DNA from: a virus
Virus record (IMG/VR): IMGVR_UViG_3300028650_000008
Span: 1-35,671 of that record
Length of the DNA stretch: 35,671 bases
Direction: 5' to 3' (one strand)
Shown here: positions 1 to 35,671 of the stretch, piece after piece
How the letters are laid out: each line of letters opens with the position of its first letter
Position numbering within the stretch: the first letter of the stretch is position 1
Translations under genes and position numbers: made by a program
Notes under the pieces: generated by a model
Told to the model about the DNA's origin: nothing
Database searches by the model: none
The model's input: only the letters and a program-made list of their open reading frames with translations

Positions 1-13
1 CTGTTGCGGCCAT
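1..13 (-). CDS. Start of a gene running off the left edge
   Basis: An ATG (bases 13-11, minus strand) follows an AGGGTG ribosome-binding site four bases after the stop of the 41-aa membrane protein gene. Only four codons (M-A-A-T) lie in the window, so the product is unknown. The position suggests the leftward lysis/late operon continues past the edge. Confidence 0.35.
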
Positions 14-16
14 ACA

Positions 17-142
17 TCACCCTAACACCACGCCATAGCCGAACACGCCGAAGATCGAAAGGACAAACAGCACGAATACGCCGACCAAGGCCAGCGTTGC
101 AAGACACTTGGTAAATTCATCGAACAAATTTTTTAAATCCAC
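17..142 (-). CDS. Small one-TM membrane protein (41 aa, GTG start)
   Basis: A GTG-initiated frame overlaps the last 10 bases of the upstream gene. A strong GAGGAG ribosome-binding site sits 10 bases before the GTG. The product has a short charged N-terminus (DLKNLFDEFTK) and then one hydrophobic helix (about residues 13-40) rich in Val, Leu, Phe and Gly. It lies just downstream of the endolysin gene, so a holin-like or lysis-accessory role is possible. That is inference from position only; no family is recognised. Confidence 0.6.
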   Translation of the reverse strand: MDLKNLFDEFTKCLATLALVGVFVLFVLSIFGVFGYGVVLG

Positions 143-348
143 TTGCGTTTTAACTCCTCGGCCTCAATGTCGTCTACGATTAGCCGTAAAGCTTTATCCG
201 AAATAAATCGTATAAAATCATGACTGCCACAAAGTTGAAATTTTACGGCTGTCACCCGAATTTTGTCGTTTTGAAAACTATACTCAACAATCACATCAAA
301 ATTATAAAGAATCATTTTATGCTGATGGATTAGCTTGTCGGGTTTCAT
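133..348 (-). CDS. Hypothetical protein (71 aa) after endolysin
   Basis: The ATG at 348 overlaps the endolysin stop codon as ATGA, which decides this start over the in-frame GTG at 360. The product is a soluble basic/acidic mix with beta-strand-like stretches in the middle and a charged C-terminus (EAEELKRKWI). No family is recognised. It belongs to the leftward lysis block, between the endolysin and the 41-aa membrane protein. Confidence 0.65.
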   Translation of the reverse strand: MKPDKLIHQHKMILYNFDVIVEYSFQNDKIRVTAVKFQLCGSHDFIRFISDKALRLIVDDIEAEELKRKWI

Positions 349-758
349 GCTATTAGGCACTTTCCTGCTTTAAAGTCAGCAATTGTAAGTCCACCAGTAT
401 ACTGCATGTGACATTGTTCACGAAAAGTCAAAAATCGTCCACTCCATTCCAGCCCTAACTTCTCGCCTATTTCTCCACATTTTAAAAACAATCCCGCGTT
501 ATTCCAAACAGCTTTACCGTGAATTATTGGTACAAAATCAAAGGCAACACGGTAAGCGTGGTAGGAAGAACCTGGCTTTGCATTAGTGACCCTGTTACCG
601 GGTTTCGTTCGTCCGATAGCGTACAAAGCGGCCTGTTCTTCCAGGCTTCTGTACGTGCAGGTTATCAGCGTTTCAATACCTTGCTTTGCACACTCGTCCA
701 CAAACTTATGACAAAGTTGTGCAACATGGGGTTCTAAATCACTGATATTTCTGCTCAT
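345..758 (-). CDS. Endolysin, M15 (VanY-like) L,D-/D,D-peptidase
   Basis: Predicted zinc peptidase that cuts the peptide cross-links of peptidoglycan for host lysis. From the start MSRNISDLEP the 137-aa protein shows the M15 pattern: TYRS followed by EQAALYAIGRTKPG (residues 36-54), the zinc site H67-x6-D74 (SSYHAYRVAFDF), a Trp-rich turn GLEW (E104, likely catalytic) and the third zinc ligand H117. A longer start at 788 exists, but the family normally begins near this Met, and 758 lies one base after the upstream stop. There is no signal peptide, so export would need a holin; neighbouring small membrane proteins are candidates. Confidence 0.9.
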   Translation of the reverse strand: MSRNISDLEPHVAQLCHKFVDECAKQGIETLITCTYRSLEEQAALYAIGRTKPGNRVTNAKPGSSYHAYRVAFDFVPIIHGKAVWNNAGLFLKCGEIGEKLGLEWSGRFLTFREQCHMQYTGGLTIADFKAGKCLIA

Positions 759-759
759 A

Positions 760-975
760 TCAATAGTCGTCTGAATCCCAAAACTCATAGTTACTTTGCA
801 AGTCGCGTTCTTCCTGCATTTTTAGAATACCGCCGGCCTTGTAAAGCAGATAGGCAACAAAAATAACCATTGTAAAGAGGGTCAAACCTGAAATAATCCA
901 AATTTCGTTTTCAATCATTTTTTTATATTTCCTATCTAACGACAAGGGTATTGAGTCTAACATTTTGAATAACAT
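760..975 (-). CDS. Single-TM membrane protein, holin candidate (up to 71 aa)
   Basis: One strong transmembrane helix (about residues 25-46, IWIISGLTLFTMVIFVAYLLY) is followed by a charged cytoplasmic-type tail ending EFWDSDDY. It lies directly upstream of the endolysin gene in the same operon, which is where many phages keep a holin. With a single helix it could equally be a regulator. Starts at Met1, Met5 or Met20 (MIENEIW) are possible; the DnaA-box palindrome lies only about 7 bases upstream of the first ATG. Confidence 0.6.
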   Translation of the reverse strand: MLFKMLDSIPLSLDRKYKKMIENEIWIISGLTLFTMVIFVAYLLYKAGGILKMQEERDLQSNYEFWDSDDY

Positions 976-981
976 GATTTT

Positions 982-1004
982 TTATCCACAAAAACTGTGG
1001 ATAA
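982..1004. promoter_or_regulatory. Inverted pair of perfect DnaA boxes
   Basis: TTATCCACA (982-990) and its exact inverse TGTGGATAA (996-1004) are separated by AAAAC. Both arms equal the enterobacterial consensus DnaA box. The palindrome could also form a hairpin, but no T-run follows on either strand, so it is not an ordinary terminator. AT-rich DNA extends from here to about 1090. Confidence 0.6.
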
Positions 1005-1076
1005 CTGTCTATTAAACTCTGTTTTTTATTTGCTAATGCGTTGACAATAATACTGTTTGTTTAGATTGTCTAATTT

Positions 1077-1340
1077 TTATACAGTTCTTTTGTTTTTTTT
1101 CGGGTTTATATTCAAAAACATAAGCTTTGGTGTTTCTACTTTGCGCTGTTTTCGGTCCCTATCATCGGCCCATTCCTGAACCCATTTGAGCGCATCGCTT
1201 TTTTTGTAGAAGATCATGTTTCCCTCTTTCCCTTCGGGTTCCAGTGTGCCACTACATTGGTTCCGCATGATCTGTACGCATTGGTTGTAGCTTAACCCCA
1301 TGAGTTGGCTGAGTTGTTTTCGGGTTATTGTTTCGTGCAT
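1077..1340 (-). CDS. Small winged-helix/excisionase-like DNA-binding protein (87 aa)
   Basis: The N-terminus ITRKQLSQLMGLSYNQCVQIMRN reads as a MerR/excisionase-type helix-turn-helix. A short wing and YKKSDALKWVQEWAD follow, the usual end of such domains. The basic C-terminal tail (NINPKKNKRTV) could add DNA contacts. It is flanked by the DnaA-box pair downstream and by the iteron cluster upstream, so it may bind the iterons, either to regulate itself or to act at an origin. It is too short to be a classical plasmid Rep protein. Confidence 0.65.
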   Translation of the reverse strand: MHETITRKQLSQLMGLSYNQCVQIMRNQCSGTLEPEGKEGNMIFYKKSDALKWVQEWADDRDRKQRKVETPKLMFLNINPKKNKRTV

Positions 1341-1362
1341 TTTTTACCTTTTTTTTATTTAT

Positions 1363-1456
1363 AAAGGGACAAATAAAATTCACCTGCCCCGTTTTTTGTC
1401 ATTCTGTCCCTTTATCTTTGTCATTCTGTCCCTTTGAATTGTCATTTTGTCCCTTT
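1363..1456. repeat. Iteron-like 22-bp direct repeats with one inverted half copy
   Basis: TTGTCATTCTGTCCCTTT occurs at 1396-1413 and 1418-1435, and with one change (C to T) at 1439-1456, giving spacings of 22 and 21 bp, about two helical turns. An inverted partial copy, AAAGGGACAA, is at 1363-1372. The helical phasing suggests a protein-binding array: replication iterons or a multi-site operator for the HTH gene that starts at 1340. The rest of the non-coding stretch 1457-1561 holds only a CG-alternating run near 1530 and no gene that I can see. Confidence 0.75.
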
Positions 1457-1561
1457 ATGTCCTCTGTAAGCTTTGGTATTCGTGGCCTCCAACACGCTTA
1501 AAACAAGGTAAAAACAAGAGAGCAAAAACGCGCGCGCGATAAAGACCCCAAATTTCTACAT

Positions 1562-1927
1562 TCAAATGTCCGGTTCCGGTATTATTTTTACGACGACTTT
1601 ACCTTTAAAGTCCACGTTAAAGCCATGATAAACCCAGTGTAAAATAAAGTCTTTATCGTTCATTCTCAGGTATTCGGCAATAGAATCCAGGCCGCATTTT
1701 AGCATACTGATACAATTATCCTGGTCATAGGTATGTCTGCTAGGCGGGTAAAAACTAACGCTTATATGGACCTTAGCGCCGCCAGGATTAACCAATCCGG
1801 CTTCTTTGCACAGATAGTAAACAGCGTGTTTGTACTGCTTCCCGGCTTTCGCTTTAACTTGCCAGCAATAGCGGCCATTCGGAGATAAGGCTTTTGGTGG
1901 CCATGGTAGCGTTACTTCATTATCCAT
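1562..1927 (-). CDS. rusA: RusA-type Holliday-junction resolvase
   Basis: Predicted dimeric endonuclease that resolves branched DNA during phage replication and recombination. The protein shows the family's PPKALSPNGR near the N-terminus, a basic KAKAGKQYK stretch, and the acidic/lysine core YDQDNC (D68, D70) with LKCGLD (K77) and NDKDF (D91, D93). The start at 1927 is chosen because AGGAAA precedes it with proper spacing and the ATG overlaps the upstream stop. It follows the replication genes of the same operon. Length (121 aa) fits the family (about 120 aa). Confidence 0.88.
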   Translation of the reverse strand: MDNEVTLPWPPKALSPNGRYCWQVKAKAGKQYKHAVYYLCKEAGLVNPGGAKVHISVSFYPPSRHTYDQDNCISMLKCGLDSIAEYLRMNDKDFILHWVYHGFNVDFKGKVVVKIIPEPDI

Positions 1928-2159
1928 CACTTTTTTCCTGTTTCTGCCAAATAACATCTTCCCCATCCTGCCGCATTGAACTCATACACCAGGGCTGCTC
2001 TTCGCTCACAGTACAAGGCTCGGTAAACTCAAAGGCACATTCACGACATGTTTTACGATGAATAGCATGATATTTCACGCCTTCGTGTTCAAAGCTTTCC
2101 TCGTTCAGCACAGCCAAGCCCACACCACCAAAGCGGCGATAAAAACCCAGATCATCCAT
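1920..2159 (-). CDS. Cys-rich small phage protein, probable zinc knuckle (79 aa)
   Basis: The spacing CRECAFEF...C...WC, following YHAIHRKTC, resembles a widespread class of phage proteins of unknown function with one zinc knuckle. The tail ends in a run of charged residues. The 3' end overlaps the rusA start by 8 bases and the 5' end overlaps the 27-aa membrane protein gene in another frame, so translation is probably coupled along the operon. No activity can be assigned. Confidence 0.7.
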   Translation of the reverse strand: MDDLGFYRRFGGVGLAVLNEESFEHEGVKYHAIHRKTCRECAFEFTEPCTVSEEQPWCMSSMRQDGEDVIWQKQEKSDG

Positions 2160-2188
2160 TGATCTACCAGATATTGAAGGGTGTCCAT
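2105..2188 (-). CDS. 27-aa membrane peptide overlapping the next gene
   Basis: The ATG at 2188 is preceded by GATGAGGATT, which gives a good GAGGA ribosome-binding site. The frame encodes MDTLQYLVDQWMIW and then a hydrophobic helix ending VVWAWLC. Its last 55 bases overlap the start of the 79-aa Cys-rich gene in a different frame, so the same DNA encodes a membrane helix and a soluble N-terminus. Dual coding, the ribosome-binding site and coupling to the upstream stop support it; no homologue is recalled. Confidence 0.5.
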   Translation of the reverse strand: MDTLQYLVDQWMIWVFIAALVVWAWLC

Positions 2189-2189
2189 G

Positions 2190-2381
2190 CTAATCCTCAT
2201 CGCTTAATTTATTAAGAATATCAATAGCGTTCTTGATTTTTTCAACATCTGCATCCATCGCGTCGTGTCGATATTGTCTATATCCTGCCATTGTTCGGTG
2301 ATACTCTGCGGCTTCTTCCTGTGCTGATTACAGACCGATTTGCAGCGCATCAAAAATTAAGTTTTTATCTTCAATCTTCAT
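2190..2381 (-). pseudogene. Small phage gene interrupted by an in-frame TAA
   Basis: Starting at an ATG (2381) that overlaps the upstream stop, the frame reads MKIEDKNLIFDALQIGL, meets TAA at 2330-2328, and continues SAQEEAAEYHRTMAGYRQY to NKLSDED and TAG. The whole frame exactly fills the gap between two coupled genes. The sequence on both sides of the TAA reads as one helical protein, with the TAA where a Gln codon (CAA) would fit well. Either the gene is dead, the TAA is a sequencing or assembly error, or a shorter product starts at the internal ATG at 2291 (33 aa). Confidence 0.55.
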
Positions 2382-2568
2382 CGGAATAGTAGTTATCGCG
2401 CTTATCGGTTTTACGGCCCTTAAAAATGGTGCTTTTAACCCAGTCTTTGGTACGCTTTTCTTCACATTCCGAACAAATGTAATCACCTTGTCGGGCTGTG
2501 TTTATCTTCAATGAACGATCTACCCAATGTTTTCCGTAGCGGCAATAAAACTCGTCACTCTTGCTCAT
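2371..2568 (-). CDS. Zinc-ribbon paralogue A (65 aa)
   Basis: One of three related small proteins encoded in this 1-kb stretch. It shows FYCRYGKHW (C-x5-H type first knuckle), then RQGDYICSECEEKRT (CxxC second knuckle), then a basic tail. It starts by ATGA overlap with the preceding coiled-coil gene. The knuckles suggest one bound zinc and a protein- or nucleic-acid-binding role; nothing more specific can be said. Confidence 0.7.
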   Translation of the reverse strand: MSKSDEFYCRYGKHWVDRSLKINTARQGDYICSECEEKRTKDWVKSTIFKGRKTDKRDNYYSDED

Positions 2569-2750
2569 TTGCGCTCCAATAATGCTGCTAATTCAGCAAG
2601 TTCACCAGCCAATTTAACCAGTTTTCTAGCATTACTTATTCGGTGGACAAATCGCTGTGAACTAAACAGGCAATCCCCTATATCTGATCGTTTTCTCTCA
2701 TAAAGTTGGAATATTCTTCCTATTTCTTCTACTTTTTCACTCATGCTCAT
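2565..2750 (-). CDS. Short helical protein (about 61 aa)
   Basis: The predicted product is almost entirely alpha-helical: SEKVEEIGRIFQLYERKR near the start and a leucine/alanine-rich C-terminal helix (KLVKLAGELAELAALLERK). ATG codons at 2750 and 2744 both overlap the upstream zinc-ribbon stop; either may be used. It sits between zinc-ribbon genes A and B, and a similar helical-gene/zinc-ribbon-gene pair follows, so the two types may work as partners. The function is unknown. Confidence 0.6.
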   Translation of the reverse strand: MSMSEKVEEIGRIFQLYERKRSDIGDCLFSSQRFVHRISNARKLVKLAGELAELAALLERK

Positions 2751-2919
2751 GCTCAATGTCGTCCTCCCTGCGTCGATGGCGCTGTATTGTTTTTAACTGG
2801 TGCAGGGTGCGCTCATCCTCACAGTCTATGCAAATGTAATCGCCCTGCCTGGGAGAATGAATCTTGGCTTCCTTATGTGCAAAGTGTTTTCCATATTGGC
2901 AGTAAAAATCGTTACTCAT
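2737..2919 (-). CDS. Zinc-ribbon paralogue B (60 aa)
   Basis: This protein aligns with paralogue A: FYCQYGKHF, a spacer, then RQGDYICIDCEDERT, then a basic and histidine-rich tail (RRREDDIEHEHE). The start at 2919 is fixed by ATGA overlap with the preceding gene; the much longer upstream extension of the frame runs across two other genes and is spurious. The His/Glu tail might add metal binding. Confidence 0.7.
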   Translation of the reverse strand: MSNDFYCQYGKHFAHKEAKIHSPRQGDYICIDCEDERTLHQLKTIQRHRRREDDIEHEHE

Positions 2920-3104
2920 CTTGGCAGACCAGAAGCAATCTTGAAAATCTCTTGGCGACAATCGAATAACTCTCTTTGCAAGCTTTTGATTTCGGCTTTT
3001 AAGGCCAGCATATCGTTCCAATAAAACAACATAGTTCGTTCCCATGCTGGACTCATACCTTCCGCTTCTTTGTATTTTTCTAATATTTCCTGAATGTTGT
3101 TCAT
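2916..3104 (-). CDS. Short coiled-coil protein (about 62 aa)
   Basis: The start MNNIQEILEKYKEAE at 3104 overlaps the upstream stop as ATGA, which is favoured over the ATG at 3116. The C-terminal half (LALKAEIKSLQRELFDCRQEIF) has heptad-like leucines typical of a coiled coil. It is paired with zinc-ribbon gene B exactly as the 2565-2750 gene is paired with zinc-ribbon gene A. Confidence 0.6.
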   Translation of the reverse strand: MNNIQEILEKYKEAEGMSPAWERTMLFYWNDMLALKAEIKSLQRELFDCRQEIFKIASGLPR

Positions 3105-3295
3105 GCGGGTTTCCATGGCTCGGTTTTGTTCTTGGAAATAGCTGATATGCGCTTATCATCACAGTCGGCACAGGTAAAATTCCCCTGCCGTGAAGTTGGC
3201 AGTCTGTCAATTTCATAGTGCCACTGGCTGCAATAGCGACAAAAAAACTGCGGCTGGGGGCTGGTAGGTTCGGGTTTGGTTTCGTGGGTGTTCAT
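3101..3295 (-). CDS. Zinc-ribbon paralogue C (64 aa)
   Basis: This is the third member of the set: FFCRYCSQWHYE with a true CxxC first knuckle, then SRQGNFTCADCDDKR with the second. An extra N-terminal segment of about 15 residues rich in Pro, Thr and Glu is present. It is joined by ATGA overlaps on both sides. Divergence from A and B is high, so the triplication is old or the copies came from different phages. Confidence 0.7.
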   Translation of the reverse strand: MNTHETKPEPTSPQPQFFCRYCSQWHYEIDRLPTSRQGNFTCADCDDKRISAISKNKTEPWKPA

Positions 3296-3606
3296 ATTTT
3301 CCGTAATTTGTCTCTTAGTTTTTTATTAACTTTTTCTAAGGCAATACGTTTATTACGTTCTTCCTCATAATTTTTACGAGCGTTAAAATAATTATTCCTT
3401 TCCTGCACAATTTTTGATAGTGGCTCATCCTCTTTAAAACGGGTAAAAACGGAAATAACCAGTTCACCACAAATATGATTACCCTGTGTTTCTATATGCA
3501 CAGGGTATCTCGTACAAATTCCCTTTGATTTATTAGGACTTAATAAAGATTCCATGCTTTCGTTAAAATGTGAATGTGACCAATAGGCGCAAAAATAGCA
3601 ACTCAT
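3292..3606 (-). CDS. Cys-rich N-terminus plus basic helix protein (104 aa)
   Basis: Starts MSCYFCAYWSHSH (CxxC plus His pair), with further cysteines in KGICTRYP and GNHICGE that could complete a zinc site. The second half is a long charged helix (YFNARKNYEEERNKRIALEKVNKKLRDKLRKI) that looks like a coiled coil. An AAGGA ribbon-binding site stands before the ATG, and an AT-rich 96-base gap upstream (3607-3702) may hold a promoter, since this gene opens the ATGA-coupled chain that follows. Confidence 0.6.
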   Translation of the reverse strand: MSCYFCAYWSHSHFNESMESLLSPNKSKGICTRYPVHIETQGNHICGELVISVFTRFKEDEPLSKIVQERNNYFNARKNYEEERNKRIALEKVNKKLRDKLRKI

Positions 3607-3702
3607 TTTATTCCTTATTTAGTAAATATTAGATTTAAACGTCGATTTTATAATAAGGCATATCTTTTCTTAGTTTTTTATTTTCGTGGCGTGGTGATGC
3701 CT

Positions 3703-3912
3703 TCACTTCGCCAAAAACACATTTTTTTCGTCATTATCTCGATTATGTTTCAACTTCCCGACATGACGGTGTGCGTCATCCAGCACTTTCATGATGAAAA
3801 GATAACTCTTTTCCTCCGTCCCGCCCAGGCTCTTGTCCCGGAAATGCTCTAAGGCCAGTTCTTCGGAAATTCCGATAAGTTGCTTCAAGATCGTGATAGT
3901 GTCGTTGTGCAT
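3703..3912 (-). CDS. Duplicated small helical protein, copy 2 (69 aa)
   Basis: The start MHNDTITILKQLIG at 3912 follows a GAGGAT ribosome-binding site and lies one base after the upstream stop. The product aligns over most of its length with the preceding gene: shared (D/E)TI-x-I, LIG, EE-x2-Y, (I/V)LD-x-AH and KHN positions. It looks like an old tandem duplication. All-helical, no motif of known function. Confidence 0.65.
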   Translation of the reverse strand: MHNDTITILKQLIGISEELALEHFRDKSLGGTEEKSYLFIMKVLDDAHRHVGKLKHNRDNDEKNVFLAK

Positions 3913-3913
3913 A

Positions 3914-4114
3914 TCAATCCTCAATGTAGTGTTTGGCTCTGGCATTGTGCTTGACGGTTTCAATCAGGCTATGCGCCTTGTCCAATATTTTCACAAGTTC
4001 AAAGTATTCGCTTTCTTCTACGCCCGTCATTTTCCGCTGCCCGTAGTATTTCGTTTTCAGATCGTGGAGCCAGCCTATCAAGTCCTCAATAATTTTGATG
4101 GTTTCGGTTTGCAT
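3914..4114 (-). CDS. Duplicated small helical protein, copy 1 (66 aa)
   Basis: MQTETIKIIEDLIGWLHDLK begins after a GGAGTAA ribosome-binding site formed partly by the stop of the DnaB-like fragment. It is a paralogue of the next gene (see the shared positions listed there). The protein is acidic and helical. Placement right behind the replication genes hints at a replication-accessory role, but that is only positional. Confidence 0.65.
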   Translation of the reverse strand: MQTETIKIIEDLIGWLHDLKTKYYGQRKMTGVEESEYFELVKILDKAHSLIETVKHNARAKHYIED

Positions 4115-4117
4115 TGG

Positions 4118-4274
4118 TTACTCCGGTGGCTGTTCGTATGGATTCCCGCGAAAGTTCTCAAAGCGCGTGTACTGCCCAAGGAAATGAAGCCTAACGGTTC
4201 CCACTTGCCCACACCGGTGCTTGTCGATAATGATTTCGGCTATCGGTGCCCTGTAATTCTATGTCGTCACTCAT
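4118..4274 (-). pseudogene. Orphan C-terminal piece of a DnaB-type helicase, frameshifted
   Basis: An ATG (4274) in ATGA overlap with the P-like gene opens MSDDIELQG. In that frame it ends at TAG (4191) after 27 codons. In the +1 frame, from 4250, the text becomes APIAEIIIDKHR, then TGTVRL-type and FLGQYTRFEN, which is the extreme C-terminus of replicative DnaB helicases; it ends at TAA (4118). Removing one base in CAGGGCACC would give a clean reading frame of about 51 codons. No ATPase domain is present nearby. It could be a real short protein with a sequencing indel, a programmed +1 shift, or a remnant. Confidence 0.6.
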
Positions 4275-5008
4275 AACATTTTCCTTATTTCAGAAAACTT
4301 TTTACGGCCTAACTCTTTGTTCACTTCCGCCGGCTTATGATCGATAAGGTTTGGGTTTAACAAATGCTCAGGCTTCCAATCGGGCCAGCCGTCCTGTATG
4401 AGCCGGTTATAAACAGGCGTTATTAACTCCATTGCTACTTTCAAGCTGCTTCCAAAAACATTTTGCATATCCAACTTGTCATCTTGGGAAATATAAAAAA
4501 CCAGTGGATGTTTATAACGAAACCGTATGCTGCCGTGCTTTTTCTTGCTGTAAGCCAGTATTCCATAAACCTCGTCTACGCTTGGTACGCCTTCAAGTTC
4601 GCGGCTTAGGCAATATTTCTTAAACTCCATGAGATCAGGCGGCCATGCTTCGGCTTTTTTTAACGTGACGTTAATACCTGTCTTTATTTGCTGATCTGTT
4701 AATCCTGCCAATAACTTCTGCCAATCCTTTGCCGTTTGGCTTAAATTGCCAGCCTGATCGACATGCTCCCCATAGCGAACATCAGAACTCCATTTTTCGC
4801 GGTAGATTTTAGTCATCATTGTCCAGATGTAATCTATCGCTCTTAAGCTTAAGCCATTAGTTGATGGCTCTTGCAAGGTCTCCTCTGTCTCGCGCTTCCT
4901 TTTCTTCGAGCCTTCTGCTTGCTGCTGCGATTTTTTCAACGGGATTGAGTTTCCGACCAGTTGAAGGATAGGTTTCATCGTTTGGTCTATGTGTGCCATA
5001 ATTATCAC
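4271..5008 (-). CDS. Lambda P-like replication protein (helicase loader type)
   Basis: The core AIDYIWTMMTKIYREKW, then DWQKLLAGLTDQQIKTGIN and AEAWPPDLMEFKKYC, matches the family of phage lambda P-like proteins, which deliver the host DnaB helicase to the origin. It follows the replisome-organizer gene, as P follows O in lambda. The start is uncertain: the ATG at 5008 makes a 152-bp overlap with the preceding gene, whose C-terminus looks genuine there; the next methionines (MMTKIY, about 4814) would remove part of the conserved core. The 3' end is ATGA-coupled to the DnaB-like fragment. Confidence 0.75.
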   Translation of the reverse strand: MIIMAHIDQTMKPILQLVGNSIPLKKSQQQAEGSKKRKRETEETLQEPSTNGLSLRAIDYIWTMMTKIYREKWSSDVRYGEHVDQAGNLSQTAKDWQKLLAGLTDQQIKTGINVTLKKAEAWPPDLMEFKKYCLSRELEGVPSVDEVYGILAYSKKKHGSIRFRYKHPLVFYISQDDKLDMQNVFGSSLKVAMELITPVYNRLIQDGWPDWKPEHLLNPNLIDHKPAEVNKELGRKKFSEIRKML

Positions 5009-5774
5009 CGCTAGAGTTGAATTGTTTGTTTGAAGAACCGTTAACCTTGTCCGGGTGGTTCTTAGTTTTATGTTTTTCCTTTACCTTGCTTAAAACGATT
5101 GTCAGGGCATAAGCAAAGCCTTTTTCTCTGGCAATCGCCTCATTACCTGCATAATAAAAATCCTCCCAAGTTGCCCCTTGTTTCAACGCATCGACCAAAT
5201 CGCTATGTGAAGGGTTGGTTGGACTTATGCCCTTTTTACCTAACATCCTGCAAACATTACCCCCCGTTAATTCACAACTACCGTTTTCAATTTCGACAAA
5301 ATCCATTTTCGCGCGCGTGTATCTCTCTCTCTCTATGGAATCAGGAATCAGTGAATCAGCAGGATATTCACCGTGACTTAACGGTGTGTTAACCGTTATA
5401 TCACCGTTAACAGTATTTTCTTTTTGTATACAATAACTTATGTATTCACTATCGGTTAAAAACGGAAGCGTTGAAGGTTTTTCTGTGTGATGTGGATTCT
5501 GATGTTTTTGAAAATTTACGATCTGAATTATGTTGATTTCGTCCACTTTATAACGTCGGATGTGACCTAACCGTTCTATAACCGTTAATTCACCGTTAAC
5601 GTCTACATCGTAGTAAGGGAACACTTCAGCCTTGATTAATCTCGGTATGTCTTTCAGCAATCCAGACTTATCAGCAAGGCACCATAACCCAGCAAATAAA
5701 AGCTGTGTAATGGGTCCAGCATCGGCCAAACATTCTTCTTTAAAGAAACCGGGTTTTATATTTCTTGAACGCAT
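4857..5774 (-). CDS. Phage replisome organizer / replication initiator (305 aa)
   Basis: The first 100 residues (RSRNIKPGFFKEE, LLFAGLWCLADKSG, IKAEVFPY, IQIVNFQKHQNPH) match the winged-helix N-terminal domain of phage replication proteins that bind the origin and recruit the loader, functionally like lambda O. The middle is divergent; the C-terminus is charged and probably flexible, ending RKLNPVEKIAAASRRLEEK. A GAGGAG ribosome-binding site precedes the ATG. It is second in the leftward operon and is followed by the P-like gene. Confidence 0.82.
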   Translation of the reverse strand: MRSRNIKPGFFKEECLADAGPITQLLFAGLWCLADKSGLLKDIPRLIKAEVFPYYDVDVNGELTVIERLGHIRRYKVDEINIIQIVNFQKHQNPHHTEKPSTLPFLTDSEYISYCIQKENTVNGDITVNTPLSHGEYPADSLIPDSIERERYTRAKMDFVEIENGSCELTGGNVCRMLGKKGISPTNPSHSDLVDALKQGATWEDFYYAGNEAIAREKGFAYALTIVLSKVKEKHKTKNHPDKVNGSSNKQFNSSGDNYGTHRPNDETYPSTGRKLNPVEKIAAASRRLEEKEARDRGDLARAIN

Positions 5775-5791
5775 AGCAATTACTCCTCAGT

Positions 5792-6241
5792 TTATTTTTT
5801 AACTTCATAAATACTGCTCACATTTTCTGCATTGCAGATTTTTTTTAGTTCTAATATTTCGTTATGGTATGCCAGTGCATTGTCACGATAATTTTCATTA
5901 TTAGCCTCCCGCGACTTATCTTCATTAAAGAGATTTACAAGTTTTTCTATCTTCAATAATTCACGAATAAAATAATTTTCCCTTTCTACAAGCTCTCCAT
6001 ATAAATTAAGTTGATCCTCCCTATTCGGTAGTTTTTCTACCTCTATATAAAATTCATCCCTCATTGCATCAATATCTTTTTCCTTATTCCACGCATAATT
6101 GATAAGTGCATACATGACATGACGTTTTTGTTCATAATTTAAAACAGTTCCACACAATACATTCCTAGGGTTTCCGTCCCAATCAAACATTGAATCCCTA
6201 TGAAATTCATCATCATTAAGCTCAATTAATTTTTTTGCCAT
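5792..6241 (-). CDS. First gene of the leftward operon, unknown function (149 aa)
   Basis: The start MAKKLIELNDDEF at 6241 is preceded by GGAGA; the frame continues upstream only through the control region. The protein is acidic and largely helical, with a long C-terminal coiled-coil-like half (REDQLNLYGELVERENYFIRELLKIEKL). It is not recognised. As the promoter-proximal gene next to an RHH regulator it is likely expressed early. Confidence 0.7.
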   Translation of the reverse strand: MAKKLIELNDDEFHRDSMFDWDGNPRNVLCGTVLNYEQKRHVMYALINYAWNKEKDIDAMRDEFYIEVEKLPNREDQLNLYGELVERENYFIRELLKIEKLVNLFNEDKSREANNENYRDNALAYHNEILELKKICNAENVSSIYEVKK

Positions 6242-6263
6242 CGGTTTATCTCCATAATACAAA

Positions 6264-6337
6264 TGTATACAAATTGTTATCACGACTATTAGAATACGTG
6301 GTAAACTATTGTACATTATGAACGCAAAATGTATACA
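6264..6337. promoter_or_regulatory. Two TGTATACA operators in the divergent control region
   Basis: The palindrome TGTATACA occurs at 6264-6271 and 6330-6337, each within the common context AAATGTATACA. One copy sits just upstream of the leftward operon (start 6241), the other just upstream of the RHH gene (start 6345). Short palindromes in pairs are typical ribbon-helix-helix operators. The sites probably let the regulator control both divergent transcripts. Confidence 0.55.
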
Positions 6338-6344
6338 TAAAACT

Positions 6345-6521
6345 ATGATAGAGCACAAAAATGTAAGGGTACGTGAAAAAACATGGACTAAATTAAAAGA
6401 GCTATCAACAAATAGTGAACTGTCTATGACCTTGATAATTGATAATTTGGTAAAGGAACACCTTTCCAGACAAGCCCAAGACACAAAAAAGCCCCACACA
6501 GAGAAGTCCATGCAGGGCTGA
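6345..6521 (+). CDS. Ribbon-helix-helix (CopG/Arc-like) regulator (58 aa)
   Basis: MIEHKNVRVREKTWTKL gives the N-terminal beta-strand that pairs in the dimer and reads the DNA; two helices follow with SELSMTLIIDNLVKEHL. I chose the ATG at 6345 because upstream ATG/TTG codons would place the second operator inside the gene; no good ribosome-binding site is visible for any start. It probably represses the leftward replication operon and itself through the TGTATACA sites. Confidence 0.7.
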   Translation: MIEHKNVRVREKTWTKLKELSTNSELSMTLIIDNLVKEHLSRQAQDTKKPHTEKSMQG

Positions 6522-6665
6522 TTGTCTAACGACTTAAATTGTGAGTCTATGCCTAGAATCATGGGCTTACCAGTGTCTTTTTGTTAGATAAAAAAAGGGG
6601 GGGTCTATTATTGCGCCGTATTTATAAGTTTTTCTATCCGTACAAATACTTACTTTTCAAAAAAA

Positions 6666-6700
6666 AAACCGGCATGGCAAGAGAAGGCGATGGCCGGTTT
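6666..6700 (-). terminator. Hairpin with T-run on the minus strand
   Basis: AAACCGGC (6666-6673) pairs with GCCGGTTT (6693-6700), and a run of eight A at 6661-6668 becomes a T-run after the hairpin on the minus strand. This is the shape of a Rho-independent terminator for leftward transcription, although no leftward gene is seen to the right of it before 16848. It may shield the leftward operon or end a small antisense RNA. Confidence 0.5.
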
Positions 6701-6721
6701 GAGGGTGTGGAGACATTAAAA

Positions 6722-6869
6722 ATGAGGATATTTTAAGCATTGGAAACCGGCTTCTCTATTGACGTTGAGGAAATATCCGGTAAACTTCTTATGGCCCGTT
6801 CGGGCATTTCAAAAGGTGGAAAGATCACCGGAAACCCCGCATTGAGTTAGAGCTTTGCGGGGTTTTTTT
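6722..6869 (+). ncRNA. Hairpin-rich stretch ending in a terminator (RNA candidate)
   Basis: Successive hairpins can be drawn: ACCGG/CCGGT enclosing CTTCTC/GAGGAA; GGCCCGTTCGGGC; GGTG/CACC; then the terminator. The same strand has an ATG frame from 6722 with TAA at codon 5 (MRIF-stop) that reopens until TAG 6850, so a decayed small gene is an alternative. The rest of 6522-7036 holds no supported gene; 6522-6600 has a TCTAAC/GTTAGA inverted repeat. Confidence 0.35.
6832..6869 (+). terminator. Rho-independent terminator
   Basis: AAACCCCGCA pairs with TGCGGGGTTT around a 13-base loop, followed by seven T. It is a strong intrinsic terminator for rightward transcription and closes the RHH gene/RNA region before the next rightward unit at 7037. 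Confidence 0.85.
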
Positions 6870-7036
6870 GTTTATTATTTTGGGTGAAAACTGGTTTTGG
6901 ATTTTATACCTAGTTGTCATGATCTGGAAACAATTAATTTCTTTACGGGATTTTTTATCAAAATTTCCTCAATTTTTAGGGCATGGAGTTGGAGCAATAG
7001 CTATAATAGACAAATAACTTTGCACGAGCCTAAAAA

Positions 7037-7258
7037 ATGAATGACTGGACAGATAACACTATTTTAGAAAACTTGCGTTATATCCGTTCTGATATAGACG
7101 ATCTTAAAAGAAAGATGGATGTTATGTTACGTGTGGTTGGTGAAGGAGGCATGTTATTAAAAAATCAGCTTGAAAAGAACCTGGATTCTACAGAGAGACT
7201 TGCGACTGCTTTAGAGGAAAACACCAAAACCAGATCAAGACATAGCATATATGAGTAA
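7037..7258 (+). CDS. Coiled-coil hypothetical protein (73 aa)
   Basis: The predicted protein is helical throughout with heptad-like spacing (ILENLRYIRSDIDDLKRKMDVML). No domain is recognised. An inverted repeat, TTTTTAGG and CCTAAAAA, frames the 50 bases before the ATG and a TATAAT lies within it, so this is a plausible promoter/operator region. The 3' end overlaps the Cro-like gene by 8 bases. Confidence 0.65.
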   Translation: MNDWTDNTILENLRYIRSDIDDLKRKMDVMLRVVGEGGMLLKNQLEKNLDSTERLATALEENTKTRSRHSIYE

Positions 7259-7454
7259 AAAGATAACCGACGTTGGCACGAGGGAACTAGCTAGATTCTT
7301 GGGTACAACAGATGGCTTTGCTTACCAGATAAAAAAAGGACTACGCCAACTTCCTGCTAAGTATTGCCAGCGAGTATCACTCCACTTTAGCATCGCGCTA
7401 TATGATCTGCGGCCTGATATTTACCCAAAAATTAAAAAGGAGACTAAACAATGA
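7251..7454 (+). CDS. Cro/YdaS-like helix-turn-helix regulator (67 aa)
   Basis: TRELARFLGTTDGFAYQIKKGLRQLPAKYCQRVSLHF reads as a Cro/YdaS-type HTH with the usual ending LYDLRPDIYP. Such proteins act as phage Cro-type repressors or as YdaS antitoxin-like factors. It is the second gene of the rightward unit and ends in ATGA overlap with the disrupted small membrane-protein gene. Confidence 0.75.
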   Translation: MSKKITDVGTRELARFLGTTDGFAYQIKKGLRQLPAKYCQRVSLHFSIALYDLRPDIYPKIKKETKQ

Positions 7455-8092
7455 GTACGATAACTTTTGACACTGATCGCTGGAAAAAGGGAATATTATA
7501 GGTCATAATGTCCGCTAAAATTCCCAGACGAGTTACCCAAAATGATACAACAGGCTACCGCATTACCGCTGCTTCAGGAAGCCAGACAACGCTTTACCCA
7601 GCGTGATCTGGCCGCAAAGCTCAGTGTTGCCCCCAAGACGCCTGCCCGCTTTTCCGCCTGCCCGCCACCCGCCGCGAGTTCTGGCAGGCAAAGATAGACC
7701 GCAACCGCGACAACGACCGGCGGGCAGCGGAAGCTCTTACAGCCGCAGGCTGGCGGGTTGCCACTGTTTGGGAATGTGCGATGCGCGGGCGCAACGCTCT
7801 TGATGATGCAGCCATGACTGGCATAATTGCCGCGTGGTTGCAGGGTAACGCCCCTGTCCTTGAACTGGCGGCACAGCATGAGGAAAAGGCTGATCGCTTA
7901 GTCGAAGATTTAAAGGCTTCTGGAATCCCACACGATCAAGCTCGTGCCATTGTGCGCGGCATTGTTGAAGCGCAAAAAGAACTGGCAACCAAACAAGACC
8001 TGATTCAACTAGAACAACGCCTGACGATAAAACTGGGTAGCATGATGGTTGTTGCCATTGGCATTGTGGCTGTACTGGTTAAGCTACTATGA
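7451..8092 (+). pseudogene. Split coiled-coil/TM protein gene (DUF1640-like) with insertion
   Basis: The first codons MSTITFDTDR are the usual N-terminus of a family of small coiled-coil proteins with a C-terminal membrane anchor. The rest of that protein (DRLVEDLKASGIPHDQARA, ELATKQDL, then a TM helix ending VAVLVKLL) resumes at 7893. Joining at the shared GATCGC restores a 74-aa protein like the one at 33417. As it stands, frame one stops at TAG 7499-7501. The distal part could still be translated from an in-frame start such as the ATG at 7781, giving a vsr-fused hybrid. Confidence 0.7.
7482..7898 (+). mobile_element. 417-bp insertion carrying vsr (and possibly dcm) debris
   Basis: CTGATCGCT stands at 7473-7481 and again at 7890-7898, so 417 bp (139 codons) lie between the outer edges, like an insertion with a 9-bp target duplication. 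The insert is clearly GC-richer than its surroundings. Inside, one frame reads LFRLPATRREFWQAKI, GWRVATVWECAM, the C-terminal half of Vsr mismatch endonuclease without its catalytic residues. Before it, another frame (QEARQRFTQRDLAAKLSV) resembles an HTH such as those at the start of some cytosine methyltransferases. No terminal inverted repeats are visible. Confidence 0.6.
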
Positions 8093-8295
8093 CCGATCTT
8101 AATATGGTGAACGAGTGCTACCAGTGCAAACATCGCGGCAATGTTCCAGGTGATGTTTATCACAGTTCATGTGTTAATCCTGATCCAAATATGACGGGCC
8201 ATAAACATGGCATAAAAATGGGTTGGTTTTTTTATCCTATAAATTACGATCCAACATGGAAAACAAAGGATTGTGCTAATTTTGAATCTAAATAA
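8089..8295 (+). CDS. Small Cys-rich phage protein (68 aa)
   Basis: NECYQCKHRGNVPGDVYHSSC, then HKHGIKMGWFFYPINYDPTW and a final Cys, is a recurrent phage pattern (CxxC ... C ... C) likely to bind one zinc. It starts in ATGA overlap with the disrupted gene upstream and ends in tandem TAA codons. No function is known to me. Confidence 0.75.
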   Translation: MTDLNMVNECYQCKHRGNVPGDVYHSSCVNPDPNMTGHKHGIKMGWFFYPINYDPTWKTKDCANFESK

Positions 8296-8343
8296 TAACC
8301 CAAAAAAAATAACTCAAATTTTCGTTAAAAAGCAGTATTTTAC

Positions 8344-8372
8344 TTGCCAAAAGTTATAGCACATGCTATTGT
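8344..8372 (+). promoter_or_regulatory. Sigma-70-type promoter candidate
   Basis: TTGCCA (8344-8349) and TATTGT (8367-8372) are separated by exactly 17 bases in an AT-rich gap after a double TAA. It would start transcription of the rightward unit that begins with the 8482 gene. A frame of 35 codons (8385-8492, MSKLSVIQPL) lies in the leader and overlaps that gene's start; it lacks a ribosome-binding site and I do not call it a gene. Confidence 0.5.
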
Positions 8373-8481
8373 TTATACCAGTAAATGAGCAAACTATCGG
8401 TTATTCAGCCTCTCTCTGATTCTGACCGTAGACCCGTGAGATTCGGGTTAACAAACCAAACTCTAACAACAGGTGGAAACA

Positions 8482-8685
8482 ATGAAAAGTGATATTCCTA
8501 AAATAGATTCACGTTGGCGACATACTAACGGGATTCATTACGTTGTCTATGATGTAACCAATCTACATTCAACCAATCTTGAAAAGTACCCTATTCGTAT
8601 TTCATATCGTGGTGTTAACGGCTTTACATGGTCGCGTAATCTTGATGACTGGCACCGCTCTATGACAAAGGTGGAAAAATGTTAA
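8482..8685 (+). CDS. Small protein, DUF1653-like pattern (67 aa)
   Basis: AGGTGGAAACA before the ATG gives the start. Residues SRWRHTNGIHYVVYDVTN, YPIRISYRGVNG and W-x-RNLDDW follow the same layout as the 16848-17078 product (GAYYKVVLIAN, YPVTVVYQ, MPLDKW), so the phage carries two divergent copies on opposite strands. The pattern is loosely like DUF1653; the role is unknown. Confidence 0.65.
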   Translation: MKSDIPKIDSRWRHTNGIHYVVYDVTNLHSTNLEKYPIRISYRGVNGFTWSRNLDDWHRSMTKVEKC

Positions 8686-8804
8686 CGATTATTTTAAATA
8701 CAATCATGTGGATTGTAGGCTTGAGTGCCTTAATTATCGTGACCGGAATCTTTCTGGATGAGCATGAAAACAACGCCCCACTAAGAAAAGAGTTGGGCAA
8801 ATGA
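8679..8804 (+). CDS. 41-aa single-TM peptide
   Basis: The frame opens with an ATG that overlaps the preceding gene and has GGTGG in front. One membrane helix (MWIVGLSALIIVTGIFL) is followed by a charged tail (DEHENNAPLRKELGK). It ends in ATGA overlap with the next small gene. Tiny single-helix peptides like this are common in early phage operons and often target host membrane proteins, which is only an analogy here. Confidence 0.6.
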   Translation: MLTIILNTIMWIVGLSALIIVTGIFLDEHENNAPLRKELGK

Positions 8805-8929
8805 AACAAACCGACTGGGCTGACCGTTCCAGGCTGCTGGAAAAACCCAAAATAGCCGCTGACACTGGTGTTAAAACACTAACAACAGTTATCCTTACAC
8901 TTTTAGCTCTAACCCTAATGGTGATCTAA
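8801..8929 (+). CDS. 42-aa C-terminal-anchor peptide
   Basis: ATGA overlap fixes the start. A basic soluble half (MKQTDWADRSRLLEKPK) precedes one C-terminal hydrophobic helix (TTVILTLLALTLMVI). The stop overlaps the next ATG as TAATG. Function unknown. Confidence 0.6.
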   Translation: MKQTDWADRSRLLEKPKIAADTGVKTLTTVILTLLALTLMVI

Positions 8930-9153
8930 TGACGATATTAAACCAAACAGTATCTGCTTTTCCAATAACCAACCCATCTAGCTCTATTGTAGAAGGTATT
9001 GGCCTTTCCAAGCGCGAGCTGATCGCGGCTATGGCTATGCAAGGCATGTTGAGTAATCACAATATTTTTAATACCGATACCTCGTATGACACGCTCGTTG
9101 ATGAATCCGTTCTAATGGCCGATATTTTGTTAAAACAGCTAGGAGTTAAGTAA
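8929..9153 (+). CDS. Conserved-type phage protein before the exonuclease gene (74 aa)
   Basis: GLSKRELIAAMAMQGML and a C-terminal DESVLMADILLKQLG segment match a small protein type often found beside phage exonuclease/recombinase genes. The start overlaps the previous stop (TAATG) and the gene ends one base before the exonuclease ATG, so the three are co-translated. No activity is known to me. Confidence 0.7.
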   Translation: MTILNQTVSAFPITNPSSSIVEGIGLSKRELIAAMAMQGMLSNHNIFNTDTSYDTLVDESVLMADILLKQLGVK

Positions 9154-9154
9154 A

Positions 9155-9952
9155 ATGGAAAACGGTATCTACAAAAACCTCCCGGCTGAACAATACTTCG
9201 CTGAGGATCGCATTAACAATAGCGGTCTTAAATTGATAGCTAGGACACCTGCACACTTCAAATACTACCAGGAACACCAGCGAGAAAAAACGCCCACGCC
9301 TCAGATGATGTTGGGAACAGCGGTGCATTGTGCGGTGTTGGAGCCTGCAACCTTTCATGATCGGTATGCCATTGCGCCCCAATGTGACAAACGCACGAAA
9401 GAGGGTAAGGCAATCTGGGCCGATCTGGAATCCAGCAATAAACTGATTCTATCCGCTAGTGACTTTGAACTTGTAGAAGGCATGAGTAAGTCCGTCTTAA
9501 ACCATGAAACCGCGAGCAAGTTACTGGCTGCGGGCGATCCCGAAGTGACGGTATTCACCGACATTGAAGGCATACCGGCAAAGGCCCGGTTGGATTGGTA
9601 CAGGAACGGGATTGTGCTTGACCTGAAAACCACGCAAGCCGCCGATCCTGATTCTTTCAGTAAGTCTTGTGCGAATTTTTCTTATGCACTTCAGGCAAGT
9701 TTTTATATGGATGTTTGTGCCGCTGCTGGACTTGAATGCCACACATTTATATTTATTTGTGTTGAATCATCAAGCGCCCCCTATCCCGTGGCAATTTATG
9801 AGCTTGACGATAGATCAATAGAGTGGGGTAGAGATCATTATAAAGCGGCTCTAAATAAATATAGAGAGTGCATGGCGCTTAACGAGTGGCCGGGGTATTC
9901 AACTTCAATCGAAACAATCTCATTACCACCTTGGGTTCTCAAGGACTATTAA
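9155..9952 (+). CDS. recE-like: RecE-like PD-(D/E)XK exonuclease (exodeoxyribonuclease VIII type)
   Basis: Predicted 5'-3' double-strand exonuclease that produces 3' overhangs for phage recombination. Visible core: GTAVHCAVLEP (H58), KARLDW (D147), LDLKTT (D156 and K158) and the YALQASFYMD helix (Q180, Y184), the order typical of the RecE/DUF3799 nuclease domain. At 265 aa it corresponds to the catalytic C-terminal domain of E. coli RecE alone, as in many phages. The recombination-type protein at 11293 is the likely partner, now separated by the homing-endonuclease insertion. Confidence 0.88.
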   Translation: MENGIYKNLPAEQYFAEDRINNSGLKLIARTPAHFKYYQEHQREKTPTPQMMLGTAVHCAVLEPATFHDRYAIAPQCDKRTKEGKAIWADLESSNKLILSASDFELVEGMSKSVLNHETASKLLAAGDPEVTVFTDIEGIPAKARLDWYRNGIVLDLKTTQAADPDSFSKSCANFSYALQASFYMDVCAAAGLECHTFIFICVESSSAPYPVAIYELDDRSIEWGRDHYKAALNKYRECMALNEWPGYSTSIETISLPPWVLKDY

Positions 9953-9954
9953 TT

Positions 9955-11025
9955 ATGGAACTTTATAAACTGTAATTTCCTAACGGGAAAAGTTACATCG
10001 GAATTACATCTTTAACCGCAATAAAAAGGTTCCAGTATCACTGTAGAAGAACATCAAGAAATACCGCGCTAAATCCTGCTATAAAAAAATATGGCAGGGA
10101 AAACGTAGTTATAACGGTATTGGCTGAAACAGATAATTGGGAATTACTTTGTTTGGCAGAACAGGAGGCTATTGATAAATACAAATCAAAAGCACCCAAC
10201 GGATATAACTTAACGCATGGTGGTGAAGGCGTTTTAGGTTTGATAGTTTCCGAAGAAACTCGTGAAAAGATGAGAAACAGGATTATTTCAGAAGAAACTC
10301 GCCAAAGAATGACTGCTTCAAAACAAAACATTTCTGAAGAAACCCGTAAAAAAATGTCTGATTCTAAAAAGAATATATCAGAAGAAACGCGCAAAAAAAA
10401 TTCTGATGCACAAAAAAGAAGGCCACCGATTTTAGAAGAAACAAGAGCTAAATTAAGGGTTTTAACAACAATTAGAAATAAAAATAGGCCACCAGAGATA
10501 TATATAAAATCTGGTAATTCTAATCGCGGAAAAGTTAGAACAGATGAAATGAGAGCAAGAATGTCAGAAGGTCAAAAAAAAATCATGACCGATGAAAGGC
10601 GAGCAAGAATGTCAATTATTAGTACAGGAAAGAAACATTCAGAAGAAACAAAGAAAAAAATATCGTTAATTTCAAAAGAAAGAATGACGCCAGAACGCCG
10701 TGCAAAACTATCTGAATTTCATACAGGGAATACTTATGCCTTAGGTTATAAGCATACCAAAGAGGCTTTAGAAAAAATGGCTGAGGCATCAAAAGGAAAT
10801 ACAAATTCTTTAGGAAAGAAACTATCTGAAGAAGCCAAGAAAAATTTGTCCATAGCAAAAAAAGGCGTTCCTCATTCTGAAGAACATAGGCTTAATTTAG
10901 CAGAAGCAAATAGAAAACGATGCACTGGCACTAAACATTCTGGAATAACTAAAGCAAGAATAGCAGTAGCGAGAGCTACATACTGTGCTAAACGCTCAAA
11001 TAGACCCTATTCACCAATAACCTGA
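9955..11025 (+). pseudogene. GIY-YIG homing endonuclease with NUMOD3-type repeats, in-frame TAA at codon 7
   Basis: ATG at 9955 gives MELYKL, then TAA (9973-9975), then FPNGKSYIGIT in the same frame, which is the GIY-YIG nuclease motif. KKYGRENVVI and GYNLTHGGEG complete the nuclease domain. The rest is a chain of short NUMOD3-like repeats (SEETREKM, SEETRQRM, SEETRKKM, SEEAKKNL) that bind DNA in homing enzymes. Intact length would be about 356 aa. No start codon with a good ribosome-binding site follows the TAA before the nuclease motif. The 10120 ATG would lack the GIY motif. AT-rich, unlike its neighbours: a mobile gene between the exonuclease and its partner. Confidence 0.8.
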
Positions 11026-11038
11026 ACGAATTATTAAT

Positions 11039-11296
11039 ATGAGCAATTATCCATCCGGTTACACAGAACCAGAAAGTCTTGATGACCATTTATCGAGATT
11101 GAATAATCAGATAGACCTCATGAGAGGATTGCTGCTTTGGGCGTTATATCACCACCAAGGCGCAAACTCTGAAGTGGGTCAACCTATTCGCAAAGCACTT
11201 GGAATCGGAGAGCATGACAGATTGACGGAACAACAGATAATTGAAGCAAAAAAAGCTGTTTCCAAAATAAACTTTGAAATTAAGGAACTAAAATGA
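11039..11296 (+). CDS. Hypothetical protein (85 aa)
   Basis: Helical, acidic product with a middle hydrophobic patch (LMRGLLLWALYHH). The 3' end is in ATGA overlap with the recombination-type gene. No clear ribosome-binding site precedes the ATG. Its first twelve bases (ATGAGCAATTAT) equal those of the broken gene at 13919, probably by chance or shared descent of the leader. Confidence 0.6.
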   Translation: MSNYPSGYTEPESLDDHLSRLNNQIDLMRGLLLWALYHHQGANSEVGQPIRKALGIGEHDRLTEQQIIEAKKAVSKINFEIKELK

Positions 11297-12468
11297 ACGC
11301 TCTAAACCCGTTTCAACAACAAACAACCACCAAAGCACTGGCTAACACTGACCAGAACCGGGCCGTGGCCGAAGTTCAGGCAGCAATGGTCGTGGCACGG
11401 TCTAATCCCCGTAACCAGGTAGAAGCCATGGATCGTATTTTAAACGCCTGTACACGCCCAAGCTTGGCGGCTACTGCGGTTTACTCCTATGCCCGTGGCG
11501 GTACCGACATAACCGGCCCATCTATTCGCTTGGCTGAAACAGTAGCTTCCGAGTGGGGGAATCTTCAGTATGGCGTTCGTGAAATATCTCAGGAAGATAG
11601 CACCAGCACCGTTCAAAGCTATTGCTGGGACGTTGAAACAAATGTCAGACGCGAGGTAACTTTCCAGGTAAGCCATTACCGACACACAAAAGACGGTAAG
11701 AAGAAGCTTCTTACTGACCCAAGAGACATTTATGAAATGATCGCCAATCAGGGCGCACGGCGCTTGAGGGCTTGCATACTCGCGGTAATTCCGGGTGATG
11801 TGGTGGAAGCCGCTGTTTCTCAATGTGAAACCACATTACATGCTACAGCGGACGTTTCACCAGAAGGCGTGAAGAAGCTGGTGGATGCGTTCGCCGCGAT
11901 AGGCGTGACTAAAGAACAACTGGAAGCTCGTATACAGCGACGTATTGATAGCATACAACCGGCTCAGGTGGTCGCCATACGCAAGATTTACGTGTCCATA
12001 AAAGACGGACTATCCACTAAAGACGAATGGTTTGATGATATTAAGCCCAAGACTAAAACCGTTGACGATCTGCTGAACGCGCCTAAGGTTGTCGATATTA
12101 ATACGGGTGAAATGATTGAACAGCAAAAACAGGACGCGGAGCCAATGCAAAAATCCGACCGTTATACTTTAGGCAAAGTCTTAGTATCAATCGGTGAAGC
12201 CAAGACCCAAGCCGATCTGGACTCGCTTGACCCAGTTATTGAAACCCTGGACAAAAAATCGGCTGATACCGAAAAAACGGCATTTATGAAAAAAGCGACT
12301 ATGTTGGCTAAAGAAACCAACAAGCCTGCCGAACGCGATCTGGCTTTCGAGATTGAAGCGTGTCAGAATAAAACGGCCTTGCTTGACTTGATCGATACGC
12401 TAACTGAGGTTGAGGATAAGAAATACCGGGCGCTGATTGATGACCGGCTGGATTTTCTGAGGGATTGA
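11293..12468 (+). CDS. Conserved phage protein, probable recombination partner of the exonuclease (391 aa)
   Basis: The segment ILNACTRPSLAATAVYSYARGGTDITGPSIRLAE, with DPRDIYEMIANQGARRLRACILAVIPGDVVE, is highly characteristic of a phage protein found next to RecE-like exonucleases. A role as single-strand annealing/recombination protein is plausible from context; I do not recognise a RecT or Bet signature with certainty. The C-terminal third (from about residue 265) is charged and looks like a separate helical tail. It begins by ATGA overlap with the gene before. Confidence 0.65.
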   Translation: MNALNPFQQQTTTKALANTDQNRAVAEVQAAMVVARSNPRNQVEAMDRILNACTRPSLAATAVYSYARGGTDITGPSIRLAETVASEWGNLQYGVREISQEDSTSTVQSYCWDVETNVRREVTFQVSHYRHTKDGKKKLLTDPRDIYEMIANQGARRLRACILAVIPGDVVEAAVSQCETTLHATADVSPEGVKKLVDAFAAIGVTKEQLEARIQRRIDSIQPAQVVAIRKIYVSIKDGLSTKDEWFDDIKPKTKTVDDLLNAPKVVDINTGEMIEQQKQDAEPMQKSDRYTLGKVLVSIGEAKTQADLDSLDPVIETLDKKSADTEKTAFMKKATMLAKETNKPAERDLAFEIEACQNKTALLDLIDTLTEVEDKKYRALIDDRLDFLRD

Positions 12469-12469
12469 T

Positions 12470-12652
12470 ATGATAGCAAAACTGTACCATGGCAAGAACG
12501 AATCAGGCGACTACTATCAAGGTTTAATGCTGATTACTCAAGGTCGTCTGAAAGGTATCTGGAAAGAAGTAACTTTGCGCTACTACACTGAGGCTGAAGC
12601 GCAACAAGAGCTTGATGATTTCAAAGCTAGCGCCTTGGCTTTCAATGCGTAG
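12470..12652 (+). CDS. Hypothetical protein (60 aa)
   Basis: Starts one base after the preceding stop. The protein is basic, with beta-like text (KLYHGKNESGDYYQGLMLITQGRL) and an acidic helix at the end (EAEAQQELDDFK). It overlaps the cysteine-cluster gene by 8 bases. Not recognised. Confidence 0.6.
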   Translation: MIAKLYHGKNESGDYYQGLMLITQGRLKGIWKEVTLRYYTEAEAQQELDDFKASALAFNA

Positions 12653-13166
12653 CTGCGGTAACTGTACGTTGTGTTGCAAACTACTCCCGGTTGTTGAATT
12701 AAAAAAGACAGCCGGGCAAGTCTGCAAACACCAGCGCCATTTTAAAGGCTGCGCTATCTATGCCAAGCGGCCACCATCATGTAAAATGTGGTCATGTGCC
12801 TGGCTTGAAGATACCGACCTGGATGATAGCTTTAAGCGCCCTGACATTAGCCATTATGTCATTGACCCTTGCCCTGACTACGTGACGGTATTCGATCATG
12901 TCACGCAAGAAACCACCAAAATACCCTCGCTGCAAATCTGGATTGATCCAAAATACCCGGACGCACACCAAGACAAAGCCTTGCGTGATCTTCTCATAAA
13001 ACAAAACATTATCGGCACGGTACGCTTTAATTCCCATGATGGGCTTAACCTGATCCCGCCGACGATGAATGTAAGCAAGGAATGGGCGGAAGTAAAAGGC
13101 GAATGTGAAGCCCAACATACGCCTAAAGAAATTGTTGAATTTATGAAAGGTAAACATGAAAACTAA
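12645..13166 (+). CDS. YkgJ-family cysteine-cluster protein (173 aa)
   Basis: The N-terminus MRSCGNCTLCCK carries the CxxCxxCC cluster (C4, C7, C10, C11), and further cysteines follow in CKHQRHFKGCAIY and CKMWSC. Proteins of this family (YkgJ/UPF0153) are thought to bind zinc or an Fe-S cluster; their activity is not established. The start at 12645 places the cluster at the very N-terminus, as usual. Common in phage early regions. Confidence 0.75.
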   Translation: MRSCGNCTLCCKLLPVVELKKTAGQVCKHQRHFKGCAIYAKRPPSCKMWSCAWLEDTDLDDSFKRPDISHYVIDPCPDYVTVFDHVTQETTKIPSLQIWIDPKYPDAHQDKALRDLLIKQNIIGTVRFNSHDGLNLIPPTMNVSKEWAEVKGECEAQHTPKEIVEFMKGKHEN

Positions 13167-13371
13167 CGGCCCAGGAATTTACGACCCGCTGTGTACGTTC
13201 GCCCGTGAACAAGTTGGCGCTGATGCAATTGTATTAATAATTGCCAATGGCATATATGGTAACGGCTTTTCAGTACAAGCCAATAACCCCGCCTTTGTTG
13301 AGAACTTACCCGACATGTTGGAAGCGATGGCTAAACAGATTCGGGAAGAATTAAAGGCAACGATGCAATGA
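13156..13371 (+). CDS. Small phage protein (71 aa)
   Basis: DAIVLIIANGIYGNGFSVQANN in the middle and a C-terminal helix (LPDMLEAMAKQIREEL) give an alpha/beta look that recurs among unassigned phage proteins. The start overlaps the previous gene by 11 bases and the end is in ATGA overlap with the next. Confidence 0.65.
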   Translation: MKTNGPGIYDPLCTFAREQVGADAIVLIIANGIYGNGFSVQANNPAFVENLPDMLEAMAKQIREELKATMQ

Positions 13372-13610
13372 TTGAATGGATAGATTTTACCCTCATTGAT
13401 CCAGACTACGGGGTGCCTGTTTTGGTTTGCTATTATCCTTCCGGTGAAGATCATTACCGGCATATTTGCATGGACACATTAAGATATGGCGAAGGAAAAA
13501 ATAAAGACCCTAACTTGGTTTATTGGGATAGTTCAGATTATGATCGGGTTTCGCACTGGGCAAGGATTAATTACCCTGGACAAAAGAAAATCCCGGCGGG
13601 AGAAATATAA
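13368..13610 (+). CDS. Small phage protein, DUF551-like ending (80 aa)
   Basis: The pattern PVLVCYYPSGEDHY near the start and YDRVSHWARINYP near the end resembles DUF551-type phage proteins of unknown role. Its last codons lie inside the first hairpin of the conserved RNA element that follows, so translation to the stop would disturb that hairpin. Confidence 0.6.
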   Translation: MIEWIDFTLIDPDYGVPVLVCYYPSGEDHYRHICMDTLRYGEGKNKDPNLVYWDSSDYDRVSHWARINYPGQKKIPAGEI

Positions 13611-13656
13611 AAAAACCAGCCGGGAGATGCCACAAGCAGTTTGGGTTTTGTGGCAT
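13591..13656 (+). ncRNA. Two-hairpin RNA element, copy 1
   Basis: Hairpin 1: TCCCGGC (13591-13597) with GCCGGGA (13619-13625). Hairpin 2: ATGCCACAA (13627-13635) with TTGTGGCAT (13648-13656), loop GCAGTTTGGGTT. Copy 2 at 15935 keeps both hairpins, the loop start GCAGTTTG and the linking CCAGCCGGGA. Stem 2 differs by compensatory changes (G-C to A-U and A-U to G-C). No T-run follows, so it is not a standard terminator. The following 13657-13794 shows no gene. Confidence 0.65.
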
Positions 13657-13794
13657 AGCAATATTACCCTAAAAATTGAATTTCTAACAGTCGAAATACT
13701 TACACTTTTCAGGCTTTCAAGTCCTTGCCAGTTCTGGTAATAATCCCCTGAAAACCTCTAAACCATTGATTTTCTAACGTCTTTTCTGGTGCGT

Positions 13795-13916
13795 TTTTAA
13801 TAGTACACACCGGAACGGAATGAACTATTACAACACATTGATTGCTATACACACCCATCTTTTAAGCGTAAACTACAGTACAAAATGTTGATATTCGTAA
13901 ATGTGTACTATTAAAA
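13795..13916. repeat. 15-bp perfect inverted repeat enclosing 92 bp
   Basis: TTTTAATAGTACACA (13795-13809) and its exact reverse complement TGTGTACTATTAAAA (13902-13916) flank a 92-bp segment. A TTGATA -35-like box (13888-13893) lies inside the segment and its best -10 matches (TATTAA/TTAAAA, 13909-13916) lie in the right arm, so the promoter would be split by inversion. A FimB-sized tyrosine recombinase gene begins 366 bp downstream. Alternative: paired operators. Confidence 0.55.
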
Positions 13917-13918
13917 TC

Positions 13919-14011
13919 ATGAGCAATTATTTTTAATCACTACCCGAAACTGCCCAACTCATCCAAAAAGACCTGGACGAATTGAAGAAAAAACTGGACT
14001 TGCAAGAATGA
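13919..14011 (+). pseudogene. Short helical-protein gene with in-frame TAA at codon 6
   Basis: ATG at 13919 gives MSNYF, then TAA (13934-13936), then SLPETAQLIQKDLDELKKK and a TGA that overlaps the next ATG as ATGA. The downstream helix and the coupling look genuine, so this was probably one 29- to 30-aa gene. It lies directly behind the candidate invertible promoter. A sequencing error or nonsense mutation are both possible. Confidence 0.45.
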
Positions 14012-14295
14012 AAACAATAGCGAATTACAAACCACGAAAATTTATAGAAAATGAGCCAATCGCTTTTTTCCACTATTATGCAGACGGAGAAATTCAGTAT
14101 CAAGGACAAATACTTGAACTAACCAAAAACAAATCAGGGAAAGTAAATTTTTTCGATTGGATAGCTGGATTCACAATGGAGGAATACCACTGGGTAACAA
14201 GAAATTATTTTGATGATTGTGTATTTTTTGATTCTGATTTTCAAATGAATCAAGCGTATCACAAACATAAAGAAGAAAATAATGAACAGCGTTGA
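14008..14295 (+). CDS. Hypothetical aromatic-rich protein (95 aa)
   Basis: Rich in Phe, Tyr and Trp (AFFHYYADGEIQYQGQ, FFDWIAGF, YHWVTRNYFDD). It looks like a small beta-rich fold; no family recognised. It overlaps the recombinase gene by 14 bases, so the two are probably co-translated. Confidence 0.6.
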   Translation: MKTIANYKPRKFIENEPIAFFHYYADGEIQYQGQILELTKNKSGKVNFFDWIAGFTMEEYHWVTRNYFDDCVFFDSDFQMNQAYHKHKEENNEQR

Positions 14296-14833
14296 GGCCG
14301 TCAATAAATCCGATATAGAAGTCGTCCATAATCTGCTAAGGAGACGCTATAAGCCTATTTACGCCGATTGTTGGAAAATAGGGGTTAACATGAGTTTACG
14401 CATTAGTGACTTGTTGAAAATCAAATATAACGATCTGGATTTAAAAAAACGGTCATTAAAGTTGATCGATCAAAAAACCCAAAAACCCAATGAGGTACGC
14501 CTTAATTTAACCGCCCTGGAAGTCATCAACAAGCGCCGAAAACAATACCCCAATGATGTCTGGTTGTTCCAGAACCATAGCCGACGCTCAAACGATAAAC
14601 CGATTACAAGGGGACGTGTGGGGACGGTATTCAAGGAAGCCGGGGATATTCTGGGCTTGTCGATCAATACCCACAGTATGCGTAAATCGCGAGGAATGGC
14701 GATGTACGAGGCCGGTATCCCGGTAGAAACGATTGCCCGTGTGCTGAATCACTCTAATCCTATGCACACCAGGGTTTATCTTGGTATCACAAAAGAAAAG
14801 GTACTTCGCACCTATGATGACTTTGAACTGTAA
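14282..14833 (+). CDS. Short tyrosine recombinase, catalytic domain only (183 aa)
   Basis: The conserved catalytic set is visible: R40 (SLRISDLL), a lysine in the beta-hairpin (QKTQK, 64-68), H131-x2-R134 (THSMRKSRG), H157 (LNHSN) and nucleophile Y166 (TRVYLGI). There is no N-terminal core-binding or arm-binding domain; the size is that of FimB/FimE phase-switch recombinases (about 200 aa) rather than of a phage integrase (330-400 aa). Possible jobs are DNA inversion at the upstream 15-bp repeat, or dimer resolution. It overlaps both neighbours. Confidence 0.85.
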   Translation: MNSVEAVNKSDIEVVHNLLRRRYKPIYADCWKIGVNMSLRISDLLKIKYNDLDLKKRSLKLIDQKTQKPNEVRLNLTALEVINKRRKQYPNDVWLFQNHSRRSNDKPITRGRVGTVFKEAGDILGLSINTHSMRKSRGMAMYEAGIPVETIARVLNHSNPMHTRVYLGITKEKVLRTYDDFEL

Positions 14834-15089
14834 AAAGAAGTTACCGCGTACGATTCATGCAATAGCATCATGCGAAATGGGTTGGGAACATGTATCTGTC
14901 TCGGTGTTTGACCGTTGCCCAACATGGCAAGAGATGTGTTTTATAAAAGATATGTTCTGGGATGATGACGATTGCGTAATGCAGTTACACCCACCCAAAG
15001 CGGATTGGGTAAACAATCACCCATTTACCCTACATTTGTGGCGTCCTATCGGTGTTGAAATACCCAGGCCATTGCAGGTGATGGTTTGA
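14814..15089 (+). CDS. Conserved phage protein, DUF7694-type (about 91 aa)
   Basis: GWEHVSVSVFDRCPTWQEMCFIKDMFW, then MQLHPPKADWVNNHPFTLHLWRP, is a very recognisable phage motif whose function is unknown. The start near 14814 (MMTLNCKKKLPR) is chosen because homologues begin shortly before this point; it overlaps the recombinase end. The stop overlaps the next gene as TTGA. Confidence 0.75.
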   Translation: MMTLNCKKKLPRTIHAIASCEMGWEHVSVSVFDRCPTWQEMCFIKDMFWDDDDCVMQLHPPKADWVNNHPFTLHLWRPIGVEIPRPLQVMV

Positions 15090-15493
15090 CCTACGCCGAC
15101 CACCTGAAAATATTTGAGAACGTCGAAAACTTGGGCGGCAAAGCCTGGGAACACGCCGTTATTTGTGATCTGTTGGAAGCCAATCCAATCATCCAGGACT
15201 GTACGCCACACTGTACCAACTACCAGCAAATGCTGGAAATGTTGCTTAAACATGCTTTAGAAACGGAAAGCGAGTTTATGGCCTACCCTAAAACGCATAA
15301 CCTTAATCGCCTGCTTGATATGTTGTTAAAAACAAGCGAATTTACGACGAAGATTGATGCAGAGCTATTACAAGTAATTACTACCTGCGCTGAAGCCTAT
15401 CGGTATGACTTTTTGTTAAATTGCAAAACCTATTGGCAGGCGGTTAAGATGACTGAACCGTTGATTGATGAACTACTGGAATTTTTGCGGTGA
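15086..15493 (+). CDS. Hypothetical helical protein (135 aa)
   Basis: A TTG start overlaps the preceding stop (TTGA) behind AGGTGATGG. The product is all-helical with several leucine-rich stretches (MLEMLLKHALE, LNRLLDMLLK) and five cysteines without zinc spacing. Not recognised. Confidence 0.6.
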   Translation: MTYADHLKIFENVENLGGKAWEHAVICDLLEANPIIQDCTPHCTNYQQMLEMLLKHALETESEFMAYPKTHNLNRLLDMLLKTSEFTTKIDAELLQVITTCAEAYRYDFLLNCKTYWQAVKMTEPLIDELLEFLR

Positions 15494-15624
15494 TATTTGA
15501 TATTTTTATAACCCTACTCGCCATAATTGGCGCAGTATTTATAGCCCTGCTTGTCTGGTTCTATTGGTTCATATATCGACAAGGTGCATTTTTAGTTGAG
15601 TGGGAAGATTATGATTCGGACTAG
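15490..15624 (+). CDS. 44-aa membrane peptide (GTG start)
   Basis: GTGA overlap with the preceding stop fixes the start. One membrane helix (IFITLLAIIGAVFIALLVWFYWF) is followed by a short acidic tail (EWEDYDSD). It overlaps the signal peptide of the following secreted protein gene in another frame, so this DNA encodes two hydrophobic segments. Confidence 0.6.
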   Translation: MIFDIFITLLAIIGAVFIALLVWFYWFIYRQGAFLVEWEDYDSD

Positions 15625-15919
15625 CATATTATTGATAACTTTGTTGTTTCCACTTCCCACCATGGCAATAACCGGAGTAGACTTCAACACCTTATCCTAT
15701 GACGAAAAAGGAATTTACATCATTGGCATTGATGACGGTATCGCTTTTATGGGAGGACATTGCGATACCAAGGTTTCAAAGAACTACGAACAAACCCTTA
15801 ACGCTGTTTTGAAATTCATGGAAAAACACCCAGATAAATGGAGTAAGAACATGGGCGATATTTACGCTGAGGCGGTGATTAATGCGTTTGATTGCGGTAA
15901 TCCCGGGAAGTCATTGTGA
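15611..15919 (+). CDS. Secreted Rap1a/Tai-like protein (102 aa)
   Basis: GGGAAG precedes the ATG at 15611. The signal peptide MIRTSILLITLLFPLPTMA would be cleaved before ITGVDF. The mature part has the layout of the Rap1a/Tai family: GIDDGIAFMGGHC, then a glutamine-containing helix, then FMEKHPDKW and a closing AEAVINAFDC with paired cysteines. Family members neutralise T6SS amidase effectors in some bacteria, but many have no known target. In a phage it could protect the infected host or modulate periplasmic amidases; that is inference. Confidence 0.6.
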   Translation: MIRTSILLITLLFPLPTMAITGVDFNTLSYDEKGIYIIGIDDGIAFMGGHCDTKVSKNYEQTLNAVLKFMEKHPDKWSKNMGDIYAEAVINAFDCGNPGKSL

Positions 15920-15934
15920 AAACTATTGAATAAA

Positions 15935-15999
15935 TCCCGGCTGGGAAATATGATGCAAAAACCAGCCGGGAAGTACCGCAAGCAGTTTGATTTTGCGGT
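15935..15999 (+). ncRNA. Two-hairpin RNA element, copy 2
   Basis: Hairpin 1: TCCCGGCTGG (15935-15944) with CCAGCCGGGA (15962-15971), 10 bp. Hairpin 2: ACCGCAA (15975-15981) with TTGCGGT (15993-15999), loop GCAGTTTGATT. It follows a stop codon by about 15 bases, as copy 1 follows (and overlaps) one. The remaining gap to 16190 has a TATAAT near 16120 that may be a promoter for the lipoprotein/RlpA unit, and no gene. Confidence 0.65.
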
Positions 16000-16190
16000 G
16001 AAACTATTTTACATGAATAATTAATAAAAAACATATCCACCCCAAAACCACCGCAATTTTCTTTATTAAATTTCATGGCCATGGCTAAGGTCAATTCAGC
16101 CAAACTTTACCAAAGTCACTATAATTAATTTTATTACCCTGCCGGTTTAGTGCCGACCAGGGATTGGTTTGTTTGCGGGGTGGGTTATCA

Positions 16191-16298
16191 ATGGAAACAG
16201 CGCAAAGCATTATCTGTATTTGTCTAGGAGCCGCTTGCCTCATATTTTTATGTTTGCTGGCAAGGCTTTGGTACTTGGTTTTCTATTTGGTTTTCTAA
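16191..16298 (+). CDS. 35-aa membrane peptide nested with lipoprotein gene
   Basis: GGGGTGGG precedes the ATG. The peptide is almost wholly hydrophobic (SIICICLGAACLIFLCLLARLW). Its second half overlaps the lipoprotein start in another frame, an arrangement reminiscent of overlapping Rz/Rz1 lysis genes, although it is much shorter than an i-spanin and has no periplasmic coiled coil. Confidence 0.5.
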   Translation: METAQSIICICLGAACLIFLCLLARLWYLVFYLVF

Positions 16299-16426
16299 GC
16301 GCCTGCACAATTATAAATCAACCGGATAGCGGACTGTCTTTTCGTGCGCGTATCGAAACGCTCAGTGAACCCACGCAGAATATTTACCAGACTTTCCCGG
16401 TGATAAGCCTGGAGCTACAAAACTAA
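16250..16426 (+). CDS. Small lipoprotein (58 aa)
   Basis: The N-terminus MFAGKALVLGFLFGFLSAC is a lipoprotein signal with lipobox LSAC and acylation at C19; the mature part of 40 residues (TIINQPDSGLSFRARIETL and beyond) has no clear fold. The next residue after Cys is Thr, so outer-membrane sorting is expected. Its stop codon lies two bases before the riboswitch. It could be an o-spanin-like or envelope protein working with the RlpA-like enzyme. Confidence 0.6.
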   Translation: MFAGKALVLGFLFGFLSACTIINQPDSGLSFRARIETLSEPTQNIYQTFPVISLELQN

Positions 16427-16427
16427 C

Positions 16428-16502
16428 GGCAAACATCTCTAAAGGGATGGACGCAAAAACTCTGGCCTAAAGGACTAAAAATCCTACGGTAGCAGGTTTG
16501 CC
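16428..16502 (+). promoter_or_regulatory. c-di-GMP-I (GEMM-I) riboswitch aptamer
   Basis: All landmark segments of the class are present in order: P1 5' strand GGCAAAC (16428-16434); small hairpin ATCTC-TAAA-GGGAT; GGACGCAAA; GGCCTAAA; hairpin GGA/TCC; TACGGTAGC; P1 3' strand GTTTGCC (16496-16502). The G at the position that selects c-di-GMP over cGAMP (first G of GGCAAAC by my alignment) is kept. It should sense the host second messenger that signals the biofilm state and controls the downstream gene at 16526. Confidence 0.93.
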
Positions 16503-16503
16503 A

Positions 16504-16521
16504 CTCACATCTATAGGTGAG
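16504..16521 (+). promoter_or_regulatory. Expression-platform hairpin covering the ribosome-binding site
   Basis: CTCAC (16504-16508) pairs with GTGAG (16517-16521), burying the AGGTGAG ribosome-binding site of the RlpA-like gene. The hairpin begins two bases after aptamer P1, so the riboswitch probably acts on translation. Whether ligand opens or closes it cannot be told by eye. Confidence 0.7.
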
Positions 16522-16525
16522 CGTC

Positions 16526-16870
16526 ATGAAAATAGTAATCATCCTGGTGATCCTTTTTGCCTTGATTGCAGGTAACTCCCATGCAGAAACAGGGTTAGCG
16601 TCATGGTACGGTCATGAGTCAGGAAACAGAACCGCGAACGGCGAAAAATGGAATCCACATGGGATGACTGCCGCAACATGGTTCTATCCTTTCAATACAC
16701 GGCTAAAAGTTACGTGCTTAAAAACCGGAAAATGCGTTACAGTTCGCGTAAATGACAGAGGCCCCAGCCGAAAACTGCGAAGGATAATTGATTTGAGCGA
16801 GGGCGCGGCTTCCAGGATCGGACTGTTAGATCGCGGCATTGGCCAGGTTAAAGTTGAGGTTGTCCGATAA
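16526..16870 (+). CDS. rlpA-like: RlpA-like double-psi beta-barrel protein (septal peptidoglycan enzyme type)
   Basis: A signal peptide (MKIVIILVILFALIAGNSHA) is followed directly by the RlpA barrel: GLASWYG, RTANGE, GMTAA, VTVRVNDRGP with catalytic D77, and IIDLSEGAASRIGLLDRGI. RlpA enzymes of this type cut denuded glycan strands (lytic transglycosylase) in the periplasm. There is no lipobox and no SPOR domain, unlike chromosomal RlpA. A phage copy could loosen the wall during lysis or infection. It is under the c-di-GMP riboswitch and overlaps the convergent gene by 23 bases. Confidence 0.85.
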   Translation: MKIVIILVILFALIAGNSHAETGLASWYGHESGNRTANGEKWNPHGMTAATWFYPFNTRLKVTCLKTGKCVTVRVNDRGPSRKLRRIIDLSEGAASRIGLLDRGIGQVKVEVVR

Positions 16871-17078
16871 ATGGCTTCATGCAGGACAGCCACTTGTCCA
16901 ACGGCATTGTCCTGACATCGCCATCTCTGCTTTGATAAACAACAGTGACCGGATAACGCCCAGGAATCTCAGAATGTTTGTTGGCAATCAGCACGACTTT
17001 ATAATATGCGCCTCGTTTGTGCTGCCAAATGCTGCTCAATTCAGGTATAGGCAATTCGTTTTCAGGTTTAATGTTCAT
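16848..17078 (-). CDS. Small protein, paralogue of the 8482 gene (76 aa)
   Basis: The start MNIKPENELPIPELSSIW at 17078 follows GGTAG. The body SIWQHKRGAYYKVVLIANKHS, YPVTVVYQSRDGD and MPLDKWLSCM matches the 8482-8685 product along its length. It is the last gene of the long leftward virion-protein operon and ends convergently inside the RlpA-like gene. Confidence 0.65.
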   Translation of the reverse strand: MNIKPENELPIPELSSIWQHKRGAYYKVVLIANKHSEIPGRYPVTVVYQSRDGDVRTMPLDKWLSCMKPFIGQPQL

Positions 17079-17148
17079 GTCTACCAAACAAACAAAACCC
17101 ATAATAAAAACATGAAAATAATTAAAAGTGTTATTTGGGCATCGGTAT

Positions 17149-17676
17149 TCATCGGGAACCCCTGACCGCCTTGAGTTTTTTTATAGCTTTAACATCGCTA
17201 GATACTGTACCAACAGCGCCGCTCACTTCGTTGACTTTGCCTGTCACATGCTCAAGTTGACTTGACTGTTCTTCCAATGTCTCCGTGTTTTCTTTAACCG
17301 TCCTGCTGGTCGCGTCGATCTTTGCTTTTTGCTGAACCGTGTTAGTCACAATGCTTTCAAGCTTGGGCGAGTAACGCGCATCAAGGTCTCGTGAATAGAC
17401 ATAAAACCCACCAATAATAGTGGATAAAATAGCCGTGCAGGTTAGGACAATTTTTATCCCCATGCCAATCTGCTTTATCAGGTCATCGAATTTGATACTG
17501 ATAGAATTTAATGACAACACTAACGCCGTGTCCTGCGTCGATAACTTTTCAAGTACAGCCGCATGAGTCAACCGCGCATTAGATAACTCGTTGTGTGACG
17601 CTTCCAGGACCGCCAGACGTATCAACAAACTGTTGATAATGTCCGTGCGGCGTTCACTGGGGCTTAGGTCGGTCAT
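17149..17676 (-). CDS. Coiled-coil membrane protein (175 aa)
   Basis: The start at 17676 lies five bases after the stop of the giant gene. Residues 1-60 are helical (RRTDIINSLLIRLAVLEASHNELS), one TM helix follows (about 70-95, GMGIKIVLTCTAILSTIIGGFYVY), and the rest is a long coiled coil (IDATSRTVKENTETLEEQSSQL). The layout resembles small phage proteins that sit in or on the inner membrane. A link to DNA entry or superinfection control is only a guess. Confidence 0.7.
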   Translation of the reverse strand: MTDLSPSERRTDIINSLLIRLAVLEASHNELSNARLTHAAVLEKLSTQDTALVLSLNSISIKFDDLIKQIGMGIKIVLTCTAILSTIIGGFYVYSRDLDARYSPKLESIVTNTVQQKAKIDATSRTVKENTETLEEQSSQLEHVTGKVNEVSGAVGTVSSDVKAIKKLKAVRGSR

Positions 17677-17681
17677 GACTG

Positions 17682-20600
17682 TTACTGTACTGCGCCAGCC
17701 TGATAATTTTCCATTCGCATGGCGGTTAATTTCTTTTTCAGATACCACGGCTTTAATTTAGTCTTTTCCTCGTCGCTGGCATTATCCCAAACCCTTTGCG
17801 CCTGATCCCAAGTCAGACTCTTAAAACTGTTTATCAAAGGTTCTACCCGTGATTTACTCATGATCCTGACATAATCTGCTGGCATCAAGCCTGCTTTACG
17901 GCCTTCTGTTTTGAATAATTGATAAGCTTGGGTCCTATCTCCTTTACGCAAAGCCACATAAATCTTGCGCCGTAAATCGGCCTTATCCTGTTCTTCCTGT
18001 GTCCGTTCGCCTTGGGGTAGTCGATCTGCGCCGTATTCCTGCATGAGTTTTTGTGCAGCGGTCTTGTTCAAGCTGCTCGGTGATGGCATAACTCCTATTA
18101 ATGGCGCCAACTGTGAGGCAATACTGCCACCTCGCTCTTGTTCTTTCGCCACGCCTTGAATCCAGAAAGGGGTAAAGGTTTTAATTGTAAACCCGGCAAT
18201 ATCGCCCATTTTTTGCAAAATGTTATCTTCTTCATTATAAACTTTGGTGCCGTAATAATTGCGGTTGCTGGTTATATCACCCAGCATACTCAATAGCGGA
18301 TGCGCCTTATGGACTAAGGTTGTGGGGATGCCTTGCTCCGCATAGCCGTAAATATCCTTTAAATAGGTAGGTAGTACAAAGCGCTCAGGATTGCCTTGTT
18401 CGTCAACATTGCCCGTTTTAAACGCGATTAAATCCTGCCATTCTTCTGGGGGTTCGCCGGTAAACATCGCGGTTAACGCCGCATTAATCAATGCAGATAC
18501 CAGAACCAGTGACAAAGTATAAGCGGCTCTATCGGTTAATCCTTTAGGGTGCTTGCCCATGGCTAAATCTTTCACATAGGCGGTTAAATCCTTCATCCCG
18601 CCGCCGACTTCCAGGATCGTTCCACCTGTCCAGCCGGGAGCGCGTAACAGCATTTGCATAAAGTTCTTGTTTACGTTGTGCATGAACAAGCGGTCATAAA
18701 CGACCTGCCCAAGCCTGGAATCTACCCGGTTCCATATCTGCTGCGCTGAATTTCTAAGTTCTTCATGGGTAGCGTCTGGGTTTTCCTTCATCCATTTATT
18801 GTACATTTCCCCGAACACGCCAAACTTCTGCCTTGGTACAAGCCATTCCAATATAGGCCGTGCAGATTGCTCAACGATGGCATTAAGAGAATGAAGTGCT
18901 GCGCCTGCCTTATTACCTGCTGCCCATTTATCCAGCATTTTGCGCGTTGAATTAGTCCTAAAACGATTGTCCATTTGCCATCTAAAACCGGCCATTTGCA
19001 AGCCTTCAATAATCGCGGCCATTTCCGGGTGTGAACCTTGATTAAGCATTTCCTGGACAATGTTGTTGCCCATCTTGGGATTGTTCAACCAGGCCATGGG
19101 CGCCGTTTTAAGATAATGCGCGGCATCCTTATAGTTACCTTCTGTTAATGATTTTATGCCTAACGCGGCATGGGAGATAACCGCTTCCAGGCTGGTAAAT
19201 CCGGCATGGAAGGCACTGAATACGCCTAATTGAAACTGGTTAAGCATATTGGCCGCGCCCATGTAGCCTTTAAAGATGTTGCCTACGTATTTGTTGTAAT
19301 ACAGGCTTTGCGACAAATAATTGTTGATAACCTGCCCTACGGCTTCCGGGACATAATAGCGTCCCATCAATACCGGACCGCCCAGTTTCTTTTCATAAGC
19401 CAGTTTAACGGTCTTTATACCTGGTGCTAACTTTGCCATGCCTTGTAGTTCAGGCGTACTTCTAACCAGTGCATCAAAAGCTTTAAAGGTATTTGGCGCG
19501 ATCATCTTCATTAACTCAGGCGCATGAGCATAAATCTCCACCATTTGCGCCACTTGTTCGGGACGCTTTCGGGTATATTTCTTTGGTCCTCTACTGGCTA
19601 CTTCATCAGCAATCGCCCGTAATTCTTTGGCAATCGTAACCCGTGCTTTCATGTTGGCTGCTTTCGTCGGTATGCCACGCTTACCTAAGCCCTCAGCCTC
19701 TTTGACAATACGTTGCCATAAGCCATGGTGCGCATCGATTTGATGGCCTATTTCATGCGCCAGCACAGACGTTTCCGTGTTGTGTTGGGTCACAATGGAT
19801 TCAGCACCTTGCACCGAATAACCCAGCTTGCCACGGCCAGCATTGACTACTCTTTCATGTTTAATGCCCATATCCTTGGCAACCTGGCTCAAGCCTTCAT
19901 ACATGGCCTTGTCGATATGTTCTTCACCTTTAACAATGCCCGGTCCCCATACGGTACCGTAACGGTCATCAATCGGGACAAAGCCTTCTTGCGCTTTCTG
20001 GCCATTGCGAACAAACACCTTCATCCCGTCTTTTTTCATCTGGTTCAAAACGGTATGCGCGGCAATGTACTTATCCATTTCATTCATGGACAAAGCCACT
20101 ATATCTAAAGGATTGTCTGAAATAGGCTCTAAACCTGCGGCCAGTCCTGCGTTAAAGTCCTGGTAGATACGTTGCTTGGTAAAACCTTTGCTACCTTCTA
20201 ACGGCCTTTTTGATAGGCTGCTGATAATAGTGCGCTGGGTTTGTTCATCCGTTGCGCCCCGTGGTTTCCATAAATGCTTGAAATAGTTTTCCCTGAGATT
20301 TTTTAATACGCCAGTTCCCAATGCCTGCACTTGCTCGGCTTTATCGGCATACATTTTTGAAATGACATCAGCAATGGGTTGTAACTCTGGATGATCGACA
20401 AAGAAGCTTTTATCTTCTGAGTCTATACCCTGCATGAAGCCGTAATTTTGCTCTTTAGGCTTGCCCACAAAAGCTTTGTCTGCGGCTATCGTCAAACCTT
20501 TTTCGAGTAGATCACGGGCCTTTTGCGCCAGGGTAAGATTTTCAGATTGTTCGACAATTGCTTTATTCATGTCGGCTTGAAAATGGATCTTCTGGACTTC

Positions 20601-23600
20601 CAGTACACCCTTGATTTCATTGATTTGTCGTGCCACTTCCAGCGCGGCATCGCTCCGGTATTGGGGCGCGGTGGCTCTTACCAATCCGTCCCAGGCTTGA
20701 CTGGTGCCTTCGGTCACGGTTCTTACATCGGCATTGTTGCGTATTTTGGTAGCGGCTTCCTCAATGTCGCTGCGAACGCTGTAGCGAATGTCGTTGTTGG
20801 TGGGAATATCACGGCTAGAATCCAAGCCGCGAGATTTTGAGAACAGGGGACCATTATTGACTTTCCCTGCTAGTTGGCCTAATGTTACATTACCATTAGG
20901 CGATGAGGGGGTGATCACCTGACTCTTTGAGTCAGACAGAACCCGGGTTGATCCGACTTCATCGCTTAGTGCTATATCTTCAACCTGATGATAGTAATAT
21001 CCTCTTCCCCGAATATCATTTTTTACCCTATCAACAACGATACGCACAGAATAGACCTTACCATCTATAGTAACCGCCGCGTAATAAGTCTCATAACCCA
21101 GTATATGTTTTTTAGTCTCGGTCTTTGTATTTTCCTCATACCCCGTATAAGCCGATTCTCTAAGTAATTGCGGCAAGATGGCATATAAGCGACGCGATAC
21201 TATTTTTCTGTTTTTTACTGACGTTTCAATACCGTCACGGTAAAAACCTATTTCATAGCCAGTTTGAGTGTTTGTTTCTTTTATATTCCTGTATTTATTA
21301 AGCAGATATTTTGCTAAGGTCTTAGCATCGCCATCAACCGGCATCAAGGGATCGTCAATCAAAGGTATCGGTGTCATTTCCATATCAGGATTATACTGCC
21401 ATTGCTCGCTTTCCTTATTGCTTGCCAGCGCACCCTGTCCTGACCATTGCGGTGCAGCTTGGGCTTGAACTTTAGCGCCATATTTTGACATAGCGTAAAG
21501 GTCGGAAGGGTTCAACCTGGAAACAAAGCCGAAGTTAAGCCCAGCACGTACCAAGGCTATGCGGATCGCGGCAAAGAAGTCCTTGATGGTTTTGAGTAGT
21601 TTGCCGGTGAAGGATTGGGGATTCTTGAGATATAACTCAATTATGTGGGCGGCAAATTCTTCCCGTTGATTGGCTACTGCGGTATTAGCAGACACGACCC
21701 GTTTAGCGGCATCTAACTCGATCTTGCTGCCGATACCTTTTAAGGCCAGTTCAAAACGTCGTTGCAAATCGGCATCAAAAATCGCGGTAGAGGCTTTTAG
21801 TTTGGGATCGGTAGCAAGGCTCCTGTGATAAAGTTCATGGGCTAAAATACCTTCCTGGTTGGCTTTATTCAGCATATCCGACACCAAGTAAACGGTATCG
21901 CTTTTAAGGTCATACAGGGCTTGTACGCCAGCTAACGTGTTGCCACTACGGATAGCGGTGCTTAACGCTTCGCCATTAGCCCATAAGTGTTCTGGCAGGT
22001 TACGTATGCCTTGAACCACTTGCAGCTTTCCAGATGAAATTAACGCACTAAGGCGCTTCTGGCCGGTGAGCCATGACTTAACCTGCTGGACCGTGCTGCC
22101 GGTGGTGGGTGTTGTGGCCTTGCTGTAAAGCGCCGTGCCTTGGGGGGTTTCTTTGGTTTTATAAAGCCCATCCAGCACATGCGTTGCTGAATAAATGCCA
22201 TTCGGCGTATTCTGCCGTTGCCATGCGCTATTGTTTGGCGACCACTTGAACGCGGCTTTTTTCAATGCAGCACGTACTTCGGTACTGGGTTTTTCGTCAA
22301 ACAGTATTTGAACTCGCTCGGCTTCGTGATTATTAACAACCTGTGCGCCTTCGTATTCTTTCAACGTGACCGTGCCTTGTTCCCTTTTGGCTTCTTCCTT
22401 CGCTTCGTTAGTCTTGTCGCGTAATGCCCATATTGAATTTTTTGGCGATATAAGCGGCTTCTTTAAATCCTTCTGTGTTTCCTCGATTAAATCTAATGCA
22501 CCATTAACAAGATCGGTTCTGCCTTTATTTGATAATGTTTTTAATCTCCCTACTAAATTACTAACAAACAATGGTCTGGACATTCCTACCGCACCATCAT
22601 CAATGCTTTTTATAGTGGCTAACGAACTAGCTACCATCTTATTAACACTATCTTGCTGCTCTTTTAATATTTCAGATTGTGGTCGTGAAGCTAAAGCTAT
22701 CTTTTTTAAATTCTCCTGTCCATTTTTATCAAATTCCAGTAATTCAGTTAAACGATTATGCTCAACATTATTCGCTTTTTCATTGCGCCTTGTTGGGAAG
22801 TTTGCGGGGCCGGTTACCATTGGTGATGCGGTTTTTGATTTAGCATTTAAGTGTGCTAATACACGCTTTAAATACCCATCTTTATAGGTTGTAAAGGAAT
22901 CCTCAATTATGGCTTTATGTGCGTCTGTTTTAGCGTATTTAATAACATCGTCATAGACTTTTTGCATGTGTTCAACATAACCATCCTGTTCTTGTTGTGC
23001 GCGTTTTTCAGGCACCATGCTATTCCAAGTATAGGCGTTGTATGCTGTGTCGTAAGGTATGTCATTTTTAGAAAATAAAGGGGGTGATGTTTTTTCACTT
23101 TCGTCTTTATTTTCTTTAACCAACGATTCAAGTTTATTTAAAGACTCTTCCCATCCTTTGGTAACTTGCCCGTTTTGGAAGTCTAAAATCTTTTCTTTTG
23201 TGCTTAATACAGACTGGTACAACGCATTGTATTGAGCATCATCCTTATAGTTTCCGGTTCCAGCACGTAACAAAGTAACGCCTTCGTTAAAGCTTTGGTA
23301 CATCTGGTTTACTCTGCCAGAACTTGGCATTTTATCCAGGTCTATACCCTCGCTTATTTTATCGGCTAATGCCTGTCGGTCTTTTTCAAAGTGTGGTCTG
23401 GCTATTTTATCAGTCGCCACCGGCTTAACAGGTTCACCAAAAACAGGCTTGCCTTGTTCCTGATTTTCCATCCATAGTACATTTGAATAGGGCGCTTTAT
23501 TGATGGCTTTGATTGCAGCCAACATAAATTTTCTTAAATCTTCGCCAGCACCTTCAATCTTGGTAGGCCATAAATCTTTCTGGCTTAATGATTGGATTCC

Positions 23601-26600
23601 GGTTTGCTGTGTTTGTCTACCATGATCCCATTCGGATTGTTGGGTGCGCTTTTTATCTAGCCATTGTGAAGCGGATAATCCTTTAGGCTTAATCAGATTC
23701 CGTTCCAGCATTTCAGCGCCTAATCGGTTATAGGCATTAAAATAATCATATAAAAGGGGCTTAACGTTCGCTTCCCAATAATTATGGCCGCGTTGTACAA
23801 ATTCATTGATAGGCTTGGCTTCGGCCTTAACCGGCTTAACGGCTTCGGCCTTAACAGGTTCCATGGCTGTGGTTTCTTCGCCTAAACTAGCCAAAGCCTC
23901 TTGATAGGCGTTATCGAACTGAGTCTTTAACTGTGCTTCCTTGCCCTTGTATAAGTCTGCAATCTGTTCCTTGGTAAAGCCATTATTAGCCGCTATTTGT
24001 GCAGCAATTTTAATATCGCCTACCGGATCGGTAGCGTCTTTCCGTAAAGAATCCGCCAAATAGCCTTTAGCCTGTGAGAAGCCATCAATTTGTGCAAAGT
24101 TTGGCTTGAATGTGGGCGTTGCGTTTGATGTGTTGCGGGTTTCCCTAAAGCCTTCTGACGCTAAAACTTTCTTCTTGAAGTCCTCAAGGTGTTCTTTGGT
24201 GTTCAGTACCTTAAATATTCCATCGCCAGGAACATCGAAAGTAACCTGTCCATAGGTATTTTTTAAGTCACCAATAGAGTCATCATTTTCAAGCCTATGG
24301 TTAATAGCCTCTTTTATTTCTTTCTGTGATGGACTTCTTTTATGGTTAAGATCAATAGTCCTCGCTCTATTTTCGGCTATTTCATAACGTGCCTTTTCAA
24401 TAGACTCATTCGTTACATCATGGGCCTTTAAAATTGCTGCATCAATATCCTTAATCAGCCCTTCACGCATTTCTGTTTTAGGTACGTCTATCTTGTTAGC
24501 GGCCTTGTTGATGGTCTTTTCAACAACAGTCGGCGTTACACGCTCTATGTGGTCGCCTTCTATGTGCTGTTCAGCCTCGCTTGTCTGTAACGAATTAAAA
24601 TCAATGCCCTTAATCCGGTCATAGCCAAAGCGTCCACGCGCCCACCCGGTTAAATCTTTTTGAGTTTTACCTGCCTCTTGAATCTCCTTTGTTTCGGCAT
24701 CTGAAAACCCATTGATACCTTGAGTTTCTGTCTGGGCTTGGGGAGGTTCCGCTTGCACATTGCCTTTATTAACGAGGCTTTTTCTAACAGCAATAAAGCC
24801 CCCTTTTATGGGTTCAATATTAAAATCCTCAACTTTCTGACCTATGCTGCGAATCTTTAATGCGGCAATCTTTTCGTTTGGAAATGGCTTATCATTTTTA
24901 CCGGCAATATAAGGCAGGTCTTTCCACGCTTCTGTAGCCTTCTCGCCGGTCAAGTCAATATTATCGCGGTGAATCATGCCATCAATTTTTCTTCCATCGC
25001 GGTTAAATCGCCTAAGCATAGTCCTGTCTGAATCAAGCTCTCGTTTATCAACAAGATGACTGCTACCATAAGTATCTTTTACCTTTACAAGTTCAGCCTT
25101 AACCTGTTCAGCCTTGGCTTCGGGCGCTTCTGACTGGGCTTGTGACTTGGCTTCCGGTGCGGGTTGTTCGGCCTTGCCCGGCTCGGCCTTGGCCGTGGGC
25201 TGGGCGGTTGCTTCTTTGTCGATAAGGTCTTGTATTATTTTTGCATGAGTTTTATTCACGCGATTGTATTCGATAGCGGATTTTATGTGATTCTTAAAAG
25301 TTTCATCCGTATTGTCTCTTAACGTAGCCGACACAACATTCCACGCATCAACAAGACCTTTTGACTTATCGGTTTCTAATAATGCCTTGTAGTGTTCATC
25401 TACCTTTGTTTGCAATGCGCCTTTTGAAGTAACCGCCGCTGGTGCGCTTTCTTGAATAGGCGTCGGCGGTGTTGTTGATTTTGCTTGCACAATCCACTTA
25501 TCGCCCTGCTGTACCGCCGTATGGGTTTCCTTAGCCTTCTTTAACTGGATGGCAAGGTTAGCGCCTTTCTCGCTCTTAAAAGTCTGTGGCTGGCCGTTTT
25601 TGGTGAACATCGGCGCTTCTGCGGTAGGCGCTTCGGACTTGGGTGCTGGCTGCGTTGGTTTGGTTTCGGTTTGTGTGGGTTTTCCATAGTTAGCTTCGCG
25701 TGAGTCAATTTCCTTAATAACAGACCTATACTTTTCACTGTAATCATGGCCTTCTTGCGTTTGTAATGCTGGATTGATTTTATTGTCAATAATCCCTGGT
25801 GTGCGATTAGCCCAACTATTTAATTCATTTCCAGTACGTTTTTCTTCAGCCTTGAGTTCCTTGTCAGAAAGATTTTTTAGACTATCAGCATAAGGCCTAT
25901 TGGCTTTCTCTGCCGCTAACCAGAGATAGTCCTTAAGCACTTTATCCGGTATGTTTTCACCACTCTTGAAAGCTTTTTCAACGGCATCACGGTGTCCGCC
26001 ATTATCTATTCCCTGACGTGCAGCTTCTTCACTCGTCATTTCCCAAGGTTGCTTCAGTCCAGAAGCCAATCCCTCAGCCGTTCCAGTCTGCTGGGCTGGT
26101 GTTTCTTCGCTAACGCCCGTAGTGCTGGGCTTAGGTGTACTTGTTCCTTCGGGTGCTTTTTGTTGTGCGCCAGGAGTTGGTTTAGTTGGTTTTGCAGGTG
26201 CTTCATAGGGTGCTACATCTTCAGGGTTAAATGTCCAAGGGTCAACGGCTTCGCCTCTTTGTATTGCGTTGAATTTATCCTGGTCAAGATAATCATTACC
26301 GCCAAGGTGCATCAACTTCGTATCGTCGGCGGGGTCAATATGCGTCGGCGTAAATTCAGCGCCCAAGGGTTTATTCTCAGGCGCTGTCTTTTCTTCTAGC
26401 AGGGTTTTTTGCCCGGCTTCGGGGGCATTTTTTCCTGTGATTTCTTCGGCTTTGCCATGTGGCTTCTCCGGTTGGGTGAGTGTGGCCGCTGGTGCGGGTG
26501 AAATTATTGGTTGTCCTTGGGATTGTCCTCCTTCCTCCGTAGTACCTTGTTGTCGTCTTCCTTCCTGCGTAAATGTTTGTTGCCCTGTTCCAAGTCCTTT

Positions 26601-27908
26601 AATTTCAGGCATTGTCGTCTCAACTCCCCGTGTAACAGGGCTGTTGCGTCCTGGTAATTGTCCTTCGCTCGTTGAATTGATTCCGTTTGCCAATTTATTT
26701 CCTGCTCCAAATTGCTGATTAACGCCTTGATATTCAGCATTTCCAGTGCGTTGTATTCCTGCCGGGCTGACAGTTTCTCCTGTTGCTGTAACAGGTCTGT
26801 TAGCTGCTGTTGCAGTTCTTCCAAGGATGGCATTTTCTGCACCTATAGGGGTTGTTTCTGTTGTAACTTCAGGGGTTACTGGTTGTATAGGTGCTTGGGT
26901 TGCGTCTCTGGCTCTGGTGAGAGGGCCTGCTGGTGGCGTATAAGGTTGTTGCCATCCTTGTTTAGCACCTACACCCAATCCTAATAACGCCATAGGAGCG
27001 GTGGCTATTGTCGTTTGTTTGGCCGTTTCGCCTGCGCCCTGTTCTGGTATCCCCCATTCTTTCTGAATAGGGTTTTGCACAACATTAGTGGCTTGTTCTT
27101 CAAGATTTTCACCTAATAATGTACCGCCCCCCTTAATACCACCTGTTATCAAGGCACGTTTTAACGGACTGGTAATAGTTCCAATAGCCTCTCCTACACG
27201 ACCTAACGGGGATTTCATTAAGGCATACTCGCCTAAAGCCCCTAATGATTCACCAGCGGATTCTGCTGCGCCATAAAGTTGTGGTTTTCCGGTAGCGTTA
27301 AGCTTATCCTGCATAGCTTTGGCTTCAACGGGTGTTAATGGCGGTTGGCCCGCTTGTTCACGCTCATAATTGGCTTTATCAATATTTTGCCGTATAGCTT
27401 GGTTTTGAGACTGTTTAGCCATCCCTAAGTAACTGGCACCAGTTCCGGCCAATGCGCCTACACCTGCGCCAACTGCTGTTCCTACGCCTGGAACAACACT
27501 TCCTAAAGCGCCGCCTATTTTGGCTCCTGCTACCGTAGGTGCTATAGCAGCCATAGATGAACGCATACTGGGAGCAGTATTGTAAATATCTCGCATGGTC
27601 GCTTTATCACCAAACAAGCCACCAAACGCAGGTTGATCCGCACCCGTTTGATTGGCAAAAGCAGTATCTTCCGCTTGCTGTTTAGCAATTAACTCATCAA
27701 CTTTAGTTTGTTCATCGTAAGGTGTGCCGCCTTCATAGGTCTGAGCTACCATAGCCGGCAATCCCTTGAACGCTTGCCCCAAAGTTCTGCCATACGCACC
27801 TAATGTAGTAGCACTCGTCTGGCTTTTCACATAGTCATCATAAGATGGCGTTGCAGGCTTTATCGGTTCTGGATTCTTTTTAAAATCCTCATAAGATGGA
27901 ATAGCCAT
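17682..27908 (-). CDS. Giant polyvalent (ejected-type) virion protein, 3408 aa
   Basis: Very long multi-domain protein of the large polyvalent type found in short-tailed phages. N-terminal SYEDFKKNP-like repeats, a Gly/Ala-rich pore-like stretch (residues about 120-170), then low-complexity Pro/Thr/Glu linkers. Later come a QIFF-like DNA-protein module (VQILFDEKPSTEVRAALKKA, W-x-PNN-x-AWQRQ, about 1875-1910), a first zincin motif H2024-ELYH, an LPD3/BECR-nuclease-like segment (about 2195-2310; KVYSVRIVVDRV, YYYHQVEDI), a second zincin H2718-EIGH, and an LPD38-like helical C-terminus with one TM. Such proteins are thought to be injected with the DNA and to disarm host defences or degrade the wall. 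Confidence 0.85.
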   Translation of the reverse strand: MAIPSYEDFKKNPEPIKPATPSYDDYVKSQTSATTLGAYGRTLGQAFKGLPAMVAQTYEGGTPYDEQTKVDELIAKQQAEDTAFANQTGADQPAFGGLFGDKATMRDIYNTAPSMRSSMAAIAPTVAGAKIGGALGSVVPGVGTAVGAGVGALAGTGASYLGMAKQSQNQAIRQNIDKANYEREQAGQPPLTPVEAKAMQDKLNATGKPQLYGAAESAGESLGALGEYALMKSPLGRVGEAIGTITSPLKRALITGGIKGGGTLLGENLEEQATNVVQNPIQKEWGIPEQGAGETAKQTTIATAPMALLGLGVGAKQGWQQPYTPPAGPLTRARDATQAPIQPVTPEVTTETTPIGAENAILGRTATAANRPVTATGETVSPAGIQRTGNAEYQGVNQQFGAGNKLANGINSTSEGQLPGRNSPVTRGVETTMPEIKGLGTGQQTFTQEGRRQQGTTEEGGQSQGQPIISPAPAATLTQPEKPHGKAEEITGKNAPEAGQKTLLEEKTAPENKPLGAEFTPTHIDPADDTKLMHLGGNDYLDQDKFNAIQRGEAVDPWTFNPEDVAPYEAPAKPTKPTPGAQQKAPEGTSTPKPSTTGVSEETPAQQTGTAEGLASGLKQPWEMTSEEAARQGIDNGGHRDAVEKAFKSGENIPDKVLKDYLWLAAEKANRPYADSLKNLSDKELKAEEKRTGNELNSWANRTPGIIDNKINPALQTQEGHDYSEKYRSVIKEIDSREANYGKPTQTETKPTQPAPKSEAPTAEAPMFTKNGQPQTFKSEKGANLAIQLKKAKETHTAVQQGDKWIVQAKSTTPPTPIQESAPAAVTSKGALQTKVDEHYKALLETDKSKGLVDAWNVVSATLRDNTDETFKNHIKSAIEYNRVNKTHAKIIQDLIDKEATAQPTAKAEPGKAEQPAPEAKSQAQSEAPEAKAEQVKAELVKVKDTYGSSHLVDKRELDSDRTMLRRFNRDGRKIDGMIHRDNIDLTGEKATEAWKDLPYIAGKNDKPFPNEKIAALKIRSIGQKVEDFNIEPIKGGFIAVRKSLVNKGNVQAEPPQAQTETQGINGFSDAETKEIQEAGKTQKDLTGWARGRFGYDRIKGIDFNSLQTSEAEQHIEGDHIERVTPTVVEKTINKAANKIDVPKTEMREGLIKDIDAAILKAHDVTNESIEKARYEIAENRARTIDLNHKRSPSQKEIKEAINHRLENDDSIGDLKNTYGQVTFDVPGDGIFKVLNTKEHLEDFKKKVLASEGFRETRNTSNATPTFKPNFAQIDGFSQAKGYLADSLRKDATDPVGDIKIAAQIAANNGFTKEQIADLYKGKEAQLKTQFDNAYQEALASLGEETTAMEPVKAEAVKPVKAEAKPINEFVQRGHNYWEANVKPLLYDYFNAYNRLGAEMLERNLIKPKGLSASQWLDKKRTQQSEWDHGRQTQQTGIQSLSQKDLWPTKIEGAGEDLRKFMLAAIKAINKAPYSNVLWMENQEQGKPVFGEPVKPVATDKIARPHFEKDRQALADKISEGIDLDKMPSSGRVNQMYQSFNEGVTLLRAGTGNYKDDAQYNALYQSVLSTKEKILDFQNGQVTKGWEESLNKLESLVKENKDESEKTSPPLFSKNDIPYDTAYNAYTWNSMVPEKRAQQEQDGYVEHMQKVYDDVIKYAKTDAHKAIIEDSFTTYKDGYLKRVLAHLNAKSKTASPMVTGPANFPTRRNEKANNVEHNRLTELLEFDKNGQENLKKIALASRPQSEILKEQQDSVNKMVASSLATIKSIDDGAVGMSRPLFVSNLVGRLKTLSNKGRTDLVNGALDLIEETQKDLKKPLISPKNSIWALRDKTNEAKEEAKREQGTVTLKEYEGAQVVNNHEAERVQILFDEKPSTEVRAALKKAAFKWSPNNSAWQRQNTPNGIYSATHVLDGLYKTKETPQGTALYSKATTPTTGSTVQQVKSWLTGQKRLSALISSGKLQVVQGIRNLPEHLWANGEALSTAIRSGNTLAGVQALYDLKSDTVYLVSDMLNKANQEGILAHELYHRSLATDPKLKASTAIFDADLQRRFELALKGIGSKIELDAAKRVVSANTAVANQREEFAAHIIELYLKNPQSFTGKLLKTIKDFFAAIRIALVRAGLNFGFVSRLNPSDLYAMSKYGAKVQAQAAPQWSGQGALASNKESEQWQYNPDMEMTPIPLIDDPLMPVDGDAKTLAKYLLNKYRNIKETNTQTGYEIGFYRDGIETSVKNRKIVSRRLYAILPQLLRESAYTGYEENTKTETKKHILGYETYYAAVTIDGKVYSVRIVVDRVKNDIRGRGYYYHQVEDIALSDEVGSTRVLSDSKSQVITPSSPNGNVTLGQLAGKVNNGPLFSKSRGLDSSRDIPTNNDIRYSVRSDIEEAATKIRNNADVRTVTEGTSQAWDGLVRATAPQYRSDAALEVARQINEIKGVLEVQKIHFQADMNKAIVEQSENLTLAQKARDLLEKGLTIAADKAFVGKPKEQNYGFMQGIDSEDKSFFVDHPELQPIADVISKMYADKAEQVQALGTGVLKNLRENYFKHLWKPRGATDEQTQRTIISSLSKRPLEGSKGFTKQRIYQDFNAGLAAGLEPISDNPLDIVALSMNEMDKYIAAHTVLNQMKKDGMKVFVRNGQKAQEGFVPIDDRYGTVWGPGIVKGEEHIDKAMYEGLSQVAKDMGIKHERVVNAGRGKLGYSVQGAESIVTQHNTETSVLAHEIGHQIDAHHGLWQRIVKEAEGLGKRGIPTKAANMKARVTIAKELRAIADEVASRGPKKYTRKRPEQVAQMVEIYAHAPELMKMIAPNTFKAFDALVRSTPELQGMAKLAPGIKTVKLAYEKKLGGPVLMGRYYVPEAVGQVINNYLSQSLYYNKYVGNIFKGYMGAANMLNQFQLGVFSAFHAGFTSLEAVISHAALGIKSLTEGNYKDAAHYLKTAPMAWLNNPKMGNNIVQEMLNQGSHPEMAAIIEGLQMAGFRWQMDNRFRTNSTRKMLDKWAAGNKAGAALHSLNAIVEQSARPILEWLVPRQKFGVFGEMYNKWMKENPDATHEELRNSAQQIWNRVDSRLGQVVYDRLFMHNVNKNFMQMLLRAPGWTGGTILEVGGGMKDLTAYVKDLAMGKHPKGLTDRAAYTLSLVLVSALINAALTAMFTGEPPEEWQDLIAFKTGNVDEQGNPERFVLPTYLKDIYGYAEQGIPTTLVHKAHPLLSMLGDITSNRNYYGTKVYNEEDNILQKMGDIAGFTIKTFTPFWIQGVAKEQERGGSIASQLAPLIGVMPSPSSLNKTAAQKLMQEYGADRLPQGERTQEEQDKADLRRKIYVALRKGDRTQAYQLFKTEGRKAGLMPADYVRIMSKSRVEPLINSFKSLTWDQAQRVWDNASDEEKTKLKPWYLKKKLTAMRMENYQAGAVQ

Positions 27909-27913
27909 AACGA

Positions 27914-30244
27914 TTAACCTTGTTGGAACATTTTATAAATTTCAGGGAAATGCTTTTGTAAATAATCAGCCCCAAGCTTTTGTTTATTGGTATCGGTTGA
28001 GTGCATATCCTTAACAGCTTTAGCTGCATCCGGTGTCATTTTATTACTGGTATCGCCGGCTTGATCTGAGCCACTCACTGAATAACTTTTTGTTTTAGGA
28101 TCATAAACCATGAATCCGCCCGGTTCTTCGCCGGTAACAGCGCCCATTTCGTTATAGGTTTTACGGTTATTAAGCTGAGTAGGCTTGCCCAATTCCATTT
28201 CTTTTAAATTTCTTGCTTGCTCCATCTTCGCCGCTTCGGTTGCGCCTAGTGCTGCGCCCTGTTCGCGGTTAGCAGCCATGGTTTGATTGAACTGGTTGGC
28301 TTGCTGCTGGTTTTGCGATTGATTACTTTGCAAACGGCCTGCGTATTCCAAAAACGCCATCGCTTCTTTTTTGCCGCCGTAATCAGGACTCATTAACGTA
28401 GCTATCGCCTGCTGTGTCTGTGCGTTTAGATTGGCTTGTTGGCCTTCCTGCTGCCGTTCGGCCTCGCGGTTTCTGGCCCAGGCGTATCGGTCATCGACAA
28501 TCTTGGCTTGTTTGGCCCTTTCATTATCCCGTTTCTCCTTGGTTAGTGGATCGGCATTAAGCGCCAGGGTTTTATCCAGTTCTGCCAGGGATTCAGGGGT
28601 TGACCGTCTACGTGCGCCTAACTGTCTGACATATTTCAAGTCATCAGGATTTACGGGGGCGCCTGATTTTTGATAAACCAGATTACCCTTTATCATCGCG
28701 GTAGGTTCGCCATTGACAACGGGTGTTTGTGCAAACTTCTGGTAATCCTTCAAGGCGACGGGTGCTGCTGATTCTCTGCCACTGGTGTCGTTCATGGTGC
28801 TGGTTATTTGTTCCATGACAGGACGTGTATCTTTGGGTGTCCAGGACATGGAGTAATCTTTCCCTGACATGGTTTCCCTGCCTGTTTTCGGATTAACGCC
28901 ATAGGTTGAGGCTGTTGGAACGGCGGTTTGCGCTATTTGTCCGGTTTGCGTATTTCCGTTATTTCCGTTATTTCCGTTAGGTCCGGCTTGTGTTTCCGGT
29001 ATCGCCGGTTTATTGACTGAGGTGGCTTGTCTTTGGGGTTGTGTTGTTGTTTTTACAGTGGGTGCAGGTGCATTTGCTGTAATCTTATCCGATAAAGTAT
29101 TTAGAAAATCGGGTGTATCGTTTTTAGTAAAAACAGGCAATGGAGTATTCATAGCTCCGCGCACCTTATTCATACCCAGTTCCAATCCTTTCTCTGCCCA
29201 TCCTGGTTCGCGCTGTGGAAACATATTTTGTAATTTACCCCTTAATGCCGGGTCTTGTACGCCACCAACAGCATTGGACGCAAAATCACGCGCCGCGTTT
29301 ATATCAAATGGACTGGCTTTCAATCCTTGGTATTTTAGGGATGCTTGCGCGGGGTCCGTTTCAATAACAGGATTACCCGCCGTGCTTTCATTTAAAAAGG
29401 CTTGATTTTCAGGTGTTGTTTTTAAAGTCCTGGCCCATTGTGTTTTGGGCTGTACAATTTGATTAGGTACAGTCACGTCGCCGTTATAAGATTGGTTCCA
29501 TTGCGCTTGAGGTTGAGGCTTAGGACGAAAAGAAGGCGGCGCTTCACCCGTCCGTATATCGTTTATCGGATTGGCTGTATAACCTGTACTGTAAAACTTA
29601 GGCGCTTCTGTTAATATGGGTTTACCGCCAACATGTTTTCCTAAAGCTTCGCCTGTTCTTATATCGGGGGTTGGATTTCCCGTATATTGCTCGCCATATA
29701 AATCTACAGCGGGCTTTTTCTTTGGGTCCACAAAAACACTGGCTGCGGCATTGACTACGCCATCCTTAACCGTTGTCTTAGCGCCCAACTGAGGCGGTAC
29801 GGCGGCAATCATCTTCTTGAACGTACCAAGTCCAAAATGTTTAACCACTTTCGCCGGGATCACAACCTCTCCCTTTGATAGTTTGGCGGGAATTGAATCC
29901 GAAGTTGCCGTGCCTGGGCCTTTTACTTCGCCGCCTTTCGCCAGTTTTCGGGGGTTCTTGGCTTCTTCAGCAAGTTGTACATCTTCTTCAGGCAAGGTTC
30001 CCATGGTGTTCTTTTTGGTAAACGGATTGTAGCCGGTTGGCAAGCCTGGTTGTGGCCGTGGCGATAAGTCGGTTACGGGCTTTAACAGCGGCGTGTAGGG
30101 TTGTCGGGCTGGCTGGTTTGACGCTTGTGCAGGCGGTGGGTAGTTCGGATCGCGGCTGTATTTGTTGCCTAATCTGAGAACACCTGGGATTTTGGTGGGT
30201 ACATAGTCGCCATTGTCAGCGGCTTTAGGTTGTGGCTTGGCCAT
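27914..30244 (-). CDS. Virion-associated protein, partner of the giant (776 aa)
   Basis: AGGACA precedes the ATG, and the stop is five bases before the giant's start. A motif near residue 110, KGPGTATSDSIPAKLSKGEVVIPA, is typical of phage tail/internal virion proteins. Repeated units of YTGNPTPDIRTGEAL type (about 195-245) and a Pro/Gln/Asn-rich, disordered middle follow; the C-terminal third is a long Gln-rich helix. It probably co-packages or co-ejects with the giant. The exact structural role is not known. Confidence 0.75.
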   Translation of the reverse strand: MAKPQPKAADNGDYVPTKIPGVLRLGNKYSRDPNYPPPAQASNQPARQPYTPLLKPVTDLSPRPQPGLPTGYNPFTKKNTMGTLPEEDVQLAEEAKNPRKLAKGGEVKGPGTATSDSIPAKLSKGEVVIPAKVVKHFGLGTFKKMIAAVPPQLGAKTTVKDGVVNAAASVFVDPKKKPAVDLYGEQYTGNPTPDIRTGEALGKHVGGKPILTEAPKFYSTGYTANPINDIRTGEAPPSFRPKPQPQAQWNQSYNGDVTVPNQIVQPKTQWARTLKTTPENQAFLNESTAGNPVIETDPAQASLKYQGLKASPFDINAARDFASNAVGGVQDPALRGKLQNMFPQREPGWAEKGLELGMNKVRGAMNTPLPVFTKNDTPDFLNTLSDKITANAPAPTVKTTTQPQRQATSVNKPAIPETQAGPNGNNGNNGNTQTGQIAQTAVPTASTYGVNPKTGRETMSGKDYSMSWTPKDTRPVMEQITSTMNDTSGRESAAPVALKDYQKFAQTPVVNGEPTAMIKGNLVYQKSGAPVNPDDLKYVRQLGARRRSTPESLAELDKTLALNADPLTKEKRDNERAKQAKIVDDRYAWARNREAERQQEGQQANLNAQTQQAIATLMSPDYGGKKEAMAFLEYAGRLQSNQSQNQQQANQFNQTMAANREQGAALGATEAAKMEQARNLKEMELGKPTQLNNRKTYNEMGAVTGEEPGGFMVYDPKTKSYSVSGSDQAGDTSNKMTPDAAKAVKDMHSTDTNKQKLGADYLQKHFPEIYKMFQQG

Positions 30245-30328
30245 GATCTTTTGTCCTGTGCAGGAGGGGTACGCCTCGCGGCGTTCTATGGCTGGATTAT
30301 CGGCTTGTTTTTATTGGTTTTCAAGCGG

Positions 30329-30610
30329 TTATTTGCTTTCATCAGGATCGTATTTAACCCCGCAAAATGGGCAGTAGGTAAAAATTAGATGATTTTTTTT
30401 GTGTCTTGATATGATATTTCCAGACTTATCACTAAAAACACAATACTTATAAATCATCATTTGGGCTTTTTCAAGAGTTGATAATTTTGGGTTTTTCCCT
30501 AAAGGGATATACCCATCTAGCGTAATCAGATGACCACTAGCAAAAGGCGTTTTAAGCTTCCAAGCGGAAAGTAAGCTTTCGGTAACTTCATCTCTACAAT
30601 TACAGGCCAT
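30329..30610 (-). CDS. Small zinc-ribbon phage protein (93 aa)
   Basis: MACNCRDEV at the start and YCPFCGVKYD at the end give two cysteine pairs able to form one zinc ribbon. The middle (LITLDGYIPLGKNPKLSTLEKAQ) is beta-like. It starts one base after the upstream small membrane gene. No function is known; this shape recurs in phages. Confidence 0.7.
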   Translation of the reverse strand: MACNCRDEVTESLLSAWKLKTPFASGHLITLDGYIPLGKNPKLSTLEKAQMMIYKYCVFSDKSGNIISRHKKNHLIFTYCPFCGVKYDPDESK

Positions 30611-30611
30611 A

Positions 30612-30701
30612 TCAGCTATTTATCAGCCTGCCGACCAGGTAGGCAACAACAAACACCAGCAGGTATTCAAGGTACATTGTTTCATCTGGTGAAATTGTCA
30701 T
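30612..30701 (-). CDS. 29-aa membrane peptide
   Basis: ATG at 30701 follows the exoribonuclease stop by six bases. After MTISPDETMYLE comes one short hydrophobic helix (YLLVFVVAYLVGRLI). It ends one base before the next ATG. Position and packing support it; ribosome-binding site is weak. Confidence 0.5.
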   Translation of the reverse strand: MTISPDETMYLEYLLVFVVAYLVGRLINS

Positions 30702-30707
30702 CGCTAT

Positions 30708-31256
30708 TCAACAACACTGAATTTTTAACAGGTATTCATACATCACACGGTTATGTCTGGCATCAGCAAGCGCGTTATGCTCGCCTTCTTTTTGTTCAGG
30801 TAACTTGTGATTTCCCAGGGAATCGCATAATTGCTTAATATCACAAGTGTACATAGGCCAACCTTTAGGTAAGTCCATCATTGTCCCGAATAACTGACAC
30901 AATGCAACATGGTCATAGTCCGCGTAGTAGGCCCAAAATTCAGGCTTACCGTATTTTTCAGGATTACAAAAGTCTAAAATAGAATTTTTAATTTCTAAGC
31001 GTGATTTGTATTCATCAGGAATGTGTGTATTACTTACGCCAATACCTCTAACATCTTTACCTAATGAATAAATCTTGGTTTCTATTTTTGGAAGATGAAT
31101 AAGGACATTTTCTTTAACCCAGTCAGACGCTTTATTAGCATCAAACTCCGTGCTAATCGCATAAAACTCTCTGCCATCCTCAGCCACCATGCCTATTGAA
31201 ATAAGGTCTATCGTTAATCCATCGTCTATGAATTCGCAATCGTAGTAATAGCGCAT
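30708..31256 (-). CDS. 3'-5' exoribonuclease, DEDDh type (Rv2179c-like)
   Basis: The N-terminus YYYDCEFIDDG (D6, E8), the middle YYADYDH (D113) and EHNALADAR (H160, D165) give a complete DEDDh active site. TIDLISIGMVAEDGREFYAIS is the hallmark of the small phage/bacterial exoribonuclease group related to RNase T and mycobacterial Rv2179c. It should trim RNA 3' ends. Length (182 aa) is normal. First gene of its short operon; a 520-bp non-coding stretch with a structured RNA precedes it. Confidence 0.88.
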   Translation of the reverse strand: MRYYYDCEFIDDGLTIDLISIGMVAEDGREFYAISTEFDANKASDWVKENVLIHLPKIETKIYSLGKDVRGIGVSNTHIPDEYKSRLEIKNSILDFCNPEKYGKPEFWAYYADYDHVALCQLFGTMMDLPKGWPMYTCDIKQLCDSLGNHKLPEQKEGEHNALADARHNRVMYEYLLKIQCC

Positions 31257-31423
31257 GTTTTTACATTGTTTCTTTTTGGGAAATGGTCATTAGCTTAGGC
31301 AATAGCAATCATTTAGACCGTTCTGGATAGGGACTATTAAAATACCTTCCGCACTGTCTTTTGTATTCAAGCCCGATAGATTCATTACAGCCTGACAAAT
31401 TCGAGTCTCTGTAAACTCCGGGC

Positions 31424-31621
31424 GTGTCCAGTCCACCCTCTAACAATCCTTGTGTACCATCCTTACGGCTGTTTGCGCCATGCCTTGTTTACATGGCAGG
31501 TTGGCCTATTCCCCAACCTATCGAGTTACCCGGTTTTTACCCCAGGCTGGTGCTTGAATACTTTGTGAGCGGCTGGCATATTCCCACCGAATTTGACTTT
31601 ATTAGCGGTTTTACTGTCTAA
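31424..31621 (+). other. Weak 65-codon frame in a non-coding stretch
   Basis: A frame ends in an odd aromatic- and proline-rich sequence (GWPIPQPIELPGFYP, SGWHIPTEFDF). No ribosome-binding site precedes either the GTG (31424) or the internal ATG (31493). It lies in the 31257-31821 gap, in which CCGGGCGTGT occurs twice (near 31417 and 31709). It may be a leader or nothing. Confidence 0.2.
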
Positions 31622-31629
31622 TATTACTT

Positions 31630-31811
31630 AATACTTAATAGGCCATATTGCTTATTGAGTATTTGTAACCTAATAGTAGGAGGCTCAGTCCTCTATTAGT
31701 TAAATCTACCGGGCGTGTTGGGCCTTGTAGTCGGTGGCTTGGAACTGGTGAGTTCGCAAGTCACAAATATTAAATAAAAGCCCTGTTAGTCTTAGACTTT
31801 CGGGGCTTTTT
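31630..31811 (+). ncRNA. Structured RNA candidate ending in a terminator
   Basis: Hairpin A: AATACTTAATA (31630-31640) with TATTGAGTATT (31653-31663), 11 bp with one G-U. Hairpin B: CTAATAG-T-AGGA (31670-31681) with TCCT-CTATTAG (31689-31699), loop GGCTCAG. A GC-richer section (ACCG...CGGT) and a small hairpin GTGA/TCAC at about 31748-31764 follow, then the terminator. Such dense pairing outside genes suggests a small RNA. It matches no family that I recognise. Confidence 0.5.
31776..31811. terminator. Bidirectional Rho-independent terminator
   Basis: AAAAGCCC (31776-31783) pairs with GGGCTTTT (31803-31810). T-runs follow on both strands (TTTTT to the right, TTTTATTT to the left), so it can end both the rightward RNA and the leftward gene that stops at 31822. 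Confidence 0.85.
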
Positions 31812-31821
31812 AATGTCTGAG

Positions 31822-32310
31822 CTATTCTAACCCACTTTCTTTATTTTCACGTTTAAGTTTTTTTTCTGTGTGTTCTTGTCGCCATTTACTCGATTCTTCC
31901 ATATATCTTGGGTCACACTGATAACAATATTCTGTCGCATAATGCCCATGATACGCGTGGAACAATTTTTCCAGTATTTTTTTATTGTCACTTTGCTCAT
32001 AAGAATTGGCGATTAAATTTATTGCAGGCGCATAATCTTTGGTAAACATCATCATGCTGGGGAAGTCGGGTAAAAACACAAAAAGTGATCTATCACAATC
32101 CATGCAAATATTAGCAAACCACGCTGTTGAATCCTCATTTTTATAAATGATTGCCATATCTTCGCTTGAAGAATTTTCACTAAACTTAAATGCTTCCATA
32201 TACCCTGTCCTTTTTAGGTAGTCATCAAATTCCTCGTTATCAATCCACTCAGGTAATGAATTACCATCATCAGTCCATTCGCCCCGGTTGTACGTGTAAT
32301 GTTGTGCCAT
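31822..32310 (-). CDS. Hypothetical acidic protein (162 aa)
   Basis: GGAAAAACAAA precedes the ATG. The protein has a central FANICMDCDRSLFVFLPDF segment and a C-terminal EYCYQCDPRYMEES with CxxC, so one zinc knuckle is possible. The end is highly charged (HTEKKLKRENKESG). No family is recognised. It ends 11 bases before the bidirectional terminator. Confidence 0.65.
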   Translation of the reverse strand: MAQHYTYNRGEWTDDGNSLPEWIDNEEFDDYLKRTGYMEAFKFSENSSSEDMAIIYKNEDSTAWFANICMDCDRSLFVFLPDFPSMMMFTKDYAPAINLIANSYEQSDNKKILEKLFHAYHGHYATEYCYQCDPRYMEESSKWRQEHTEKKLKRENKESGLE

Positions 32311-32376
32311 TTTGTTTTTCCAAATATGCTAAAAATCAATAACACAAATTCGCATAAAAATTGCCAACTGGCAAAA

Positions 32377-32547
32377 TTAATTGCTACTGGTAATGCCAAA
32401 ACGAATCCACACATCGCACACGGTACAAAATTCCAGATGCAAAGTCAGCATCAGCCCTAAGTGTTCATTGCCGCACCGTGGGCATTTTTCGGCGTAACAG
32501 GGCAGGGTTATCGTGTCTGGGTCTTGGTTATTTTTTTCTATTAGCAT
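32377..32547 (-). CDS. Small zinc-ribbon protein (56 aa)
   Basis: The ATG lies inside the end of the preceding gene in another frame. The protein has CPRCGNEHL and FCTVCDVW, two CxxC knuckles about 16 residues apart, the classic zinc-ribbon layout. Following the stop, TTGCC-AGTT-GGCAA with a T-run (32360-32372, minus strand) may act as a weak terminator. Confidence 0.6.
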   Translation of the reverse strand: MLIEKNNQDPDTITLPCYAEKCPRCGNEHLGLMLTLHLEFCTVCDVWIRFGITSSN

Positions 32548-32824
32548 CATACCAAGCCTTAGATTGAGATTTTACCTTTTCCTTATTTGCTTCATACCAT
32601 AGATGCTTAGTTATTTTGTATCTTTCTTTATTTGCATCCTTATATGATTTGTAATATGCCTTTTTAGCTGCATAATCAGCTACATAATCAGCTGTACGTC
32701 TATTTAAATCACATACTTTGCATAGATAACTAAACCCATCCTTCCTACGCTTGTCTTTATAAAACAACTCAAGCGCCTTAACCTCGCCGCACTTCGAGCA
32801 TTGTTTTTCTGTGCAAGTGGTCAA
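32528..32824 (-). CDS. Zinc-finger protein resembling the N-terminus of phage HNH/EndoVII-type enzymes (98 aa)
   Basis: CSKCGEVKALELFYKDKRRKDGFSYLCKVC is the zinc finger seen at the start of many phage HNH and endonuclease-VII-like proteins. Here it is followed only by a Tyr/Lys/Ala-rich helix (KKAYYKSYKDANKERYK) and no HNH motif. Only a TTG start (32824) is available, with a weak ribosome-binding site. It may be a truncated mobile endonuclease or a standalone DNA-binding protein. Confidence 0.65.
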   Translation of the reverse strand: MTTCTEKQCSKCGEVKALELFYKDKRRKDGFSYLCKVCDLNRRTADYVADYAAKKAYYKSYKDANKERYKITKHLWYEANKEKVKSQSKAWYDANRKK

Positions 32825-32825
32825 T

Positions 32826-33092
32826 TCAACAATCCGGTAATTTATTTTTAGGGTTCCGTATGTCTGTGATTTCGTCCTTGAGTAGATTTATCTCTTGAAC
32901 AAAATTAGCGTTGAGACTTCTCATGCTTTCCAACTCTTTGCGTAAATTGAATATTTCGTCCCTTAATTCGTTCCAGGCGTATTCTGAGTGCGGATTCTTT
33001 TTCTTTTCCTCAATAAAAAAGTCACAAAGCCGGGTAAGGCTAACTAATCTGTCGCCTGATCGCCTATCCTGATTGCGGTCTTTATGGGCCAT
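32826..33092 (-). CDS. Coiled-coil protein (88 aa)
   Basis: The start MAHKDRNQDRRSG at 33092 overlaps the upstream stop by 11 bases and has AGG in front. The C-terminal two thirds form a clear coiled coil (ELRDEIFNLRKELESMRSLNANFVQEINLLKDEI). Basic N-terminus. Function unknown. Confidence 0.65.
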   Translation of the reverse strand: MAHKDRNQDRRSGDRLVSLTRLCDFFIEEKKKNPHSEYAWNELRDEIFNLRKELESMRSLNANFVQEINLLKDEITDIRNPKNKLPDC

Positions 33093-33303
33093 AATTGTGC
33101 CTGAAGAACGGTCCTGGACCATCCATACCAAAGATACCTAAACAATTAAGAGCTGCTATAACCATCAATAAGGCGCATAAAATACGTATTAGCATCGTTA
33201 TTTTTTGCGGTAATGGAATAAATTGAGCAATGATAAGCTCAACGATCCAAAGCACGATTAAAAGTACGATAAAATAAATTAAAAGCTGCACGAGACATTG
33301 CAT
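33082..33303 (-). CDS. Two-TM small membrane protein (73 aa)
   Basis: GGAGAATAAA before the ATG gives a strong start. Two hydrophobic helices (LLIYFIVLLIVLWIVELIIAQF and MLIRILCALLMVIAALNCLGIF) are joined by a short PLPQK loop; the tail is GPGPFFRHNYGP. Its pattern resembles a family of small phage/bacterial membrane proteins (Thivi_2564-like). A holin role is possible on shape alone. Confidence 0.7.
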   Translation of the reverse strand: MQCLVQLLIYFIVLLIVLWIVELIIAQFIPLPQKITMLIRILCALLMVIAALNCLGIFGMDGPGPFFRHNYGP

Positions 33304-33416
33304 TTTATTCTCCAGTTAAATTAATTTTATTTCTTATCATTGCGTAAATACTATATGAATAATATAGAAAAATATGGTAATATGTAACCTCTAAAACAAT
33401 TTACGAGGATACTGTC

Positions 33417-33671
33417 ATGTTTGATACTGATTTTTATATTCAACGAATAACCCAAAGCGGGACTCCCGAAAACACAGCAAGAGAAATTATACGAAGCATT
33501 TTTGACTCGCAAGTTGACTTGGTTAGCAAGCGTGATTTGAATGAAGCTGTAACCGATTTAAAGAATACTATTGTCTTGCTCGATAAAACCATGAGTTTGA
33601 AGATAATGGGCTTATACGCCTTTATATCACTGGTAGCGGTCGGTGTCGCAAAACTGGTGTTCATGCCATGA
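33417..33671 (+). CDS. Coiled-coil/TM protein, intact paralogue of the split 7451 gene (84 aa)
   Basis: MFDTDFYIQRITQSGTP, IFDSQVDLVSKRDLNEAV and a C-terminal TM helix (GLYAFISLVAVGVAKLVF) match the split gene (FDTDR, SGIPHDQARAIV, ELATKQDLIQL, TM) in order and spacing. GAGGA precedes the ATG. The AT-rich gap 33304-33416 is a divergent promoter region; TTGCGT-17-TATAGA (near 33342-33370) is one candidate. The 3' end is ATGA-coupled to the HTH gene. Confidence 0.7.
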   Translation: MFDTDFYIQRITQSGTPENTAREIIRSIFDSQVDLVSKRDLNEAVTDLKNTIVLLDKTMSLKIMGLYAFISLVAVGVAKLVFMP

Positions 33672-33856
33672 AGCTCAGTCAATATGCAAAGATACTCGGT
33701 ATTAGTTACCGTACTGCGTGGAACTATTTTAAACAAGGCTCTATCCCCGGTGCTTATAAACTACCTTCAGGTACGATAATAGTGCCAGATAACGCCATAC
33801 CAAAGGATACTGTTGATACTCCCCCACCTAAGGAAGGGGATTCTTTTTCTTACTAG
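33668..33856 (+). CDS. MerR-type HTH protein resembling the N-terminus of IS607 TnpA (62 aa)
   Basis: MKLSQYAKILGISYRTAWNYFKQGSIPGAYKLPSGTIIV is nearly the DNA-binding start of IS607-family serine recombinases. No recombinase domain follows; the last 20 residues are Pro/Asp-rich. ATGA coupling to the gene before suggests it belongs to the phage operon rather than to the tnpB element. It may be an excisionase-like factor, or a tnpA remnant cut by the convergent tnpB, whose stop codon shares its CTAG. Confidence 0.65.
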   Translation: MKLSQYAKILGISYRTAWNYFKQGSIPGAYKLPSGTIIVPDNAIPKDTVDTPPPKEGDSFSY

Positions 33857-35031
33857 CCCAATCCTTGCGGATTGGATTCGCTTACAAAGTTCGGCGGACT
33901 ATCATAGACCGCGTGGGGATGAGTAGCATCAACGATTACAGGAGATACCTTTCTTGGCTCAACCACACAGAATATACCGACCCAGCCACCGATATTTCTA
34001 CCAGCGTTTAGATCACTATGCTCATGTTTATTGCAATGCGGACAAAAGAAATCAAAGCCTTTCCTGACACCGATATGGCCGCAATTAAAGTGCGTCTTAC
34101 TGGTGTATGAGGCTGGAATATTCTCAAACGCAACACCGGAAAGCATGGCCTTGTATTTGGAGAAGGTTTCCAACTGGAAGAACGGCCAGAAGTCTCTGTT
34201 CTTGGTTGCATCCGATTTTGTTTTCTTGTGCTGCTTGCTGGTTTTACGAATGCCGGACAAATCTTCCATGCGTATGCCACACTCGTTATGCTTGGCAAGC
34301 TCAACAAGTTGTTTACTCATGATATGGTTAATGTGCGTGACAATCCGTCTTTCCTTGCTCTCAAGCTTTCTTACCGCACGGTGCTTACCCGCCTTTTGCA
34401 ACTTTTTACGGCGCAACTGGTATTGCTTGCGGATATGCTTGATACGGTTAGCTTTGAAGAAAACGCCGCGTCCATTCGGCAATGCGGCCACAGCAGGTAT
34501 GTTTTGGCCTCTATCAACCCCTATCCAGTTTCCAGTCTCATCAGCATCGGGAACATCCATCGACACGGATATGCAGGCATACCAGATATTTTTACGGGAT
34601 TTATAGAGCTTAATCGAACCAGCTTTAGCCTTGTTTTCAAGAAGTGCGTCTAGCCAGGCTATATGCGAGGCTTGATGGACTTCAATAGGGATGCGTTTCT
34701 TTATCCCACGAAACAAACCGAAGGCCACACTGTAGGTATCGCCTACTTTATGCAGTGTCCAGTTTTGGTTATTGGTTTCCAAAGGCAGGCATTTAAACTG
34801 CTTTACCTTTGTTTTGGCATTGGCATTGCGGATGGTTTGATTCATCCACGCCGAACCCAGCGGAATGTCACTGAAGCTTTTGGTGGTCAGTATGCGTCGT
34901 TCAGCTTTAGGCATGGCGACAATCTTGTTGGCAACTTCAGTATTGATGGCTTGCATACGAGCAAAATCATCCCGCTTAGACTCATTGAGTCCGAGGAAGG
35001 GAAGTTTAAGTGTTTTAGTCGCAGTAGCCAT
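33853..35031 (-). CDS. tnpB: TnpB, RNA-guided nuclease of an IS605/IS607-type element (392 aa)
   Basis: RuvC-type catalytic residues are all present: D173 (WIGVDRGQ), E256 (RMEDLSG), D340 (HSDLNAGRNIGG). The zinc finger between the last two is unusual: H314-FN-C317 in place of CxxC, then C330-PH-C333. TnpB uses a guide RNA made from its own 3' end to cut the donor site and keep the transposon. The start MATATKTLKLPF (35031) is chosen from family length; TATAAT at 35072-35077 (minus) may be its -10. No full transposase gene accompanies it here. Confidence 0.88.
   Translation of the reverse strand: MATATKTLKLPFLGLNESKRDDFARMQAINTEVANKIVAMPKAERRILTTKSFSDIPLGSAWMNQTIRNANAKTKVKQFKCLPLETNNQNWTLHKVGDTYSVAFGLFRGIKKRIPIEVHQASHIAWLDALLENKAKAGSIKLYKSRKNIWYACISVSMDVPDADETGNWIGVDRGQNIPAVAALPNGRGVFFKANRIKHIRKQYQLRRKKLQKAGKHRAVRKLESKERRIVTHINHIMSKQLVELAKHNECGIRMEDLSGIRKTSKQHKKTKSDATKNRDFWPFFQLETFSKYKAMLSGVAFENIPASYTSKTHFNCGHIGVRKGFDFFCPHCNKHEHSDLNAGRNIGGWVGIFCVVEPRKVSPVIVDATHPHAVYDSPPNFVSESNPQGLG
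33858..33875 (-). ncRNA. Hairpin at tnpB 3' end, possible guide-RNA (omega RNA) part
   Basis: CCAATCC (33858-33864) pairs with GGATTGG (33869-33875) around TTGC, inside the last tnpB codons. A second GC hairpin, CCCC/GGGG, lies at about 33822-33840. TnpB guide RNAs come from just this place. The element end could not be fixed. Confidence 0.3.
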
Positions 35032-35108
35032 GTTGATAGTATAGCTAATCTTACGGAGTCTTGCAAGATGTATTATATACCAATATAAATTAGGCAAGAC
35101 AACATAAC

Positions 35109-35291
35109 CTACCCCTTAATAGCGGGTTTGGATTCCCTAAATAGGTGCGTAAACCAATTTTCTTTTTGTTCCTCGATCTTGATAGCATCGGCATCGGCTT
35201 GTTTTTGCAGTTCGTCGAAGTGAGCGCGTTCGTCCAGTACATCTTCACTGAATTGATAGAGTGCGTCTTTCAGGTATTTTGGGATTTCCAT
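35109..35291 (-). CDS. Small coiled-coil phage protein (60 aa)
   Basis: AAAGGA stands upstream of the ATG. The product is acidic and helical (YLKDALYQFSEDVLDERAHFDELQKQADADAIKIEEQKENW). Not recognised. It lies just outside the right flank of the tnpB element, and the 3' end is followed within 80 bases by the tnpB promoter region. Confidence 0.65.
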   Translation of the reverse strand: MEIPKYLKDALYQFSEDVLDERAHFDELQKQADADAIKIEEQKENWFTHLFRESKPAIKG

Positions 35292-35303
35292 TTGCGTATC
35301 CTT

Positions 35304-35399
35304 TTATTTGTTTGTCTTATTAGTTTTTTGCATTTTCTTCATTATCTTTTTGCATTTGACTTTGCTGAAGCGAATTGCTTTATTGCTCATTTTTTTCAT
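35304..35399 (-). CDS. 31-aa lysine-rich peptide
   Basis: The frame MKKMSNKAIRFSKVKCKK and on has 12 lysines in 31 residues and no acidic residue. AGAG lies before the ATG, and the stop is 12 bases before the next start. It may bind nucleic acid; very small basic phage peptides of this sort are known but are not one family. Confidence 0.5.
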   Translation of the reverse strand: MKKMSNKAIRFSKVKCKKIMKKMQKTNKTNK

Positions 35400-35421
35400 T
35401 ATTATCTCTAAAAATTGATTG

Positions 35422-35456
35422 AAAACCTGCCCAGGGAAGGTGATAACCCAGGCAGG
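35422..35456 (-). terminator. Rho-independent terminator (leftward)
   Basis: On the minus strand CCTGCC...GGCAGG (with an inner TGGG/CCC pairing) is followed by TTTTC and a further T-run. It closes the late gene that ends at 35564. A separate 9-bp inverted repeat TGCACGGGC/GCCCGTGCA (35497-35505, 35542-35550) lies between that gene and this terminator. Confidence 0.6.
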
Positions 35457-35563
35457 GAAACACTCTCCGTCTTAGATCGGATGGTTTATTTCGGGATGCA
35501 CGGGCAATCTGGGAGAGGTTTTCGGATAATGAGGAATCCTAGCCCGTGCAAAACTGCTAACGC

Positions 35564-35671
35564 CTAAACTTCTGGTGTTGGTTCGGGTAAATTGTCAGCG
35601 TTGAGAGCGTCTAAAGCATCAACGGCAGTCTGGACAGCATCAAACGAAGCTGTTTGCTCTGCGGTCAATTC
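35564..35671 (-). CDS. C-terminal 35 residues of a gene entering from the right edge
   Basis: The frame is open from the edge (ELTAEQTASFDAVQTAVDAL) to a TAG at 35564, ending in the acidic, proline-rich NADNLPEPTPEV. Too short to identify; the Ala/Asp-rich helix looks like the tail of a small phage virion or accessory protein. Confidence 0.55.
   Translation of the reverse strand, partial: ELTAEQTASFDAVQTAVDALDALNADNLPEPTPEV

Follow-up and report, generated by a model that had tools for sequence, protein, structure and literature searches.

The locus and its virus

The window, by which we mean the whole 35,671-nt stretch of viral DNA analysed here (IMGVR_UViG_3300028650_000008), carries a small lipoprotein-like ORF, a c-di-GMP-I aptamer and the gene for an RlpA-like protein, in that order (Table 1). 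As a preliminary description of this locus had proposed, the aptamer core lies just past the stop codon of the lipoprotein-like ORF, between two ORFs: the stop (TAA, 16424–16426) is followed by one base and then by the core GGCAAAC, which begins at 16428. Family searches with the lipoprotein-like ORF, both as the 58-aa version and as a longer ORF, gave no match. The TATAAT that might serve as a −10 element lacks a good −35 and is absent from the promoter-like sites that were predicted.

Table 1. Features of the aptamer locus and of two aptamers in other viral records
Feature	Position	Strand	Remarks
TATAAT, possible −10 for the small module	16120–16125	+	from sequence
35-aa ORF with a TM-like stretch (by eye)	16191–16298	+	overlaps the lipoprotein-like ORF in another frame
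Small lipoprotein-like ORF, 58 aa	16250–16426	+	LSAC lipobox by eye
c-di-GMP-I aptamer	16418–16505	+	Rfam RF01051, full model
Competing helix, 5' arm GGCAAAC	16428–16434	+	partner GUUUGCC, 16496–16502
GACGC, conserved aptamer strand	16450–16454	+	complement of GCGUC, 16521–16525, just 5' of the AUG
SD hairpin CUCAC-N8-GUGAG	16504–16521	+	arms CUCAC 16504–16508 and GUGAG 16517–16521
Shine-Dalgarno-like AGGUGA	16515–16520	+	5 nt upstream of AUG 16526
RlpA-like protein, 114 aa	16526–16870	+	AUG 16526, stop 16868–16870
Aptamer of L251	L251:10088–10170		IMGVR_UViG_3300028025_000878
Aptamer of the sixth record (L364)	G079:14989–15073		64.6 bits

A second record of the same virus, IMGVR_UViG_3300028734_000030 (G001; 48,376 bases), aligns with window positions 1–31852 at 99.94%, and the segment 16169–16870 is identical in this second assembly (L002 in G001). 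Beyond the window start, G001 encodes a P22-type portal, a terminase and a Rep_3 plasmid-type initiator. The window itself holds a tyrosine recombinase (14282–14833), an exonuclease VIII-like gene, an M15 endolysin on the minus strand (345–788) and a 3,408-aa protein with an LPD3 domain. The RlpA gene is the end of a rightward gene block and lies away from the endolysin; the RlpA module is not part of the phage's own endolysin locus. No GenBank phage was near-identical to window positions 1–25000.

The three best plasmid matches to the Rep_3 initiator are from methanotrophs, at 47% identity or less, which gives a weak, sequence-based hint of a methanotroph host. This initiator (G001 45906–46700) occurs together with the short tyrosine recombinase of the window, a combination that might let the phage persist in plasmid form.

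Three further observations concern the same genome. Just upstream of the RlpA module, 15611–15919 encodes a small protein, exported as judged by eye, whose match to Rap1a immunity proteins stays below the threshold (24.3 bits vs. a cut-off of 27.7). A double hairpin occurs in two copies that are 81% identical (13588–13653 and 15932–15998); one of its stems differs by paired changes, CCGCAA/TTGCGG in one copy and GCCACAA/TTGTGGC in the other, and the structure therefore seems to be kept. Finally, a 77-nt repeat (83% identity) is found at window 1443–1519 and at G001 45707–45782.

Identity and anatomy of the aptamer

Is the element a genuine member of the c-di-GMP-I class? When the whole window was compared to all Rfam families using cmscan, c-di-GMP-I (GEMM-I, RF01051) was the single match. 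It scored 71 bits (the gathering score is 35; E = 3.6e-12) and spanned model positions 1–87 of 87. The aptamer is real, and both its assignment to the GEMM-I class and its phage setting, as claimed earlier, were borne out. It is an ordinary representative of a known family, found in an unusual place and before an unusual target.

The bases of the ligand pocket were located by Vc2 numbering, in which we take G20, A47 and C92 to correspond to 16428, 16455 and 16501; the sequence has G, A and C at these positions. Ligand-contact roles for the three residues are described in part of PMC9049102. The P2 loop deviates: it reads UAAA, vs. the GAAA of the consensus (GNRA). The same UAAA loop is present in two other viral records above the RF01051 cut-off (L050 and L211).

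By eye, we saw no P1 helix between the outer flanks. We did not take P1 as defining, since the Rfam model leaves the flanks unpaired and Cd1 lacks a detected P1. In the portion of PMC9262584 that treats these RNAs, Vc2 turns translation OFF and depends on P1, loss of which abolishes ligand binding; in Cd1, which binds, no P1 was detected. The preliminary description had credited the window copy with a perfect 7-bp P1. The complementary segments exist (Table 1), yet they join the G20–C22 strand to the C92–C93 strand, and the resulting helix is not the P1 of the ligand-bound aptamer. Its probability is approximately 0.35–0.40 in the ligand-free ensemble. The Rfam structure has no pairing between the two pocket strands, so this helix competes with the ligand-bound fold.

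Compared to Vc2 and Cd1, the RF01051 members used for reference, the window copy has the same full covariance match, the same pocket bases and both P2 and P3. It differs from them in having the UAAA loop rather than GAAA, in lacking a visible P1, and in being located in a phage, inside an operon and before an rlpA-like gene.

The RlpA-like protein

The assignment of the downstream gene to the RlpA family held up well. Its product matches PF03330 (72 bits) and TIGR00413 (107.3 bits, above the cut-off of 82.15), and consists of an N-terminus that resembles a signal peptide (by eye) and one DPBB domain, the fold of which was predicted confidently (pLDDT 83.8). The entry 4avr was matched both by sequence (E = 6.1e-21) and by fold (4avr_A, E = 7.4e-11). 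The second-best match by both sequence and fold was 8kea, a DPBB domain from the baseplate hub of a cyanophage.

Using the RlpA-like protein as the query, we found 87 relatives, at 80 bacterial and 7 viral loci. D77, which presumably occupies the catalytic Asp column of RlpA, is D in 87/87 of them. E40 is retained as well (E in 79/87). The His of the TAAH motif has a catalytic role; in the phage protein it is replaced by T51, with H present in 84/87 relatives. The Asp is consequential in this family, as E. coli RlpA is inactive for want of it (stated in part of PMC9712689). The phage product shares the DPBB domain and the catalytic Asp with the septal lytic transglycosylase RlpA of Pseudomonas aeruginosa; it differs from that protein in that no SPOR domain was found, no lipobox is evident by eye, the His is Thr, and the gene is phage-borne.

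The wall-cutting activity ascribed earlier to this protein thus stands on the retained catalytic Asp and is weakened by the change of the conserved His to Thr. Lytic transglycosylase activity is plausible from these residues but unproven. In a Gram-negative host, the protein would probably act in the periplasm, either binding peptidoglycan or modifying it.

Distribution of the aptamer-RlpA pair

A model of our own (R1), run at E up to 1, gave 0 matches to the aptamer at the RlpA loci (80 bacterial, 7 viral), many of which are shorter than 12 kb. R1 recovered 7/7 positive controls, all of them viral; two had been part of the R1 seed, one of which is identical to the window. Rfam likewise yielded no c-di-GMP-I match in 13 of the 80 bacterial loci. 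An aptamer-rlpA pairing in bacteria had been considered and was rejected on the 0 matches among these 80 loci.

In 50 related phage records, chosen from 97 loci and mostly longer contigs, we found neither the aptamer (0/50) nor RlpA (0/50); two of the records (G029 and G030) have a terminase identical to that of the window's virus and are fragments of that virus. From this twofold absence, the aptamer-RlpA pair looks like an accessory module gained by one virus. Among GenBank phages, blastn with the aptamer as the query found nothing at E up to 0.1. An RlpA relative is encoded in 65 GenBank phage records; 8 of these were scanned with 700-nt flanks, and R1 had no match in them. A different RNA, abiF (RF03085, 52 bits), was observed at L009:8638–8674, on a viral contig with an RlpA relative.

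The expression platform of the window

Only 99 nt separate the upstream stop from the AUG, and the sole terminator-like site found in this interval is on the opposite strand; control at the level of translation is thus the natural reading. Between the aptamer and the AUG, a hairpin covers the Shine-Dalgarno-like sequence, beginning one base after the pocket strand. In addition, the conserved aptamer strand GACGC is a candidate partner for the GCGUC immediately before the AUG, with a probability of 0.37–0.53 in ligand-free RNA (ViennaRNA, six segment lengths).

Does the predicted folding respond to the aptamer? The SD hairpin had a pair probability of 0.91–0.93 in the free RNA and of 0.93–0.997 with the aptamer fold imposed, and SD pairing showed no excess over shuffled controls. 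The cost of opening the segment from the SD to the AUG was 7.09 kcal/mol in both states, i.e., no change was predicted; the difference was equalled or beaten by 241/300 and 157/300 shuffled platforms in two controls. The mean unpairedness of the ribosome-binding site rose from 0.42 to 0.52 with the aptamer imposed, a shift matched by 145/300 and 51/300 shuffles. The hairpin that was said earlier to hide the ribosome-binding site is therefore present over the SD, but its operation as a ligand switch finds no counterpart in these numbers, and a hairpin-based mechanism for the window copy is not supported by the computation. On simple thermodynamics, a switch in the window copy is thus neither predicted nor excluded. 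The folding model has no terms for folding during transcription, for tertiary contacts or for ribosomes translating the upstream ORF.

c-di-GMP-I aptamers in other phages

At least 35 viral records besides the window's own carry RF01051 above the cut-off, one of them being G001, the second record of the same virus. The records were found by DNA patterns over viral contigs and by one protein search; they represent 28/28 and 5/6 of the scanned sets, plus those of L361 and L362, and the set, chosen by pattern and by eye, is no census. Several resemble Firmicute prophages or bacterial flanks, as judged by eye.

In five of these records (L251, L359, L360, L361 and L362), the aptamer, scoring 79 bits in L251 and 66.6 bits in the other four, stands at the head of a lysis cassette, directly before a 139-aa ORF. 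Behind the 139-aa ORF, all five have an ORF in which one TM-like stretch and a coiled coil are recognizable by eye. The next gene in L251 encodes a GTA_holin_3TM holin; in L359, the holin's place is taken by a phrog_6637 protein (function unknown), with 91% relatives in L360–L362. The endolysin then follows in 5/5 records. It is a Peptidase_M15_3 protein in L251 and a Phage_lysozyme protein in L359, and the endolysins of L360, L361 and L362 are 98% identical to the latter. L251 also encodes a P22 coat protein. A motif-based guess that the 139-aa ORF specifies an NlpC/P60-like enzyme was discarded: there was no Pfam match up to E = 10, and the structural model was weak (pLDDT 53), with no fold match at E below 1.

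A sixth record, G079, lacks the 139-aa ORF. Its aptamer (L364) lies directly before a 47–49% relative of the coiled-coil ORF, and its holin and M15 endolysin (85% and 75% identical to those of L251, respectively) are located approximately 11 kb further on. From this layout, the aptamer goes with the coiled-coil region, not with the endolysin, and the sixth record counts against a simple “lysis switch.”

The arrangement of the window, in which an upstream stop is followed by the aptamer, an SD hairpin and the AUG, recurs in these other phages, with the aptamer 2–5 nt past the upstream stop in L251, L359 and L364. In the free RNA, the start codon pairs with the pocket-C (C92) strand with a mean probability of 0.65 in L251, 0.65 in L359 and 0.96 in L364; this masking was equalled by 9/500, 2/500 and 13/500 shuffles, respectively. 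The corresponding value in the window was 0.01, a level reached by 121/500 shuffles. With the aptamer imposed, the cost of opening the ribosome-binding site fell from 9.9 to 4.2 kcal/mol in L251 (1/300 shuffles) and from 9.9 to 4.1 kcal/mol in L359 (3/300 shuffles), but only from 8.7 to 7.2 kcal/mol in L364 (101/300 shuffles), which is not significant. The shift in mean unpairedness was less marked (33/300, 53/300 and 43/300 shuffles for L251, L359 and L364). L251 and L359 have almost one platform in common, and so do L360–L362, which leaves two independent platform sequences. The platforms of L251, L359 and L364 are predicted by the folding model to be ON switches, in which c-di-GMP and the start codon would compete for the same C.

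Other arrangements were seen in passing. One viral record has two tandem c-di-GMP-I aptamers (L214, ca. 2275–2470; G013:221962–222149). In L253 and L369, which resemble Firmicute-type prophages by eye, c-di-GMP-I aptamers lie near HTH repressor-like ORFs; that of L253 is followed by a terminator-like hairpin (by eye). At the end of the Mu-like contig L367, a partial c-di-GMP-I-like sequence precedes a small MotB-like ORF (by eye); this record had no Rfam match.

Interpretation

The reading that we favor, with a probability of roughly 0.6, is that the window contains a functional c-di-GMP-I riboswitch in a polycistronic phage mRNA, tuning translation of the RlpA-like protein by host c-di-GMP. 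The covariance match, the pocket bases, the RlpA scores above their cut-offs and the DPBB fold, the retained Asp, and the phages with a like order all argue for it. Against it weigh the lack of a predicted change at the ribosome-binding site, the lack of start-codon masking in the window, the lack of a visible P1, and the absence of the aptamer from the RlpA loci, the GenBank RlpA records and the 50 related phage records that were scanned. We infer c-di-GMP binding, translational control and its direction. Mechanistically, c-di-GMP binding would free GACGC from GCGUC in front of the AUG. This release, together with the three platforms of related architecture predicted to be ON in other phages, leads us to guess, at little better than even odds, that the window switch is also ON. 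The interpretation given in the preliminary description is, as a whole, partly supported.

What other accounts could be given of the same data? The direction might be reversed: ligand binding would dock the SD hairpin against the pocket and turn RlpA off, as in Vc2, for which a translational OFF switch is on record (PMC9262584, in part). The hairpin, which starts at 16504, one base after C16502, does pair almost completely with the aptamer imposed. It is nearly as likely in the free RNA, though, and the other phage platforms are predicted to be ON, making an OFF switch somewhat unlikely in our estimation. A different possibility is that the aptamer folds and binds its ligand but now controls nothing, being a relic acquired along with the RlpA gene. 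Its occurrence in one virus only, its absence from the 50 related records and the insensitivity of the window's folding to the imposed aptamer would all fit such a history; we nevertheless regard it as unlikely, given that the core segments are intact in a compact phage genome, that the pair occurs in no bacterial locus among the 80 RlpA relatives, and that there is a parallel in other phages.

The remaining accounts carry far less weight. The RlpA-like protein could be a part of the virion rather than an enzyme acting in the periplasm, as its match to the baseplate hub domain of 8kea might intimate, but a free-standing protein of 114 aa with a start resembling a signal peptide, encoded away from the structural genes, is an improbable candidate for that role. 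We rate as slightly less probable still that the ligand is 3',3'-cGAMP or another dinucleotide instead of c-di-GMP. Sensors of cGAMP have an A at the position of G20, and the window has a G. A G20A mutant is named along with cGAMP in part of PMC6274999. What speaks for such a ligand is that the cGAMP sensors share the GEMM-I fold (PMC7266159, in part). A chance match to the covariance model has a negligible probability and is rejected by the score, the E value having been obtained over all families.

Placed beside other phage-borne riboswitches, the favored reading of a working switch before the RlpA gene has partial precedents. The c-di-GMP-I riboswitches cdi1_4 and cdi1_5 are carried by the Clostridium difficile prophages phiCD630-1 and phiCD630-2, where they precede antitoxin RNAs (PMC7699646, in part). 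They resemble the window copy in being prophage-carried members of the class; they differ in that they terminate transcription prematurely, before the antitoxin RNA of a toxin-antitoxin system, whereas the window has a wall protein under putative translational control. The methylophage Melnitz has a glutamine riboswitch with a tmRNA gene (PMC9004378, in part), likewise phage-carried but with another ligand and target. The main text of a review on orphan riboswitches does not contain the word “phage” (PMC7266159). Our literature search, which covered titles and the openings of abstracts and took in few subscription papers, found no case of a c-di-GMP riboswitch upstream of a wall or lysis gene in a phage. 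Prophage c-di-GMP riboswitches are thus known; their placement before wall or lysis genes is a new use as far as the literature was searched. The lysogeny choice of phiVP882 on surfaces depends on host c-di-GMP via an effector described by its authors as unknown (PMC11315295, in part). VP882 was considered as a carrier of such a riboswitch, but its record had no Rfam match at the gathering cut-offs and the candidate was rejected; the aptamer finding thus does not supply the VP882 effector.

The closest likeness to the window is in the lysis-cassette group (L251, L359, L360, L361, L362 and L364), in which an upstream stop, the aptamer, an SD hairpin, an AUG and an envelope-related ORF also follow one another. 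These loci are not homologous to the window, and masking of the start codon by the C92 strand is predicted there and not in the window. The parallel lends weight to the idea of host sensing. We tentatively suggest, short of believing it probable, that unrelated phages have independently put envelope-related genes (that of the RlpA-like wall protein in the window, those at the head of a lysis cassette in phages with a P22-type coat) under direct c-di-GMP sensing by RNA, such that whether the host cell is sessile or motile would set the timing or strength of the attack on the envelope; in the lysis-cassette group, the ligand-binding strand would mask the start codon until c-di-GMP takes that strand. 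The 11 kb between the aptamer of G079 and its holin and endolysin lowered our estimate of this wider proposal. Its interest lies in the recurrence in lysis-cassette phages and in the ease of a reporter test. If true, a c-di-GMP riboswitch upstream of wall or lysis genes would let a phage read the biofilm state with no protein involved, and some viruses may read a signal of host lifestyle before acting on the envelope.
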